This document shows, piece after piece, positions 1 through 64,000 of a DNA stretch of 64,000 nt. Source of the stretch: Deltaproteobacteria bacterium. Lineage in GTDB: Bacteria; Desulfobacterota; Desulfobulbia; Desulfobulbales; Desulfurivibrionaceae. Numbering within the stretch: the stretch's first letter is position 1; each line of letters opens with the position of its first letter. A program made the position numbers and the translations under genes. Location: NCBI GenBank assembly GCA_021802775.1, contig JAJZRJ010000003.1, forward strand, positions 42,392-106,391, read 5' to 3'. The notes below the pieces were generated by a model. The model saw nothing but the letters and a program-made list of their open reading frames with translations. It was not told where the DNA came from and ran no database searches.

Positions 1-813
1 ATGGGGCTTCTGGTGGACTCGTATTGCGAGCAGTTCGTCACGGTCCAGGGCATGAAGCTCTCGGCCCTGGCGGAGATGCTGCTCAAGACGGTGCCCTTTA
101 TCAACCGCAAGCATATCCAGTATCAGGAGAACATCGTCGGCAAACTGAAAGGCAAGAAGCGCTCCGTCGATCAGCCCTTGGTCGGCTACCTGGACACCCC
201 GCAGAAGATATCCCAGATCGAGCCGGGTATGACCGTCTTCGATGTGCTGCGGACCTACGCGGCCAGCCGCGGGCTGATGTTTTTCGCCCAGCCGGACGGC
301 ACATTTATCTTCGGGCGGCCAAAGGCCAAGGGGGAGCCGATGTTTACGCTCACCTGCACGAAGAGCGGGGTCGGCAACAATGTGTTGGGTGGTGAGGAGA
401 TCGATGACATCTCGAAGCGGTACTCGAAGGTGACAGTCATCGGGCAGCAACAGGGCCAGGATGATATGGGTATGGACGCCACCAAGATCACCACCAGCGG
501 GGTGACGGAGGATAAGGGCTTCCCGTTCTATAAACCCTTTGTCTCCACCGATAACAACGATTCGCAGAGTCCGCAGCTTCACGCCAGGTTCCTGATGGAG
601 CAACAGCGCCACCAGGGGTATCAACTGCTCTACCGAGTCCAGGGCCACAGCCAGAACAACAAGAACTGGCGGATCAATGAGCTGTGCAAGGTCCACGATG
701 AGGCACTGGGGATTGACGGCGTCTATCTCATCTACGGCCGCACCTTCGAACGCTCCAAGCAAGACGGCACGTTTACCAGCCTGAAGCTCGGGCCGCCGGG
801 GTTGGTGCAATAA
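1..813 (+). CDS. Mu P (gp44)-like baseplate hub protein, 5' end cut by window
   Basis: The reading frame is open from the first base and gives 270 residues. The family (Mu gpP/gp44, P2 gpD-like hub proteins) usually has well over 300, so the N-terminus is probably outside the window and the ATG at base 1 may be internal. These proteins form the trimeric hub at the base of a contractile tail and connect the tube to the spike. Assignment rests on the general sequence pattern and on the gene order P, gp45, gp46, gp47, gp48 that follows. The stop TAA overlaps the next ATG (TAATG at 811-815), typical of coupled phage tail genes. Confidence 0.7.
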   Translation: MGLLVDSYCEQFVTVQGMKLSALAEMLLKTVPFINRKHIQYQENIVGKLKGKKRSVDQPLVGYLDTPQKISQIEPGMTVFDVLRTYAASRGLMFFAQPDGTFIFGRPKAKGEPMFTLTCTKSGVGNNVLGGEEIDDISKRYSKVTVIGQQQGQDDMGMDATKITTSGVTEDKGFPFYKPFVSTDNNDSQSPQLHARFLMEQQRHQGYQLLYRVQGHSQNNKNWRINELCKVHDEALGIDGVYLIYGRTFERSKQDGTFTSLKLGPPGLVQ

Positions 814-1346
814 TGGTTCGCGTCATTATCAAATCGGTATGGGAAGGGGTCATCAAGCGCTTCAGCGCCACCGGCCGGCCGGGCGAGGAGTTCATCAACC
901 GGGAATACTTCCAGCATTACGGCTACACCTCACGCCCGCTGCCGGGCGCCGAAGGGATCATTATCCGGGACGGCAACCACATCATTATGATCGGCTCCGA
1001 CGATCGCCGGTACCGGGTCGCGATCGAGGAGGGCGAGGTCGCGCTTTATGACGACCAGGGCCAGGTGATCAGGCTGAAGCGCGGCAAGGAGATTCATATA
1101 TATGGATGTGACAAGCTGTTCGCCGCCGTAGCCGTCGAGACCAAGATCACCTGCCCCCTGGTGCGGGTCGTGGCCGCCACGAAAGTGAGGATGGAGACGC
1201 CGCTCCTTGAGGTGACCGGCGAGATCAAGGACCGTTGCGACAGTACCGGCCGGACCATGAGCGAGATGCGCGGCACCTACAACAGCCATACGCATCCGGA
1301 AAACGACAACGGCGGCCCCACTGGGGCGCCGAACCAGGGGATGTGA
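813..1346 (+). CDS. Mu gp45-like baseplate assembly protein / tail spike
   Basis: A 177-residue protein of the Mu gp45 / P2 gpV type, which forms the membrane-piercing spike under the baseplate hub. The middle is beta-strand-rich and repetitive. The C-terminus carries a histidine motif (SHTHPENDNGG) followed by a Pro/Gly tail; HxH motifs near the tip of such spikes bind an iron ion in known structures. The start overlaps the hub gene stop (TAATG) and the stop overlaps the next gene (TGATG at 1344-1348). Position and motif make this one of the firmer phage calls. Confidence 0.82.
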   Translation: MVRVIIKSVWEGVIKRFSATGRPGEEFINREYFQHYGYTSRPLPGAEGIIIRDGNHIIMIGSDDRRYRVAIEEGEVALYDDQGQVIRLKRGKEIHIYGCDKLFAAVAVETKITCPLVRVVAATKVRMETPLLEVTGEIKDRCDSTGRTMSEMRGTYNSHTHPENDNGGPTGAPNQGM

Positions 1347-1729
1347 TGGACTTTGCGATTGCCATACCAGCAGTCAGCTCGACAGGAGCGCCGGAGCCGC
1401 TTGGCCAGATGTCCTTCGACGAGGCGGCCGACATCGGCAACAACATCTATCTCAGCCTGGCGGTGGAGAAAGGCGCCTTCTTCCACAATCCAGCATTCGG
1501 CCTGCGGCGGCGCGGGAGGCTGAAGAATACCGAGACCACGGCCGGCCTGATCCGCCAGGATTACCTGGAAGCGCTGCGATGGCTGGTTGACACCGGCCGC
1601 GCCAAATCTGTGGAGGTCTTTGTGGAGCGCGACCGGACGCAAGACTTGGGCCGCCTGAAGGTGCTGATCGAGGCCGTGCAGGCAGACGGCCGCACGGTGA
1701 CGTTTACGACATTCAAAGAGGTGGTGTGA
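1346..1729 (+). CDS. Mu gp46-like baseplate wedge protein
   Basis: A 127-residue protein of the phage GP46 family, a small baseplate wedge component comparable to gpW/gp25 proteins that starts sheath polymerisation. The C-terminal half, with a DYLEALRWL helix and a strand pattern ending in TVTFTTF, fits the family. The ATG at 1346 overlaps the TGA of the spike gene. A longer reading frame from 1235 exists but would overlap that gene by over 100 bases and adds nothing family-like. The stop overlaps the next start (TGATG at 1727-1731). Confidence 0.75.
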   Translation: MDFAIAIPAVSSTGAPEPLGQMSFDEAADIGNNIYLSLAVEKGAFFHNPAFGLRRRGRLKNTETTAGLIRQDYLEALRWLVDTGRAKSVEVFVERDRTQDLGRLKVLIEAVQADGRTVTFTTFKEVV

Positions 1730-2499
1730 TGGCCTTCGAAAGAACCTTTGACGAGATACTGAACGGCATCCTGGTTGACTTCCGGAACATTTTTCCGGGT
1801 GTCGATGTTTCCCAGGGCAGCCTGGCCTACATGAAGGCAGCCGGCTACTCCTCGGCACTGTGGGGGCTCTACAAATACCAGGAATGGATCAGCCGCCAGG
1901 CGTTTCCGGACACGGCGGAGACCGAAGCCCTGGAACATCATGCCTGGGTGCGCGGGATTGCCCGCACGGCTGGCGAGAGCGATGCCGTCTATCTGGCCCG
2001 GCTGCTGGATTACATCCGGCGGCCGCCGGCTGGGGGCAACAAATACGACTACGAGAAATGGGCCAAAGAGGTGGACGACGTGGCCGGGGCTTATGCCTTC
2101 CCGCTGGCCCAGGGTGGAGAGAGTGTGGACGTGGTGATCGTGGCCAACAAGACCACGACCGGCTCCGAGATACCGAATCAGACCTTGATCGATGCGGTGG
2201 CCGCCTATATCGAGGATGTGCGGCCGGTGGGCGCGAGGTTCGTGAGAGTGTTGGCGCCGACCATCATTAGCCAGGCGGTGACGATGACCGGGGTTGGCGG
2301 CACGATGACGGCGGCGGTGGCGGCTGACATCGAGGCGTACCTCTCCGGCTTCGAGCCGGGGCAGGAGCTGTATCTGCCGCAGTTGATCTCCATTGCCACC
2401 GACAACGGCGCGGCCAACCCGGCGGTTACTGTGCCGGCCGCCACGGTCACGCCCTCCTCCAGCCAAATGCTGCGGCCAGGGGCAATCAATGTCAGTTAG
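1729..2499 (+). CDS. Baseplate J-like protein (Mu gp47)
   Basis: A 256-residue baseplate J / Mu gp47 family protein, a wedge component that links the central hub to the tail-fibre attachment sites. The N-terminal part (FPGVDVSQGSLAYMKAAG) and the later segment in which the two wedge arms are built match the family pattern, though it is shorter than the roughly 350-residue Mu protein. The ATG at 1729 overlaps the preceding TGA; a GTG three bases upstream (1726) is a poorer alternative. Its end overlaps the start of the gp48-like gene by 11 bases. Confidence 0.8.
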   Translation: MAFERTFDEILNGILVDFRNIFPGVDVSQGSLAYMKAAGYSSALWGLYKYQEWISRQAFPDTAETEALEHHAWVRGIARTAGESDAVYLARLLDYIRRPPAGGNKYDYEKWAKEVDDVAGAYAFPLAQGGESVDVVIVANKTTTGSEIPNQTLIDAVAAYIEDVRPVGARFVRVLAPTIISQAVTMTGVGGTMTAAVAADIEAYLSGFEPGQELYLPQLISIATDNGAANPAVTVPAATVTPSSSQMLRPGAINVS

Positions 2500-3049
2500 G
2501 GCCAACATCGATATCCTGCGACTGCTCTTCCCCGTTGAACTCGGTGGGGAGCACAATGCCGACTTGGCGTTGGACGCCAAACACCTGGACACGGCGCAGG
2601 CCAGCGCCGATACCCTGCTCGCGGAGGTCTTCCCAGATACCACCGAACGGTTGCTCGCGAGCTGGGAGCGGGTTCTTGGTTTGACGCCTGGTGCGGATGA
2701 TCCGTTGCAGTTCCGGCGAGAGAAAGTCATGCGGAAGATTCGGGAGAGGGGCGGCCTGTCCATCCCGTATTTCATGACCTTGGCACAAACGCTCGGCTAT
2801 GTGGTCGAGATCGTGGAGCCACTGCCGTTCATGGCCGGATGGGGCGCCGCCGGTGATGAACTGTTTGACGCCACGATCATCTATCAATGGGGCCTGGAGA
2901 TATACAACCAGCCGATTTATGAGTTCCGGGCCGGCGAGTCGGTGGCTGGAGAAATGCTGACTTGGTGGGACTCGCGAACGTACCTTGAGGATCTGTTCCG
3001 GGAGCTGAAGCCCGCCCATACCTTTGTCTACTTCAGCTACATCGAATAG
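2489..3049 (+). CDS. Mu gp48-like tail protein (DUF2313, YmfQ family)
   Basis: A 186-residue protein of the DUF2313/YmfQ family, which in Mu-like phages lies directly after the gp47 gene and completes the baseplate wedge near the fibre attachment point. The visible pattern is 'LLPxEL.. ERLLASWERVLGL' near the N-terminus, then 'RREKVMRKIRERGGLSIPYF' and a C-terminal aromatic-rich segment. I chose ATG 2489, which overlaps the upstream stop; the frame is open further upstream (2393) but within the gp47-like gene. The stop is followed by a strong ribosome site (AGGAGG) for the next gene. Confidence 0.8.
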   Translation: MSVRANIDILRLLFPVELGGEHNADLALDAKHLDTAQASADTLLAEVFPDTTERLLASWERVLGLTPGADDPLQFRREKVMRKIRERGGLSIPYFMTLAQTLGYVVEIVEPLPFMAGWGAAGDELFDATIIYQWGLEIYNQPIYEFRAGESVAGEMLTWWDSRTYLEDLFRELKPAHTFVYFSYIE

Positions 3050-3057
3050 GAGGAACC

Positions 3058-3318
3058 ATGGAGAGAATAGGAACGACAAGTGGGTTGTTCAGTGCCGGCG
3101 AACCGGCCACCAACACCAAGGGCACCGTGGTGACGGCTGCCTGGCTGAATGGCGTGCAGGAGGAGATTGTCAACGTCATCCTCGCCGCCGGTTTGGTTCC
3201 TGACGGTGCCGACCTGGCCCAGCTCACGCAGGCGATTAAACGCTACAAAGACACGGTGACGACCACCAAATACGATCTGCGCGTCGAGAGCGGCGTGCTA
3301 GTACTCAAGGAGGTGTAA
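3058..3318 (+). CDS. Short tail-fibre N-terminal-type protein
   Basis: An 86-residue protein with a strong ribosome site (AGGAGGAACC before the ATG). The central pattern TVVTAAWLNGVQEEIVNVI is the segment commonly found in N-terminal regions of Mu-like phage tail fibres, where the fibre meets the baseplate. Here the protein ends after a short helical stretch, so it is an adaptor-sized module, not a full fibre. Inference: it may connect the baseplate to the variable tip protein encoded two genes later. The family resemblance is from memory and should be taken as tentative. Confidence 0.55.
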   Translation: MERIGTTSGLFSAGEPATNTKGTVVTAAWLNGVQEEIVNVILAAGLVPDGADLAQLTQAIKRYKDTVTTTKYDLRVESGVLVLKEV

Positions 3319-3320
3319 CG

Positions 3321-3656
3321 ATGTACGGATACCCGAAGTTGATCGCCACCCGCCACGACGTCGACGTGCTGATGGGCTATCTCGGGAGCGAGTGGGCGAC
3401 CGAGGAGAACAAGGCCAAGGGGGTGGCGTTTTTCCGCGGTCTTATCGCCAGCGCCCGGGCCTACGTGTTCGACCGGATGCTGGCCGAGGGCGAAGCGGCG
3501 GCCGGGCCGTTGCCCGAGTACATCGTGCTCGTGCAGGAGGATGGCACCCGGCGCCAGGAGCGGCTGGTCGATGATCCGGCCGGCCGCATTTACCGCCTGG
3601 GCTACACCGTGGCCGAGGTCGAGGCGATGATCGCAACTATCGAGGGAGGTGCGTAA
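3321..3656 (+). CDS. Hypothetical phage tail protein upstream of the DGR target
   Basis: A 111-residue acidic protein that I do not recognise. It starts two bases after the preceding stop and its TAA overlaps the ATG of the variable protein (TAATG at 3654-3658), so it is translated within the tail operon. The middle has a helix-rich stretch (KGVAFFRGLIASARAYVFDRM), then short strands and a C-terminal helix. Size and position resemble tail-fibre assembly or chaperone genes. It was considered as the DGR accessory protein Avd, but Avd proteins are basic four-helix bundles, and this one is acidic with extended segments. Confidence 0.5.
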   Translation: MYGYPKLIATRHDVDVLMGYLGSEWATEENKAKGVAFFRGLIASARAYVFDRMLAEGEAAAGPLPEYIVLVQEDGTRRQERLVDDPAGRIYRLGYTVAEVEAMIATIEGGA

Positions 3657-4717
3657 TGGCAGCTGGAGACAAGATCATCGTGCCGGCCATGGCGGCCGGG
3701 TTTGTATCGCTTTTCGGGCAGATCAGCAAAGGGGCGGGCGATACGGTCCACCTGCCCGAGGGCATGGCCAACATCGGTGGCAACGGGTTCGGTTATCTGC
3801 TCGCCCCGGCGGTCAACTGGGACCCGCTGGCGGCCGGCAACAACGACGGCTCGTTTGCCGCGCTCGCCCTGGGCGACAACATCTATATCTACGCCGTCCG
3901 GCAGGCCTCCGGCACGGCGAAGTGGGTCGCCTCCAAAAACTCCACCGTGCCCACCGGCTACGATGCGGCGAGCAGCCGCAAGATCGGAGGGTTCCACGTG
4001 GGACGCTACCGGGGCGTGGCCAACCGCTACAATACCGCGTATGCCCCGGTGACGCAGATTCTCCCCAACTCCTGCTGGGACCTCGCCCACCGTCCGACCT
4101 GCGACCCGACCGGCATGGTGGAGGTGATCCCGGGCAGTCTGTGGGTGGATATCTACCCCAACTCCGAGGGCGCCGGCCTCTGGCCGGAAAATGTTCCGGT
4201 GAGCGTCTACGGCGCCACCATCATCCGGGATACCATTTACAGCCGCTCGGATTTTCACCAGCTCATCAACAACGCCGGCAAGCGGCTGCCCACGGTCGAG
4301 GAGTTCCTCCGCTACGCCGAGGGAGCCCCGGCCGGGCTCGATGGCAGCAACGACCAGGCGTGGTCGATGACCACCAACACCGGCCCTACTACGGCCGGCG
4401 GCGTGGCCAAAGCGGTGAGCCAGTACAACGTGGTCGACGCGGTGGGCAACGTCTGGGATTGGCTCGACAGCCATCATGACATCGGCGACTACAATGGTTC
4501 CGTGACCCCCTACGCCTGGGATGCCGCCGTGGTCAACGTCGGCAAGGATGCCGCCTATCCCCGCGGCAGCGTGGACCACGCGGCGTGGGGGGCGTTCATC
4601 GGCGGGGGCCCTTGGCTCGGCGGCGTGCTCGACGGTGCGCGCTGTCTGTACTCGAGTGCGGTTCCGTGGGATGCGGATGGCCGTGTGGGTCTGCGCGGCG
4701 TCTGTGACTCCCTGTAG
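3656..4717 (+). CDS. DGR variable protein: C-type-lectin / FGE-like phage tail tip (receptor-binding) protein
   Basis: A 353-residue protein whose C-terminal domain has the formylglycine-generating-enzyme / C-type-lectin pattern used by DGR targets: GKRLPTVEEFLRYA, then VVDAVGNVWDWL, and a Gly/Arg-rich end (RVGLRGVCDSL). The first 100 or so residues are likely the tail-attachment part. The last 33 codons (residues 319-351) are the variable repeat; compared with the template, residues W320, L321, G322, Y332, S334, V336, D339, D341 and R343 are changed, six of them from asparagine codons. Known: in Bordetella phage BPP-1 the equivalent Mtd protein binds the host receptor through such residues. 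It overlaps the upstream gene by TAATG and is the last tail gene before the retroelement. Confidence 0.88.
   Translation: MAAGDKIIVPAMAAGFVSLFGQISKGAGDTVHLPEGMANIGGNGFGYLLAPAVNWDPLAAGNNDGSFAALALGDNIYIYAVRQASGTAKWVASKNSTVPTGYDAASSRKIGGFHVGRYRGVANRYNTAYAPVTQILPNSCWDLAHRPTCDPTGMVEVIPGSLWVDIYPNSEGAGLWPENVPVSVYGATIIRDTIYSRSDFHQLINNAGKRLPTVEEFLRYAEGAPAGLDGSNDQAWSMTTNTGPTTAGGVAKAVSQYNVVDAVGNVWDWLDSHHDIGDYNGSVTPYAWDAAVVNVGKDAAYPRGSVDHAAWGAFIGGGPWLGGVLDGARCLYSSAVPWDADGRVGLRGVCDSL
4610..4708 (+). repeat. DGR variable repeat (VR)
   Basis: Ninety-nine bases at the 3' end of the tail protein gene that align without gaps to 4765-4863. There are 12 differences, all at positions where the template has adenine: 4612, 4613, 4617, 4619, 4649, 4656, 4661, 4662, 4670, 4676, 4682 and 4683. 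The last 25 bases (from 4684) are identical to the template; this is the expected initiation-of-mutagenic-homology segment. The match ends one codon before the last two codons of the gene. Confidence 0.95.
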
Positions 4718-4733
4718 CATGAACCCTGATGAG

Positions 4734-4751
4734 GCCCCGCGGCAGCGGGGC
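4734..4751 (+). promoter_or_regulatory. DGR-type hairpin/cruciform after VR, GGCA tetraloop
   Basis: A perfect 7-bp GC-only stem (4734-4740 with 4745-4751) closes a four-base loop GGCA, 25 bases after VR. Known: hairpins of 7-10 bp with GRNA tetraloops just after VR increase target recognition in Bordetella phage BPP-1 and related DGRs; GGCA fits GRNA. A U-run does not follow, so it is a weak candidate for a plain terminator. Confidence 0.75.
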
Positions 4752-4764
4752 TTACTCCTGCTGG

Positions 4765-4863
4765 CCAAGGCACAGCGGCGTGCTCGACGGTGCGCGCTGT
4801 CTGAACTCGAATGCGAATCCGTGGAATGCGAATGGCAATGTGGGTCTGCGCGGCGTCTGTGAC
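4765..4863 (+). repeat. DGR template repeat (TR)
   Basis: The non-coding template copy of VR. It contains 18 adenines, of which 12 are replaced in VR; none of the other 81 positions differs. In the VR reading frame it holds six AAC/AAT codons plus AGG, CAC and AGC, the typical design in which adenine replacement in the first two codon positions can give many amino acids but no stop from AAY. TR starts 47 bases after the target gene stop and precedes the reverse transcriptase on the same strand. Confidence 0.95.
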
Positions 4864-5041
4864 CACCATCATGCGAGAGGGCGGCGATGGTTCGCCGTCA
4901 CCCAGCACCCCACCAGGGGGTCAGCCTGCCCGGCCTGGTCCCGCACAAGCGGGCCGAAGATTTGAAAACGGGCACGCCGCGCGAGTAGCCGAAAGGCGAA
5001 AGCCCGGCGTGGCCACCTCTCATATTAATGATAAGGGAAGC
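4765..5041 (+). ncRNA. Probable DGR template RNA (TR plus 3' spacer)
   Basis: In the BPP-1 system the template RNA extends from TR into a structured spacer of about 140 nt before the reverse transcriptase gene, which primes and positions cDNA synthesis. Here 178 bases (4864-5041) separate TR from the RT start. They hold no plausible gene and contain small inverted segments, for example GGCGATGG-TTCGCCG and a repeated CGAAAGGCGAAAG stretch. The exact RNA ends are inferred. Confidence 0.6.
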
Positions 5042-6076
5042 ATGGGCCAGAAGCACAAGCGACTGATTGAAAAGATTGTCGACTGGGATAACCTCATCGA
5101 GGCCCACCGACTGGCACGCCGTGGCAAGCGCAATCGCGAGGAGGTGATCCTTTTTGAGGCCAGCCTCTGGGAGGAGTTGGGCCGGCTGCAGATGGAGCTG
5201 CTCTGGGGCACCTATCGGCCTGGTGGCTACCGCACCTTCGTGATCCGCGAGCCCAAGCGGCGGGAGATCGCCGCGCTGCCCTACCGCGATCGCGTGGCGC
5301 AGCATGCCATCTGTAACATCTGCGCGCCCATCTGGCACAGCGGCATGATCAATGACACCTACGCCTGCCGCCCCGGCAAGGGCACCCATGCCGCGGCCAA
5401 TCGCTGCCAGCGCTGGCTGCGCGATATGCACAAGAGCGGCCGGCCGGTGTGGCTGCTCAAGATGGACGTGAGCCGCTATTTTCCGAGCATCCGCCATGCC
5501 CTGGCCAAGCAGGTCGTGCGCCGCAAAATTGCCTGCCCGGCCACCCTGCGCCTGCTCGATACGATCATCGACAGCACGGCCGCCTGCGGCGAGACGGACC
5601 CCGTGGGCATCCCGGTGGGCAACCTCACCAGCCAGTGGATCGCCAACCTGGTCGGCAACGAGCTGGACCAATGGGCCAAGCGCGAGCTGCGGCTCAAGCG
5701 TTATATCCGCTACATGGATGATATGGTGGTGCTCTGCTGGAGCAAGGAGGAGGCCCTGGCCGTCCGCGACCGATTCGAGGGCAAGCTCGCCTCCATGGGG
5801 ATGACCTTCAGCAAGACCAGCGTGCTGCCGGCCGGCCGTGGCCTCAACTTTGTGGGCTATCGCATCTGGCACGATCATCGGCTGCTGCGCCGCCAATCCA
5901 TCGTCACCATGAGGCGGCGGCTGAAGGCGCTCCAGGGGCAGTTCCGGGAGGGGCTGATCAGCCTGGACCGGGTCCAGGCCACTGTTTCGTCGTGGGTGGC
6001 ACATGCCGCTCATGCGGATAGCTATCGCCTGCGATCCAAGGTATTGGGCGCCGCTGTTTTCCGGCGAGAGAACTGA
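5042..6076 (+). CDS. DGR reverse transcriptase
   Basis: A 344-residue reverse transcriptase. Visible blocks: finger motifs around residues 68-95, motif A with the first catalytic Asp (KMDVSRYFPSI, about 140-150), the DGR/retron-type motif IPVGNLTSQ (190-198), the catalytic YMDD (224-227) and a thumb region ending near GLNFVGYRIW. The IPxGNxTSQ block is the family hallmark that separates DGR enzymes from group II intron and retroviral types. I chose ATG 5042 after AAGGGAAG; the open frame to 4811 runs back into the template repeat and is not coding. It reverse-transcribes the template with adenine infidelity and supplies cDNA to overwrite VR. No maturase or endonuclease domain is present, as expected. 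Confidence 0.93.
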   Translation: MGQKHKRLIEKIVDWDNLIEAHRLARRGKRNREEVILFEASLWEELGRLQMELLWGTYRPGGYRTFVIREPKRREIAALPYRDRVAQHAICNICAPIWHSGMINDTYACRPGKGTHAAANRCQRWLRDMHKSGRPVWLLKMDVSRYFPSIRHALAKQVVRRKIACPATLRLLDTIIDSTAACGETDPVGIPVGNLTSQWIANLVGNELDQWAKRELRLKRYIRYMDDMVVLCWSKEEALAVRDRFEGKLASMGMTFSKTSVLPAGRGLNFVGYRIWHDHRLLRRQSIVTMRRRLKALQGQFREGLISLDRVQATVSSWVAHAAHADSYRLRSKVLGAAVFRREN

Positions 6077-6083
6077 AGGGCGG

Positions 6084-6299
6084 TTATTTGCTGGGGAAAA
6101 AAAGAGCGGCTAAATCAATGGATCGGGCTGGAGAATGTTGACATTCGCCGTTTCTCGCGAAGCACCGACAGGCAAGGCCCAGCGAGAGGCCACAGGTCGC
6201 GCACTGGGCCTTGCTGCCCATTAGTCCTGTGGTGGGCTGGAGTCCGTCGGGCGAATATGCTGGGTACCGGTGTGTATGGATGGTTTCGCTTTTTTTCAT
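6084..6299 (-). CDS. Small cysteine-containing hypothetical protein
   Basis: A 71-residue open frame on the minus strand, convergent with the reverse transcriptase. A good ribosome site (AAGGAG, eight bases before the ATG) supports real translation. The sequence has a cysteine group (CATCG, ACRC, GEC) that could bind a metal, and a high basic content, but I recognise no family. It is small and its composition could also arise by chance. It is unlike DGR accessory proteins. The DNA upstream of it is much AT-richer than its coding part. Confidence 0.35.
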   Translation of the reverse strand: MKKSETIHTHRYPAYSPDGLQPTTGLMGSKAQCATCGLSLGLACRCFARNGECQHSPARSIDLAALFFPSK

Positions 6300-6525
6300 T
6301 CTTGGTGCTCCTTGTTGCCTTTAGGTGATAAGATGATATTCCTTTTTTTTAAAAGGAACAAGAGGGCACCAAGATTATTTTGATCGCTAAGTGTGGGGTG
6401 GTGTTTTTTTCTGCGTTTACTTGCAAAATTTTCTTATTTTGCGTGCGCGCTTACACCTATAGCGCCCTTTAGCGGAGAAATTTCGTCAAATTTTCAAATC
6501 TCCTCTCAAGGCCACCGGTCTTGTT
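6300..6525. other. AT-rich intergenic stretch inside the prophage end
   Basis: About 225 bases with several A and T runs and no convincing gene. It separates the small minus-strand frame from the end of the higA gene. It may contain the promoter for the minus-strand frame (reading leftwards) but I could not fix -35 and -10 boxes with confidence. The base composition shift fits horizontally acquired DNA. Confidence 0.4.
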
Positions 6526-6876
6526 TCAAGACTCCCCAAGAAGACATTCGTAGGGGATACGCATTCCTTTGTGCAATTTTTTAATCTGCGGCACAGAAAG
6601 ACCGCGTTTCCGGTTCAGCACATCGCTTACTCGACTTTTCGGTCCCAAAAATTCCTGAAGTTTTTTTCGGTCTATCCCCATTTGATCCATTTGGAAAAGA
6701 ATCGCATTTACTGGATCGGACGGGGGAATTGGATAGTGCTTGTTTTCGTATGCCTCGACAAGCACCATTAAAATTTCCAGTTCATCGCCTTCAGGGGTAT
6801 TGGAGGCAGCGCCCCAAAGCTCTTCGATGCGCTCAAGGGCCTCTTGGTAGGCATGTTCATTTTTTAACGGTTTCAT
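6526..6876 (-). CDS. higA: HigA-type antitoxin
   Basis: A 116-residue antitoxin. The C-terminal half is a helix-turn-helix of the XRE type (MGIDRKKLQEFLG ... RVSDVLNRKRGLSVPQI), and the N-terminal half is the acidic helical region seen in this HigA subfamily. It binds and neutralises HigB and represses the shared promoter. The start ATG overlaps the toxin stop by four bases, in the toxin-first order typical of higBA. It lies at the edge of the prophage, where such pairs often sit as stabilisation modules. Confidence 0.85.
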   Translation of the reverse strand: MKPLKNEHAYQEALERIEELWGAASNTPEGDELEILMVLVEAYENKHYPIPPSDPVNAILFQMDQMGIDRKKLQEFLGPKSRVSDVLNRKRGLSVPQIKKLHKGMRIPYECLLGES

Positions 6877-7175
6877 TTCACCACCTCGGTTTCTATTTCA
6901 TCGTATTCCTTGTGGGTTCCTACAAATTTGATGAACATTGCCTGCCTTTGATAATCCATCGCGCAGACTACCCTGTAGCTGTTCCCTTTCACATTGAATA
7001 CGACCCGATTTTCTGCCACGATCGAGGCATGGCTGAATGTATTTTTAACATCTTGTGGAGTTGCCCATTTTTGTTTTTTGCAAAAGTGATACCATTCCGT
7101 CAGAAATGGTTGGGCCTTTTCGTTGCCGGGTTTTTCCCAGTACTTTCTCAATCTGCTTTTGGCAATTATTCGCAT
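6873..7175 (-). CDS. higB: HigB-type mRNA interferase toxin
   Basis: A 100-residue toxin of the HigB family, a ribosome-dependent mRNA endonuclease with the RelE fold. The diagnostic C-terminal pattern is present: NRVVFNVKGNSYRVV, then FIKFVGTHKEYD. I chose the ATG at 7175 because family members start close to this point (MRIIAK) and the promoter lies just upstream; the open frame extends 14 codons further. First gene of the operon, with higA behind it. Confidence 0.87.
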   Translation of the reverse strand: MRIIAKSRLRKYWEKPGNEKAQPFLTEWYHFCKKQKWATPQDVKNTFSHASIVAENRVVFNVKGNSYRVVCAMDYQRQAMFIKFVGTHKEYDEIETEVVK

Positions 7176-7185
7176 CCATGAACCC

Positions 7186-7227
7186 GGTTGTTCCCAATAT
7201 GGTAACAACCTCCCCATTTGTTGTCAA
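7186..7227 (-). promoter_or_regulatory. higBA promoter with palindromic operator
   Basis: Reading leftwards there is a TTGACA box (7222-7227), a 17-base spacer and TACCAT (7199-7204). A 25-base imperfect palindrome (7186-7210, arms GGTTGTT and AACAACC) covers the -10 box. This is the expected place for HigA binding and autorepression. The first transcribed base would fall about 18 bases before the higB ATG. Confidence 0.7.
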
Positions 7228-7577
7228 TGATGAAAATATCTTTTCAGGGCGAGCCTCTTGCAAAATGACGAATCAAGCCTTTTGTGCAGGCGCGGTAGGT
7301 AGAGTAATACCGATCCGGGAGAAGGCCGTGCTTCCGGGTTGGATGCTCCCGCTAACGCACCCCAGGCGAGGATGTCTTGACCCAATTTGCCATGGTTTGC
7401 ACCATAAATTTGTCCCGCCTATGTCCAGCTTTTTAGGCTGGCAGGCAATGAAATTACATGAAAGGCAAAATATGGTTTTTTTTCTCGTAAAGTCAACGAG
7501 TTTTGTGGCTGTTTCGGAGGGGTTGAAAGGGGATGAAAAGGGTTGAAAAGTGTTCCGTTTTGAATGGGGGTTCACGG
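7228..7577. other. Prophage right-end non-coding region
   Basis: About 350 bases between the higBA promoter and the tRNA fragment. A 100-codon open frame on the minus strand (7273-7575) has no family features and runs into the tRNA fragment, so I do not call it. Nothing else was identified; phage attachment-site arms often contain integrase binding sites in such a position. Confidence 0.4.
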
Positions 7578-7608
7578 GCCGGAGGTTCGAATCCTCTCAT
7601 CCCGACCA
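7578..7608 (+). other. tRNA-Pro 3' fragment, prophage attachment site (att)
   Basis: The segment contains a T-stem (GGAGG / CCTCT), the T-loop TTCGAAT, a 7-base acceptor strand CATCCCG, discriminator A and encoded CCA. No D-arm or anticodon arm can be folded upstream. The acceptor and T-arm sequence is characteristic of bacterial tRNA-Pro. It is therefore the duplicated 3' end left by phage integration; the other copy should complete an intact tRNA-Pro at the left prophage end. Confidence 0.8.
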
Positions 7609-7617
7609 GTAATATGC

Positions 7618-7650
7618 AAGAGGTATGGCCTGATGGTCATACCTCTTTTT
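7618..7650 (+). terminator. Intrinsic terminator of the former tRNA-Pro unit
   Basis: A 10-bp perfect stem (7618-7627 with 7638-7647), extended by GCC/GGT around a TGAT loop, ends in five T. It lies ten bases after the tRNA fragment on the same strand, so it most likely ended the tRNA transcript before phage integration. Confidence 0.85.
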
Positions 7651-7687
7651 GTTGGTGCGTGGGGCGGCTTCCGGGGAAGATCCAGGT

Positions 7688-7906
7688 CTAGCCAGCGCAG
7701 CACCCCCGGGTCTCCCGGGTCTCGGGCACGCCCAGTTTTTTCAGGATGAGGCCCAAGGGGCAGACCTTGGTGAAGCCGAACTGGAAGAGGTTGGCCCCGA
7801 CAAGGGCGGTGAAGAAGTACCAGTAAGGATGTATCCAGGTGCCGAGCGCCAGGCTGATCAGGATAAAGGAGCCAGCGAAGACATGAATCCAGTCGTTGAC
7901 CGTCAT
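7688..7906 (-). CDS. DUF2892-family small inner membrane protein
   Basis: A 72-residue membrane protein of the DUF2892 type: MTVNDWIHVFAGSFILI, a first membrane segment, then a short loop with the Pro/Tyr pair and a second membrane segment (FTALVGANLFQFGF) followed by the typical TKVCPLGLILKKLG end. Such proteins are often next to rhodanese or ArsR genes; an ArsR-type gene lies just upstream here. I chose the ATG at 7906 with GGAG upstream; the frame is open to 8035 but that part is not family-like. The C-terminus adds a Cys pair (GCCAG). Function unknown. Confidence 0.75.
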   Translation of the reverse strand: MTVNDWIHVFAGSFILISLALGTWIHPYWYFFTALVGANLFQFGFTKVCPLGLILKKLGVPETRETRGCCAG

Positions 7907-8069
7907 GGGGTTATCTCCGTGCATGGGTTTGGTTATGCATGGCATCAGCGCCGTGCGAGTTGCCGCGGCAGTTGCCGGTCTTATAGATAATAGATAAGTA
8001 CGACTGTGCGAGAGGACAAGGGGAAAAGACGCCATAATGATCGCCAGCGCGCCGTGGAACGCGAGGCTG

Positions 8070-8363
8070 TTATTTCGTTTCGGCTTTGCAGAAGAGATCG
8101 CGCATGGTGCGGATCAGATCGGTGACCCGGCCTTCGGCGATGCGGTTGTAGATGAAGTTGGCATCCTTGCGGTAGGTGATGATCCCCTGGTTCCGGAGGA
8201 TGGAGAGATGCTGCGAGACGTTGGCGTTGGTGGTCTGCACTTCCTTGTGAAGGTCGCCGACGGTCAGTTCCCGATCCTGAAGCAGGCAGAGAATCTTGAG
8301 CCGAATGGGATGGGACATGGTCTTGAGCAGCTTGGCAATGTCCTCGATCTGGCTTTCTTCCAT
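8070..8363 (-). CDS. ArsR/SmtB-family transcriptional regulator
   Basis: A 97-residue winged-helix regulator. The pattern KLLKTMSHPIRLKIL, then VGDLHKEVQTTNANVSQHLSILR (recognition helix) and a wing (GIITYRKDANFIYNRI) is typical. The metal-binding ELCVCD motif of arsenic and cadmium sensors is absent; only two isolated cysteines are present (ILCLL and LFC near the C-terminus), so it may sense redox state or sulfide or another ligand. Its own promoter lies directly upstream, and the DUF2892 gene follows on the same strand after about 160 bases, which could be a regulated target. Confidence 0.88.
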   Translation of the reverse strand: MEESQIEDIAKLLKTMSHPIRLKILCLLQDRELTVGDLHKEVQTTNANVSQHLSILRNQGIITYRKDANFIYNRIAEGRVTDLIRTMRDLFCKAETK

Positions 8364-8398
8364 TCGTGTCCCCTTTATTGCCTCGTTAAGAACTTACT

Positions 8399-8427
8399 TT
8401 AATACTGAGCGCCCGAGGTTTTGTAAA
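8399..8427 (-). promoter_or_regulatory. Promoter of the ArsR-family gene
   Basis: Leftward TTTACA (8422-8427), 17-base spacer, TATTAA (8399-8404), about 36 bases before the ATG at 8363. The ATG is preceded by AAAGGGG. Confidence 0.6.
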
Positions 8428-8432
8428 GAAAA

Positions 8433-9257
8433 TTATTTGTGCCCTGAATTGGTGGTCAGGAACACCCGACTGCCGATGGGTGCCTGCAGCCGCAGGGCGG
8501 CGTTGCCTTGATTGACCGCGATTTCGAGGGTGCCGCGGCTGCCGAACAGGGCCACCGTTTCGTTAAAGGCGACAGCGGCGTAGGAATGGCGGATTTTTCC
8601 CACGGCCTGATCATTGACGCTGACCACAATCTGATTGAGGTGACTCGCCAGAGTGGCGAGGTGTTCGCGGCGCAGGTTGGTGAGCAGATTGCCGAAATGG
8701 TCGATGGCCACCACCTCGCCGGTTGCCGTGCCGGTGGCGGCATCGATCTTCGGCTGCGGCAGCGGTAAGCGGGTGAGTGCCGAGGCGTCCAGGGCCGGGC
8801 CGACGCTGGCCGGATCAGCGCCGTTGGCCAGGGCGGCGGCGACCGGCGCGAAGATGTCGCGGCCGTGGAAGGTACCGCTGACCGGGTTGAGGAAGAGCGC
8901 CTGATTGCTGACTACATAGGCCTGCCGTAGCCCCGGCTCATCCAGCAGCAGGGTGAGCACGCCATTGTCCGGGGCGAGAAAACGGCCATGATCCGTGTCG
9001 AGCAGCAGGATGCGGCGTTCCGTGCCCACCCCCGGGTCCACCACCACCACGTGGAGGGTGGCCGACGGAAAGTAGCGCCGGGACGCGTGCAGCAGATAGG
9101 CCGCGCAGCGGAGATCCTGGGGTGGCACTGTATGGCAGAGGTCGATGATGCGGGCCTGGGGAGCGCGGGCGGCGATGACCCCGTGCAGCACCCCGACATA
9201 TTCGTCGGCCAGACCGAAGTCGGTGGTCAGCGTGATGAACGGCGGATCAACGGCCAT
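8433..9257 (-). CDS. S-adenosyl-L-methionine hydrolase (SAM hydroxide adenosyltransferase, DUF62)
   Basis: A 274-residue member of the DUF62 family, related to the bacterial fluorinase and chlorinase but in most bacteria a hydrolase that splits SAM to adenosine and methionine. Seen: the N-terminal TLTTDFGLADEYVGVLHG, the VVVDPGVGTERR block, the FLAPDNGVL block and the HFGNLLTNL motif in the C-terminal domain. Hydrolase-type members use an Asp-Arg-His set to activate water. It is the last gene of the DinG, IspB, YibQ operon, overlapping the YibQ-like gene by 11 bases. Confidence 0.88.
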   Translation of the reverse strand: MAVDPPFITLTTDFGLADEYVGVLHGVIAARAPQARIIDLCHTVPPQDLRCAAYLLHASRRYFPSATLHVVVVDPGVGTERRILLLDTDHGRFLAPDNGVLTLLLDEPGLRQAYVVSNQALFLNPVSGTFHGRDIFAPVAAALANGADPASVGPALDASALTRLPLPQPKIDAATGTATGEVVAIDHFGNLLTNLRREHLATLASHLNQIVVSVNDQAVGKIRHSYAAVAFNETVALFGSRGTLEIAVNQGNAALRLQAPIGSRVFLTTNSGHK

Positions 9258-10377
9258 GGGTGCGGAAGATGGTTCCGATGCCCACCACCGCGGCCCGTTC
9301 GGTGAGCGCCTGCTGGCGCGCGGTCAGGGCGGCCAGCGTTGCCGGGTGGGGATGGCCGATGCCCACGGCCCAGCCATTTTTCTCCGCCAGGGCCAGGAGG
9401 GCGTCCACTTGCTTGACGACGGCCGCCTGGCTCTGGTCGTTGTCGAGAAAGAGGTGCCGGGAGAGGCAGGGTACACCAGCTTCCTTCGCCACGGCGCAGG
9501 CCACGCTCTTGTTCGAAGTGCGGCTGTCGAGGAAGAAAAGACCACGCTGCCTGACCTGGGTGAGCAGGGCCGCCATCGCTGGCCGTTCTTCGGTGAAGCG
9601 GGAGCCCATGTGGTTATTGAGGCCGATGGCCATGGGCACGGCGGCCAGGTCCTCGGCGAATTTTTTTTCCAATTCCTGGGGGTCCATTGCCACGGCGAGA
9701 GTACCGGGGCCGGGGTCCACCTTGCGGTCGGTCGCCTCCAGGGGCAGGTGGAGCAGGATGTCGCGTTTCCTGCTTTTGGCCGCGCTGGCCAGCTCCTTGG
9801 TCTGCGGGCCGCCAGGCAGGAAGGAGAAGGAGAGAGGGAGAGGCAGGTCGAGCATCTTGCGGCCGATGGCCGGTTGATAGCCCATGTCGTCGATGATGAT
9901 GGCCACCATCGGTTTCTTGCGTGGGGTTGCCGGTGGTTCCTTGTGCGCGGCGGGGGTTGCTGCCGGCGGCGGGACTTCCGTTGCAGACGTTGATTCGGCG
10001 GCCTGTTTGGCAGGTGCCGCGGGGGCGATGGCCGGTTCGGACGGCACGGCGACCGGTGGTGCCGCAGGCGGTGCCATAACCGGCGCCATGTCGGCTGCCG
10101 GTGCCGGCGGAGTCGTTTCCGGCGGTGTGGGCTCGGGCGGCAGTGACTCAGCCGCGGGCGGAGTGGTCAGTGGTTCGTCAACGGACGGTTGGGCCTGAGG
10201 CGTTTTCGCCACTTCGCTGGTCGGCGTTTGCTCTGCTGCCGGGGGAAAAAGCGGGACCTGGAGAAAGACGAAGTAGCCAATCCCGGCCAGGCTGGCCAGC
10301 GCCAGGAGGATCAGGATGAATCGGCCGTAGGGCCGTGATTTCGATTTTTTCTGGCGGGTGCGGGCTTTGGTCGCCAT
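9247..10377 (-). CDS. Divergent polysaccharide deacetylase family protein (YibQ-like)
   Basis: A 376-residue protein. The N-terminus is basic (RTRQKKSKSRPYGRF), followed by one membrane segment (ILILLALASLAGIGYFVFL), then about 130 residues of Pro/Ala/Thr-rich linker, and a C-terminal domain starting MVAIIIDDMGYQ. This domain has the divergent polysaccharide deacetylase pattern (DUF610): PLPLSFSFLPG, HLPLEA, GLNNHMGS and a late GIGHPHPATLAAL. It should act in the periplasm on a glycan or peptidoglycan; the exact substrate is unknown. The low-complexity linker probably spans the cell wall. Seven bases downstream of ispB. Confidence 0.85.
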   Translation of the reverse strand: MATKARTRQKKSKSRPYGRFILILLALASLAGIGYFVFLQVPLFPPAAEQTPTSEVAKTPQAQPSVDEPLTTPPAAESLPPEPTPPETTPPAPAADMAPVMAPPAAPPVAVPSEPAIAPAAPAKQAAESTSATEVPPPAATPAAHKEPPATPRKKPMVAIIIDDMGYQPAIGRKMLDLPLPLSFSFLPGGPQTKELASAAKSRKRDILLHLPLEATDRKVDPGPGTLAVAMDPQELEKKFAEDLAAVPMAIGLNNHMGSRFTEERPAMAALLTQVRQRGLFFLDSRTSNKSVACAVAKEAGVPCLSRHLFLDNDQSQAAVVKQVDALLALAEKNGWAVGIGHPHPATLAALTARQQALTERAAVVGIGTIFRTHGR

Positions 10378-10383
10378 GGGCTC

Positions 10384-11361
10384 CTACTTGGTGCGGGTGA
10401 GGACGTAGCCGGCCAGCCCGGTCAAGACCTGGCGGGCGGCAGTGTCCGGAAAGATGGCCAGGGAGGCAATCGCTTCGGTGATGAGGGTTTCCGCCTTGGC
10501 ACGGGCGTTGGCAAAGGCGCCGCTGGCATCGAGCAGGCGTCGCGCCTCGGCAAAGGCGGCTCGCCGTGTTTCGGGCGTGGCGGCCAGCAATGCCTCAAGG
10601 CGGGCGCGGTCGGCGCCTCCGGCGTTGGCCAGGGCCATGAGGAGCGGCAGGGTCATCTTGCCCTCCTGAAAGTCGTTACCCACCGCCTTGCCGGTTTCAT
10701 TGGGGTCGCCGTGATAATCGAGGAGATCGTCGATGATCTGGAAGGCGAGGCCGAGGTTGGTGCCGTAGGTGCGAAGCGCCCGGCGTTGTTGCCTGGTGCC
10801 GCCGGCAAAGACGATGCCCACCTCGCAGGCCGCGCCGATCAGGGCCGCGGTCTTGCCCTGCAGGATGGCGAAGTAACTCGCCTCGGAGGCGTTTCTGGTT
10901 TCGGCCACGCGCATCTGGAGAAATTCCCCTTCCACCATCCTCCGGATGGCCTCGCTGACGAGGCGCTGGCATTCGGCTCCGCCGAAGGCGGCCACCAACT
11001 CCATGGCCCGGGCGAGAAGATAGTCGCCGGCCAGGATCACCGCCTCATTGCCCCAAAGACGGTTGGCGGTCTCCTTGCCCCGCCGCAGGTCCGCATGATC
11101 GATGACGTCGTCGTGGAGCAGGCTTGCGGCATGGAGATATTCAAAAACGCTGGCCAGGGTGTTGACGTGAGCAGGCGGCTCACCGATGAGGCTGGCGCTG
11201 TAACGGACGAGCAGAGGGCGGATACGTTTGCCCCCCTGGAAAAGGGCGTGGCAAAGTACTTCGTGGAGCAGCGGACTCTGGACCGCGACGAGATCGGCCT
11301 CCATGGCGGCGTCGATGGTGGCGGCCTCGGCCTTCAGGATATTCCGTAAGATTTGATCCAT
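10384..11361 (-). CDS. ispB: Polyprenyl diphosphate synthase (octaprenyl type)
   Basis: A 325-residue trans-prenyltransferase that elongates farnesyl diphosphate with isopentenyl units to give the side chain of respiratory quinones. The first Asp-rich motif is LLHDDVIDHADLRRG and the second is FQIIDDLLDYHGD, each with flanking conserved residues (GGKRIRP before, GNDFQEGKMTLPLL after). I chose the ATG at 11361, one base after the dinG stop and after GGGAAG; the open frame continues upstream inside dinG. No chain-length test is possible here, so the product (hepta- or octaprenyl) is uncertain. Confidence 0.9.
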   Translation of the reverse strand: MDQILRNILKAEAATIDAAMEADLVAVQSPLLHEVLCHALFQGGKRIRPLLVRYSASLIGEPPAHVNTLASVFEYLHAASLLHDDVIDHADLRRGKETANRLWGNEAVILAGDYLLARAMELVAAFGGAECQRLVSEAIRRMVEGEFLQMRVAETRNASEASYFAILQGKTAALIGAACEVGIVFAGGTRQQRRALRTYGTNLGLAFQIIDDLLDYHGDPNETGKAVGNDFQEGKMTLPLLMALANAGGADRARLEALLAATPETRRAAFAEARRLLDASGAFANARAKAETLITEAIASLAIFPDTAARQVLTGLAGYVLTRTK

Positions 11362-11362
11362 C

Positions 11363-13321
<1,959 letters not shown>

Positions 13322-13397
13322 GGGGGCGGGGAGAGGGCGGGCAGTGGCATTGGTCGGGCTATCTTGTTAGAAATATTTGTAAAATTTTCTGACCGCC

Positions 13398-13427
13398 TTG
13401 ACAGGGCGGCCGGGAACTTGCTACAAA
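13398..13427 (+). promoter_or_regulatory. Promoter of the universal stress protein gene
   Basis: TTGACA (13398-13403), an 18-base spacer and TACAAA (13422-13427). The start codon at 13484 follows a strong AGGAGGGG ribosome site. Confidence 0.6.
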
Positions 13428-13483
13428 TAAGAGAGGCCCCGCGCTTGGTGAGGCCACCCGATCTATACCATACAGGAGGGGTT

Positions 13484-13930
13484 ATGAACGAGATCAAAAA
13501 GATTCTGGTCCCGGTCGATTTTTCCGAGAACTCCCAGAAGATCCTCCGGTCCGCCATCATGCTGGCCGGCAAGTTCCAGGCGCAGCTCAGTGTGGTCTTT
13601 GTGGTGCAGAGCTTTGACGACTATTCCGGCTTCTTCGTTCCCCATATCCCCATCGCCCAGTTCGAGGAGGAGATGGTGCAGGCGGCCCAGCAGAAGATGA
13701 CCGCCTTTGTGGCGGAGACCATGGACCCGGCCCTGCCCCACGAGGCCACGGTGTTGCGCGGGGACGTGGCCAACGAGATTCTCCGTCACGCCGAGGAGAC
13801 CGGAATCGACCTCATTGTCATGGGCACCCACGGCTACAAGGGGCTGGAGAAGGTGCTTTTCGGCAGCGTGGCCGAGAAGGTGGTGAAACTTGCTCCCTGT
13901 CCGGTATTGACCATCAACCCGTATCACTAA
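13484..13930 (+). CDS. Universal stress protein (UspA family)
   Basis: A 148-residue single-domain Usp. The N-terminal strand KILVPVDFSENSQKIL and the nucleotide-binding C-terminal motif VMGTHGYKGLEKVLFGSVAEKVVK (G-2x-G-9x-GS/T type) are clear, so it probably binds ATP. Such proteins support survival in stationary phase and under stress. It is a single-gene unit with its own promoter and a strong terminator behind it. An open frame in the same phase extends far upstream (to 12464) but lies opposite dinG; the AGGAGGGG site fixes the ATG at 13484. Confidence 0.92.
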   Translation: MNEIKKILVPVDFSENSQKILRSAIMLAGKFQAQLSVVFVVQSFDDYSGFFVPHIPIAQFEEEMVQAAQQKMTAFVAETMDPALPHEATVLRGDVANEILRHAEETGIDLIVMGTHGYKGLEKVLFGSVAEKVVKLAPCPVLTINPYH

Positions 13931-14982
13931 ACAGGTTCCGCGAAATGCGCGAGCAGGCCATGGGGAAATGCCCCATGGCCTTTTTTGTTGCTGCTCCTGG
14001 TCAGCCGGCTGAAGAGGCCGACCAAAGAGGCACCGGGCAGGGCCGAGATGGTGAGCAGCCGCTGGGACTGGCCGGCAAAGTGGCGCTGATACGCCTGCTC
14101 CCACTGTTGGGCCACCGCCTCGCATCCCGCCGTATCGATCACCCCTTCGCGGGCAAAGGCGAAGAGCAGGGAGTGGAGCCGGGCGAGCAGGTCGGCCTCG
14201 GTGGTGCGCCATTGCTGGCGAGCCTGGGCAAAATCGGTTTCGCCCAGTTCCGGCACCGGCAGGGTGAGCAGCGCCAGCGGGCGGGCGTCGCTCACGGAGG
14301 CGGCCAGATCGAGCAGCAGCAGGGCGGGGCCAGGATGGCTCACGGCCAGCAGGGGGAACTCGGCACTGTCCCGCAGGAAGAGCTGGCCCCAGGCCCTGGT
14401 CAGTTTTTCCTGATTGAGCCCGGTGGCGGCTGTTTGCTCCTCCGCCGCAAGGGCCGCGAGCTGCGCGGCAACCTCCTCGTCACCCTTCAGTTCATCGAAG
14501 AGCGCTGCCTGCTTGCGGTCGACTGCCGCCAAGTGTGCCGCGATCTCCCGCTCCTCGGCCTGGTGCTGCTCCGCCAGTTTGAGGAGCAATAGGGTATTCC
14601 AGACCGTTTCCAGTTCCGGTTCCGTTGCCGGCGTCCCTTTGCCCTGCCGGCGCAGGTTGGCCACCAGCGACCAGACCGCGGCCTCGTCCGGATGAGGCTC
14701 ACGGGTGCGGGCCAGGGCATTCAGGGAACCGCCGTAGAACTCGCCGCCGGCCCGGCCGAGTTCCTGGAGTAATTGCCGGAAGCGCGGCAGATGTTCGCCC
14801 AGGTCGACCGGGGTATGGCCCGTGCAAAGACCGGCCGTTGTCAGCGGCGCCAGCTCCGCGGGCGTCGGGTCATCGGCCAGGAGGCGGTAGTAGGCGAGGG
14901 TATCCGCCAGCCAGAGCAAGGCGCGGCAGGCGGACACCGCGGGCTGGGTGTCGGGGCAGAGCAGCAGGGGAAAATCACTCAT
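13927..14982 (-). CDS. Hypothetical protein, 351 residues, alpha-helical
   Basis: Not recognised. The protein is mainly helical, rich in Ala, Leu, Glu and Gln, and has no signal peptide or membrane segment. A central charged stretch (AEQHQAEEREIAAHLAAVD) may form a coiled coil. Two cysteines near the N-terminus (LLLCPDTQ, SACRALL) are not in a metal motif. It is convergent with the usp gene: the stops overlap by four bases and its last 20 or so codons are read through the usp terminator sequence, so the true end may be recent. It has no same-strand partner. Confidence 0.6.
   Translation of the reverse strand: MSDFPLLLCPDTQPAVSACRALLWLADTLAYYRLLADDPTPAELAPLTTAGLCTGHTPVDLGEHLPRFRQLLQELGRAGGEFYGGSLNALARTREPHPDEAAVWSLVANLRRQGKGTPATEPELETVWNTLLLLKLAEQHQAEEREIAAHLAAVDRKQAALFDELKGDEEVAAQLAALAAEEQTAATGLNQEKLTRAWGQLFLRDSAEFPLLAVSHPGPALLLLDLAASVSDARPLALLTLPVPELGETDFAQARQQWRTTEADLLARLHSLLFAFAREGVIDTAGCEAVAQQWEQAYQRHFAGQSQRLLTISALPGASLVGLFSRLTRSSNKKGHGAFPHGLLAHFAEPV
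13956..13986 (+). terminator. Intrinsic terminator of the usp gene
   Basis: A perfect 10-bp stem (13956-13965 with 13971-13980), loop AAATG, then six T (13981-13986). It lies inside the 3' end of the convergent hypothetical gene, so it also encodes that protein's last residues. Confidence 0.93.
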
Positions 14983-15088
14983 GGTTGTCCGCCGGGTTTT
15001 GGTGCTTTTGTGCGTCCATCATCTTTTCATTTCGTGACAAATCGGCTAAGGTAGGGCGCCTGTGATCCACACTGGGGATACTGAATAA

Positions 15089-15388
15089 ATGGACAACGTA
15101 CGCCGGATTGTTGGTTTTGTTCTGCTCCTCGCCCTCTACCTGCTGGCGAGTTTCCGCTATTTCCCCGGCCGTCCGCTGGATTCGCTCCAGGCGACCGGAC
15201 TCCACATCATCCGTTCCGCCCCGTTTACCGTGGGATTGACCCTGATCACCATTTCCATGGTGCAGCGGATGGCCAAGGAGCGGTTGCCGTGGCCCCGCAT
15301 CCTGCGGTTTTTTCTCACCATCAGCCTGTTCTACGAATTCCTCTTTGCCCTCTACCACTATCTCGGCAAAGGCCAGGCCGGCATCTAG
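15089..15388 (+). CDS. Small inner membrane protein, hypothetical
   Basis: A 99-residue protein with three predicted membrane segments: residues about 7-23 (IVGFVLLLALYLLASF), 43-58 (PFTVGLTLITISMV) and 72-92 (ILRFFLTISLFYEFLFALYHY). I recognise no family. It is divergent from the 351-residue gene and its end overlaps by four bases the end of the convergent hexapeptide-repeat gene. The start ATG is the only one that keeps the first membrane segment complete; no strong ribosome site is visible. Confidence 0.6.
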   Translation: MDNVRRIVGFVLLLALYLLASFRYFPGRPLDSLQATGLHIIRSAPFTVGLTLITISMVQRMAKERLPWPRILRFFLTISLFYEFLFALYHYLGKGQAGI

Positions 15389-16185
15389 CGGATCAGCATA
15401 TTGGCCGGGTGATAGCCGGAAGGCGCGGTGGTGTTGGGCAGCAGCACGCATTTTTTCCCCAGCACTGTGCCGGGATTGGTCACCGAGTTGCAGCCGGTCT
15501 GGCAGCGGTCGCCCAAAATACCCCCCAGTTTCTTGAGGCCGGTGGGCATGGGGCCGTCAATGGTTTTCACCTGCACCTCGCCGCTCTGGAAGCGCAGATT
15601 GGCGAGTTTGGTGCCGGCGCCGAGGTTGACGTGGTTGCCGAGGATGCTGTCGCCCAGGTAGGCAAAGTGGCCGGCCTTGGCGTCGTCGAACAGGATGGAA
15701 TGCTTCACCTCGGTGGTATGGCCGACCACGCACCTCCTGCCCACCAGGCAGTAGCCCCGCAGATAGGCGCCCTGGCGGACCTCGGTCTGGTCGCCGATGA
15801 TGGCCGGTTCCTTGAGGTAGGCGCCGGATTCCACCAGTACCCCCTGGCCGAAGCGGAAACGGCTGCCGACCAGCACCGCGCCGGCCATGAGGACGCTGGC
15901 CCCTTCGAGCAGGATGCCGCCGCGGCTGACCCGCAGCTTGCCCTTGGTGGCGTCGCCGAAGTCGATGGCGCATTCGGTGCCATCGAGTAGGGTCCCTTCA
16001 TGGAGCACCAGGGTCCGGGCCAGCGGCCAGTTGGCCGCCAGGTCGGCGAAGCACTCCGGGTATTCCTGGCCGTTCATGTAGGCCTTGAGTCCGGCGAGCG
16101 CCTGCCAGACCGGTTTGTCTTCGTCAAAAAGCGGCTGGTGGCCCCAGTCGGCCAGGTCGAAAAAAAGCGATGGGGGCAGGGACAC
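15385..16185 (-). CDS. Left-handed beta-helix (GlmU C-terminal-like) protein
   Basis: About 266 residues. The C-terminal two thirds consist of hexapeptide repeats (turns such as VLMAGAVLVGSRF, AIIGDQTEVRQGAYLRG, GHFAYLGDSILGNHVNLGAG) as in the acyltransferase domain of GlmU and related sugar nucleotide enzymes. The N-terminal nucleotidyltransferase fold is missing, so this is not GlmU itself; an acyltransferase or sugar-binding role is likely. The start is uncertain: GTG 16185 has GAGGTGG five bases upstream, ATG 16230 is an alternative, and the frame is open to 16410 in an Arg-rich stretch that is unlikely to be coding. Confidence 0.75.
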   Translation of the reverse strand: MSLPPSLFFDLADWGHQPLFDEDKPVWQALAGLKAYMNGQEYPECFADLAANWPLARTLVLHEGTLLDGTECAIDFGDATKGKLRVSRGGILLEGASVLMAGAVLVGSRFRFGQGVLVESGAYLKEPAIIGDQTEVRQGAYLRGYCLVGRRCVVGHTTEVKHSILFDDAKAGHFAYLGDSILGNHVNLGAGTKLANLRFQSGEVQVKTIDGPMPTGLKKLGGILGDRCQTGCNSVTNPGTVLGKKCVLLPNTTAPSGYHPANMLIR

Positions 16186-16621
16186 AGCGGCCACCTCACG
16201 GGCATTGTGTTTTGACGGACGCCATGGCATGATGGGGGCAGGCAGGGCATCCGCGGCCGGCGTTTCTTGCCGGCGTCGCCAAAGGCCGCGTCGCCGGCGG
16301 GCACGCATTGTAACGCCTTGCCTTCTCGTGACCGCCCGCCGGGGATTGGTGCTTTTGGCGCGTCCGTTTTTCTTGGCCACCACTATGGTGCAAAGTGGTT
16401 CGTTGTGCAAGATTTTTGTCGGTATGGCCGGCAGAGCGAGCCGCTAAGGCAGCGTTCTGGCAGGAGGTTGGCGTCGGGTGAAACGGCGCCGAGAAAGCTG
16501 GTTGACTTCATTTATTGTAGTGCTTAGTGTTGCCACTCCGGAAGAGCAGGATGCCGTTCTGACGGGTAGCGGCCCATGGGCTTACGGGTGCCGTTCCCCT
16601 ACACTATAGAGGAGGAAGGTC
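16186..16621. other. Intergenic region upstream of lon
   Basis: About 430 bases between the beta-helix gene and lon. It includes the possible alternative start of that gene (16230). A TTGACT box lies at 16502-16507 but no convincing -10 follows at 16-18 bases, and I find neither a CIRCE element nor a clear sigma-32 promoter. The lon start itself has GAGGAAGG six bases upstream of GTG. Confidence 0.4.
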
Positions 16622-19000
<2,379 letters not shown>

Positions 19001-19031
19001 GCCCTTTGGCCTTTCGGGCCGCAACCTTGGT

Positions 19032-20126
19032 GTGACCATGGCTCTTGATGCCAGTCTGACGCGCCGTAGGAAGAAGAAAACCGGCAGCCGCCCGCTCGGG
19101 GGGTGGTTTGCCGGTTTTTTATTGCTGCTGGTCCTGCTGGCTGGCCTGTTGCTGTGGCGCTATGGTCGTACCCCTGGCCCGCTGCATGAGGGCGAGGTGG
19201 TGGTCTTGATTCCGCCGCGCTCCTCATTGAGTGCCATTCAAGGCTATCTGCAAGCCGCGCGGGTCATCCCGCCGGATGGCCGTTTCCAGTGGTATGCCCG
19301 GCTACGTGGCAAGGCCACCCGGCTTCAGGCCGGAGAATATGCCTTCCGGCCGGGCCAGACGCCGGAGGATGTGCTTCAAATCCTGGCTAGCGGCAGAGGT
19401 ATCCGGCACAAGATCACCATCCCGGAAGGATTCTCCATCGCGCAGATCGGCGGCCTGGTGGAGACGGTGGGGCTAGGCACCCGCGAGCAGTTCATCGCCC
19501 TGGCCAAGGACCGAGAGATTCCCCAACGGTTGGGAATCGAGGCAGAGAGCCTGGAGGGCTATCTTTATCCCGATACCTATTATTTCAGCCGGAATCAGAC
19601 CTTGTCGGAGATGGTCACGAGCATGGCGGAGCGGGGGCGCAGGGTACTCGATGAGATGGTGGCCGCCGCCCCGGCCAACCACGGGCTGACCCCGCATCAG
19701 GTGCTCACCCTGGCCTCGATTGTCGAAAAGGAAACCGGCCAGCCCCAGGAGCGGCCGCTGATTGCCAGGGTCTTTCTGAATCGGCTCAGCCAGGGGATGC
19801 GGCTTCAGGCCGATCCCACGGTGATCTACGGCCTCCGCCAGTTTGACGGCAACATCACCAAGGCCGATTTGAAGGCCTCAAACCCCTATAACACCTACGT
19901 GAACTCCGGCCTGCCCCCCGGGCCCATCGCCAGCCCCGGCCGGGAGGCGATTGCCGCTGTACTCAACCCGGCTCCTGGCGCCTACCTTTACTTTGTCTCC
20001 CGCAACGACGGCTCGCACCAGTTCTCCGCCACCCTGGCCGAACACAACCGGGCAGTGAACACCTACCAGCCGAAAAAACCGCCAACGGCGGCAGTTGCCA
20101 GATCTCGTCGAGCAGCCCGGAAATAG
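19032..20126 (+). CDS. mltG: Endolytic murein transglycosylase MltG
   Basis: A 364-residue YceG/MltG family protein. A basic N-terminus (LTRRRKKKTGSRPLGG) precedes one membrane segment (FAGFLLLLVLLAGLLLW) that anchors it in the inner membrane. The LysM-like part is followed by the catalytic domain, with LASIVEKETGQ holding the catalytic Glu near residue 232, then PLIARVFLNRL and RLQADPTVIYGL. It cuts nascent peptidoglycan strands and so sets glycan chain length. Start is GTG 19032 or ATG 19038; neither has a strong ribosome site. Ends convergent with the response regulator gene. Confidence 0.92.
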   Translation: MTMALDASLTRRRKKKTGSRPLGGWFAGFLLLLVLLAGLLLWRYGRTPGPLHEGEVVVLIPPRSSLSAIQGYLQAARVIPPDGRFQWYARLRGKATRLQAGEYAFRPGQTPEDVLQILASGRGIRHKITIPEGFSIAQIGGLVETVGLGTREQFIALAKDREIPQRLGIEAESLEGYLYPDTYYFSRNQTLSEMVTSMAERGRRVLDEMVAAAPANHGLTPHQVLTLASIVEKETGQPQERPLIARVFLNRLSQGMRLQADPTVIYGLRQFDGNITKADLKASNPYNTYVNSGLPPGPIASPGREAIAAVLNPAPGAYLYFVSRNDGSHQFSATLAEHNRAVNTYQPKKPPTAAVARSRRAARK

Positions 20127-20146
20127 GCGCTTGGCGAATTCCCCAG

Positions 20147-21316
20147 CTACACGCCGAGGCTGTCCATCTTGCCCAGCAGGGTCCAGGCGTTGTTGAATTC
20201 GGGGTTCTGTCTGAGGATGCGGTCCAAGGTCTTGCGGGCTCCAGCGTATTCCTTCATCTCCACCAGCAGCACCGCGTAGTTGTAATTGACCAGGTCGTTG
20301 TTCGGGGTGATCTTGAGCGCCCGCTCGTAGTAGTTCCTGGCCCGCTGGTATTCCTTGCGTCTGCGGCAGACAATGCCCATGTGGTTCAGGGTGACGATCT
20401 CCTCGGTCTCGGCGCCGAGGTTTTTGCGCATGATCTCTTCGGCCTCTGTGTCGAGCCCGCAGTTGAGGCATGCCTCGATGAACTTATGGGGCAGGGTGCC
20501 GGCCTTTTTGCTGAGTTTTAATCCGGCCGCCAGCGCCTCTTTGGCCGCTTCGCTCTTGCCCATCCGGTTCTGTTCCAGTGAAAGATCCACGTAGCGGTCC
20601 GCGTTGTTGGGCGACAGTTCGATCCCCTTCTGCAAGGCCGCCACGGCATCGGCGTGGTTATGTTTTTTGATATGGATTCGGGCAAGGCCGTCCAGGGATT
20701 TCACGTAGAGGTCGTTGCTGCAATCCTTGCAACGCTGGTAATTGGCCGCCGCCTCGTCGAGTTCGTCCCGTTTTTCCAGGAGATGGCCCAGGTAGTAGTA
20801 GGTGGCGGACTGGCCGGGCTGGATATCTTTGGCCTTGGTGAGCGATTGCTGGGCGGCATCGAGGCGTCCTTCGTAGAGGTGGCGTTTGCCGGCGTAAAGG
20901 GCGCGATGGTACGGGTCCGGATCGTAGACCTTTTTGAGAGCGGTTTCAACCTTCTGCCGCAAGGCAGCCGGGGTGACCGGCTTGACCAGATAGCCGTCCA
21001 CGTGCTCCTCGGTGATCGCCATGATCCGGTCCATGTCGTCCACCACGGTGATCATGAGGAAGGGCAGATGCCAGTGGTTTTCCGATTTCCGGATGCGTTG
21101 GAGGAGTTGCAGGCCGTCCATTTCCGGCATCAGCAGGTCCGAGAGGACGATATCGATGGGTGGATGGGGGACCTGCACCTTGTCCCACCCCTCCTTGCCG
21201 TTTCTGGCCATCACCACATTGTCGTACCCAAGATTGCCCAGCATGTTGACGAGCAACTGCGCCATGGCGAGGTTGTCCTCGACGACAAGAAAATTGTAGT
21301 GGTGATTGCTGGGCAT
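20147..21316 (-). CDS. Response regulator with TPR repeats
   Basis: A 389-residue protein. Residues about 8-125 are a CheY-like receiver: acidic pocket VVEDN, phospho-acceptor Asp in IDIVLSDLLMPEMDG, a Thr in MITVVDD and a Lys in YLVKPVTPA. The rest is a chain of TPR repeats, for example ATYYYLGHLLEKRDELDEA and RYVDLSLEQNRMGKSEAA. There is no DNA-binding or enzyme domain, so phosphorylation probably acts through protein-protein contacts. No kinase gene is adjacent. It lies 64 bases downstream of the RNase E/G gene on the same strand and could be co-transcribed. Confidence 0.87.
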   Translation of the reverse strand: MPSNHHYNFLVVEDNLAMAQLLVNMLGNLGYDNVVMARNGKEGWDKVQVPHPPIDIVLSDLLMPEMDGLQLLQRIRKSENHWHLPFLMITVVDDMDRIMAITEEHVDGYLVKPVTPAALRQKVETALKKVYDPDPYHRALYAGKRHLYEGRLDAAQQSLTKAKDIQPGQSATYYYLGHLLEKRDELDEAAANYQRCKDCSNDLYVKSLDGLARIHIKKHNHADAVAALQKGIELSPNNADRYVDLSLEQNRMGKSEAAKEALAAGLKLSKKAGTLPHKFIEACLNCGLDTEAEEIMRKNLGAETEEIVTLNHMGIVCRRRKEYQRARNYYERALKITPNNDLVNYNYAVLLVEMKEYAGARKTLDRILRQNPEFNNAWTLLGKMDSLGV

Positions 21317-21380
21317 GGGGAATGGCCTCGTGGGCTGGTTTTTCCTGTTCCGGTTGTGGAAGGGGGCAGGCAGGGCATGG

Positions 21381-23222
21381 TTATTCGCCCTTGATGAACT
21401 CGATTGAGCTCTCCGCCGGGGTCATGGCCGGGTCTGCCTCGATGACGATCTCGGCCTGGTGGCGGCTTTCCAGTTCCACCAGGTCGGCCCGTTTCTTGTT
21501 GAGGATGTACTGGGCCACCTCAATGGGCAGCCGGCAGAGCACCTTTTTCGCCTGGCGCCGGCTCATGCCGGTTTGGATCTGGCGCAGATGCATGAGCGCC
21601 AGGGTCTCCACCGAGCGGATCACGCCGCGGCCCTCGCAGTAGGGGCAGGTCTTGTAGGCGCCGGTGTGGATGGGCGCCGCCATCTTCTGCCGCGATATCT
21701 GCATCAGGCCGAACTTGGAGATCTTGGAGAAATCCACCTTGGCCTTGTCGCGCTTCATGCACTCCCGCACCTTTTTTTCCACCTCGCGGGTGTGGCGGGC
21801 ATCGCGCATGTCGATGAAATCGACAACAATGAGGCCGCCCAAGTCGCGCATCCGCAACTGGCGGGCCAGTTCCTCGGCTGCTTCCATGTTGGCCAGGAAG
21901 ATGGATTCCTCGAAGTCCTTGTCCTTCGAGGTGCGGCCGGAGTTGACGTCGATGGCCACCAGCGCCTCGGTGGGGTTGATGACGATGGAGCCGCCGGAAG
22001 GCAGCGGCACCGTGGGCTGGAACATCTGCTCCACCTGCTTTTCCACGTGGTACTGGTGGAAGAGCGGTTGGGCGCCCTGATGTAGGCGGATCGAGGTTTT
22101 GTTGCGCTGGGTGGCCGGCAACAGCTGGAAGAAGGCCTTGACCTGTTCGAGCGCCTCGGGATTATCCACGAGAATCTCGCGGATATCCGGGGTGTAGTGG
22201 TCGCGGAGGAAGCGGGAGATGATGTTTTGCTCCTTGTAGACCAGCGACGGTGTGGCTTGAGTCTGGCCGCGCTTCTTGATCTCCTCCCACAGGTTGAGAA
22301 GGTAACGCAGGTCCTGGGCAAGGCCGGTTTTGGTGATCTCCTGGCTCGCGGTGCGAACGATGTAGCCGATGCCCTCGGGAATATTGAGGCTTTCCATCAT
22401 CGCCCGCAGTTCGCGGCGTTCGGCTTCGTTGTCGATCTTGCGCGAGATGCCGGCGCTGTCGCTGCCCGGCATCAGCACCAGGTAGCGGCCCGGCAGCGAG
22501 AGGTAGGTGGTGAGCATGGCGCCCTTGTTGCCGGTGGCCTCCTTGACCACCTCCACCAGCACCTCCTGCCCTTTTTTGACCACGTCCTGGATGCGCAGAT
22601 CCTTCCAGTGGGTGTCGGGAGCGACGTCCACGGCATAGTATTCGGGATGGATGTCGCTGAAGGGCAGGAAGCCGTTTTTGACGTGGCCAATGTCCACGAA
22701 GGCGGCCTGGAGATTGGCCTCCACCGCGGTGATCCGTCCTTTGTAGATATTGCCTTTGACCAGGGCCTGGCTCACTGTCTCGATGTGGAAGGATTCGACC
22801 TTGCCGTTTTCCACCACGGCCAGGCGGCATTCCTCCGGTTCATCGGTGTTGATCAGCAGTTTGCAGCCGCCCTTGGAGGGGGGGAGGGCGGATGATGGCG
22901 TTGTTTCGATCGGCTGCTCCGCCGATTCGGCCTGCAGCTGTTGTTCGGCGGCCGGGGGCTTGTCGCGGCGAGAGCGGCCACCGCGCCGGGAAGAACGGCG
23001 GGAGCGCGAGGATCTGCTGCGCGGCTGGGCGTCATCCGTTGCCGGCGGTTCGTTGCCGGAAGGGGTGGGTGAGGTGGTCGGTTGTTCCTTGGGCATGGCG
23101 GTATGGGCCTCAGGGTGTTCGGCAGAGCCGGTGGTGTCTGGGGTTGCTTCCGCGGTGGCCTTTTTGGGCTTCAGCCACTGGCTGACGCGGGAGAATACGG
23201 AAGATGACTGGTCGTCTTGCAT
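21381..23222 (-). CDS. Ribonuclease E/G family protein
   Basis: A 613-residue endoribonuclease of the Rne/Rng family. A disordered, Ser/Arg-rich N-terminus of about 130 residues (SRSRSSRSRRSSRRGGRSRR region) precedes the S1 RNA-binding part (GNIYKGRITAVEANLQAAFVDIG) and the DNase I-like catalytic core (VAIDVNSGRTS, VVDFIDMRD) with its Asp ligands for magnesium. The zinc-link motif CPYCEGRG, used for dimerisation, is present. The protein is long for RNase G and lacks the large C-terminal scaffold of E. coli RNase E. It processes rRNA and mRNA 5' ends. Probably co-transcribed with the radical SAM gene nine bases upstream. Confidence 0.92.
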   Translation of the reverse strand: MQDDQSSSVFSRVSQWLKPKKATAEATPDTTGSAEHPEAHTAMPKEQPTTSPTPSGNEPPATDDAQPRSRSSRSRRSSRRGGRSRRDKPPAAEQQLQAESAEQPIETTPSSALPPSKGGCKLLINTDEPEECRLAVVENGKVESFHIETVSQALVKGNIYKGRITAVEANLQAAFVDIGHVKNGFLPFSDIHPEYYAVDVAPDTHWKDLRIQDVVKKGQEVLVEVVKEATGNKGAMLTTYLSLPGRYLVLMPGSDSAGISRKIDNEAERRELRAMMESLNIPEGIGYIVRTASQEITKTGLAQDLRYLLNLWEEIKKRGQTQATPSLVYKEQNIISRFLRDHYTPDIREILVDNPEALEQVKAFFQLLPATQRNKTSIRLHQGAQPLFHQYHVEKQVEQMFQPTVPLPSGGSIVINPTEALVAIDVNSGRTSKDKDFEESIFLANMEAAEELARQLRMRDLGGLIVVDFIDMRDARHTREVEKKVRECMKRDKAKVDFSKISKFGLMQISRQKMAAPIHTGAYKTCPYCEGRGVIRSVETLALMHLRQIQTGMSRRQAKKVLCRLPIEVAQYILNKKRADLVELESRHQAEIVIEADPAMTPAESSIEFIKGE

Positions 23223-23231
23223 GGTGCGTTG

Positions 23232-24167
23232 TTATGCCTTTTCCGGTTGGTAGTATTCCTTGTGGTGGTGGGCGGTCTTGACCAGCAGGCCCTGGGCCAC
23301 CATCTGCTCCAATGCCTCTGCGGCAGGAGCGGTTTCGAGGTTCAATGCCTCGGCCACGTCGGCCGCGGTGCAGGGCCGCCGGCGGAGCATGGCGAGGATG
23401 GCCGTTGCGTTGGCCGGTTGAAATTTTTCCCGTTCACGGGTGGTGAAATCGGCGAGAATCTCCACCGGTACCGTGAAATGTTGCGCCGCTGCCGTAAGCT
23501 CCGATTGGGAGAGTGGCAGGGCGAAGGATTCCAGCGGTGGCCGGGCCACGCTGTTCAACTGCACCCGGGTCGGGTTGATGCGGGCTACGCTGTCGCGCAG
23601 GGCGGCAAGATCCTCGGGGCCGTCGTTGATTCCCTTGGCTAAGAGGATTTCGAGCCAGTACCGGCCGGCAAATTCCTCGCGGAAGCGAATGAGTCCGTCG
23701 ATCACCAGATCGAGCGGCGCGCAGGCTGCCGACCGGTTGATCTTACGGTAACTCTGCTCACGGGCGGCATCCAGCGAGGGGATGACGATGTCGGCCGGCA
23801 ACAGGTCGTGGCGCACGGCCTGGTCGTGGAGCAGGGAGCCGTTGGTGAGTATGGCCACGGGCTTGGCGGTGCGGTCCTTGAGGTGGCGGATGACAGTGCC
23901 GATGCCGGTATGGAGCGTCGGCTCGCCCGAGGCGGTGATGGTGAAGACATCGAGCCGCTGGGCTGCCGCGGCATCGGCAAGAAACGTGTCGATCTCCGCG
24001 ATGATCTCGCTGGTCGGCACGTATTCCCGGCGTTCGCAGGTGAACTCGGTGGTCGGCCCGATCTCGCAATAGATGCAGTTGAAATTGCAGATTTTCGGGG
24101 GCAGGAGGTCGATACCCAGCGACAGTCCGAGCCGCCGGGAATTCACCGGGCCAAAGATATGCTTCAT
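23232..24167 (-). CDS. Radical SAM protein with C-terminal winged helix
   Basis: About 311 residues. The iron-sulfur motif is CNFNCIYCEIG (CxxxCxxC), followed by the family blocks ITASGEPTLHTGIG and ILTNGSLL. It resembles the uncharacterised MoaA/TYW1-like radical SAM group beginning MKHIFGPVNSRRLGLSLGIDL. A C-terminal segment (ATAILAMLRRRPCTAADVAEAL) looks like a winged-helix domain. Substrate unknown. I chose the ATG at 24167 where family-like sequence starts; the frame is open 18 codons further and no ribosome site stands out. The gene heads a likely operon with the RNase E/G gene. Confidence 0.85.
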   Translation of the reverse strand: MKHIFGPVNSRRLGLSLGIDLLPPKICNFNCIYCEIGPTTEFTCERREYVPTSEIIAEIDTFLADAAAAQRLDVFTITASGEPTLHTGIGTVIRHLKDRTAKPVAILTNGSLLHDQAVRHDLLPADIVIPSLDAAREQSYRKINRSAACAPLDLVIDGLIRFREEFAGRYWLEILLAKGINDGPEDLAALRDSVARINPTRVQLNSVARPPLESFALPLSQSELTAAAQHFTVPVEILADFTTREREKFQPANATAILAMLRRRPCTAADVAEALNLETAPAAEALEQMVAQGLLVKTAHHHKEYYQPEKA

Positions 24168-24432
24168 GCGGGTAACAGTGCCTGCGTGGGGCGTTCGTCG
24201 AAAGTTGGGGGCCATGGACACGGTGCCCGCGCCGTGAGAAAGCCCTAGGCCTCATGGCAGCGCTATCGCCACCAACCGCTCCGCCAACGGTTTGTGGGGT
24301 GAGGCTTTGCCGGATGCCGATGGATTCCCGCAGGCGGAGCATTTTTGTGAATCCATCACAATCTAATTGGCTGATTTTTAACTTAAATCACATCCTGCCA
24401 ATTGGCAAGCCCAATTGTGCATGACTTTTGCC

Positions 24433-24462
24433 TTGACACCTGGGTGCCGCACTGCGTAGATT
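24433..24462 (+). promoter_or_regulatory. ilvD operon promoter
   Basis: TTGACA (24433-24438), an 18-base spacer and TAGATT (24457-24462). It would give a leader of about 155 bases before the ilvD ATG. Confidence 0.65.
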
Positions 24463-24539
24463 CGAAGCGGAGAAGCAGGCAGTAACCGTTGAATTTTGTA
24501 AGGATTCGCAAAAGGCTCCAAATCCGGCGAGCGGGAATG

Positions 24540-24583
24540 GGCAGGCAATGTGTTGCCTGCCGCCGCCTGGCGGCGCATTTTTT
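24540..24583 (+). promoter_or_regulatory. Overlapping leader hairpins with T-run (possible attenuator)
   Basis: Hairpin A is a perfect 9-bp stem (24540-24548 with 24553-24561, loop TGTG). Hairpin B (24559-24564 with 24569-24574, loop GCCT) shares its first three bases with the end of A and is followed by six T (24578-24583), so B looks like an intrinsic terminator and A like a competing structure. Position 42 bases before the ilvD start suggests regulated read-through. Confidence 0.5.
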
Positions 24584-24624
24584 GCGACGCCGACACTGTT
24601 AAAGGCAAGCCACAGGACGATACC

Positions 24625-26295
24625 ATGCGCAGCGATGCATTGCGAAAAGGACTGGAACGGGCTCCCCATCGGTCACTCTTGAAGGCCATGGGCTACACCG
24701 ACGAAGAGATCAACCGGCCGCTCATCGGCATCTGCCACGCCCATAACGAGATCATCCCCGGTCACGTGCACCTCGACAAACTGGTCGAGGCGGTCAAGGC
24801 CGGGGTGCGCATGGCCGGCGGCACGCCGGTCGCCTTTGGCACCATCGGCGTCTGCGATGGGCTGGCCATGAACCACGCCGGCATGAAATATTCCCTGGCC
24901 AGCCGTGAGGTGATCGCCGATTCGGTGGAGATCATGGCCATGGCGCATCCCTTCGATGCGATGGTGCTGGTGCCCAACTGCGACAAGGTGACGCCGGGCA
25001 TGCTGATGGCCATGCTGCGGGTCAACATCCCGGCGGTGATGGTGAGCGGCGGACCGATGCTCACCGGGCGTTTCCGCGGCAAGGACGTGCATCTGGTCAG
25101 CGTCTTCGAGGGGGTCGGCCGCGTCAAGGCCGATACCATGAGCTATGAGGAACTGTGCGAGCTGGAGGAAAAGGCCTGCCCGGGCTGCGGTTCCTGTGCC
25201 GGCATGTTTACCGCCAATTCCATGAATTGCCTGGCCGAGGCCATTGGTCTGGCCCTGCCCGGCAACGGCACCATCCCGGCGGTCTCCGGTGCTCGCATCC
25301 GGCTGGCCAAGAAAGCCGGCATGGCGGTCATGCACCTCCTGCAAGAGAATATCCGGCCGCGCGACATCGCCACCCGCGAGGCCTTTGAGAACGCGATGGC
25401 GGTGGATATGGCCCTGGGCTGCTCCACCAACACGGTACTTCACGTGCCGGCCATTGCCAAGGAGGCGGACGTCGAGTTGCCGCTGGCCCTTTTCAACGAG
25501 GTGAGCGGCAAGGTTCCCCACATTTGCAGCCTGATTCCCGGCGGCAGCCACAGCATGCAACAGCTCGACGAAGCCGGCGGCGTGCCGGCGGTGATGGGCG
25601 AACTGCTCAATACCGACGAGGGGTTGAACCTCGACGCGCTCACCGTCACCGGCAAGACCCTGCGGGAGAACCTGGAGGAGGTCAAGGTGCTGGATGCCGA
25701 TGTCATCCGGCCGGTGGACGAGGCTTACCACGAGGTGGGCGGTATTGCCGTACTCTACGGCAACCTGGCCCCGGAGGGCGCGGTGGTCAAGCAATCGGCC
25801 GTGGCGGATGAAATGCTCATCCATACCGGCCCGGCCCGGGTTTTCAATTCCGAGGCCGAGGCGCAGTCCGCGATTCTGGATGGCAAGATCAAGAGCGGCG
25901 ACGTGGTGGTCATCCGCTACTGCGGCCCGAAAGGCGGCCCGGGCATGCCGGAGATGCTCTCGCCCACCGCGGCGATCATCGGCATGGGGCTCGGAAAGAA
26001 AGTGGCCCTTATCACCGATGGCCGTTTCAGCGGCGGCACCCAGGGCGCCTGCATCGGCCATGTCTCGCCGGAGGCGGCGGATGGCGGCCCCATTGCCCTG
26101 ATCAACGAAGGGGACAAAATCAGCATCGACATTCCCAGGCACACCCTGGAATTGAAGGTCGCGTCGGCGGAACTGGAAAAACGGCGCGAGAAATGGCAGC
26201 CGCCGGCCCCGCGGATCACCAGTGGCTACGCCGCCCGTTACGCGCGGCTGGTAACCTCCGGCAGCACCGGCGCGGTACTCAAGGATTCTTTCTAG
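24625..26295 (+). CDS. ilvD: Dihydroxy-acid dehydratase
   Basis: A 556-residue enzyme, matching the usual IlvD length. It dehydrates 2,3-dihydroxy-isovalerate and -methylvalerate, the shared step in valine, leucine and isoleucine synthesis. The iron-sulfur cysteines are in NCDKVTPGM and [18 protein letters not shown], and the C-terminal substrate site includes GGPGMPEML and [10 protein letters not shown] start at the ATG giving [18 protein letters not shown], the family N-terminus; the frame is open 25 codons further into the leader hairpins. The lptD gene follows after 23 bases. Confidence 0.96.
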
Positions 26296-26318
26296 GCACG
26301 GCGTACGGGCGGCAATCA

Positions 26319-28661
26319 ATGCACCGACGCGTGGCAACAGAAAGAAGGGCAGGGCATTGGGCCGCCGCGCTGGTGGGGTTCCTGGCACTGCTCTGCCCGC
26401 TGGCCGGTTGGGCCAAGCCGGTACCGTGGGAAATCACCGCCGATACCCTGATCCATTACGAAAACCCCAAGAGCATTTTTGCCGAGGGCAACGTGGTGCT
26501 GGTCCGTCCCAAGGAGGCCGGTCCGCCGCTCACGATCACCGCGGACTGGATGCGCTACGACGTGGAACTGGGGCTGGTCAAGGCTCGCGGCCATGTCTTC
26601 ATCGAATCGCCGGGCGGCGATGAGGTCTCGGCCGAGGCGGCCAAGCTCGATCTCAATACCCAGATCGGCACCATGGAAGACGCCACCATCTTCACGGCGG
26701 ACAATCATCTCTACATCAAGGGCAAGACGGTCGAAAAGACCGGCGAATTGACCTATACCCTGCATGGCAGCCGGATCTCCGCCTGCGAACCGGTCGAGGG
26801 CAAGCGCCAGGCCTGGGCCATCGAAAGCAAGCGGGCCAGGATCACCGTGGACGGCATGACCCACCTGTTGCACCCCAGGCTGGAGGTGAAGGACGTGCCG
26901 GTGGTCTATTCCCCCTACATGGTCGTGCCGACCAAGACCAGGCGGGAGACCGGTTTTCTTTTCCCGGAATGGTCGCATTCCAGCCGTGATGGTTTTACCC
27001 TGCTGGCGCCCTTTTTCATCAACCTCTCGCCCAGCGCCGATGTGACCCTCTACCCCAACTACATGACGGAGCGTGGGTTGATGTACGGCGGCGAGTTCCG
27101 TTATGCCGCCGGCCCGCGTTCCCAGGGGCTTTTTTTGCTCAGTTATCTGCGGGATGACCTGGCTGATACCGATAACGACGAATACAAGAGCGACCGCCTG
27201 GTGCGCGATGCCCAGAGCCGCTACTGGCTGCGCGGCAAGGCCGACCACGACTTCGGCAGCGGCCTGGTGGGGCGTCTTGATCTGGACCTGGTTTCGGACC
27301 AGGATTTCCTGCAGGAGTTCAAGGAAGGATCGCTCGGCTACGACAAGAACAAGATGGAGTTCAGCCGGATGTTCCGCCGCGATCTCCAGGAGGCGAGCCT
27401 GACCGACCGGGAGTCCACGGCCCAGCTGGTCAAAAGTTGGGCCGATATGGTGCTGAGCGGCGAACTCCGTACCATTCAGGATGTGCGGAACGATCTGATT
27501 CTGAGTACCAACGACGGCGACGGAACCCTGGAGTCGGGAGAGGTCGTCAGTCGTGACAAGCGCGTCAGTCCGCTGCAGGCCCTGCCGCGTCTTGATTTCA
27601 CCGGCCGGGTGCCGTTGGGCATGAAACGGCTCAGCTTTGCCTGGGACACGGAATATGTGAACTACTGGCGGGAGCGCGGGACCGGCGCCCACCGGCTCGA
27701 CCTCCACCCCCAGCTCATCACCCCGCTGCCCCGCGGCGGCTGGATCGAGGGCAAGATCACTACCGGCGTCCGGGAAACCGCCTATGAGATCCAGACCAAC
27801 AAGAACAGTGACTGGACCTACGATCGTTTCCAGGAGCGCACTGCCTTTGACTTTGAAGGAAACATCGCTACCCTGCTCATGCGGGACTTCGATGTCGCGC
27901 TGGGGGGCGCCACGTGGCTGGAGCACACCATCCGGCCCAACCTCATCTACTCCTATGTGACCCGGACCAGTGAGGCGGAGTTGCCGAGCCTCGACAGTGT
28001 GGATCGCCTTGAGTATGGGCAGCGCAAAAGCATTAAAAATTGGCTTACCTACGAGTGGAATAATTATTTCGACATCGGCGGTGATGACGGCAAGGAGAAC
28101 TTCTGGAATCGGCAACTGGCGCAGTTCAAGGTGTTCCAGACCTATGACCTGCGCGAGAACCGGATCGAGTTGACCAGCCCAACCGATCAGCGCCGGGAGT
28201 TCTCCGATGTCCGGTTCGATCTCCAGGCCTATCCCTGGGCGCCGCTGCTGCTTCGCTACCAGACCAATCTGAGTGTCTACGGCCAGGGGGTCACCCGCTA
28301 CGAGCTCATGGGGCGCTACACTACCCCCTGGAAGGCGAGCTTTTCCCTTGATTACCGCTACCTCCGGCACAGCGGTATGCTGGAGCCTTATTTCTACACC
28401 ACCTTGGGCGAATCGCAGCACGACCTCCAGGCCACGGTCAATACCCCGCTTACCGCGACCCTTACCGCCTACGGGTATATCAACAAGTCCTTTTCCACCG
28501 ACCACACGGTGGAATCGACCCTCGGTTTCCTCTACAAACCGGAATGCTGGCTGATGGAGGTGGAGATGCGGCGTTCCACGGCCGGTGAACAGAGCATCAT
28601 GATCATCTTCTCGTTGGATGGCATTGGCCGGGCCTTCCGCTGGGGGAAGGATAACGTCTAG
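26319..28661 (+). CDS. lptD: LPS-assembly protein LptD (OstA)
   Basis: A 780-residue outer-membrane protein. A signal peptide (ALVGFLALLCPLAGWAKP) is followed by the periplasmic OstA/LptA-like jellyroll (PWEITADTLIHYENP), and then a large beta-barrel ending in alternating aromatic strands (RRSTAGEQSIMIIFSLDG). LptD with the lipoprotein LptE inserts lipopolysaccharide into the outer leaflet. Start is the ATG at 26319; the frame is open further upstream within ilvD. Disulfide cysteines of the E. coli protein are not clearly conserved. It lies in an ilvD-lptD-DHH-mltB run. Confidence 0.93.
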   Translation: MHRRVATERRAGHWAAALVGFLALLCPLAGWAKPVPWEITADTLIHYENPKSIFAEGNVVLVRPKEAGPPLTITADWMRYDVELGLVKARGHVFIESPGGDEVSAEAAKLDLNTQIGTMEDATIFTADNHLYIKGKTVEKTGELTYTLHGSRISACEPVEGKRQAWAIESKRARITVDGMTHLLHPRLEVKDVPVVYSPYMVVPTKTRRETGFLFPEWSHSSRDGFTLLAPFFINLSPSADVTLYPNYMTERGLMYGGEFRYAAGPRSQGLFLLSYLRDDLADTDNDEYKSDRLVRDAQSRYWLRGKADHDFGSGLVGRLDLDLVSDQDFLQEFKEGSLGYDKNKMEFSRMFRRDLQEASLTDRESTAQLVKSWADMVLSGELRTIQDVRNDLILSTNDGDGTLESGEVVSRDKRVSPLQALPRLDFTGRVPLGMKRLSFAWDTEYVNYWRERGTGAHRLDLHPQLITPLPRGGWIEGKITTGVRETAYEIQTNKNSDWTYDRFQERTAFDFEGNIATLLMRDFDVALGGATWLEHTIRPNLIYSYVTRTSEAELPSLDSVDRLEYGQRKSIKNWLTYEWNNYFDIGGDDGKENFWNRQLAQFKVFQTYDLRENRIELTSPTDQRREFSDVRFDLQAYPWAPLLLRYQTNLSVYGQGVTRYELMGRYTTPWKASFSLDYRYLRHSGMLEPYFYTTLGESQHDLQATVNTPLTATLTAYGYINKSFSTDHTVESTLGFLYKPECWLMEVEMRRSTAGEQSIMIIFSLDGIGRAFRWGKDNV

Positions 28662-28668
28662 TCTTTTC

Positions 28669-29637
28669 ATGCATAGCGATAGACAGCTTTTCGATCTCTT
28701 CAACGGCGATGCCGATGGCATCTGTGCCCTGCATCAGTTGCGGCTCCACGAGCCGCGGCAGGCGCAACGCATTACCGGCGTCAAGCGCGACAACACCCTG
28801 CTTCGCCATCTTGCCGGGGTCAGGCAGGCGCAGATCACGGTGCTCGATATCTCGCTGGACCGCAACCGTGACCATCTCGTGCCGCTGCTCGACACCTGCA
28901 CGGTTTTTTATGCGGACCATCATTTTCCCGGCGAGATCCCTGCCTCGGCGAATCTTACGGCCCACATCGACCCGAGCCCCGAGGTCTGCACCTCGCTCAT
29001 CATCGACCGGCTGATCGGTGGCCGTTTTCGGGCGTGGGCCGTGGTCGGCGCCTTTGGCGACAACCTGTACGGGGTTGCGCAGCGGGCGGCGCGGGAGATC
29101 GGCCTTGCCGAGGCCGAGATCGCGCAGCTCAGGGAACTGGGAGAGTTGATGAACTACAACGGCTATGGCCGGAGTGTGGCGGATCTTTTTTATCATCCCG
29201 CAGCGCTCTACGAGGCAGTGCACTCTTTTGCCGATCCCCTGGCCTTTGTCCGTGAATCTTCCGCCTTGCCTGCGTTGCGGGAAGGCTATCAAGGCGACAT
29301 GGACAGGGCAGCGGCAATGCCGCCCTATCTCGACAATCCTGCCGGCCGGGTTTATACTTTCCCGGATAAACCGTGGGCCCGGCGGGTGGCGGGGGTGTTC
29401 AGCAACGACAAGGCGCGGGAGCGGCCAGCCCAGGCCCACGCCCTGCTGGTGGACAACGGCGACCACACCACCATGGTGAGCGTGCGGGCGCCGCTCACCA
29501 CGAAACAGGGGGCCGATACCCTGTGCCGCGCCTTTCCCACCGGCGGCGGCCGGACCGGCGCCGCCGGGATCAATGCCCTGCCCAACCCGATGATCGAACA
29601 ATTCCTGAAGGCATTCCAGGAGGTTTTCGCCCCATGA
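28669..29637 (+). CDS. DHH-family phosphoesterase-like protein
   Basis: A 322-residue protein. The N-terminal metal motif FNGDADGICALHQLRL and the YADHHFPG block are DHH-family signatures, and the C-terminus has the DHHA1 glycine motif GGGRTGAAGI. Members cleave phosphodiesters in small RNAs or cyclic dinucleotides, or dephosphorylate nucleotides; I cannot tell which here. The ATG at 28669 is seven bases after the lptD stop; an in-frame start further upstream would overlap lptD. Its stop overlaps mltB (ATGA at 29634-29637). Confidence 0.85.
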   Translation: MHSDRQLFDLFNGDADGICALHQLRLHEPRQAQRITGVKRDNTLLRHLAGVRQAQITVLDISLDRNRDHLVPLLDTCTVFYADHHFPGEIPASANLTAHIDPSPEVCTSLIIDRLIGGRFRAWAVVGAFGDNLYGVAQRAAREIGLAEAEIAQLRELGELMNYNGYGRSVADLFYHPAALYEAVHSFADPLAFVRESSALPALREGYQGDMDRAAAMPPYLDNPAGRVYTFPDKPWARRVAGVFSNDKARERPAQAHALLVDNGDHTTMVSVRAPLTTKQGADTLCRAFPTGGGRTGAAGINALPNPMIEQFLKAFQEVFAP

Positions 29638-30749
29638 GGATTTTTCGTTGCGGCCTGCCGCTGTTGTGTTTTTTGTGCCTGATTTCCGGCTGTGCGACGT
29701 TGCCGGCGCCTGAGCCGGAGGCGCCACCGGTTGTCGCCCCGCCGCCGGTTGTTCCGCCGAAGGCCGCCGATCTGGTCGAAGACGGCCAGCCCATCGATCT
29801 GGCCAGCGAACGGTATCAGGCCCTTTTCGTTGAACTACGCTCCAAGCACGGCTTCAGCGACGAGGAACTGACGGCGCTCTTCACCGGCGTGGCCATCAAG
29901 AAGCGGGTGCTCGAACTGATGGACATGCAGTGGGAGGCCAAGCCCTACTACCAATACTACCCGCGCTTCATCACCCTCGGGGTCATCAGCAAGGGCAAGA
30001 AGCTGATCCGGCAGCACCGCGAGGTGCTGGACCGCATCGAGGCGGAGATCGGCGTGGAGCGCGAGATCGTGGTGGCGATCTGGGGCATCGAGACCCAGTT
30101 CGGTAATCATGAAGGGGGCTTTTATCTCTTCCAGACCCTGAACACCCTCTTTGACGCCTATCCGCGGCGCAGTAAATTCTACCGCCAGCAGCTCGTCGAG
30201 TTTCTGCTGCTCTGCCGGGAAAACGGGGTGGACCCGCTCAAGGTGACTGGCTCCTACGGCGGCGCCTTTGGTCAGACCCAGTTCATCCCGTCGAGCTTTC
30301 GCGCCTATGCGGTGGATTTCGACGGTGATGGCCGGCGCGATGTCTGGCAATCGGTGCCGGACGTCCTGGCCAGCATCGCCAATTACCTGAAAAAATCCGG
30401 CTGGACTCTGGGGGCGCCGGTCTATTGGGAGCTGGGGCAGGAGCTGCAGGATGAGCGGCTGATGGAGGCGTATAAGGCCGGCCGCAAGGGGTTGGTGCCG
30501 TGGCGGCTGGTGGAGGAAGCGCAGGGAATTACGCTGGCTCAACCGCCGGCCGACAAGCCGCTGACCATCGTCGGTCTCGAGTTGGAGGGCGGCGGCATGC
30601 GCTATGTCGCCGGGTACCCCAATTTCCAGGCGATCACCAAGTGGAACAACTCGAACCGTTACGCCATGGCGGTGAGCGAGCTGGCCGAGATGTTCCGTGC
30701 GCCGTTATCCTTAAGCCCAGCCGCCGTGAACGGTGGTGCCAGCGAATAA
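29634..30749 (+). CDS. mltB: Membrane-bound lytic murein transglycosylase B
   Basis: A 371-residue lipoprotein. The signal ends in a lipobox (LCLISGCATLP), then a Pro-rich linker and the family 103 domain. The catalytic Glu is in AIWGIETQFGNHEGGFY, followed by SYGGAFGQTQFIPSSFRAYAVD and the later DVLASIANYLKKSGW. It cuts peptidoglycan from the outer membrane side. It overlaps the DHH gene by four bases, so it is translationally coupled. It ends before a bidirectional terminator shared with acs. Confidence 0.93.
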   Translation: MRIFRCGLPLLCFLCLISGCATLPAPEPEAPPVVAPPPVVPPKAADLVEDGQPIDLASERYQALFVELRSKHGFSDEELTALFTGVAIKKRVLELMDMQWEAKPYYQYYPRFITLGVISKGKKLIRQHREVLDRIEAEIGVEREIVVAIWGIETQFGNHEGGFYLFQTLNTLFDAYPRRSKFYRQQLVEFLLLCRENGVDPLKVTGSYGGAFGQTQFIPSSFRAYAVDFDGDGRRDVWQSVPDVLASIANYLKKSGWTLGAPVYWELGQELQDERLMEAYKAGRKGLVPWRLVEEAQGITLAQPPADKPLTIVGLELEGGGMRYVAGYPNFQAITKWNNSNRYAMAVSELAEMFRAPLSLSPAAVNGGASE

Positions 30750-30786
30750 GGTCTTTTCCGCCAGCCATCTTCGTCGCGACCGGAAC

Positions 30787-30823
30787 AAAAAAAGGAGCCG
30801 GGAAATCCCGGCTCCTTTTTTTT
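30787..30823. terminator. Bidirectional intrinsic terminator (mltB / acs)
   Basis: A perfect 9-bp stem (30794-30802 with 30807-30815, loop AAAT) is flanked by seven A on the left and eight T on the right, so it can stop transcription in both directions between the convergent mltB and acs genes. Confidence 0.93.
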
Positions 30824-30845
30824 GATGCCATGTCTCGATAGGCGG

Positions 30846-32843
<1,998 letters not shown>

Positions 32844-33086
32844 TTCTTTCTCCTAGCAAATTGTTGAAATCACGGCATACACCCGCCTGGGTGGTGTTGT
32901 CCCCCTGAGAACATTACGTGTATGCGCCCTGCGAACAAATAGCCGGAAAAAAGCGTCCCTCCGCCTCCCTATTTAGCATACGGGTAGAGACGGTCACAAG
33001 GGAAAAAATGGCGGGTTGTGAATTTCGCTTGTCAGGCAACACGGCATGGGGCTGTACTTTTCCGTTGGTCCTGCTATAGTCTGGCC

Positions 33087-34316
33087 ATGCATTTTTCTTC
33101 TCCCTATGGATACCGCCTTGTGACCCTGCGGGTGCTGCTGCGTCTTGGCGCGTTGCTCTTCTGTTGCGGTTGGCCGGCTGTGGCAGCAGCCCAGCCGGGT
33201 TGCGAGACCTCCTTGTTGCCGGCGGGCGCGGCGGTTGCTTTCCAGGATGATCTCAATTTCGCCGACCTTGAGCCGGCCATCGACCAGAGCCTGCGGCTGC
33301 TCGACAAGCTGCCGGCCAACCGCGAATACCGTCTTTGCAACGAGGCGTACACCGTGGCGTGGCTTAAGGATTCGCTGCGCGAGTTTCAGCAGATCGCCAG
33401 TCAGGCCCCGAATAATGAGGCGCTACGGCAGGCGCTGGCAGAGCGTTTTACGATTTGCCGCGCCGGCAGCCGGGAAAAACCGGGCAAGATTCTGCTGACC
33501 GGCTATTTCGAGCCGTTGGCCGAGGGGAGCCTGACCCCGCACGGGGCATACCGCTACCCGCTCTACCAACGGCCGGCCGACCTGGCCGAGCGCGAGGGTA
33601 CGAGCGGCAAGGAGTGGGGCCGTTATGCAAACGGCGAGTTTGTCCCCTACTGGAGCCGGGCCGAGATCGAAAACGAGAAACGGCTGGCAGGGCGGGAACT
33701 GGTCTATCTTGCCGACCCGCTGGCCCCCTTTATTCTCCAGGTGCAGGGTTCCGGCAAGGTGCGGCTACCGGACGGCTCTATCCGCCGCGTTCAGTTTGCC
33801 GGCAAGAATGGCCGACCCTATCGCAGTATCGGCAAGGTGCTCATCGAGGAAGGGGCCCTGCGCCGTGCCGAGGTGGACCTGCCCCGCATCGTCCGGTATC
33901 TCGGCAAGGTGCCGGCCACCGAGCGCGACCGCATCCTCCACACCAACGAATCCTACGTTTTTTTCCGCTGGGGCGACAACAGCGACGCCGGGCCGCGCGG
34001 GTGTTTCGGGGTGCCGCTCACCGCCGGCCGCTCCTTGGCCTTGGACCAGAACTGTTTCCCGCCCGGCGCCTTGGGCTGGTTGCATTCGCGCAAACCGCGG
34101 GTCAACGCGGCAGGGGAGATTGTCGGTTGGGAGCCATTTTCGCGGTTTGTGCTGAATCATGATCGGGGTTCGGCCATCGTCGGCACCGGCCGGGCGGATC
34201 TCTTCTGGGGCGCCGGGCCATACGCCCAGACCGCGGCCGGGGCGGCCAAACATCCGGCGGAATTGGTGTTCCTGATCAAAAAGAAAGGGTTGTCAGGGCC
34301 GGCGAAAATTCGGTAG
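33087..34316 (+). CDS. mltA: Membrane-bound lytic murein transglycosylase A
   Basis: A 409-residue protein with an N-terminal signal sequence (LLRLGALLFCCGWPAVAAAQPG), an MltA domain (LTGYFEPLAEG ... FILQVQGSGKVRLPDGS) and a 3D domain at the end (LNHDRGSAIVGTGRADLFWG) carrying the catalytic Asp. It cuts peptidoglycan glycan strands in the periplasm. I chose the ATG at 33087, which gives a compact signal peptide; the frame is open to 33018. No lipobox cysteine is in the expected place, so it may be secreted or only loosely attached. Confidence 0.9.
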   Translation: MHFSSPYGYRLVTLRVLLRLGALLFCCGWPAVAAAQPGCETSLLPAGAAVAFQDDLNFADLEPAIDQSLRLLDKLPANREYRLCNEAYTVAWLKDSLREFQQIASQAPNNEALRQALAERFTICRAGSREKPGKILLTGYFEPLAEGSLTPHGAYRYPLYQRPADLAEREGTSGKEWGRYANGEFVPYWSRAEIENEKRLAGRELVYLADPLAPFILQVQGSGKVRLPDGSIRRVQFAGKNGRPYRSIGKVLIEEGALRRAEVDLPRIVRYLGKVPATERDRILHTNESYVFFRWGDNSDAGPRGCFGVPLTAGRSLALDQNCFPPGALGWLHSRKPRVNAAGEIVGWEPFSRFVLNHDRGSAIVGTGRADLFWGAGPYAQTAAGAAKHPAELVFLIKKKGLSGPAKIR

Positions 34317-34377
34317 GATTGGGGTGGTAGCCAGCGAGGAATGAGCCGAACGGCTGGCGCGACAAGGGAGGGGGCGC

Positions 34378-35556
34378 ATGAAACAACCGGAAGTGGATTA
34401 CTGGATCTCGGCGATGCTGGAGACCTACGGCAACGTCTCCGACCTCAACATCACCGTGGGCCGGCCGTTGCAGGTCGAAACCGGCGGCCAGCTCGTGCCG
34501 GTGAAGGTGGAACCGGAAGTGACGGCGCTGACTCCCTTCCAGACCGAGGTCTTCGCCCTGAACCTCATCCGGGGCAACCAGCGCCTGCTGACCGACCTGG
34601 TGACCCACGGCTCCTGCGATCTTTCCTACTGGCTGGGTGACAAGGCGCGCTTCCGCGTCAACGTCTTTTCCCAGAAGGGCAACCTCTCCACCGTGCTGCG
34701 CCAGTTGCCCACCAAGATCCCCACCATCAGCCAGTTGAACCTGCCGCCGATCTTCAACAAGATGACCCGCGAACGCAACGGCTTCATCCTGGTGACCGGC
34801 GCCACCGGTTCCGGTAAGACCACCAGCCTTGCCGCCCTGCTCGATAAATTGAACAACGAGCGGGCCGAGCATATCGTCACCCTGGAAGACCCCATCGAGT
34901 TCGTCCACCCGCACCGGGTCGCCACCTTCAACCAGCGCGAACTGGGCAATGACTTCGACGCCTTTGCCGCGGGCCTCCGGGCTGCCCTGCGCCAGGCCCC
35001 GAAGATCATCCTGGTGGGCGAGATGCGCGACCGCGAGACCATGGAGATCGGCATGTCCGCCGCGGAAACCGGCCACCTGGTGCTTTCCACCCTCCATACC
35101 GTGGATGCCGGCCAGACCATCAACCGCATCCTCGGCATGTTCGAGCAGGAGGAACAGGCGCAGATCAGGAATCGCCTGGTGGACACCATCCGCTGGGTAA
35201 TCTGCCAGCGGTTGCTGCCCAAGATCGGCGGCGGCCGGGTGGCGGCCTTCGAGATCATGGGCATGAACCTGCGGGTGCGGGAACTCATCATGAACGGCGA
35301 GAGCGAGGATAAGACCTACTACGACATCATCGCCGATGCCAAGGCCATGGGCTGGCAGACCTTTGACCAGCATATCCTCGAACTCTTCGAGCAGGGGATC
35401 ATCACCGAGGAAACGGCTCTTGGCTACTGTACCCGCAGGACCAGCATCAGCCGCGGGCTCGATCGGATCAAGGCCTCCCGCGGCGAGGAAACCACGCAGA
35501 TTACCGGCCTGGGCATGGAAGAACAGGAAGACCCCCGCAAACGCAAGGGGTTCTAA
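34378..35556 (+). CDS. Type IV pilus twitching ATPase, PilT/PilU-type
   Basis: A 392-residue secretion-type ATPase. Visible: the PilT N-domain, Walker A GATGSGKTTS near residue 140, Asp box HIVTLEDPIEFVH, Walker B-like MRDRETMEIGMSAAETGHLV and the His box STLHTVDAGQTINRI. It powers pilus retraction in the cytoplasm. The C-terminal extension (residues about 350-392) is polar and weakly conserved. No other pilus gene is in the window. The following gene, with a zinc ribbon, starts 33 bases downstream after GGAGG and may be a partner. Confidence 0.9.
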   Translation: MKQPEVDYWISAMLETYGNVSDLNITVGRPLQVETGGQLVPVKVEPEVTALTPFQTEVFALNLIRGNQRLLTDLVTHGSCDLSYWLGDKARFRVNVFSQKGNLSTVLRQLPTKIPTISQLNLPPIFNKMTRERNGFILVTGATGSGKTTSLAALLDKLNNERAEHIVTLEDPIEFVHPHRVATFNQRELGNDFDAFAAGLRAALRQAPKIILVGEMRDRETMEIGMSAAETGHLVLSTLHTVDAGQTINRILGMFEQEEQAQIRNRLVDTIRWVICQRLLPKIGGGRVAAFEIMGMNLRVRELIMNGESEDKTYYDIIADAKAMGWQTFDQHILELFEQGIITEETALGYCTRRTSISRGLDRIKASRGEETTQITGLGMEEQEDPRKRKGF

Positions 35557-35589
35557 CTCGACTGCGGCTCAGTCACACGGAGGAACCAC

Positions 35590-36375
35590 ATGCTGTCCCA
35601 TTGCCCCCATTGTCGGAAAGAGTTGAACCTGAACGAGGCGCAGAAGGAGAAGCTGCAGAAGGCGGTGGACTCTCTGGCCGAAGGCAAGACCCTGAAGATT
35701 GCCTGCCCCTTTTGCAGGCAGCCGATCAATCTGCGCCGGGACGGCACGGCCGAAGAGGGCGGGGTGATGAGCAATGTGCTCTATTCGGAGCACAGCGGTA
35801 CCGAGGATCAGCCGGTCGAAAGGATGGTCGAGGAGGTCAAGAAGCCACCCCAGCCGCTGAAGCCGCCGCCGGCCGCCCCCAAGCCGCCGGAGGTGGGCTG
35901 GCTTGCCGCCGGCGAGTATCAGGCCCAGGAAGTGGTGAAGGATGTCCCGCTGGTGATGATCCTCATGGCGGACGGCCCGGCGCGGGCCACTGTCGCCGAG
36001 GCCTTCAGCAGCCTCGGCTACCAGCCGGAGTTCCCCCAGGCGGTGGAGCAGGCGGTGGAGCGCATGCGGTTTGTCAATTTCGCGGCCGTGGTGCTGCATG
36101 CGGGCTTTGAGGGGGGCAAACTCAAGGAGTCTGCCTTCCATCGCCATATGTGCGAGCTGCCGATGGCGACCCGCCGCTCCATCTATTATGTGCTCATCGG
36201 TCCGGAGTTTCACACCCTCTATGATCTCGAAGCACTCTCCTTCAGCGCCAATCTGGTGGTGAACGATCAGCAGGTGCCCCGGATGCCCATCATCCTCAAG
36301 AAAGGGCTGCGCGATTATGAGGATCTTTTTGGCCCCTACCTGGAAGCACTAGAGGCGCATGGGAAGAAGAAGTAG
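35590..36375 (+). CDS. Zinc-ribbon protein with receiver-like C-terminal domain
   Basis: A 261-residue protein. Two CxxC pairs at the start (CPHCRKE and CPFCRQP) form a zinc ribbon like that of MJ0042-type domains. A Pro-rich linker (KPPPAAPKPPEVG) leads to a C-terminal domain of about 130 residues with a strand/helix order like response-regulator receivers (VPLVMILMADGPARATVAEAFSSLG) but without a clear phospho-Asp. It may be a degenerate receiver that interacts with the PilT-like ATPase encoded upstream. I know no specific function. Confidence 0.65.
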   Translation: MLSHCPHCRKELNLNEAQKEKLQKAVDSLAEGKTLKIACPFCRQPINLRRDGTAEEGGVMSNVLYSEHSGTEDQPVERMVEEVKKPPQPLKPPPAAPKPPEVGWLAAGEYQAQEVVKDVPLVMILMADGPARATVAEAFSSLGYQPEFPQAVEQAVERMRFVNFAAVVLHAGFEGGKLKESAFHRHMCELPMATRRSIYYVLIGPEFHTLYDLEALSFSANLVVNDQQVPRMPIILKKGLRDYEDLFGPYLEALEAHGKKK

Positions 36376-36384
36376 GCGAGGCGC

Positions 36385-36690
36385 TCAGGCGGCCTTGGTG
36401 AATGGTTTGATCTCCTGCGCCAAGGTCTCCTCGATGGCGTCGCGCGCCACTTCAAGGTCGAAGCGGGCCTGCAGGTTGATCCAGAACTGGGCGGTCGTCC
36501 CGAAATAACGGCCAAGTCGTAGCGCGGTGTCCGCCGAGATGCCGCGTTTTTCCAGCACGATTTCGTTGATGCGCCGCGCCGGCACATGAATTTCCTTGGC
36601 AAGCCGATACTGACTGATGCCCAGCGGCACCAGAAATTCCTCTCTGAGGATTTCGCCGGGATGAATGGGTGGGAAGTCTCTTTTGTTCAT
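36385..36690 (-). CDS. HigA/VapI-family antitoxin
   Basis: A 101-residue antitoxin with the family start (IHPGEILREEFLVPLGISQYRLA) and a helix-turn-helix of XRE type (VPARRINEIVLEKRGISADTALRL). It pairs with the RelE-fold toxin that ends 12 bases upstream. The group includes GraA (HigA) of Pseudomonas, a tight-binding repressor and antidote. The ATG at 36690 follows GGGAGAG. It belongs to a separate and unrelated subfamily from the HigA in the prophage. Confidence 0.87.
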   Translation of the reverse strand: MNKRDFPPIHPGEILREEFLVPLGISQYRLAKEIHVPARRINEIVLEKRGISADTALRLGRYFGTTAQFWINLQARFDLEVARDAIEETLAQEIKPFTKAA

Positions 36691-36702
36691 AACGCACTCT
36701 CC

Positions 36703-36984
36703 CTAATGGTAGTCCACGATCTCCACGTCAAAGGCGTTGCCGTCGCGCCAGATAAAACAGATACGCCACTGACCGTTGATGCGAATGCTGTGCTGACCAG
36801 CCCGGTCGCCATGCAGTGCCTCAAGACGATTGCCTGGTGGTGATTTCAAGTCGTCAAGTTCTCCGGCGCCATCGATCATTTCCAGCTTTCGTGCGGCAAG
36901 GCGTTGAATGCCCTGCGGAAGCCTGGAGGAGAACCGGCCATTGAATATCTTTTGTGTCTCCCTGCCCTTGAAAGACTGGATCAT
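36703..36984 (-). CDS. RelE/HigB-fold toxin (GraT/HigB-1 type)
   Basis: A 93-residue toxin of the plasmid-maintenance HigB group (PF05015 type): MIQSFKGRETQKIFNG ..., then LPQGIQRLAARKLEMIDGA and the C-terminal GQWRICFIWRDG. It should be a ribosome-bound mRNase. It is first in the operon; the antitoxin gene follows 12 bases later. The predicted -10 box lies so close to the ATG that the mRNA may be almost leaderless. Confidence 0.87.
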   Translation of the reverse strand: MIQSFKGRETQKIFNGRFSSRLPQGIQRLAARKLEMIDGAGELDDLKSPPGNRLEALHGDRAGQHSIRINGQWRICFIWRDGNAFDVEIVDYH

Positions 36985-36990
36985 ATTTAA

Positions 36991-37028
36991 ACAATAACGA
37001 CAAACGTTAATAGCGTCAAGCGTTAACG
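36991..37028 (-). promoter_or_regulatory. Promoter/operator of the second TA operon
   Basis: Leftward TTGACG (37014-37019), 17-base spacer, TATTGT (36991-36996). CGTTAA occurs twice (37005-37010, 37021-37026); the second is part of a perfect palindrome CGTTAACG (37021-37028), a likely antitoxin binding site. Transcription would begin within a few bases of the toxin ATG. Confidence 0.6.
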
Positions 37029-37076
37029 TGGTGGTGCATGATGAAATAGGGGGCGCTCGATGGAGGGGTGGGCGTC

Positions 37077-37120
37077 TCTAGTATAGGGACGCTCTTAATC
37101 TAGTATAGGGACGCTCTTAA
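37077..37120 (+). repeat. Perfect 22-bp tandem duplication
   Basis: The 22-base unit TCTAGTATAGGGACGCTCTTAA occurs twice in a row (37077-37098 and 37099-37120). The second copy runs on into the left terminal inverted repeat of the transposase element. The duplication therefore repeats the outer part of the element end. Confidence 0.95.
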
Positions 37121-37129
37121 GAAATTAAG
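37108..37129 (+). repeat. Left 22-bp inverted repeat of the REP-transposase element
   Basis: GGGACGCTCTTAAGAAATTAAG, the exact reverse complement of 38168-38189, lies 35 bases before the transposase ATG. Confidence 0.95.
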
Positions 37130-37164
37130 TTGACAATCATTTCTGCTGAAGATAGCTTCGATTT

Positions 37165-38163
37165 ATGCCTCGAACTGCACGACTTGACGCGCCCGGAGTA
37201 TTCCATCACGTGATGATCCGGGGGATAGAGCGCCGGAACATATTTCGCACCAGGAAAGACCGGGAGGATTTTCTGCAGCGCCTGGGGAAATTGCTTCCGG
37301 AAACCCGCACTGCCTGCTATGGCTGGGCTTTTTTATCCAATCACGCCCACTTCCTTTTCAGAACCGGCAGTATCCCGCTGTCCAACCTGATGCGCAGGTT
37401 GCTGACCGGCTATGTCGTCGGTTTCAACCGACGCCACGGCCGACACGGACAGCTTTTTCAGAATCGCTTCAAATCGATCGTCTGCCAGGAAGAGGTTTAT
37501 CTCAAGGAGCTTGTGCGCTACATTCATCTGAATCCTGTTCGGGCCGGTCTGGTAACTGACCTTGCCGGATTGCAGCGGTACCGTTATTGCGGCCATGGCG
37601 CGCTTGCCGGCGCTGCCGAGGTGGAGTGGCAGGACGCGGAACATGTCCTGGCCTTTTTCGGCAAGAGGACTTCCACCGCCAGGCAGGCTTATCAAGCTTA
37701 CATGGAAGAAGGCCTTCAGCAGGGGCATCGCAACGACCTGGTTGGAGGCGGCTTGATTCGCAGCCTCGGGGGCTGGGCGGAAGTAAAGCGGTTGGGGCGG
37801 GACCACGGGATGAGCGATGAACGTATCCTGGGTGAGTCGGATTTTGTCGAGACGATTTTGTCCGAAGCGGGTGAGGCCTTGACCCGGCAATATACCTTGA
37901 AGGCCTCTGGTTACGATTTGCAAAAAATCGCCGGGAGGGCAGCATCGCTATTGGGAATCGAGGCGGCTGAAATCTTTTCCCCCGGCCGCCGGAGTGTCAA
38001 GTCCAAGGCAAGAAGTCTCGTTTGTTTCTGGGCCGCCAGGGAACTGGGCATGTCGCTGGCCGACCTGGCGCGCGCCTTTGCCATAAGCATTCCGGGCATC
38101 AGCTATGCCGTCAGGCGAGGCGAAGCCCTTGCGTGGATCAATAAGTACAAGCTGAAGGATTAA
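37165..38163 (+). CDS. REP-associated tyrosine transposase (Y1, RAYT family)
   Basis: A 332-residue single-strand transposase. The HUH motif is in AFLSNHAHFLFR and the catalytic Tyr is in YLKELVRYIHLNPVRAGLV, both typical of the Y1 transposase domain (residues 1 to about 150). A further C-terminal part ends with an HTH-like segment (SLADLARAFAISIPGISYAVRRG). Known: RAYTs act on short palindromic repeats. Here the gene is bounded by perfect 22-bp inverted repeats, and its stop is four bases from the right one. It entered the 3' part of a HEPN-type gene on the other strand. Confidence 0.9.
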   Translation: MPRTARLDAPGVFHHVMIRGIERRNIFRTRKDREDFLQRLGKLLPETRTACYGWAFLSNHAHFLFRTGSIPLSNLMRRLLTGYVVGFNRRHGRHGQLFQNRFKSIVCQEEVYLKELVRYIHLNPVRAGLVTDLAGLQRYRYCGHGALAGAAEVEWQDAEHVLAFFGKRTSTARQAYQAYMEEGLQQGHRNDLVGGGLIRSLGGWAEVKRLGRDHGMSDERILGESDFVETILSEAGEALTRQYTLKASGYDLQKIAGRAASLLGIEAAEIFSPGRRSVKSKARSLVCFWAARELGMSLADLARAFAISIPGISYAVRRGEALAWINKYKLKD

Positions 38164-38167
38164 ATTT

Positions 38168-38189
38168 CTTAATTTCTTAAGAGCGTCCC
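38168..38189 (-). repeat. Right 22-bp inverted repeat of the REP-transposase element
   Basis: Exact reverse complement of 37108-37129. On the minus strand it supplies the last codons and the stop (TAA) of the truncated HEPN gene. Confidence 0.95.
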
Positions 38190-38257
38190 CATTTTTTCAT
38201 TTTTTCGGCCAAGGCGTGGTCAGTCTTGTCGAGATATCCCCGCACCTCCTCGTTCAT
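38177..38257 (-). pseudogene. Truncated HEPN-domain (HepT-type) gene
   Basis: An ATG that overlaps the MNT gene stop (ATGA at 38254-38257) opens a frame of 26 codons starting MNEEVRGYLDKTDHALAE. This matches the usual N-terminus of HEPN toxins that are encoded directly behind MNT antitoxin genes. Then the frame enters the transposon tail and right inverted repeat and stops. The catalytic RX4-6H motif and most of the domain (normally about 110-130 residues) are missing, so the toxin is dead. Confidence 0.75.
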
Positions 38258-38583
38258 ACCTCGACGCCTTCCCGTTCTACGTTCCGGTAAAAGGAATATC
38301 CCTTTGTCGCAGCGAGTCGGAACTGTGCTTCGGTGAAAATCTTGAGCGAGATCACCGGCCGGAAATCATGGTCCCACATGACGCGATAGGCAACTTCGTC
38401 AATCGCGTCTTCCAGGGCCGGTGTTTTTTCGTCCACCAGGGCAACCAGGTCGAGGTCGGAATCGGCTGCGGCATCGCCACGTGCCCGTGAACCGAACAGG
38501 ATCAGCTTTGTGATGTGACGCCGGACTTCCTCGGGCAGTCTGCTTCTCAATTCGTGTATGAGTTGTTTATCCAGCTCGCCCAT
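38254..38583 (-). CDS. MNT-type nucleotidyltransferase (MntA-like antitoxin)
   Basis: A 109-residue minimal nucleotidyltransferase. The motif GSRARGDAAADSDLDLVAL (GSxARG and DxD) is intact. Known: in MntA-HepT (type VII) systems this enzyme AMPylates the HEPN toxin and so silences it. The ATG follows a strong AGGAGG. The partner gene starts in a four-base overlap but is cut by the RAYT element, so this antitoxin is now an orphan. Confidence 0.87.
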   Translation of the reverse strand: MGELDKQLIHELRSRLPEEVRRHITKLILFGSRARGDAAADSDLDLVALVDEKTPALEDAIDEVAYRVMWDHDFRPVISLKIFTEAQFRLAATKGYSFYRNVEREGVEV

Positions 38584-38675
38584 CGATTCCTCCTGATCGC
38601 CATGTTCTGCACTATCTCCTAACCTTGTATATAGCGTAATCTCGCGGTGGAATAAAGCCTTTCGCGAGCAAGAGG

Positions 38676-39263
38676 CTACGATACCCGCTGGCGCAATGTC
38701 TCGTAGTCGGCCGGGGTGTCCATGTCGAGGAAGATGCCTTCGTCGTTGACCGGTAGCCGGATCACCCGTGTGGGGTCTTTTCTGACCAGATCGCGCAGGA
38801 TGGCCTCGGGCGCCAGTTCATCCAGTATTGATTTTGGAAAGAGGGTGGGGTGGCCCTGTCGGCCGTTGCAGGTGGGGATGATGATCGCCTGGGGCGTGGC
38901 CACGTGGGCGGCGCAAATGGCCTGCGCCGTGGCAATCGTCACCAGCGGGTGATCGACCAGCTGGATCAAAACCCCGGTGCACTCCTCCGGCAGCAGCGCC
39001 AGCCCGGCGCGCACCGAACCGGCCATGTCGGTCTCCGGGTCGCGGTTCCAGGCAATGGTGACGGGAAAGGGGGCGATGGCCTCCTGCACCGCCTCGCCGC
39101 CGGGGCCGAGCACGACCACGAGGGGCCGCGCCGGCGTGGCGAGCAGGGTGGCGAGGCAGAGGTGGATAACCGGCTTGTCAGCCAGCGGCAGCAATTGCTT
39201 GCTGGTGCCCATGCGCCTTGAGCGGCCGGCGGCAAGCAACAGCGCTGCGATGTGCGTCTGCAT
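38676..39263 (-). CDS. mocA: Molybdenum cofactor cytidylyltransferase, MocA/NTP transferase type
   Basis: A 195-residue nucleotidyltransferase: ALLLAAGRSRRMGTSKQLLPL at the N-terminus (the GxG loop and Lys), QLVDHPLV in the core and a C-terminal GIFLDMDTPADYE. MocA links CMP to the molybdopterin cofactor for the xanthine-dehydrogenase family. It is the last gene of a molybdenum hydroxylase operon, where this role fits exactly. The first 86 bases overlap the 3' end of the xdhC gene in another frame; the LAAG motif so close to the ATG makes a later start impossible. Confidence 0.88.
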   Translation of the reverse strand: MQTHIAALLLAAGRSRRMGTSKQLLPLADKPVIHLCLATLLATPARPLVVVLGPGGEAVQEAIAPFPVTIAWNRDPETDMAGSVRAGLALLPEECTGVLIQLVDHPLVTIATAQAICAAHVATPQAIIIPTCNGRQGHPTLFPKSILDELAPEAILRDLVRKDPTRVIRLPVNDEGIFLDMDTPADYETLRQRVS

Positions 39264-39969
39264 TGTTTCTACGAATTTGGATCATCTGGGCCACCACGCT
39301 GACCGCGATCTCCTCCGGGGTTTCCGCTTGGATGTCGAGACCGGCCGGGGAGATGACCCGCTCGATTTCCGGCGGCTGGAATCCCGCCCGTTGTAAAAAT
39401 TCCTCCATGGCCTTGCGCTTGCGGGTGCTGCCCAGCACCGCGATGTGGCGAGCCGGAGTAGGCAGGACGGCCTGGACGGCGAGGAAATCCTGCTGATGGT
39501 CGCTGGTGCAGATGAAGAAATAGGTGTGGGAATCGGCACGGCGGACGAGTTCCGCCCGGTTGTCGGCCTCGTCGAGGAGACTCACGAGAAAGCCGGCCCG
39601 GCCGGCCGCTTCGGCCACGGCCCGGCCCACGTGGCCGTCACCGATGATCACGCACTGCGGCGCGGCAATCAGGGGTTCGAGATAGACCGTCACCTCGCCG
39701 CCGCAGACGCTGCCGTGTGCTTCGGTGAGGCTGAAGGAAAGGGTGCGGGGGGCATGGTCCCGCAGGGCCTCGCCGGCGGCGATGATGGTGTCGGCCTCGA
39801 TCTTGCCCCCGCCGATGGTGCCGCTGATGGCACCATCGGCGTAGACCAGCATCTTGGCGCCGGCCTTGCGGGGTGAAGAGCCGTTGGTTTCGATCACCGT
39901 GGCGAGCACCGCCGGCCGTCGCGTTTTTTTGAGCCGGACGATCTCTTCATATAACGCCAGTTCATCCAT
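39178..39969 (-). CDS. XdhC-family molybdenum hydroxylase maturation protein
   Basis: A 263-residue XdhC/CoxI family protein that binds the molybdenum cofactor, promotes its sulfuration and delivers it to the hydroxylase. Domains: N-terminal XdhC/CoxI part (ATVIETNGSSPRKAGAKMLVY, SGTIGGGKIE, GSVCGGEVTVYLEPL) and a Rossmann-like C-terminal part (CVIIGDGHVGRAVAEAAGRAG). The last 29 residues after QMIQIRR run over the mocA start and do not look family-like, so the original stop may have been lost. Nine bases separate it from the large subunit gene upstream. Confidence 0.87.
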   Translation of the reverse strand: MDELALYEEIVRLKKTRRPAVLATVIETNGSSPRKAGAKMLVYADGAISGTIGGGKIEADTIIAAGEALRDHAPRTLSFSLTEAHGSVCGGEVTVYLEPLIAAPQCVIIGDGHVGRAVAEAAGRAGFLVSLLDEADNRAELVRRADSHTYFFICTSDHQQDFLAVQAVLPTPARHIAVLGSTRKRKAMEEFLQRAGFQPPEIERVISPAGLDIQAETPEEIAVSVVAQMIQIRRNNADAHRSAVACRRPLKAHGHQQAIAAAG

Positions 39970-39978
39970 TCCTGCGGC

Positions 39979-42195
39979 CTATTTCTTTTTTTTGTTTTTC
40001 TTGCCGGCCGGCTTCCTGGCAGCCCGGGCTTTGGGCGCGGGCTGCGGCGCCGCCAGGTTCAGCGGCATGGTCCGCAGGCGCACCTTGGTGGCGGCGAAGA
40101 CCGCGTTGGCAATGGCCGGCGCAATGGGCGGCACGCCGGGCTCGCCGATGCCGCCGGGTTTTTCTTTGCTCGGCATGATGTGCACCTCCACTGCCGGCAT
40201 CTCGGCCAGGCGGGGCATGGGGTAGTCGTGGAAATTGCTCTGCTCCACCCGGCCGTTCTTGAAGGTGATGGTGTCGTGGAGCGCCGCCGCCATGCCGAAG
40301 TAGATGGCCGACTGCATCTGGGCCGCGATGGTGTCCGGGTTGACCGTCTGGCCGCAGTCCACCGCGCAGACCACCCGCGGCACCCGAATCTTGTTGTTCT
40401 CCACCATCACCTCGGCGACCTGGGCCACGATGGAGCCGAATGATTCATGGATGGCGATACCTTGGGCCGTACCCTTCTCGGGTTTACCCCAGCCCGCCTT
40501 TTGGGCGAGCAGGTCGAGGAGCGCGATCTGGCGCGGGTGCTCGCTCAAAAGCTGCTTGCGGTAGTCGAGCGGATCCTGGCCGGCGGCATGCGCCAGTTCG
40601 TCGATGAAGCATTCCTTGACAAAGGCGGTGAAGGAGTGGCCCACCGAGCGCCACCACAACACCGGCACCACGGCCGGCGCCATCTGGTATTCGACCTGCA
40701 GGTTGGGCACCGCGTAGCTGAGATCGGCGACCCCCTCCACCGCCGTCTGGTCGATGCCCTCCTTCATCAGCCCCTCCTCGAAGGGGGTACCCTTGACGAT
40801 GGACTGGCAGACGATGCGCTGTTGCCAGGCGGCCGGCAGATTGCCTTCGTCCAGCGCGACGCGGACCGTATGGTAGGCGCGGGGCCGGTAGTAACCGCCG
40901 CGGATATCGTCTTCCCGCGTCCATATTACCTTGACCGGCGCCTGCATCGCTTTGGAGACCTGCACCGCCTCGCGGACGAAATGGCTGTCGCCCACGGCCC
41001 GGCGGCCGAAGCCGCCGCCGAGGAAGGTGGTGTGCAGTTTGATCTTCTCCGGCGCGAGGCCGGTCACCTCGGCCGCGGCGTTGCGGTCGAGGGTCTGCAT
41101 CTGGGTGCCGACCCAGATCTCGCAACTGTCGGCGCGGACGTCGGCCACGCAGTTCAATGGTTCCATCGGCGCGTGCGCGAGGTAGGGCACTTCATAGACC
41201 GCCTCGATCTTCTTGGCCGCCGCGGCAAGCGTCGCGGCCGCATCCCCCCGGCTGGTGGCAACCAGCCCCGGTTTTTGCGCCAGGGCCTGGTATTCCTTGC
41301 CCTGGGCGATGCTGTCGAGTCTGGCAAGCGGCCCTTGGTCCCACATCACCTTGAGGGCGTCACGGCCTTTTATCGCGGCCCAGAAATTCTCCGCCACCAC
41401 TGCCACGCCGGTATCCACCGGGACTACTTCCTTAACACCGGGTACCACCTTGGTCGCCTCGGCGTTGAAGTCCTTGAGTTTGGCGCCAAAGACCGGTGGC
41501 CGGGCAATGACCGCGGTAAGCAGGTTGGGCCGCTTGACGTCGATGCCGAACTCGGCGGTGCCGTTCACCTTGGCCGCGCTGTCGAGGCGGGGCCGCGGCT
41601 TGCCGATGATCTTGAAGGCGGTGGCCGGTTTGAGCGGCACCTGCTTGGGCGGCTGCAGCTTGGCGGCCGCGCCGACCAGGGTGCCATAGGAGAGGGTTTT
41701 TTCGCCCTTGGGGTGGATGACTTTGCCGGCCTCAGCCTTGCACTGGTCAGGTGGCACCTCCCAGATCTGGGCGGCGGCCTGGATCAGCATGGTGCGGCCG
41801 GCGGCGCCGGCGGAACGCAGCTGATCCCAGGTCGAGCGGATGCTGGTGCTGCCGCCGGTACCCTGCAAGTTGCCCCACTGGGTATGGTTGTATTCCGGCG
41901 CCACCGGGGCGGCCTCGACCTTGATCTTCTGCCACTCCACCTCCAGTTCCTCGGCGATCAGCATGGGCAGCGAGGTGTAGACCCCCTGGCCCATCTCCGA
42001 TTTGTTGATGAAGAAGGTAATGGATTCGTCCGGCGCGATCTGGATGAAGGCATTGGCCTTGAACGGCCCGCTGGCCGGGGGAATGATCTCTTTTTTCTGG
42101 CAGCCGGGTAGATAGAAGCCGAGCACCAGGCTGGTGCCGAGAAGCGCCCCGTTTTTACAGAAGTCGCGGCGGCTGCAATTGAAGATTTGGCTCAT
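39979..42195 (-). CDS. Molybdopterin-dependent aldehyde/isoquinoline oxidoreductase, large subunit
   Basis: A 738-residue molybdenum hydroxylase of the IorB type. The N-terminus has a twin-arginine signal ([25 protein letters not shown]), so the enzyme is folded first and exported to the periplasm, possibly as a lipoprotein. Core motifs include [18 protein letters not shown], the molybdopterin segment LGGGFGRRA and the late [17 protein letters not shown] with the conserved Glu that deprotonates the active-site water. Substrate is unknown: aldehydes, purines or N-heterocycles are all possible. It forms a pair with the small iron-sulfur subunit whose stop it overlaps by four bases. Confidence 0.9.
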
Positions 42196-42722
42196 TGCTT
42201 CCCTCCTGTGGCAGCGGTTGGGGTGGGGGCGGTTGCGGGAGCGGCCGCGGCCGCGGGGGCCGGTGCCGGGGCGGACTTAGCCGCGGTCTTGGCAGCGCGG
42301 TGGATGGCGCTCCGGATGCGGGGATAGGTGCCGCAGCGGCAGATGCCGGTCATCTCCTTGTCGATGTCGGCATCGCTCGGTTCCGGGAACTTGGCCAGAA
42401 AGGCGGCGGCCTGCATGATCTGGCCGGGCTGGCAGTAGCCGCACTGGGGCACCTCTTCGGCCACCCAGGCGGCCTTGACCGGATGGTTGGCCGGCAATCC
42501 CTCGATGGTGGTGATCTTTCTGTTCGCCACCTCCTGCACCGGCACCTGGCAGGAGCGCACCGCCTCGCCGTCGATGTGCACGGTGCAGGTCCCGCATTCG
42601 CCGATGCCGCAACTGTATTTGGTGCCGGTGAGCTGGAGCTGGTCGCGCAATACCCACAGGAGCGGGGTATCGGGCGCGACATCCAGCTCGAAGACTTTGT
42701 TGTTGACGTTGAGTGCGATCAT
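42192..42722 (-). CDS. 2Fe-2S small subunit of molybdenum hydroxylase (IorA type)
   Basis: A protein of about 176 residues. The plant-type ferredoxin cluster is CGIGECGTC with a fourth Cys in VRSCQVP, and the second cluster is CGYCQPGQ with CRCGTY. It carries electrons from the molybdenum site of the large subunit. The C-terminus has an Ala/Pro-rich tail of about 30 residues, unusual for the family. I chose ATG 42722 because GAGGGG lies four bases upstream. First gene of the iorA-iorB-xdhC-mocA operon. Confidence 0.92.
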
Positions 42723-42827
42723 AATTCCCCTCATATTTAGGTAGGAAAGATGCGGAAAAAAAACACGCCAGGACTGGTGCCGTTGCTGCTGGCCGTAAGC
42801 CCTTTGGTGCCGATGACGCTTGGTACC

Positions 42828-42857
42828 ACGTTAGCGCGGGGTAAAATGAGATGTCAA
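42828..42857 (-). promoter_or_regulatory. Promoter of the molybdenum hydroxylase operon
   Basis: Leftward TTGACA (42852-42857), 18-base spacer, TAACGT (42828-42833), about 105 bases before the iorA start. The -10 box is weak. Confidence 0.45.
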
Positions 42858-42943
42858 GGGGGAAATAAAGAATAACCGTTTGAATTATAAGTGGTTTTGC
42901 GGGAAGGACCCTTTGCGCCTGCGGTGATGGCGGCAAAAGCCGT

Positions 42944-42973
42944 TTGCTTTGTTCGGGTTGGGCATTATATAAT
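42944..42973 (+). promoter_or_regulatory. Promoter of the PA2779-type gene
   Basis: TTGCTT (42944-42949), 18-base spacer, a perfect TATAAT (42968-42973). It is in the 377-base gap between the divergent iorA gene and the next plus-strand gene. The mRNA leader would be about 130 bases. Confidence 0.6.
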
Positions 42974-43111
42974 TTATCCCAAAAGGGAGGGAACTATTTG
43001 GCAGACTCCTTGTCTCACCTTTGAAAACGGCCTGAAAATCGAGGCCGGTGTTGACCGCGACGTTCGGGTTTCACCGCGTATGTTAAATTTTAAAATGAAG
43101 GAGGGGAAAAG

Positions 43112-43519
43112 ATGCTGCGCAAAGTTATCAAACCCATGAGTTGTTTGGTGATTCTCGGTTTCCTGTTGTTCGATTTTTCCGCCCCGACGATGGCGCAGGC
43201 GCAACTGATCGGCACCGATGCCGTGATGACGGTCAAGGCGGCGGAGGGAAACCGGGGCAAGGTTATGGCATTCCTTGACCGCGAGGATGTGCAACAGGCG
43301 ATGGTGGCGCAAGGGGTTGATGTGTCAGAGGCGCGGAAGCGGGTCGCCAGCCTTTCCGAGGCCGAGCTGGCCAAGGTGGCCCAGGCCATGGACCAACTGC
43401 CGGCCGGCGGTGACGGACTCGGCGCGGTTATCGGCGCGATAGTTCTCATTTTCCTTGTGCTGCTGATCACCGACATCGCGGGCCTTACCAATGTCTTTAG
43501 TTTTGTCCGCCAGCGCTAA
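43112..43519 (+). CDS. PA2779-family exported protein
   Basis: A 135-residue protein with a signal peptide (MSCLVILGFLLFDFSAPTMAQA). The mature part is helical (GKVMAFLDREDVQQAMVAQGVD, ARKRVASLSEAELAKVAQ) and the C-terminus is a hydrophobic segment (GAVIGAIVLIFLVLLITDIAGL). This is the PA2779 pattern, always next to a PA2778-like cysteine-peptidase lipoprotein, which follows here. AAGGAGGGG precedes the ATG. Biological role unknown; presumed envelope-related. Confidence 0.8.
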   Translation: MLRKVIKPMSCLVILGFLLFDFSAPTMAQAQLIGTDAVMTVKAAEGNRGKVMAFLDREDVQQAMVAQGVDVSEARKRVASLSEAELAKVAQAMDQLPAGGDGLGAVIGAIVLIFLVLLITDIAGLTNVFSFVRQR

Positions 43520-43541
43520 CCGGAAGCAACAACAGCGCAAC

Positions 43542-44486
43542 ATGCAGGCCGGCAGTCGCACCATTGCCGGCCTGCTTTTTTTTGTGCTGCTCGGGCTATT
43601 GGCCGGTTGCGGCCTGTTGCCCGGGGGCCGGCTGCCCCAGTCGCCGGCCGGCCCGGCAGCGGCACGGGTCGAGGGGGTGCCTTTCTTCCCCCAGGATGAG
43701 TTGCAGTGCGGCCCCGCGTCCCTGGCCATGGTGCTCAACTGGAGCGGGGTTGCCATACAGCCGGCGGCGCTCAACCCCGAGGTCTTCACTCCCGGTTTGC
43801 AAGGCAGCCTGCAGAGCGCCCTGATCGGCGCTGTCCGGCGGCATGGCCGGGTGGCCTATCCCCTGGCCGGCAGTGAGGCCTTGCTGGCCGAGGTCGCGGC
43901 CGGCCATCCGGTCATTGTCCTGGTCAATCTCGGTTTCTTCTGGTATCCGAAATGGCATTATGCCGTGGTGGTTGGCTATGACCAGGAGCGAGGCGAGGTG
44001 ATTCTCCACTCCGGTCGCACCGCCAACGAGCATTTAAGTTCGCGGACCTTTATGAATATCTGGCAACGCGGTGACTACTGGGGGCTTCTGGTGCTGCCGC
44101 CTTCCCGTTTGCCGGTCACGGTGGCCGAGGAACCTTGGCTGGCTGCCGTTGCGGGCCTGGAGAGGGCGGAGCAATGGCAGGCCGCGGAGCAGGGTTTTGC
44201 CGCCGCCCTCGGGCCATGGCCGGGAAGTTACGCTGCCTGGATGGGGCTTGGCAACAGTCGCTATCAGCAGCAGGATTTTGCCGGGGCGGCGGATGCCTTT
44301 CGCCAGGCCACTGTGCGCCAGCCGGAAAACGCGGCAGCCTTCAATAACCTGGCCCATGTGCTTGCCCGGTTGGGGCGGCGGGAAGAGGCTCTGGCGGCGG
44401 CCCGGCGGGCCGTGGCCCTGGGCGGGGCGTTTGCCGAACAGTCCCGCAAGACGCTGGAGGAAATCGAGGCGCTGCCGGTTCGCTGA
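43542..44486 (+). CDS. PA2778-family C39-like peptidase lipoprotein with TPR
   Basis: About 314 residues. A lipoprotein signal ends in LLGLLAGCGLLPGG. The peptidase-like domain contains FFPQDELQCGPASLAMVLNW (catalytic Cys region) and FFWYPKWHYAVVVGYD (His), as in family C39. The C-terminal third is TPR repeats (YAAWMGLGNSRYQQQDFAGAA). The start is doubtful: ATG 43542 gives the shortest complete signal, but has no good ribosome site; ATG 43491 overlaps the upstream gene. A strong intrinsic terminator is embedded in the signal-peptide codons (43544-43583). Confidence 0.8.
   Translation: MQAGSRTIAGLLFFVLLGLLAGCGLLPGGRLPQSPAGPAAARVEGVPFFPQDELQCGPASLAMVLNWSGVAIQPAALNPEVFTPGLQGSLQSALIGAVRRHGRVAYPLAGSEALLAEVAAGHPVIVLVNLGFFWYPKWHYAVVVGYDQERGEVILHSGRTANEHLSSRTFMNIWQRGDYWGLLVLPPSRLPVTVAEEPWLAAVAGLERAEQWQAAEQGFAAALGPWPGSYAAWMGLGNSRYQQQDFAGAADAFRQATVRQPENAAAFNNLAHVLARLGRREEALAAARRAVALGGAFAEQSRKTLEEIEALPVR
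43544..43583 (+). terminator. Intrinsic terminator inside a coding region
   Basis: A perfect 11-bp stem (43544-43554 with 43565-43575, 10-base loop) followed by eight T (43576-43583). It starts two bases after the ATG of the PA2778-like gene. Its bases encode the signal peptide, so read-through or translation must be needed for expression of that gene. Confidence 0.85.
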
Positions 44487-44511
44487 ATCGCCCTGATTTC
44501 CAGCCGGATGG

Positions 44512-45459
44512 TCAAGAGGCGGGGAACGCTTGGCGCAGAAGGAGCAGAACCACGAGGGTCAGGGCGGCGGCAAGAAGGATCAGGCGATTGGTGCGGCGGA
44601 TGTCCTGCGGTTCGATGGTGCGGTGCGCCTCGCCGATGGTCGGTTTGTGGAGCGTTTGGCCGAAGTAGATGTTCGTCCCGCCCAGTCGGATCGTGAGCGC
44701 ACCAGCCACGGCGGCTTCCGAATGGCCGGAGTTGGGGCTGGCGTGGTTCAAACGGTCGCGCCGGAAAATGCGCCAGGAGTTGCGCCAGTCCAGTCCAAGC
44801 AGCAACGCTGCCAGCGGGATGAGGCAGCCGGTGAGCCGTGCCGGCAAGAAATTCAGCAGATCGTCGAGCCGGGCTGCACCCCAGCCGAACTCCCGATACC
44901 TTTCATTCTTATAGCCGAACATCGAGTCCATGGTGCTTGCTGCCTTGTAGAGCGTCATCCCGATTGGTCCGCCGAGGAAGGCGAAGAAGAGCGGGGCGGT
45001 GATGCCGTCCACCAGATTTTCGGCGATGCTTTCCACAGTGGCACGGCTTACTCCCTGCGCATCGAGGTGGCTGGTATCGCGGCTGACCATGAAAGCCACC
45101 TGTTCCCGGGCTGTGGTCAGATCGTCATGCCGTAGCGCCTGAAAGACCCGGGTTGCGTGGGCCAGCAGGTCCCGCACCGCGAGGCTGGTATAGAGCAGCA
45201 GGATCGACACGGCAGTGCCGAAGGCGGGATGGATGGCGGTGGCGCCGTGCAGCATGCCCCAGGTAACCAGGCCGGTGACCGTCAGGGTGAGGAGGACGGT
45301 GGTAATTCCCGCCGCCTTGGCGGGTAACAGGGCGCGGCTGATCCCTTCGAGCCGGGCGGTGAGCCAGCCGATGCCCCGCACCGGATGCGGCAGCCATCGC
45401 GGGTCGCCCAGCAGCAGGTCGAGCGCAATGGCGGCGATGATCTGGTGTTCGAGCCGCAT
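44512..45459 (-). CDS. cbiB: Adenosylcobinamide-phosphate synthase CbiB/CobD
   Basis: A 315-residue inner-membrane enzyme that joins the aminopropanol (phosphate) linker to cobyric acid in cobalamin synthesis. Family sequences visible: LLLGDPRWLPHPVRGIGWL, VSRDTSHLDAQGVSRATVES, LVDGITAPLFFAFLGGP and the substrate loop HASPNSGHSEAAVAGAL. Several membrane segments are evident. The start overlaps the cobQ stop (TGATG at 45457-45461). Last gene of an rsmG-cobQ-cbiB run. Confidence 0.94.
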   Translation of the reverse strand: MRLEHQIIAAIALDLLLGDPRWLPHPVRGIGWLTARLEGISRALLPAKAAGITTVLLTLTVTGLVTWGMLHGATAIHPAFGTAVSILLLYTSLAVRDLLAHATRVFQALRHDDLTTAREQVAFMVSRDTSHLDAQGVSRATVESIAENLVDGITAPLFFAFLGGPIGMTLYKAASTMDSMFGYKNERYREFGWGAARLDDLLNFLPARLTGCLIPLAALLLGLDWRNSWRIFRRDRLNHASPNSGHSEAAVAGALTIRLGGTNIYFGQTLHKPTIGEAHRTIEPQDIRRTNRLILLAAALTLVVLLLLRQAFPAS

Positions 45460-46970
45460 CAGAGGCTAAGCAGCCGGTGGATGGCGGCCAGGTCGAGCTG
45501 GCGGCGCACGGTGTCGGCCAGGCGGTCGAAGGCGACCTCAAGGTCGTAAGGGGCCAGGATCCGGCCCACTGGCGCCAGCCCCCGGCGTTCCCGTAATTGG
45601 TCGATGAACCAGCGGCGGAAGGGATCGGCATCGAAAAGGCCGTGGAGATAGCTGCCCCAGATGCGGCCGTCAGCCGTGGCATGGCCTGCCGCGCTGGTGT
45701 CGGCCAGGGTGATGCACGGCCGGGCTTCCTCGGTGCGACTCTGGCCGTGGTGGATCTCGTAGCCATGCACCGTAAGGCCCGAGGCGCGGTGGGTGCCGGT
45801 CTGACGGGTCAGGGTCTTGTCCGGTTCCAGCACGGTGTCGATGGGCAGCAGTCCCAACCCCGCCAGGGTTGCCCCGCTCTCTGATTCGATCCGGTGGGGG
45901 TCGCGGATACTCGTGCCCAGCATCTGGAAGCCGCCACAGATGCCGATGATCTCGATGCTCGCGTCGGCGGCGAGTTCCAGGATGCGGGCAGCCAACCCCG
46001 ATTGCACAAGCCAGGCGAAATCGCTCATCACGTTCTTGCTGCCCGGCAGGATGACGGCGTCAACCCGTTGGCCGGCGAGATCAGCCGGCTTGCGCAGCAT
46101 CATCAGATGCGCATCCGGTTCGGCGAGGAAGGGTTCGAGGTCGGTGAAATTCGAGATATGGGGCAGATCGACGAGGGCGATGGTGACATGGTCGCCGGCC
46201 GGTTTCGGCTGTTCGTAGAGGCCGGCCTTGAAGCTCACCGAGTCCTCCTCCGGCAGCCCGAGATCGGCCAGGTTGTCGATCACCCCCAGCACCGGCTTGC
46301 CGGTCTTGCGCAGCATATAGGTCAGGGCATCGTCGAGCAGCGACTTCTGGCCGCGGAAGCGGTTGACCACATAACCGGCCACCAGGTCCCGTTCCGCCGG
46401 GTCGAGAATTTCCATGGTGCCGACAAAGGAGGCGAAGACCCCGCCCCGGTCGATGTCGCCCACCAGCAGCACGTGGGCGCCGGCGTGGCGGGCCATGGCC
46501 ATGTTGACGATGTCGTGCGCCTTGAGGTTCACCTCGGCCGGGCTGCCGGCCCCTTCGAGCACCATGACGTCGCATTCGGCGGCGAGTTCGTCGTAGGCCG
46601 CGGTGGCCGCGGCAAAGGCCCGCGGTTTGTAGGCCACGTATTCGGTGACGCTCATGTTGCCCACCGGCCGCCCCATGACGATGACCTGGCTGCCGACATC
46701 ACTCGACGGCTTGAGCAGGATCGGGTTCATGCGCACGTCCGGGTCGAGGCGGGCGGCTTGGGCCTGCACCACCTGGGCCCGGCCCATCTCCCTGCCGTCG
46801 CGGGTGACAAAGGAGTTGAGCGACATATTCTGCGCCTTGAAGGGCGCGACTTTAAAGCCGTCCTGGAGCAGAATGCGGCACAAGGCGGCGGTGAGCACCG
46901 ACTTGCCGGCATTGGAACTGGTGCCCTGGAACATCAGGGCCGGGGTGCGGCGGGGCATGGCGGGTGTCAT
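45459..46970 (-). CDS. cobQ: Cobyric acid synthase CobQ/CbiP
   Basis: A 503-residue amidotransferase that adds four amide groups to adenosylcobyrinic diamide. P-loop [18 protein letters not shown] is at the N-terminus, and the glutamine amidotransferase domain has the catalytic Cys in [12 protein letters not shown] and the His in [11 protein letters not shown] chose the ATG at 46970, which overlaps the rsmG stop by four bases (ATGA). With cbiB it covers two adjacent late steps of cobalamin synthesis. Confidence 0.95.
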
Positions 46971-47641
46971 CCGGTTTTGGTGAAGCGCAGAAGTTGCCGC
47001 GGGATGCCGGAGAAAGGCAAGGCGGTCGTGAAGGTCCTGGCGAGGGTGTAGGGGCTGCCTGGCGACAACGCCTGCCACTCCGCGATTTCTTCCGGCGCCC
47101 GGCGCCCTTTCATGCAGATCACCGCCCCGCCCGGCGGGCTCAAGGCGGTGCAGCAGTCGAGAAAGGGGGCAATGGCGGTGAAGGCGCGGCTGGTGATGAT
47201 CGGAAAACTGCGGACTTCTCCCCGGAGGGTGTTCTGACCAGGCTCGATCCGTTCCTCGATTACCTCGACGCCGGCGAGTTGCAGGGTGCGGATCACATGG
47301 CGCAGGAAGGAGACCCGTTTTTGCCGCGGCTCGACCAGGGTGACGGCGAGGCCCGGACGGGCGATCTTGAGCGCCAGCCCCGGGAATCCGGCACCGGTGC
47401 CGATGTCGAGCAGGGGGCCTGCGGCCGGCAATTCGTCCAGCACCGGCAGCAGGGTGAGGGAGTCGAGGAAGTGGGTCTCGACCACCTCACGGAGCGGCGC
47501 CCTGGCAATGAGGTTCATCTTCCGGCTCCATTTGGCCAGTTCCGCCTGATAGCGGCAGAGGCCGGTCACGCCGCCGCCGTCGAGGGCGAGATGCATGCGG
47601 GCGAGTCCTTCCCGCAGTATGGTGTCGCAGGTCTCGATCAT
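46967..47641 (-). CDS. rsmG: 16S rRNA (guanine-N7) methyltransferase RsmG
   Basis: A 224-residue methyltransferase of the GidB/RsmG family that modifies G527 in 16S rRNA (E. coli numbering). SAM-binding motif [20 protein letters not shown], preceded by the typical KMNLIAR ... [13 protein letters not shown], and followed by [13 protein letters not shown]. The start is the ATG at 47641. It is translationally coupled to cobQ (ATGA), an uncommon partnership. Confidence 0.93.
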
Positions 47642-47727
47642 CGCTATGCAATAGCAGGTATCAAGGGTCGGGGCAACCGGATTCGTGCCGTGGGGGCCGC
47701 GAGCGGTGTTCGGTGGCAGAAAAAGGA

Positions 47728-47763
47728 AGAACCCGGCAGCGGAAAAATTTTCTGCCGGGTTCT
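47728..47763 (-). terminator. Intrinsic terminator after hup
   Basis: A perfect 12-bp stem (47728-47739 with 47752-47763) followed on the minus strand by TTCCTTTTTC. It ends the SET-SET-HU transcript. Confidence 0.8.
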
Positions 47764-47810
47764 CGATAAGCCGCTGGTGGGCGGAGTCTGTCGCTCCACC
47801 CGATCCGGGC

Positions 47811-48083
47811 TTATGCCACGGAGGTGTTCAGCTTCTTGCCGGCCTTGAATTTGGCGACCTTCTTTGCCGGGATGGTCATCTTCTTCTTGGTCCGCGGATT
47901 CATGCCCTGACGGGCAGCCCGTTTGCTGGTCGAGAAGGTGCCGAAGCCGACCAGGGTCACGGAATCACCCTTCTTGAGCGCGCCGGTAACGGCGGCGATC
48001 ATGCCGTTCAGCGTCTTCTCGGCAGCGGTCTTGTTGATCTTCGCGGCTTGTGCCATGGCGGTAACCAGATCACCCTTGTTCAT
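47811..48083 (-). CDS. HU-family DNA-binding protein
   Basis: A 90-residue HU/IHF-like protein: MNKGDLVTAMAQAAKINKTAAEKTL, then the VTLVGFGTFSTSKRAARQGMNP arm region and a lysine-rich end (KKVAKFKAGKKLN). It binds and bends DNA as a dimer and compacts the nucleoid. A strong ribosome site (GGAGG) precedes the ATG. Only 42 bases separate it from the SET-domain gene upstream and no separate promoter is visible in that gap, so it is probably read from the same transcript. Confidence 0.95.
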   Translation of the reverse strand: MNKGDLVTAMAQAAKINKTAAEKTLNGMIAAVTGALKKGDSVTLVGFGTFSTSKRAARQGMNPRTKKKMTIPAKKVAKFKAGKKLNTSVA

Positions 48084-48125
48084 TACTTCCTCCCCTACAT
48101 GTGTGGATGGTTAATGCGGAGGCCC

Positions 48126-48569
48126 CTACCGGGAGCCCGCTGCGCATGATTTTCCTGCCGGCGCGGTTGGTTCCGATCCGGCAAGCCTTTCGGCGTGGAC
48201 ATCGTCGGCATCACTGTACTGGAAGTAGTTGCAGAGCAACTCTTCGCCCCGGCGGATATCGCAACGGGCCAGCATGGTGTTGTGCGGGGTGTTCACGACA
48301 TTATATCCTGAATCGCTGTGGTTCATGAACTGTGCGTTGTCGATGCACAGATGATAGCGATCGTTTTCCTTATAGCTGTAACGCTCCAGCGCGGTAAAGC
48401 AGGGCGGTGCCACCGCCTCCTGCAGCGAGCGCCACTGATCCGGGGTGTAGGTCAGATCGACTTGCGGATTGTATTCCCAGACCAGGGTGCCCTCCGGGAT
48501 GTCTTCCGCCGCGAAGATGCCGATCCCGTGGGTGGCGGAGCGGTCGAGGTAGGTGTTGATCTTAAGCAT
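48126..48569 (-). CDS. SET-domain protein methyltransferase, copy 1
   Basis: A 147-residue small SET-domain protein. Visible: the N-terminal THGIGIFAAEDIPEGTLVWEY, the cofactor/substrate motif FMNHSDSGYN and the C-terminal RRGEELLCNYFQY. Known: SET enzymes methylate lysine in proteins with SAM; in bacteria such proteins act on histone-like or other targets (Chlamydia NUE is one example). The start overlaps the stop of the second SET gene by eight bases; the HU gene follows. A Pro/Ala/Ser tail follows the domain. Confidence 0.87.
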   Translation of the reverse strand: MLKINTYLDRSATHGIGIFAAEDIPEGTLVWEYNPQVDLTYTPDQWRSLQEAVAPPCFTALERYSYKENDRYHLCIDNAQFMNHSDSGYNVVNTPHNTMLARCDIRRGEELLCNYFQYSDADDVHAERLAGSEPTAPAGKSCAAGSR

Positions 48570-49011
48570 GGCGGTAGCGCGGCAGGCTCAGGGCGTTAAG
48601 ATAAACGTACGGGTCGGGATTGATCATTTCCTGGAAGAAAAAGTCGCTGGTGTCGTAGGCATGGAGGTAGTTTTCCAGCAGCTCTTCATGGGGCATGATC
48701 TCGCGGGCCGCGATTTCCGTATAGTCATTGCTGAAGACGATGTTGTCATGGTCTGCGGAATGATTGATGAAACGGGCATTGTCGGTCAGGTAAAAATACC
48801 GGCCGCCGCGCCGGTAGGAAGAGTTCAGCAGGTGGCGCAGCGAGCACTGGTCCACGCCCTGGCAGATGGCAAGGAAGACCTTCTTGCTGAAGGTCTTGTC
48901 GATGTGACGGTTGAACTTCCAGACAACGGTACCCGCCGGGATGGATTCCGCCGCAAACAGGCCAATCCCGTGTACGGGCGACGGAGCCAGATAGGTATTG
49001 ACGGTGAGCAT
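48562..49011 (-). CDS. SET-domain protein methyltransferase, copy 2
   Basis: A 149-residue paralogue of the neighbouring SET gene: VHGIGLFAAESIPAGTVVWKF, RFINHSADHDNIV and MPHEELLENYLHAY. The two align along their whole length but have diverged clearly, so the duplication is not recent. It is first in the operon, directly after a good promoter. The C-terminal Tyr of the SET active site (in ENYLHAY) is present. Its target is unknown; the co-encoded HU is a candidate. Confidence 0.87.
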   Translation of the reverse strand: MLTVNTYLAPSPVHGIGLFAAESIPAGTVVWKFNRHIDKTFSKKVFLAICQGVDQCSLRHLLNSSYRRGGRYFYLTDNARFINHSADHDNIVFSNDYTEIAAREIMPHEELLENYLHAYDTSDFFFQEMINPDPYVYLNALSLPRYRHA

Positions 49012-49136
49012 CCTGATGCCTCTCAGCTATGGCTGCCTCGGGGCGGGATGATATGGTTGGACAATTTTGTCATCCCGATCCGGGCGAAAGGCGCTCAGGC
49101 GGCCCCTCTCCCCGTTTTCAACTCCCCTACCCCACG

Positions 49137-49165
49137 CTAATACGTGAAGCCGCAGGGCTTGTCAA
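49137..49165 (-). promoter_or_regulatory. Promoter of the SET-SET-HU operon
   Basis: Leftward TTGACA (49160-49165), 17-base spacer, TATTAG (49137-49142). The leader to the first SET gene is about 120 bases. Confidence 0.65.
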
Positions 49166-49193
49166 TGGGAATTGAGGGTGGGGGCCACTTTTT

Positions 49194-51158
49194 TCAGGCG
49201 GCGAGGATGAGCAGGATGCAGAGGGTAAGGGCGGGATAGAGCAGATAAAGGCCGACAATGCCATGCTGGAGCCGGTGGCGGAGCCAGGAGGCGCCGGCGG
49301 CAAGGAGCGCGCAGAGCGGGGTGACGCCCAAATCGAGGATCAGGTCCGGGGTGCGGGTTTCAAGGTGTGCGGGGCTGGGAAAACAGCCCTTGGGTTTTAC
49401 CTCGTCGGTCCGGCTGCGGAGAAACCAGCCGAAGAGCCCGGTGATCAACTCGGCAAAGGAGGAGGCGGTGTACTGGGCCCGGGGCAGGGGGCGGGCATAG
49501 GCGCAGCCCCAGGTCGGCACCCTCGGAGTCTCCCGGCGTTGGCGGCGGTTGCCGGCGAAGAGGCCCAGAAGAATGATGAACAGCAGGGCGGCAAGGCTGA
49601 TGGAACCGGCCGGGGCCAGGGCAGCCAGGGCCGCAGCGGGCGCGGGCGCGGCCGGCAGCCAGGCAAGGGTCGCACTGTGCAGCAGGGGGAAGAAGGCCTT
49701 GGGCAGCAGGCCGATGGCCAGGCAGGCGGCCAGCAGAGTCCCCATGCCGATGAGCATGCTCCGCGGGGCCTCGTGCGTTGCCATGGCCTCGCTGCGTGGC
49801 GTACCGAGAAAGGCCAGGCCAAAGACCTTGGCGAAGCAGAGGAGCGCCAGGCCGCCGGTCAGGGCCAGGGCCGGCGCGGCTAGCAAGGCGGGCAGCAGGT
49901 TGGCGGCCAGCGGCTGGCTTCCCTGGAATAGTCCGAGGTAGATGAGCCATTCGCTGACAAAGCCGTTCAAGGGCGGCAGGCCGCAGATGGCGATGGCGCC
50001 GCCGAGAAAGAAGAGGCCGGTCAGCGGCATGGTCCGGAGGAGGCCGCCATAGCGGTTCAGTTCCCGGGTGCCGGTGGCGTGGATCACCGAGCCGGCGCTC
50101 AAGAAGAGCAGTGCCTTGAAGAGGCCGTGGTTGATGACATGGAGAAGGGCGCCGGCCAGGCCGAGAGTGACCATCGCCTCTATGCCGTAGCTCCGGCCCA
50201 ACAGGGCAAGGCCGAGCCCGAGCAGGATGATGCCGATATTCTCGACGCTGTGGTAGGCGAGCAGCCGCTTGATGTCGTGCTGGGCAATGGCGAAGACCAC
50301 GCCCAAGATGCTCGAAAGCACTCCCAGCGCCAGGATCGTCCAGCCCCACCAAGCAGGGATGGCGGCAAAGAGGCTGGTGGTCCGGATGAGCCCATAGATG
50401 CCCATCTTGATCATCACCCCGGAGAGCAGGGCGGAGACATGGCTGGGCGCGGCGGCATGGGCCTTGGGCAGCCAGATGTGGAGCGGCATGACCCCGGCCT
50501 TGAAGCCGAAGCCGAAGAGGGCGAGCAGAAAGATGGCGCTGGCAAGCGGGGCGGCGCCATCGAGGGAGCCGGCCGCGGGCAGGGCAATGAATACGGCCTG
50601 ATCGCCCAGCAGGGCAAAGAGGGCGAAGAGGGCCAGGGTCGCGGTATGGGTGGCGGCGATATAGAGGAACCCGGCCTGGTAGACCTCATCCTGTTCGCGT
50701 TCGGTGGCCACGAGGAAGTAGCCCGAGAGCGCCATGATCTCCCAGGCAAAGAGAAAGACGAGGCCGTTGCCGGCGGTGAGCACAATGGCGATGGCCGCGC
50801 CGAGCAGGGGGTAGAAAAAGCGGAGCCAGGCGCTGCTGGCCGGCTTGGCCTGCATCGGCCAGTAGCCGCTGCCGTAAAGGAGGCCGACGCCGCAGATCAG
50901 GAAGGCCGGGAGCAGGAAGATGGCGGCCAGGCCATCGAGCCGGAGGACAAAGAGGCCGCCGACCCCGGACCACGGCAGGGTCAGCACCGCGCTCCCGGGT
51001 TGGTTGAGGGCCAGGAGTGTTGCGCCCATGCCGAGCAGGGTGCCGCCCAGGCCGCAGGCCAGGGAACAGCGGTCCCAGAAGGCGGAGCCCTTCCGGGTGA
51101 GCGGGGCCAACAAAGCAGAAACAAGGATGAGGCAGATAGCCGTAACAAAGAGGGTCAT
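49194..51158 (-). CDS. Antiporter-like subunit of an Ehr/hydrogenase-4-type complex (HyfB/NuoL-like), second copy
   Basis: A 654-residue membrane protein with many hydrophobic segments and the core pattern of proton-translocating NuoL/HyfB subunits: FFYPLLGAAIAIVLTAGNGL, FLFAWEIMALSGYFLVATE, MPLHIWLPKAHAAAPSHVSAL (with conserved Lys, His) and HDIKRLLAYHSVENIG. It should move protons or sodium ions across the inner membrane. It is the last gene of the operon and a paralogue of the first subunit gene (56544-58556). The 3' end reaches almost to 49194, close to the divergent SET promoter. Confidence 0.87.
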   Translation of the reverse strand: MTLFVTAICLILVSALLAPLTRKGSAFWDRCSLACGLGGTLLGMGATLLALNQPGSAVLTLPWSGVGGLFVLRLDGLAAIFLLPAFLICGVGLLYGSGYWPMQAKPASSAWLRFFYPLLGAAIAIVLTAGNGLVFLFAWEIMALSGYFLVATEREQDEVYQAGFLYIAATHTATLALFALFALLGDQAVFIALPAAGSLDGAAPLASAIFLLALFGFGFKAGVMPLHIWLPKAHAAAPSHVSALLSGVMIKMGIYGLIRTTSLFAAIPAWWGWTILALGVLSSILGVVFAIAQHDIKRLLAYHSVENIGIILLGLGLALLGRSYGIEAMVTLGLAGALLHVINHGLFKALLFLSAGSVIHATGTRELNRYGGLLRTMPLTGLFFLGGAIAICGLPPLNGFVSEWLIYLGLFQGSQPLAANLLPALLAAPALALTGGLALLCFAKVFGLAFLGTPRSEAMATHEAPRSMLIGMGTLLAACLAIGLLPKAFFPLLHSATLAWLPAAPAPAAALAALAPAGSISLAALLFIILLGLFAGNRRQRRETPRVPTWGCAYARPLPRAQYTASSFAELITGLFGWFLRSRTDEVKPKGCFPSPAHLETRTPDLILDLGVTPLCALLAAGASWLRHRLQHGIVGLYLLYPALTLCILLILAA

Positions 51159-51215
51159 GCGGTCTCCTTCTTTCTTTTCCCGTGCCGATTCACCTGGGGC
51201 GGATCGGCCGGTCCG

Positions 51216-51983
51216 TCAGCGCGCCACCTCTCGTCTGCCGAGCAGCCGCAGCAGGCCGTCCAGGATGGTGTACGGGTGGGGCGGACAGCCGGGGATAAAG
51301 AGATCCACCGGCAGGATATTGCCCACCCCGTTATGAACCTCCGGCGCATCGATAAAGGGGCCGCCGCCTATGGCGCAGGCGCCGGTGGCGATCACTACCT
51401 TCGGCTCCGGCACTGCCGCGTAGGTGGCGAGCAGGGCCTCCCGCATGTTCTCGGGGACCGGGCCGGTGACCAGGATGCCGTCGGCGTGGCGCGGCGAGGC
51501 CACGAACTGGATGCCGAAGCGGCCCAGGTCGAAGACCAGGGTACCGAGCACGTTGACATCGGCCTCGCAGGCGTTGCAGCCGCCGGCCGAGACCTGGCGG
51601 AGCTTGAACGAGCGGCCGAACAATTTTTTGAGCGGCTGGTCGAGCGGGGCGGCAAGTTCGGGCCCGCGGTCGGCGGTGATGGTCAGCTCCTGACGGCGGC
51701 GGACCGCCAAGCGGTAGTCGGTGGAAAATTCCAGGCCGCCGTGCGGGCAGGCCGGGCAATCGGCGCAGAAGAGGCAGCGGCCCAGATCGAGAGCAATTTT
51801 GCCATTCTCCCGGCGGATGGCGCCGAAGGGGCAGCGTTCGGCGCAGTCGCGGCAGCCGGGGGCGCATTGGTCCGGGTGCAGCCGCGGCAGGCCCCGGAAG
51901 CGGTCGGGAAGTTGCGGCTCCTGCCGGGGAAAGGGTCCGGTGCGGTAGCCCTGCTGAAAACGTTCGTAGAGAATGCGTAGCAT
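51216..51983 (-). CDS. Fused ferredoxin and NuoB/HyfI-like small subunit
   Basis: A 255-residue iron-sulfur protein. Residues about 35-90 are a two-cluster ferredoxin (CAPGCRDCAERCP and CLFCADCPACP). The second half is the small subunit of the complex I / NiFe hydrogenase family with its cluster cysteines in GGCNACEADV, ATGACAIGGGPF and GCPPHPYTI. In hydrogenase-4 these two parts are separate genes (HyfH and HyfI), so this is a fusion. The second ferredoxin motif has unusual spacing. It should pass electrons toward the large subunit. Confidence 0.85.
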   Translation of the reverse strand: MLRILYERFQQGYRTGPFPRQEPQLPDRFRGLPRLHPDQCAPGCRDCAERCPFGAIRRENGKIALDLGRCLFCADCPACPHGGLEFSTDYRLAVRRRQELTITADRGPELAAPLDQPLKKLFGRSFKLRQVSAGGCNACEADVNVLGTLVFDLGRFGIQFVASPRHADGILVTGPVPENMREALLATYAAVPEPKVVIATGACAIGGGPFIDAPEVHNGVGNILPVDLFIPGCPPHPYTILDGLLRLLGRREVAR

Positions 51984-52007
51984 ATCTTCCTCGTAGTAGC
52001 CCCGCTC

Positions 52008-53528
52008 TTACAGGTCAAACCCGCAATAAGAGAGGTTGAAACTCTTGTTGCACAAGGGAAAGTCCGAAATCTGCTCGTCGCGGAGCGCCATGGCCAGGCC
52101 GCTCCAGTTGAAGAAGGAGGGATCGACCACCTTGTAGCGCCGGAAGCGGCCCTGCCCGTCGGTCAGCGCGATGTGGGCCAGCCGGCCGCGCCAGCCTTCG
52201 ACCAGGCCGAGGGCCAAGGTGTCGGCCGGCAAGGAATTGAGCGGCGCGGTGATCGGCCCTTCGGGCAGGTTTTCGAGGGCCTGGCGGACAAAGGTAAGGG
52301 CGTGCTCGATTTCCCGCTGGCGGACCCTGGCCCGGGAGAAGACGTCGCCGTTTGCCTCGATGATGGCCGGCACGTTTTCCGCGTTGTATGGGTTCACGGG
52401 ATAGTGCCGCCTGGTGTCGCAGTCGAGCCCGCAGGCCCGGGCCGCCACGCCGACCAGCCCCAAGCCCAAGGCATCGTCGGTCATCACCTTGCCGACCCCT
52501 TCGAGTCGGCCGAGCACCGAGGGCGCCTCGAAAAAGAGGCTGAGGGCTCCCCGGGTGTTGGGCACGACGTCCGCCAGGGTGTGCAGCAACCGTTGCTGGC
52601 GGGCGGGCTCGGCATCGAAGAGCACGCCGCCCGGCCGTACCATGCCGCGGCCGAACCGGCTGCCGCAGAGGGCCGCGGTCATGTTGAGATAGTCGCCGCG
52701 CAACCGGCCGCAGTAAGAGGCCGTGGGCAGAAAGCCGACATCGCCGGCCAGGGCCCCGATGTCGCCGACATGGTTGGCCAGCCGTTCGAGTTCCAGGGCA
52801 ATGGCGCGCAGGGCCTGAGCGCGAGGCGGCGCCGTGGTGCCGCTCAGGGCCTCCAGCACCAGGCTGTAGGCGGTCATGTGGCCGATGGTGGTGTCGCCGG
52901 CCATGGTTTCGATATGGCTCGGGGTCTGCGGCCAGGGTCCGCCCAAAAGCAGGCGTTCGATGCCGCGGTGCTGATAGCCCAGCGAGATTTCGAGGTGGAG
53001 CACCTTTTCGCCGAAGCACTGGAAGCGGAAATGGCCCGGTTCGATGATGCCGGCATGGACCGGACCCACGCCGACCTCGTGGACTTCCTCGCCCTCGACC
53101 CGGAAGAAATCCATCACCCCGGGCTGGGGGTGGCGGGCGGGGTCACGGCCCCAGGCATCCTTGCCGCCCTGCCATACCTGATGGAAGCGCACCGGCTTCA
53201 TCCATGGGTGGTCGTTGAACGCGATGCCGTACTGTTCCGCGATCTCCCGTTCAAAGAGATGGAATTGCGATACGCGCGGAGTGAGAGCGTTGAAGCCGGC
53301 CTCGAGCCGGCTGCGGAGAACGGTGAAGGTGCCGGGCTCCGCAGCAGTGAGCACGGCGAAGAGCTCCGGCGCACCATCCGGCTCAGCCTGGTCGGCGAAA
53401 TAAGCGATGGGGGTGGCGCTGTGGCGCATGAGATCGATGACGCCGCTGGCAAACTCCGGAAACGGCAGCACCGGGATGGCAGCCAGCGGCAACCGGCCGC
53501 CGTTGACGAGATCAATCGTGGTCTTCAC
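52008..53528 (-). CDS. Large subunit of an Ehr-type complex (HyfG/NuoCD-like, without Ni-Fe ligands)
   Basis: A 506-residue protein: residues 1 to about 140 are NuoC-like, the rest NuoD/hydrogenase large subunit-like (PVHAGIIEPGHFRF, LGYQHRGIERLLLG). In true NiFe hydrogenases two CxxC motifs bind the metal centre. Here the first region reads ETMAGDTTIGHMTAY and the C-terminus reads LCNKSFNLSYCGFDL, with no CxxC pair anywhere. It therefore cannot be a hydrogenase. This is the property that defines energy-converting-hydrogenase-related (Ehr) complexes, whose true electron donor and acceptor are unknown. Confidence 0.88.
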   Translation of the reverse strand: MKTTIDLVNGGRLPLAAIPVLPFPEFASGVIDLMRHSATPIAYFADQAEPDGAPELFAVLTAAEPGTFTVLRSRLEAGFNALTPRVSQFHLFEREIAEQYGIAFNDHPWMKPVRFHQVWQGGKDAWGRDPARHPQPGVMDFFRVEGEEVHEVGVGPVHAGIIEPGHFRFQCFGEKVLHLEISLGYQHRGIERLLLGGPWPQTPSHIETMAGDTTIGHMTAYSLVLEALSGTTAPPRAQALRAIALELERLANHVGDIGALAGDVGFLPTASYCGRLRGDYLNMTAALCGSRFGRGMVRPGGVLFDAEPARQQRLLHTLADVVPNTRGALSLFFEAPSVLGRLEGVGKVMTDDALGLGLVGVAARACGLDCDTRRHYPVNPYNAENVPAIIEANGDVFSRARVRQREIEHALTFVRQALENLPEGPITAPLNSLPADTLALGLVEGWRGRLAHIALTDGQGRFRRYKVVDPSFFNWSGLAMALRDEQISDFPLCNKSFNLSYCGFDL

Positions 53529-54961
53529 GGGGCCACCTCAACGAGTTTGGCCGCTTCGGTGAACATGAGCCTGAGCGGTTCGGGCAGGTAGATGCCGAGG
53601 CAGAGGACCGCGGCCAGCAGGAGCAGCGGGCTGGCGACGGTGAGGGGCGTTTCCCGGTAGTCGGTGGCCTCCTCCGCCTCCTCCATGTGGGGGCCCATGG
53701 CCACCGGCAGCACGGTGCCGCCCATGCCGATGAAGATCACCACCAGGAGGCCGATGAACACCGCGCTCAAGGCGAGGTGGCCGCCGGCGAACATGCCGCG
53801 GAGGATGGTGAACTCGCTCATGAAGGGCGCAAAGGGCGGTGAACCGGTGATGGCGAGAAAGCCGGCCAGGAAGAGGCTTGCCGAATAGGGAAGCACCGTG
53901 AGCGCCCCCTGGGTTTCGCACATCCGCTTGCTGCCGTAATAGCGGTGGATGTTGCCGGCGGTCATGAAGAGCACCCCTTTGGTCAGGGCGTTGTTGAGTA
54001 CATGGAACATGGCGCCGTAGGTGGCGACCCCGCCCACCGCCACGCCGATGACCAGGATGCCCATGTGTTCGACGCTGGAGTAAGCGAGCATCCGTTTGAT
54101 GTCCCGCTGGCGGATCACGAAAATGGCGGCGAAAACGAGCGACAGGACGCCGAGGGCGAGCAGCATCTGCCGGACCAGCGCCTGTTCGCCGGCCGCGATC
54201 ATGATCTGTACGGAGCGCAGGATGGCGAGAAAGGCCACACTGGTGAGCCCGCCGGCCAAAAGCCCGCCCACCAGGCCCGGCGCCTCGCCGTAGGCATCCG
54301 GTTTCCAGGTGTGCAGCGGCGCCAGGCCCATCTTGGTGCCGAAGCCCACCAGCAGAAAGACGAAGCCGGCGCGCAGCCAGGGCTTGGAGTAAAGCGGGGC
54401 GCTGGCCAGCATCCGGTCGAGCAGCAGTTCCTGCTCGCCGCCGCCGTGCAGGCCGGCGTAGCCAACGAAGAGGATACCGAGCATGGCCAGGGCAATGCCA
54501 ACCGAGCAGAGCAGCAGGTATTTCCAGGTAGCCTCGATGGAAAAACGGTTGCGGTTGTAGTAGATCATCGGCGCGCTCAACAGGGTGGTGGCCTCCACCG
54601 CCACCCACAACAGGCCGAGGTGTTGGGCCGCGGCAGCGATGGTCATGGCGCCCGGGAAGGTGAGCAGGGCGGTGATGAAGATGCGGTTTTCCCAGTCGGC
54701 ATGGCAGCGGAAATAACCCAGAGCGTAGAAGGAACAGGCGGCGTAGAGCAGGCTGACCACAAAGAGGATGAAACGGCCAAGGGCGTCGAGGCCGATGAGG
54801 CTGCCGGCGCTCGCGGTCGGCGTTGCCGTAAGCTGCAGCACCAGGGAGAAATGGATGAGGGCGGTAACCGGGATCAGCCAGGGCCGCAGCCGGTCGGACG
54901 GCAGCAGGACGGCGATCAGGGCCGCGGCAAAGGGCAGGAAAATGGCGGCATAAAGCAGCAT
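53525..54961 (-). CDS. Antiporter-like subunit (HyfF/NuoN-like)
   Basis: A 478-residue membrane protein with many hydrophobic segments. Patterns of the NuoL/M/N group: WVAVEATTLLSAPMIYYNRN, GTKMGLAPLHTWKPDAYGEAP and RDIKRMLAYSSVEHMGILV, with the conserved Glu, Lys and His. It corresponds to HyfF of hydrogenase-4. Start and stop overlap neighbours by a few bases (53525-53528 with the large subunit). It is the third antiporter-like subunit in this operon. Confidence 0.87.
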   Translation of the reverse strand: MLLYAAIFLPFAAALIAVLLPSDRLRPWLIPVTALIHFSLVLQLTATPTASAGSLIGLDALGRFILFVVSLLYAACSFYALGYFRCHADWENRIFITALLTFPGAMTIAAAAQHLGLLWVAVEATTLLSAPMIYYNRNRFSIEATWKYLLLCSVGIALAMLGILFVGYAGLHGGGEQELLLDRMLASAPLYSKPWLRAGFVFLLVGFGTKMGLAPLHTWKPDAYGEAPGLVGGLLAGGLTSVAFLAILRSVQIMIAAGEQALVRQMLLALGVLSLVFAAIFVIRQRDIKRMLAYSSVEHMGILVIGVAVGGVATYGAMFHVLNNALTKGVLFMTAGNIHRYYGSKRMCETQGALTVLPYSASLFLAGFLAITGSPPFAPFMSEFTILRGMFAGGHLALSAVFIGLLVVIFIGMGGTVLPVAMGPHMEEAEEATDYRETPLTVASPLLLLAAVLCLGIYLPEPLRLMFTEAAKLVEVAP

Positions 54962-54962
54962 G

Positions 54963-55601
54963 TTATTCCCTCAGCAGACTCAGTTGTTCCGTGTTGAGCG
55001 TCGAAAATTCCCGGTTGATGTGGTTCATCACGATGCCCATTACGAAGATGGCGACCAGCATGTCGAGCAGCACGCCCATCTCCACCATGAAGGGCATGGC
55101 CTCGGCCAGCAGGGTGCCGAAGATGAAGATGCCGTTTTCGAACATCAGGTAGCCAAGCACCTGGGTGATCGCCTTGCGGCGGGTGATGAGCATCAGGAAG
55201 CCGGCCGCCAGGGTGGCAAGCGCCGCCGGGATGAACAGCGAGTGGAGATGCGCCGGCAGCAGGGGCAGGCGGTCGCCGAAGATAAAGGCGCCGGCGGTGG
55301 TCAAGGCGCCGAGCAGCAGGGTGGGGATATAGCCGATGCGCGGCTCGACCTCCCGCCGGATCCGTACCTGGCGGATGGCCCGGAAGAGCAGCCAGGGCAT
55401 GAGCAGGCCCTTGAGGATGAAGGCGCCGCCGGCCAGCAGATAGGTGTGGAAGGTGCTGGTGTGGAGAAAGAGCGGCAAGAGCGACAGCAGTGCCCCCTGC
55501 AGGGCGACGCTGCGGATGCAGGTGGCCAGCCGGCTGGTGCCGAGGATAAAGAAGTTGAACAGAATCACGAAGAGCAGGATGAGATTCGGCGGCGTGTTCA
55601 T
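54963..55601 (-). CDS. HyfE-like membrane subunit
   Basis: A 212-residue protein with about six membrane segments. The C-terminal part (GYLMFENGIFIFGTLLAEAMPFMVEMGVLLDMLVAIFVMGI in spirit) matches the NuoK-like half of HyfE, with the conserved Glu residues in the membrane. HyfE-type subunits connect the antiporter modules. One base from the HyfF-like start. Assigned by pattern and by its place in the operon. Confidence 0.82.
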   Translation of the reverse strand: MNTPPNLILLFVILFNFFILGTSRLATCIRSVALQGALLSLLPLFLHTSTFHTYLLAGGAFILKGLLMPWLLFRAIRQVRIRREVEPRIGYIPTLLLGALTTAGAFIFGDRLPLLPAHLHSLFIPAALATLAAGFLMLITRRKAITQVLGYLMFENGIFIFGTLLAEAMPFMVEMGVLLDMLVAIFVMGIVMNHINREFSTLNTEQLSLLRE

Positions 55602-55606
55602 GGCAA

Positions 55607-56539
55607 TTACCTCAACAGCAGCACAAGGGCGAAGAAGGAGAGGAGCGAGGTGCCGATCAGAAGCTGCGGCACCTTGATGAGCCGCAACCGGGCCATGCCC
55701 GATTCCACCAGGCCGATGCCAGCGGCCAGCGCCAGCAGGGCCGCCACGTAGAGGCCGGCATCAAGAAGCAGATGGCCGGTGGCCGGCGGCATGACGAAGT
55801 TGACCACCAGGGTGCCCATGACCATGAGCTTCATGGCGGCGCCATAGAGGATCAGGCCGAAATCCGGGCCGCTGTGGTCCAGCACCATCACCTCGTGGAT
55901 CATGGTGAGTTCCAGATGGGTATTGGGGTCGTCGAAGGGGATGCGGCAGTTTTCCGCCAGCATGATGATGAAGAGGCAGATGGCGGTGAGTACCAGTGAT
56001 ACGCCGTAGACCGTTTGCAGATTGTTGGCGAGCAGGGTGCCGAACATGGTGTCCAGGGTAAAACTTCCCGAGATGCGGGCCAGCACGATGAAGGCCACGA
56101 AGAGCGTGGGTTCGGCCAGGCAGGAGAAGGTCGCCTCGCGGGCGGCGCCCATGCCTTCGAAGCTCGAACCGGTGTCCAGCGCGGCCAGCACGGTAAAGAA
56201 GCGGGCGAGGCCGAAGAGGTAGACAAAGAGGACCAGGTCGCCGGAAAAGGAGAAGGGGGCGCCAATGGCGCCGAAGGGAATCAGCAGCGCGGCCATGAGC
56301 GGCACCGCGATGCCGACCACCGGCCCGGCCCGGAAGACCCAGGTGGTGGTGGAACTCAAGACCATGTCCTTGCGGAAGAGTTTCCCCAGGTCGCGGTAGG
56401 GTTGCCACAACGGCGCGCCCCGGCGGCCGGCGATGATCGCCTTGGTTCGGGTGATGACGCCAATGAGCAGCGGCGAAAGACCGGCCAGGAGCAGCAGGTG
56501 CAGGAGCAGGCGGATGAACATGGCGGTTTCCTGGGTCAT
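55607..56539 (-). CDS. NuoH/HyfC-like membrane subunit
   Basis: A 310-residue membrane protein of the complex I subunit 1 family. The loop sequences RRGAPLWQPYRDLGKLFRKD and the later CRIPFDDPNTHLELTMIHE are clear family motifs with the conserved acidic residues of the quinone-site loop. It docks the peripheral electron-transfer arm to the membrane part. Starts after the first antiporter subunit with four bases between. Confidence 0.92.
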   Translation of the reverse strand: MTQETAMFIRLLLHLLLLAGLSPLLIGVITRTKAIIAGRRGAPLWQPYRDLGKLFRKDMVLSSTTTWVFRAGPVVGIAVPLMAALLIPFGAIGAPFSFSGDLVLFVYLFGLARFFTVLAALDTGSSFEGMGAAREATFSCLAEPTLFVAFIVLARISGSFTLDTMFGTLLANNLQTVYGVSLVLTAICLFIIMLAENCRIPFDDPNTHLELTMIHEVMVLDHSGPDFGLILYGAAMKLMVMGTLVVNFVMPPATGHLLLDAGLYVAALLALAAGIGLVESGMARLRLIKVPQLLIGTSLLSFFALVLLLR

Positions 56540-56543
56540 GATT

Positions 56544-58556
56544 TCATGGTGCCATTATGCTCCATCCCAGCAGGAGGATGGTAGTCGTAAAGATGTAGAG
56601 GACGTAAATACTCAACTGCCCGGCCTGCAACCTGCGGAAGGCATAGGCCTGTTCCGCGAGTTTGCGAAAGAGGGGGAGGAACCAGCGGGTAAGCACCGGA
56701 TCAAGCCGTTCCTGGCGGAATTGGGCTGCCGGCGGAAAAAGTGCGGCGCTGCGGGTCGAGGCGGCCGTGGGGGTGATACAGGAGCAGAAGACGGTATCCT
56801 GGGCGAACTGGCTGTAGCTGCCGGCGGTGTAGGCCATGCGGGTGTCGGGTTTGAGATAGCCGCAGCCCCAGGTGCCGATTCGGCCGGCGGCGCGGCGGCG
56901 CACCGTGCGTACTGTCACGATAATGGCGAGCAGTGCCAGGGCCACGAGCATGGTGAAGCTCCATGCCGGGCCAAAGGGCGGCAGCAGGGTGGTATCGGCC
57001 GCGGCGAAGTTGGGCAAGAGCATGGCGATGAGCGGTCCGTTGATGAGTTGCAGCGGGAGCTGAGGCGCGATGCCGACCAAGAGGCAGAGTCCGGCAGGGA
57101 TGAGCATCGCGGCAATGAGGAGGACAGCGGAGGATTCGTGGGCCGTGGCCGCGGCCTGGCTGCGGGGTTCGCCCTGGAGGGCCACGCCGAGCAGGCGGGT
57201 CATTACCAGCATCACCAGGCCGCTGACCAGGGCCAGCAGGATGGCGAGCAGCATGAAGAGGACGGCGGTGCCGGCAAGGGTGTCCTGGCCGGCCTTAAAG
57301 AGGCTGAGGTAGAGCAGCCATTCGCTGATGAAGCCGTTCAGCGGCGGCAGGGCCGAGATGGCGGCGCCGCCGAAGAAGAGCAGCGAGCCGGTCAGCGGCA
57401 TCCGCCGCAGCAGGCCGCCCATGGCCGAGAGTTCCCGGCTGCCGGTGGCATGGACCAGGGAACCGGCCCCGAGGAAGAGCAGCCCCTTGAACAGACTGTG
57501 GTTCCAGATGTGCAGCAGGGCGCCGATCAGGGCCAGGAACGCCGCGGCCTCGTGGCCGGTGGCCAGGCAGAAAAGCCAGAGGCCGAAGCCCAGGAAAATG
57601 ATGCCGATGTTCTCCACGGTGGAATAGGCCAGCGACCGCTTGATGTCGGTCTGGGTGGCGGCCATGGCGATGCCGAAGAGCGCGCCAATGATGCCGAGGA
57701 TGGCGACCGCGATCCCGATCCAGCCGGGGATCGGCGGCAGAAAGGTCAGCATCCGCAGCAGGCCGTAGAGGGCGGTTTTGATCATGACGCCCGACATCAG
57801 TGCCGAGACATGGCTGGGGGCCGCGGGGTGGGCGTCGGGCAGCCAGACGTGCATCGGGAACAGGCCGGCCTTGGCCCCGAAGCCGATCAGGGCGGCGAAA
57901 AAGAGCAGCAGCGCGGAGTCGGCCGGCAGGGTCCGCAAGGCGGTAAAGCTGGCAAAGTCGAGGCTGCCGGCCGCGCGGGAGGCCGCGAAGAAGAGAAAGA
58001 AGAGAAAGGCCGCGCCGATGTGGGTGGCCACCAGATAGAGCCAGCCGGCCTGACGCACCTTTTCCTCCTGATAGTCATGGGTGACGAGGAAAAAGGAACT
58101 GAGCGACATGATCTCCCAGGCCAGCAGGAAGACGAGGCCATTGGCCGCGAGCACCACCACGGTCATGCTGGCGCCCAGGCTGTTGTAGAAGAACCAGTGC
58201 AGGCCGGCGCGCCAGGATCGATCCGGGAAATGGAGGTAATCGATGGCGTAGAGGGCGCCGCAGAAGGTGAGCAGAAAAATGGGCAGCAGGAAAAAGGCGG
58301 CCAGCGGGTCGAGGGTGAGGGCGAGATCGACCCCGGCGGCCGGCCAGGAGAGCGCCACATGCTGCGGCGCTACGGCGGACAAGGCCGGCAGGGTGGCAAT
58401 AAAACCGAGTGCCGAGGCAATAGCGGCCGTGGCCGCGCCGAGCGGATGAGCGAGCCGGGCCCGGGGGCCGGAGATGAGGCAGAGCAGGCCGCCGGTGAGG
58501 TAGACGGCAAGGACCAGCAGCAGTCCGTTGATATTGGTGAAAAACGTTGGGGTCAT
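56544..58556 (-). CDS. Antiporter-like subunit (HyfB/NuoL-like), first copy
   Basis: A 670-residue membrane protein, first structural gene of the complex. Patterns: LLAWEIMSLSSFFLVTHDYQ, GLFPMHVWLPDAHPAAPSHV and TDIKRSLAYSTVENIGIIF with the charged residues of the ion path. It is similar in length and layout to the last gene of the operon (49194-51158), so the complex has two HyfB-type and one HyfF-type module. The regulator gene lies 26 bases upstream. Confidence 0.88.
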   Translation of the reverse strand: MTPTFFTNINGLLLVLAVYLTGGLLCLISGPRARLAHPLGAATAAIASALGFIATLPALSAVAPQHVALSWPAAGVDLALTLDPLAAFFLLPIFLLTFCGALYAIDYLHFPDRSWRAGLHWFFYNSLGASMTVVVLAANGLVFLLAWEIMSLSSFFLVTHDYQEEKVRQAGWLYLVATHIGAAFLFFLFFAASRAAGSLDFASFTALRTLPADSALLLFFAALIGFGAKAGLFPMHVWLPDAHPAAPSHVSALMSGVMIKTALYGLLRMLTFLPPIPGWIGIAVAILGIIGALFGIAMAATQTDIKRSLAYSTVENIGIIFLGFGLWLFCLATGHEAAAFLALIGALLHIWNHSLFKGLLFLGAGSLVHATGSRELSAMGGLLRRMPLTGSLLFFGGAAISALPPLNGFISEWLLYLSLFKAGQDTLAGTAVLFMLLAILLALVSGLVMLVMTRLLGVALQGEPRSQAAATAHESSAVLLIAAMLIPAGLCLLVGIAPQLPLQLINGPLIAMLLPNFAAADTTLLPPFGPAWSFTMLVALALLAIIVTVRTVRRRAAGRIGTWGCGYLKPDTRMAYTAGSYSQFAQDTVFCSCITPTAASTRSAALFPPAAQFRQERLDPVLTRWFLPLFRKLAEQAYAFRRLQAGQLSIYVLYIFTTTILLLGWSIMAP

Positions 58557-58582
58557 GAAGTCGGTCCGGGCAAAGGCAGGCG

Positions 58583-59323
58583 TTACGCCGGGTTCGCTGC
58601 TCGCCCCGAAGGCGAGGCGGCCATCCGCTTGGCCTTGTGGCCGCGCGCGGTGTCGCTCCCGAAAATCGCTTTCTCCTTCTGGTCGAGGTAGTGCAGCAGT
58701 TCCCGGCGGGGCGGCTGTTTTTTCATCTCGCGGTGAAAGTCCGGTTCCAGGGCCAGGCGGCGCAGCCGGCCTTCGATCAGGGCGCCTTCCGCCAGGCTGG
58801 CCGGCAGCACCAGAAAGATCGCCTCGGTTTTCTGGTGGTCCAGTGCCTTGAAGTCGGCGGGCTTTTCCAGGAAGGCTACGAGGGTCATGGTCTTTTCAAA
58901 AAAGATCGGCCGTTCCGGGCTGGTGCCCATGAAGGCGATCCCCTTGAGCGACGAAGAGCAGAGCGATTCGCGGGCGAGGATGGAGATCTTGGTCTGCAGC
59001 GGGTCGAAGCGGCTGGAGTAGGTCAGCGTGGCGAGGAGTTCGTCCAGGGCCTCGTCGCGGTTGCTGCCGTGGATGCGGTAGAGGACCGCGCCGTTCCCCA
59101 GGGTTTCGGCCAGGGTGATATCGATATTGGTGGTCTGGCCGCCGGGCCGGTTGCCGCTTTTGGCATTGAGCCAGCTTTCCACCGTGTCGCTGCGGAAGCG
59201 CCATTGGCCGCCGATTTTGACGGCAAAGGGGATCTGGCTGTCGCCCACCATCCGGTAGACGGTCTTTTCCGATACCCTCATTTTCTGGGCCAGACTCTTG
59301 ACGCTGATGAATGTTTTGTCCAT
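58583..59323 (-). CDS. HTH regulator fused to a PTS EIIA-like domain
   Basis: A 246-residue protein. Residues 1-53 are an excisionase/MerR-type helix-turn-helix (SVKSLAQKMRVSEKTVYRMVGD ... WRFRSDTVESWL). Residues about 70-205 resemble the EIIA domain of mannitol/fructose PTS proteins, but the phospho-histidine motif is replaced (GIAFMGTSPERPIFFE has no His), so it is a sensor relic and not a phosphocarrier. It heads the Ehr operon and most likely controls it. Three 10-bp-spaced TTGTCC repeats span its start codon. Confidence 0.82.
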   Translation of the reverse strand: MDKTFISVKSLAQKMRVSEKTVYRMVGDSQIPFAVKIGGQWRFRSDTVESWLNAKSGNRPGGQTTNIDITLAETLGNGAVLYRIHGSNRDEALDELLATLTYSSRFDPLQTKISILARESLCSSSLKGIAFMGTSPERPIFFEKTMTLVAFLEKPADFKALDHQKTEAIFLVLPASLAEGALIEGRLRRLALEPDFHREMKKQPPRRELLHYLDQKEKAIFGSDTARGHKAKRMAASPSGRAANPA

Positions 59324-59341
59324 TGTTGTCCTAAATTGTCC
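59316..59341. repeat. Three TTGTCC direct repeats, 10-bp period (probable operator)
   Basis: TTGTCC occurs at 59316-59321, 59326-59331 and 59336-59341, exactly one helical turn apart, over the start codon (59323-59321) and just after the promoter of the regulator gene. Excisionase-type HTH proteins bind phased direct repeats, so this is a likely autoregulation site. Confidence 0.6.
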
Positions 59342-59355
59342 AAACGTGCTGTAAG

Positions 59356-59385
59356 CAGATACCGCTGCCGGCCTTGCTCTGTCAA
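59356..59385 (-). promoter_or_regulatory. Promoter of the Ehr operon
   Basis: Leftward TTGACA (59380-59385), 18-base spacer, TATCTG (59356-59361). Transcription would start about 25-30 bases before the regulator ATG, just ahead of the TTGTCC repeats. Confidence 0.6.
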
Positions 59386-59588
59386 GTGATATTCCAGGGG
59401 TGGAGCGGGGCGAATGGAAAAAAGGAACGGGAGGGGCTAACGGTTACGGAAAAAATCGGCGTGGGTGAATTCTGCCACGGGCCGCCGTTTCGGGGCACCG
59501 GGCGTCTGGTCCGGATAACCGGGCGGGGTGAGGGCTACGCCTCGTTGCCGGGCAGGCGGAGGATGGTCATGGGCGCCTCCGGGAGCTA

Positions 59589-59951
59589 TCAGCCGCCGGC
59601 CTGCTTGACCCGGTAGCCCTGCTTGGTGAGTTCGTCGAGCAGCAGGCTGCGGTGATCGCCCTGGATCTCGATCACCCCGTCCTTCACCGTGCCGCCGCTG
59701 CCGCAGCGCTGCTTGAGCTGTTTGGCCAGGTGCTGGAGGCTGGCCTCGTCCAGCGGCAGGCCGCTGATGAGGGTCACGCCTTTGCCCTTGCGGCCCTTGG
59801 TTTCGCGGCCTACCCGGACGATGCCGTCGCCCTTGGCTACGGATTGCTGCCGCGAGCAGGCGCACCGTGCCTTGGGGTGGCCGCACTTGGGGCAGATAGC
59901 GCCATGTTCGGTGGAATAGACGAGGCCGGGGGAGGTGATTTTGGGCGGCAT
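59589..59951 (-). CDS. YciH/SUI1-family translation factor
   Basis: A 120-residue protein of the eIF1/SUI1 fold. A zinc-binding start (CPKCGHPKARCAC) is followed by the eIF1-like domain with RKGKGVTLISGLPL and CGSGGTVKDGVIEIQGDH. Known: E. coli YciH affects start-codon fidelity and is stress related. Here the extra cysteine motif is intact. It lies 16 bases behind the small basic protein gene, so the two are probably co-transcribed. Confidence 0.92.
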   Translation of the reverse strand: MPPKITSPGLVYSTEHGAICPKCGHPKARCACSRQQSVAKGDGIVRVGRETKGRKGKGVTLISGLPLDEASLQHLAKQLKQRCGSGGTVKDGVIEIQGDHRSLLLDELTKQGYRVKQAGG

Positions 59952-59967
59952 GGCGGCGGGACGGCGG

Positions 59968-60120
59968 TCAGGCCCCGCTCTTTTCCTCCGGGGCGGGCTC
60001 CGGGGCGGAAGCGGCGTCCTCTTTGTCCTTGTTCAGTTTGCGCAGCCGTTTTTCTTCGTTCTTCTTCTGGCGGGCGATTTCCTTCTGGCGTTTCTCGTAT
60101 TGAAAATTTGTCCGTGCCAA
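59968..60120 (-). CDS. Small basic protein of the ARTNFQYEKRQKE type
   Basis: A 50-residue protein that starts with TTG (60120-60118) after a strong ribosome site (AAGGAG, five bases upstream). Sequence begins with (M)ARTNFQYEKRQKEIARQ and continues as a Lys/Arg/Glu helix, ending in an Ala/Pro/Glu tail. Similar small proteins are widespread in proteobacteria, but I know no function. It is too short and has a rare start codon, so automatic gene finders are likely to miss it. It is upstream of the YciH-like gene. Confidence 0.78.
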   Translation of the reverse strand: MARTNFQYEKRQKEIARQKKNEEKRLRKLNKDKEDAASAPEPAPEEKSGA

Positions 60121-60195
60121 TGGGGCTCCTTCGGGCCGCTGCCCGTGCGATGGTTTTTCCCACTCTACCCGGTTGGGGTGAAAAATACCAGACCG

Positions 60196-60405
60196 CTATT
60201 TCTTGCGGCGGGTGGGTTGCGGTTTGGTCGCGGATTTTGTCGATTTGCGCGTGGTCGCTGGTTCTTCTTCCGGCGCCAGGATGAAGCCCAGGCCGGCGCA
60301 CTCCGGGCATTCCTCCACCGTGAAGAAAAAGCGGCTCACCCCGCCGAAGAAGGTCCATTGGCCGGTGCCGTGGCAGGCGGCGCAGAGGGTTTTTTCTGGT
60401 GGCAT
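60196..60405 (-). CDS. Small zinc-finger protein (DnaJ-like CxxC pairs)
   Basis: A 69-residue protein with two CxxC pairs in the style of the DnaJ zinc domain: CAACHGTGQ and CPECAGLGF. The C-terminus is basic and disordered (STKSATKPQPTRRKK). It should bind one zinc ion; a partner in protein folding or RNA binding is possible. No close named family. Convergent to nothing and about 40 bases downstream of the DUF4203-like gene. Confidence 0.72.
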   Translation of the reverse strand: MPPEKTLCAACHGTGQWTFFGGVSRFFFTVEECPECAGLGFILAPEEEPATTRKSTKSATKPQPTRRKK

Positions 60406-60447
60406 GGCTCCACTATAGAAGCGGCCGGGGCTTCGCGCAAGGGATGT

Positions 60448-60957
60448 TCAGTGGTCCGTGGCAGAGGGATAGTCCGTGCGCCGGTTCTGGAAAAGGATGC
60501 CGGAGAGGGAGAGGCCGACGAAGAGGATGGCGCCGAGGAGCAGGCCCGGGTGAAGCCCGCGGACGATGGCGCCGGCCCCCACCAGCGAGGAGAGGATGAT
60601 GATTGCCGGGTCCATGAGCAGAAGGGCCGCCAGCGCCCCGCAGGTGGCGCCGATCAGCAGCACGAGAAGGCCGCCGCCGAACAGGCCGAAGATGTGCATG
60701 AGCACCAGGGTGAGATAGCCGCCCGCGAGAAATCCCGCCAGGCCAAAGGCGAGCCGCTGGGCGAGCGTGGCGATAAGCGCGCCGAAAATTCCCGTACCGA
60801 TTGCCACCGTGACTTGCAGCCATGCCGGTTTATGCGCCAGCAGCACCTGGGCGATCTCGATGCCGGCCAGGAATCCGGCGGCCGCCACGAACAGCCAGAA
60901 AAGCCGGCGGCCGAAGAGGAGCAGGGCAACGCCAAGGAGGATGGTGGCAAGGTTCAT
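60448..60957 (-). CDS. DUF4203-like multispanning membrane protein
   Basis: A 169-residue membrane protein with five to six hydrophobic segments, starting MNLATILLGVALLLFGRRLFW and containing a Gly-rich middle (FGLFGGGLLVLLIGATCG). The pattern is that of TMEM198/DUF4203-type proteins. Its start overlaps the MscS gene stop by four bases, so it is translated with it and may modulate the channel. Confidence 0.72.
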   Translation of the reverse strand: MNLATILLGVALLLFGRRLFWLFVAAAGFLAGIEIAQVLLAHKPAWLQVTVAIGTGIFGALIATLAQRLAFGLAGFLAGGYLTLVLMHIFGLFGGGLLVLLIGATCGALAALLLMDPAIIILSSLVGAGAIVRGLHPGLLLGAILFVGLSLSGILFQNRRTDYPSATDH

Positions 60958-62030
60958 GGCCGTGACTCGCTGGGCGGCGGAATGAGATGCACATCCCGCT
61001 GCGGGAAGGGGATGGTGATGCCCTGGTCGTTGAAGGTTTTGTAGATTGCCTTGAGCAGGTGGTGGGTGACCGGCCCCTTGAGGCTCGGGTCGTCCACCCA
61101 GAGAAGCAGCTCGAAATCAAGCGACGACTCGCCAAAGGCGCGCATCCTGACGCGCGGCTCCGGCTCCTTGGCAACTTGGGTGTCGGCCAGGGCCACGGCC
61201 AGCAGGATCGCCTCCACCTGATCCACCTCGCTGCCGTAGGCCACCCCCACCGGGATGCGGATGCGGAAGCGGGGGATGGGTGCGCTTTCGTTGATGATCT
61301 TGGTGGTGGCCAGTATCGAGTTGGGGATGGTGATCAGCACGTCGTCGCGGGTCTTGATCCGGGTGGAGCGGACGCCGATCTCCACCACCTCGCCGCGTTC
61401 GCCGCTGTCGAGGATGATGTAATCGCCCACCTTGAAGGCCTTGTCGGCAAAGATGCTGATGCCGCCGAAGAAGTTGGCCAACGTGTCCTTGGCTGCCAGC
61501 GCCACCGCGATCCCGGCGATACCGGCCGAGGCGAAGAGCGGGGTCAGGTTGACCTGCCAGATGGCGAGCAGCCAGAGCAGCCCGGCCACCACCGCCACCA
61601 CCCGCAGCACGTTCTTCAGCAGCAGGAAGAGGTCGCTGCCGATCTTGCCGCGTTCCGTTATCCGCTGGCTGTTTTCCTCGACAAACCAGTGGATGAAACG
61701 GAAGAGCGCGGCGAACCAGAGCAGCAATATGGCGCTTTCGATGATTGCCGGCAGGATGTTTTTCCACGGCGGCGTCAGTTTTTGCAGCACCAGGGCATGC
61801 TGGAGGCCGAGGAGAAAGATGGTCCAGCAGATCGGCCGGTGGGCCAGTTCGATCAGGGCATCGTCAAAGGTAATGGCAGTGCGGGCGGTGAGTTTTTTGA
61901 GCACCCGGTCGATGAACAGATCGGCGACCTTGGCCAGCAGCGCATAGACGAGAACAATGACAAACTGGCGCGGCAGGGTGGTGCCGGCTACGGCGTAGAT
62001 GGTGTCGAGCAGGCGGGTGGTGGTGTCCAT
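60954..62030 (-). CDS. Small-conductance mechanosensitive channel (MscS family)
   Basis: A 358-residue channel. Membrane segments in the first 150 residues are followed by the pore-lining helix region (LTPLFASAGIAGIAVALAAKD) and the MscS beta-domain with GGISIFADKAFKVGDYI and GERGEVVEIGVRSTRIKTRD. It opens under membrane tension and releases solutes after osmotic down-shock. A clear promoter lies upstream. Coupled by ATGA to the DUF4203-like gene. Confidence 0.92.
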   Translation of the reverse strand: MDTTTRLLDTIYAVAGTTLPRQFVIVLVYALLAKVADLFIDRVLKKLTARTAITFDDALIELAHRPICWTIFLLGLQHALVLQKLTPPWKNILPAIIESAILLLWFAALFRFIHWFVEENSQRITERGKIGSDLFLLLKNVLRVVAVVAGLLWLLAIWQVNLTPLFASAGIAGIAVALAAKDTLANFFGGISIFADKAFKVGDYIILDSGERGEVVEIGVRSTRIKTRDDVLITIPNSILATTKIINESAPIPRFRIRIPVGVAYGSEVDQVEAILLAVALADTQVAKEPEPRVRMRAFGESSLDFELLLWVDDPSLKGPVTHHLLKAIYKTFNDQGITIPFPQRDVHLIPPPSESRP

Positions 62031-62087
62031 GGGCTCCTGGGCGGGTTGGGTGCAGAGTGAAGATGCCGTTTGTGTTCCTTGTCTTGA

Positions 62088-62116
62088 TGTATAGACACTG
62101 CGGGAAAGTGCGTCAA
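62088..62116 (-). promoter_or_regulatory. Promoter of the MscS operon
   Basis: Leftward TTGACG (62111-62116), 17-base spacer, TATACA (62088-62093), about 50 bases before the start codon. Confidence 0.65.
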
Positions 62117-62138
62117 GGTCTGTCCGCGGGGAGTGCGG

Positions 62139-63449
62139 TTATCCTGTACCGGGCGCGGCCAGCAGCCATTTCCAGGCAGGGATCACGGTGATGTTGCCTT
62201 CCAGTTCCGTTTCGGCATCCCAGGTGACAATGGTGCCGCTGCCGATGGAGAGTTCCTGCATGGCACTTTGCAGGCCGCGTACTTCCCGGTTGAAGGTTTT
62301 TGTGTCCGCCATGTCAAAACAGGCCTGGGTCAGGAGGCGCTCCCCGGTGAGTGGATGGCGGGCCAGAAAATCGGTCTCAAAGCCATCCTTGGTTGCGACG
62401 TATTCCATTGTAAAGCCGTGGCGGCGCAGATGCATGAAAACAAGGGTTTCAAGCAAGGGTCCCTGGTTGGCCGCATTGCGGAAGAGGATGGCGTTGAGTA
62501 GGCCGGTGTCGATGGTGTAAACCTTGGCCGGGTTGAGCATGCGCGACTTTTCCGACCGGGTGTGGATGGGTACCCGGTAGAAAAGGTAGGCGTCCATCAG
62601 ATGGTCGAGATATTCGTACAGGTTGTTTTTGGTGCAGCGGACGGACATGCTTTTCAGGCTGTTGTAGAATTTGTTGACGCTGAATCTGCCGCCCGGCGTG
62701 TTCATAATGTGGCTGACGAGATGCTTCAACGCCACGACATTGCTCACACTGTGCCGTTCGATGATGTCCCGGAGCAGGACGGAATCGATATAGCCTTGCA
62801 GCACCTCGATGCGGTGATGGCGTTCCAGAGCTTGTGCCTCGGGGAATCCGCCGATCGCAAGATAGTCGCCCGCAGCCTTGCGCAGTCTGGAAACGGTGCG
62901 GGAGCCGAATTGGGTAGGAGGGGAGTTGAAGATGCCATGAGCGCGGAGAAATTCCGTGAAGCTGTAGGGGAAGATTTCCGTGGCCAGGGAGCGGCCTCGG
63001 AGGCTGGTGGCGATTTCCCGGCTCAAGAGCTTGGAAGACGAGCCGGTGAGCACGATGCGGATGTTGTTTTCGGTGTCCAGCAACCGCCGGATAAACATCT
63101 CCCAGGTGCCGATCCGCTGGATTTCGTCAAAGAAAAAATAACACGGCACTGTTCGATGGTCGGGGTATCTGGCGAAATAGACATCAAGAATGGTTTGGAA
63201 ATCCTCGACCCGGAAGTCGAGCAGGCGATCATCCTCGAAGTTCAGGTAGAGGATGTTTTCCTTCGGGGTACCGGCGGCCAGGAGGTCGTTGATGGTCTGG
63301 AAGCAGAAGTACGTTTTGCCGGTGCGCCGCATGCCGATGACCACATCGACCTTGCCGGGCACGGCCGGAATCCGGCTGCTTCTCCTGGTCAGCGCGGGAA
63401 GTTGCCGCTCGTGGAAGTCATCGATGAGCAGGGCGATGATTGTTTTCAT
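62139..63449 (-). CDS. AAA ATPase with DUF4143 domain
   Basis: A 436-residue protein. Walker A is VVIGMRRTGKTYFCFQTI, Walker B is CYFFFDEIQRIG, and the sensor part IVLTGSSSKLLSREI follows; the C-terminal half is DUF4143 (winged helix plus nuclease-like fold: YRVPIHTRSEKSRMLNPAKVYTIDTGLL and DGFETDFLAR). Such ATPases are common in mobile and accessory regions and their role is unknown. I chose the ATG at 63449; the frame is open 12 codons further but that part overlaps an inverted repeat. Confidence 0.88.
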   Translation of the reverse strand: MKTIIALLIDDFHERQLPALTRRSSRIPAVPGKVDVVIGMRRTGKTYFCFQTINDLLAAGTPKENILYLNFEDDRLLDFRVEDFQTILDVYFARYPDHRTVPCYFFFDEIQRIGTWEMFIRRLLDTENNIRIVLTGSSSKLLSREIATSLRGRSLATEIFPYSFTEFLRAHGIFNSPPTQFGSRTVSRLRKAAGDYLAIGGFPEAQALERHHRIEVLQGYIDSVLLRDIIERHSVSNVVALKHLVSHIMNTPGGRFSVNKFYNSLKSMSVRCTKNNLYEYLDHLMDAYLFYRVPIHTRSEKSRMLNPAKVYTIDTGLLNAILFRNAANQGPLLETLVFMHLRRHGFTMEYVATKDGFETDFLARHPLTGERLLTQACFDMADTKTFNREVRGLQSAMQELSIGSGTIVTWDAETELEGNITVIPAWKWLLAAPGTG

Positions 63450-63458
63450 GTGCCGTAG

Positions 63459-63513
63459 TTTATCTCTAAAAAAGAGATAAATCAATTTATTTTTGTCTCT
63501 TTAAAAGAGATAA
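63459..63513. promoter_or_regulatory. Two AGAGATAA inverted repeats upstream of the ATPase gene
   Basis: A perfect 9-bp inverted repeat (63459-63467 with 63473-63481, loop AAAAA) is followed after 15 bases by a second, imperfect one with 7-bp core arms (63496-63502 with 63504-63510). Both share the half site AGAGATAA. They are placed as operators for the leftward ATPase gene; no T-run follows, so a terminator is unlikely. Confidence 0.5.
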
Positions 63514-63553
63514 AAAATCGGTGAGAAGGAGCCGGGGCCGGAGTCCCGTCTTA

Positions 63554-63568
63554 TTATTGTACCAATAA
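63554..63568 (+). promoter_or_regulatory. Operator-like inverted repeat upstream of parD
   Basis: TTATTG-TAC-CAATAA, a perfect 6-bp inverted repeat about 40 bases before the parD ATG, inside an AT-rich promoter region (TATTATATGATGG follows). Ribbon-helix-helix antitoxins usually bind such sites. Confidence 0.5.
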
Positions 63569-63609
63569 ATATTATATGATGGTGTCGCATTCAAGGATGG
63601 AGGTGCGCC

Positions 63610-63852
63610 ATGCCCAAAAATACCAGCGTTATCAATGGCAATCATTACGAAAAATTCATCGCCCAACAGGTTGCCCAGGGCCGTTTCGGCTCCGCGAGCG
63701 AGGCGATCCGGGCCGGGCTGCGGCTGCTGGAGGAGCGGGAAACCAAACTCTCCCTGTTGCGCCGGGCGCTCAAGGAAGGCGAGGAAAGCGGAACCGCGGA
63801 GTATTCGCTCAAGGGCCTGCTCGAAGAGCTTGATGGCGAAGGGCGCAACTGA
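63610..63852 (+). CDS. parD: ParD-type antitoxin (ribbon-helix-helix)
   Basis: An 80-residue antitoxin of the ParD/CC2985 group. The N-terminal half (TSVINGNHYEKFIAQQVAQGRFGSASEAIRAGLRLLEERE) is the ribbon-helix-helix DNA-binding part, and the rest is a charged helix that binds the toxin. GGAGGTG precedes the ATG. The stop overlaps the parE start by one base (TGATG at 63850-63854). The toxin gene is cut off directly after its start. Confidence 0.88.
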   Translation: MPKNTSVINGNHYEKFIAQQVAQGRFGSASEAIRAGLRLLEERETKLSLLRRALKEGEESGTAEYSLKGLLEELDGEGRN

Positions 63853-63881
63853 TGGCGGGTTTTACCCTTACGGGGAAATAG
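63852..63881 (+). pseudogene. parE fragment (start of the toxin gene only)
   Basis: An ATG overlapping the parD stop opens a frame reading MAGFTLTGK and then stops at 63879-63881. ParE toxins behind this ParD type commonly begin M-x-G-F-x-L-T, so the first seven codons fit and the following bases probably belong to an inserted element. The toxin cannot be made. Confidence 0.6.
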
Positions 63882-64000
63882 GGGAGTGTTTGAATGGATA
63901 AGTAGAAAAAACGGGAGCCTCCAGGTGGCGGACAGCTCATAATGAGCGGCAGGGTCGAATAAATCGCCCCGAGTCAGACCCACAAGGAGGCTCCCATGGA
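63872..64000 (+). mobile_element. Probable left end of an insertion sequence (continues outside)
   Basis: From about 63872 the sequence leaves parE. A reading frame starts at 63996 after a perfect ribosome site (AAGGAGG, CTCCC, ATG) and leaves the window. The ribosome site and the following bases (63986-63995, GGAGGCTCCC) are the exact reverse complement of 63914-63923 (GGGAGCCTCC), so they can fold away. Such a lid on the transposase ribosome site is typical of insertion sequences. Family and exact end are unknown. Confidence 0.55.

What the first reader, a model, noticed from the sequence alone, without database searches (positions are those of the whole stretch)
3656..6076. Complete diversity-generating retroelement on a Mu-like prophage tail
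The window holds target gene, variable repeat, template repeat and a DGR-type reverse transcriptase in order on one strand. The target is the last tail gene after the gp44-gp48 baseplate cluster, so the phage can vary its receptor-binding tip. Target, repeats and RT are seen directly; the role in host range is inferred from Bordetella phage BPP-1.
Basis: partly seen in the sequence, partly recalled or inferred. Interest (0 to 1): 0.95.

Follow-up and report, generated by a model that had tools for sequence, protein, structure and literature searches.

The report
Phage mutation cassette missing its helper
A bacterial virus lodged in a bacterial chromosome carries a gene-diversifying cassette for its predicted host-binding tail protein, but all except the start of the cassette's helper gene is missing here, so that protein is likely no longer being varied.

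Summary
The DGR is real: an Mtd-family target (3656-4717) ends in a variable repeat that differs from the downstream template repeat only at template adenines (12 of 12 mismatches), and an intact DGR-type reverse transcriptase follows (5042-6076; PDB 8ub7, E 7e-69). The phage is Mu-like. "Complete" is wrong. In 12 of 12 close relatives fetched, and in BPP-1, VR and TR lie 510-556 nt apart with an Avd gene between them; here the spacing is 155. Against the nearest relative 372 nt are missing: about 97 of 117 avd codons and 55 nt of the TR's 5' end. A 20-codon avd stump (4719-4778) runs into the TR. No Avd in the genome draft reaches the family cut-off. In BPP-1, Avd loss lowers repair to about 1e-9 (PMC12875486), so this cassette is likely dead or very weak and its tip frozen. 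The RT is intact (dN/dS 0.11), so the loss is likely recent. Activity without Avd is not excluded: virus vir525 has a similar cassette with no recognised Avd. Known kind of system; a natural Avd deletion.

The parts
1..3049 (+). Mu-like baseplate module: gp44-like hub (cut at the window's start), gp45, gp46, baseplate J (gp47), gp48
   Evidence: Pfam PF22174/PF22630, PF06890, PF07409, PF04865, PF10076; PHROG tail families; YPCBV-1 homologues of gp44, gp45, gp47 and gp48
3058..3318 (+). small gene resembling the N-terminal part of tail-fibre proteins
   Evidence: PHROG tail fibre families, best named phrog_1858 E 4e-14; YPCBV-1 hyp51 31%
3321..3656 (+). small conserved gene of unknown function before the target
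   Evidence: no Pfam, PHROG or NCBIfam hit at E 0.001; 36% to YPCBV-1 hyp52
3656..4717 (+). DGR target, Mtd-family predicted receptor-binding protein, 353 aa
   Evidence: PF21916 E 3.5e-21, phrog_11262 E 3e-48, six PDB Mtd sequences E 1e-16 to 1e-13, 51% to the YPCBV-1 target
4610..4708 (+). variable repeat (VR) at the 3' end of the target
   Evidence: 12 of 12 mismatches to TR at TR adenines
4684..4708 (+). IMH-like stretch identical in VR and TR (3' end of VR)
   Evidence: identity after the last differing site 4683; the role is recalled from BPP-1
4734..4751 (+). hairpin/cruciform after VR: GCCCCGC-GGCA-GCGGGGC, 7-bp stem, 4-nt loop
   Evidence: fits the 7-10 bp stem and GRNA loop 4-34 bp after VR of PMC3240598 (passages); not significant by energy alone in the window (z -0.17)
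4719..4778 (+). avd stump: first 20 codons (MNPDEAPRQRGLLLLAKAQR)
   Evidence: 76% to residues 2-22 of YPCBV-1 Avd; weak hit (E 0.05, 65%) to residues 1-20 of L085 Avd; codons
4776..4779 (+). junction where about 372 nt present in relatives are missing; CGGC may be a 4-nt microhomology (end points uncertain by about 16 nt)
   Evidence: alignment to 5 relatives; spacing 155 against 510-556; CGGC at 4776
4776..4863 (+). truncated template repeat (88 nt homologous to relatives' TR; the match to VR extends left to 4765)
4864..5041 (+). spacer RNA region between TR and RT, conserved in relatives
   Evidence: alignment of 4830-5041 with 10 relatives; consensus fold of 48 pairs, 21 with changes on both sides in at least one sequence, some pairs lying in the TR end
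5042..6076 (+). DGR-type reverse transcriptase, 344 aa, intact (YMDD, VGNLTSQ)
   Evidence: 8ub7 E 7e-69, phrog_1423 (scanned as the longer open frame), 40% to BPP-1 brt, tree, motifs and dN/dS

Best explanation
This is an Mtd-type diversity-generating retroelement of a Mu-like prophage in which a stretch of about 372 nt that 12 of 12 close relatives keep (about 97 of 117 avd codons plus the 5' 55 nt of the template repeat) is missing, so it likely no longer diversifies its predicted receptor-binding tail protein. Shown: target, VR, truncated TR, hairpin, spacer region and intact RT, with VR/TR mismatches only at TR adenines, and no Avd over the family cut-off in the genome draft. Inferred: the full-length cassette once homed in the usual way (RT-Avd copies TR RNA with errors at adenines and the cDNA replaces VR). 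A deletion, perhaps at a 4-nt microhomology, then removed the Avd protein, part of the template and the end of avd that in BPP-1 stops reverse transcription. The target side (VR, IMH-like end, hairpin) is left in place. Without Avd the RT would make little usable cDNA and VR would stay at its last variant. The RT has not visibly decayed, so the loss is likely recent.
For: VR/TR pair with all mismatches at A. Avd (PF22296) lies between VR and TR in relatives: found in 12 of 12 loci with RT identity 63-90% and in BPP-1 (5 of the 12 and BPP-1 were seeds of that HMM, the other 7 were not), VR-TR spacing 510-531 and 556 nt against 155 here. The alignment with 5 relatives shows one clean gap. Avd stump. 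No bAvd match over cut-off in G000 (best 13.5 bits against 40). Against the TR of L085, the VR letters at its triplets AAT TGG AAC AAC differ at 6 of 6 adenines and at 0 of 6 other letters; this TR part no longer exists here, which suggests that homing predates the deletion. BPP-1 needs Avd: repair falls to about 1e-9 (PMC12875486, section read); a figure legend there says that a motif at the 3' end of avd ends reverse transcription. RT intact, dN/dS 0.11 to L085; 1 residue changed only in the window against 4 only in L085.
Against: No activity was measured. One assembly carries the deletion. vir525 shows an Mtd-type target with an A-biased VR/TR pair (17 of 19 mismatches at A) and no Avd recognised in its 60 kb, so Avd may not be needed in all such systems. 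40 of 164 RT loci lack an Avd by my own HMM (one of them is the window's own copy, several have little flank or distant RTs). The RT shows no relaxed selection. The 11 letters left of the junction agree with VR at all 7 non-A positions, as expected if VR had been rewritten after the deletion (see full report).
Confidence: 0.74

Rival explanations
1. The shortened cassette still works without Avd: the RT copies the truncated TR on its own, as a compact DGR.
For: RT intact and under purifying selection; spacer region, hairpin and VR kept; vir525 precedent with TR 180 nt from VR and no recognised Avd; VR agrees with the post-deletion TR at all 7 non-A letters of 4765-4775.
Against: Avd is needed in BPP-1; 12 of 12 close relatives keep Avd; vir525's RT is distant (37%) and its helper may simply be unrecognised; the junction agreement was seen after the fact.
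Confidence: 0.12
2. Avd is supplied in trans by a co-resident or co-infecting related phage, so the cassette is conditionally active.
For: PMC3240598 passages describe a BPP-1 lysogen deleted from avd into brt that is used in homing and tropism assays, and a donor plasmid that expresses avd, brt and TR, so in that phage the parts can act from elsewhere. Related RTs occur in the same bacterial family (G018 has two, 90% and 40% identical).
Against: No Avd over cut-off in G000 and no second related RT there; but the draft is 91% complete.
Confidence: 0.08
3. The gap is an assembly or binning artefact and the real element has avd.
For: Short repeats (VR/TR) lie at the site; only one assembly is known to me; the IMG/VR copy L005 is probably the same assembly.
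Against: The shared sequence at the junction is about 4 nt, far below an assembler word; VR and TR are both present and distinct; the stump runs directly into TR.
Confidence: 0.06

Closest known systems
Bordetella phage BPP-1 DGR (mtd-avd-TR-brt)
   Same: Mtd-family target, VR at its 3' end, hairpin after VR, TR then RT, adenine-only changes; RT 40% identical
   Different: avd reduced to a 20-codon stump, TR shortened, VR-TR distance 155 instead of 556; the phage around it is Mu-like
Chromohalobacter phage YPCBV-1 (OP380511)
   Same: Mu-like phage with the same tail order; target 51%, RT 68% identical; 22 of 52 of its proteins match the prophage region
   Different: has a full avd between target and TR (PF22296); its transposase and AAA ATPase gave no match at E 0.01 in this prophage
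L085, Deltaproteobacteria bacterium SKS1.bin10
   Same: nearest DGR: RT 90% identical, VR, TR and spacer align
   Different: full avd (117 aa) and 143-nt TR
vir525 (BK063673), virus assigned to Methanosarcinales
   Same: Mtd-type target, TR close behind VR (180 nt), no recognised Avd
   Different: distant RT (37%); its compact order may be native, I did not test for a deletion
Hankyphage DGR (Mu-like Bacteroides phage)
   Same: DGR on a phage with a Mu-like transposase (PMC6199706 passages)
   Different: large C-type lectin target; a small Avd-like ORF is reported there

Membership tests
Diversity-generating retroelement (general) | RT of the DGR group | tested here: met
   8ub7 (recalled as the Bordetella phage bRT complex) E 7e-69 against a group II RT E 6e-15; groups with DGR RTs in a tree of the window, 30 chosen of 164 loci and one long-branched outgroup
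Diversity-generating retroelement (general) | TR and VR nearly identical with changes at TR adenines | tested here: met
   12 of 12, P 2e-11; 8 of 8 in the part shared with relatives' TR
Diversity-generating retroelement (general) | VR in the 3' end of a ligand-binding target gene | tested here: met
   Mtd family by sequence; binding itself not tested
BPP-1-type DGR with Avd | intact avd gene | tested here: not met
   20-codon stump only
BPP-1-type DGR with Avd | IMH-like end and hairpin after VR | tested here: met
   7-bp stem with GGCA loop 25 nt after VR; energy not better than shuffles in the window (92 of 200 as good)
BPP-1-type DGR with Avd | active mutagenic homing | tested here: inconclusive
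   past homing inferred from VR; no second VR with this junction found
Mu-like transposable phage | Mu-type transposase with AAA ATPase | tested here: met
   PF09299 E 2e-11 at C31:14363-16654, AAA_22 at 16679-17404, GemA E 7e-22
Mu-like transposable phage | Mu-like tail/baseplate module | tested here: met
Mu-like transposable phage | TG..CA ends with 5-bp target duplication | tested here: inconclusive
   no convincing ends found; a tRNA-Pro 3' end is repeated on both sides instead

The most novel reading that the evidence does not exclude
A natural, compact, Avd-independent DGR: after losing avd and more than a third of its template the element still homes, with VR already rewritten from the shortened TR, parallel to the compact Mtd-type cassette of vir525. 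That would show that an otherwise ordinary BPP-1-type RT can dispense with Avd in one step.
Probability: 0.12. Interest if true: 0.7.

Novelty: new member of a known kind. Interest (0 to 1): 0.38.

Why it matters
Comparison with kin shows a natural deletion of the helper in an otherwise intact cassette. It is a ready-made natural test of whether Avd is needed outside BPP-1, and a warning against calling a DGR active from RT and repeats alone. If the element proved active, it would change the view of Avd as an essential part.

Tried and rejected
Rejected or without result: (1) RT beginning at 4811 (open frame): relatives' RTs start at the position of 5042, and 4811 lies inside TR. (2) Avd elsewhere in the genome: none over cut-off; with L085 Avd only the stump and one other weak match, E 0.26. 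(3) The gene at 3321-3656 as Avd: its homologue in YPCBV-1 (hyp52) stands beside a separate Avd. (4) A known structured RNA in the first 12 kb: 0 Rfam matches at gathering score. (5) A second VR for this junction: the exact 28-nt pattern in viral contigs gave one contig, the 100%-identical IMG/VR copy; the one other genome of the genus has no related RT; the target cluster holds 1 member sequence on 4 contigs and the next proteins are 80-81% identical (which scored only 7994 candidates). Metagenome contigs was not scanned (stated cap 0). (6) Mu ends and 5-bp duplications: none convincing. (7) VR left of 4610 against the L085 TR: 2 of 6 adenines and 3 of 38 other letters differ, too few to tell. 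(8) Outgroups for the RT tree: of four loci meant as non-DGR outgroup only L176 gave a match and was used. (9) Papers: the searches listed none whose title or abstract start names a natural avd deletion, and I saw none in the passages read. Of papers I saw: PMC12875486 passages and one section; passages only of PMC3240598, PMC6642488, PMC4372165, PMC6199706 and PMC8867640; all others in listings only. The library holds open-licence papers only.
Full report
What is there. On the + strand the window begins inside a Mu-like baseplate module (gp44-like hub, gp45, gp46, baseplate J, gp48), followed by two small genes and a 353-aa target at 3656-4717. The target belongs to the Mtd family: Pfam PF21916 (E 3.5e-21), phrog_11262 (E 3e-48), and all six PDB sequences found are Mtd variants (E 1e-16 to 1e-13). 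The target ends in a repeat (4610-4708) that recurs at 4765-4863. The unbiased repeat finder gives 95 nt at 89%. All 10 mismatches in that stretch (P 8e-10) and all 12 in the 99-nt stretch (P 2e-11) fall on adenines of the downstream copy. A 344-aa RT follows at 5042-6076 with YMDD and VGNLTSQ. Its best PDB match is 8ub7 (E 7e-69), far ahead of the best group II RT (E 6e-15). In a tree of the window, 30 chosen of 164 RT loci and one outgroup it groups with DGR RTs; the outgroup has a very long branch, so the tree mainly orders the DGR members.

The phage. The window's contig was read back from its start in stretches. The phage genes run from about C31:11.4 kb to 48.5 kb: an HTH repressor and a second HTH gene, Mu-type transposase (PF09299), AAA ATPase, GemA and terminase, then a structural module. 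Of 52 proteins of Chromohalobacter phage YPCBV-1 that I used as queries, 22 match this region at E 0.01 or better, mostly in the same order. YPCBV-1's own transposase and AAA ATPase gave no match, so the early regions differ. Mu-type ends with 5-bp duplications were not found.

The cassette is not complete. In YPCBV-1 an Avd gene is annotated between target and TR. I measured the VR-TR distance in the 12 close RT relatives fetched (RT identity 63-90%: L006-L013, L085-L087, L165; L013 and L087 look like one element, L011 and L012 are near-identical) and in BPP-1: 510-531 nt in the 12, 556 in BPP-1, 155 in the window and its IMG/VR copy L005. That pair finder favours mismatches at A, so it locates repeats but does not test the bias; in it 4 of the 12 relatives also show one or two mismatches at other letters. 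An Avd HMM seeded with six sequences (L085, L006, L008, L011, L165, BPP-1) and rebuilt with its own hits found Avd in all 12 and in BPP-1, and none near the window's RT. Avd of L085 and of YPCBV-1 are PF22296 (E 3e-18 and 6e-16). The alignment with five relatives shows one clean gap in the window from inside avd to inside TR. What remains of avd is its first 20 codons (4719-4778; 76% to YPCBV-1 Avd residues 2-22). The TR keeps 88 nt of the 143 measured in L085. CGGC at 4776-4779 could have served as microhomology; the end points are uncertain by about 16 nt. The missing length is 372 nt against L085 (527 minus 155). In the draft no bAvd match reaches the cut-off (best 13.5 bits against 40); the draft is 91% complete.

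History. The part of L085's TR that has no counterpart in the window's TR includes the triplets AAT TGG AAC AAC. The window's VR there differs at 6 of 6 adenines and at 0 of 6 other letters. The three AAY triplets align with codons 344, 346 and 347 of BPP-1 Mtd, which carry TR adenines there. So VR was probably last written there from a longer TR, before the deletion. Further left the pattern is too thin to judge (2 of 6 adenines, 3 of 38 others). The RT is intact: dN/dS 0.11 against L085 (range over all pairs 0.08-0.32), one residue changed only in the window against four only in L085. Relaxed selection is not visible, so the loss is likely recent.

Homing in kin. L011 and L012 come from IMG/VR records with different metagenome numbers and match at 99.85% over 11,084 nt with 17 mismatches. 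In the 3,031 nt around the cassette there are 14 mismatches, and all 14 lie in VR at TR adenines. These relatives keep Avd. For the window's junction I found no second carrier in what I searched.

How it likely works now. In BPP-1 the RT-Avd complex is recruited by the spacer RNA, TR is copied with errors at adenines, and a motif at the 3' end of avd ends the copy (PMC12875486, figure legend seen). Inactivating RT, Avd or TR lowers repair to about 1e-9, lowest without Avd (section read). The TR used in that assay holds only 36 nt of the target gene plus stop codons, so a shortened TR alone need not kill homing; loss of Avd is the decisive point. The target side is kept: the VR end, and a hairpin GCCCCGC-GGCA-GCGGGGC 25 nt after VR that fits the 7-10 bp stem and GRNA loop reported in PMC3240598 (passages). 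By folding energy alone the window's hairpin region is no better than shuffles (92 of 200 as good), nor clearly that of YPCBV-1 (23 of 200), while those of L085 (3 of 200) and BPP-1 (1 of 200) are. The spacer region aligns with ten relatives and shares a consensus fold. So the machine likely lacks one protein and part of its template, and VR is likely frozen.

Against this reading. vir525, a virus assigned to Methanosarcinales, has an Mtd-type target with a TR 180 nt behind VR, 17 of 19 mismatches at TR adenines over 98 nt, and no significant Avd match in its 60 kb even with all filters off (best E 3). Over 164 RT loci, 40 had no Avd by my HMM; these include L005, loci with almost no flank, and distant RTs whose helpers my model may miss. 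In addition, the 11 letters 4765-4775, which look avd-derived, agree with VR at all 7 non-A positions. Hand arithmetic, not a call: if VR came from a TR like that of L085, four of these agreements are coincidences of about 1 in 4 each; comparing the likelihoods of the two origins favours the post-deletion TR by about 16 to 1, before allowing for the exact crossover that it needs and for having looked afterwards. I leave this as unexplained rather than as evidence.

Verdict. A DGR of a well-known kind on a Mu-like prophage, naturally deprived of Avd. New member of a known kind, likely decaying.

Noticed in passing
C31:10943-11019 (L002) and window 7561-7620: A tRNA-Pro gene stands at the left end of the prophage and its 3' end is repeated (93-96%) at window 7561-7624, as if the 39 kb between were a tRNA-integrated element, yet none of the Phage_integrase matches at E 0.001 lies on C31. 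In the other genome of the genus about 9 kb of other DNA sits between the tRNA and the same right flank.
   Followed up: partly
window 6529-7217, - strand: HigB-type toxin gene (PF09907) with a small partner gene (no Pfam hit) behind the RT, between phage and host genes.
   Followed up: partly
L168 (vir525, BK063673): Mtd-type DGR with VR and TR 180 nt apart and no recognised Avd in the whole 60 kb genome.
   Followed up: partly
G018 (L173 = L085; and G018:C3:1031-1996): The nearest relative's genome holds two RTs related to the window's, 90% and 40% identical.
   Followed up: no
L011 and L012, VR 9178-9307: Two metagenome contigs 99.85% identical whose 14 differences around the cassette are all in VR at TR adenines: a picture of homing in a relative that keeps Avd.
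   Followed up: yes
window 4765-4775: Avd-like letters left of the junction agree with VR at all 7 non-A positions; unexplained.
   Followed up: partly
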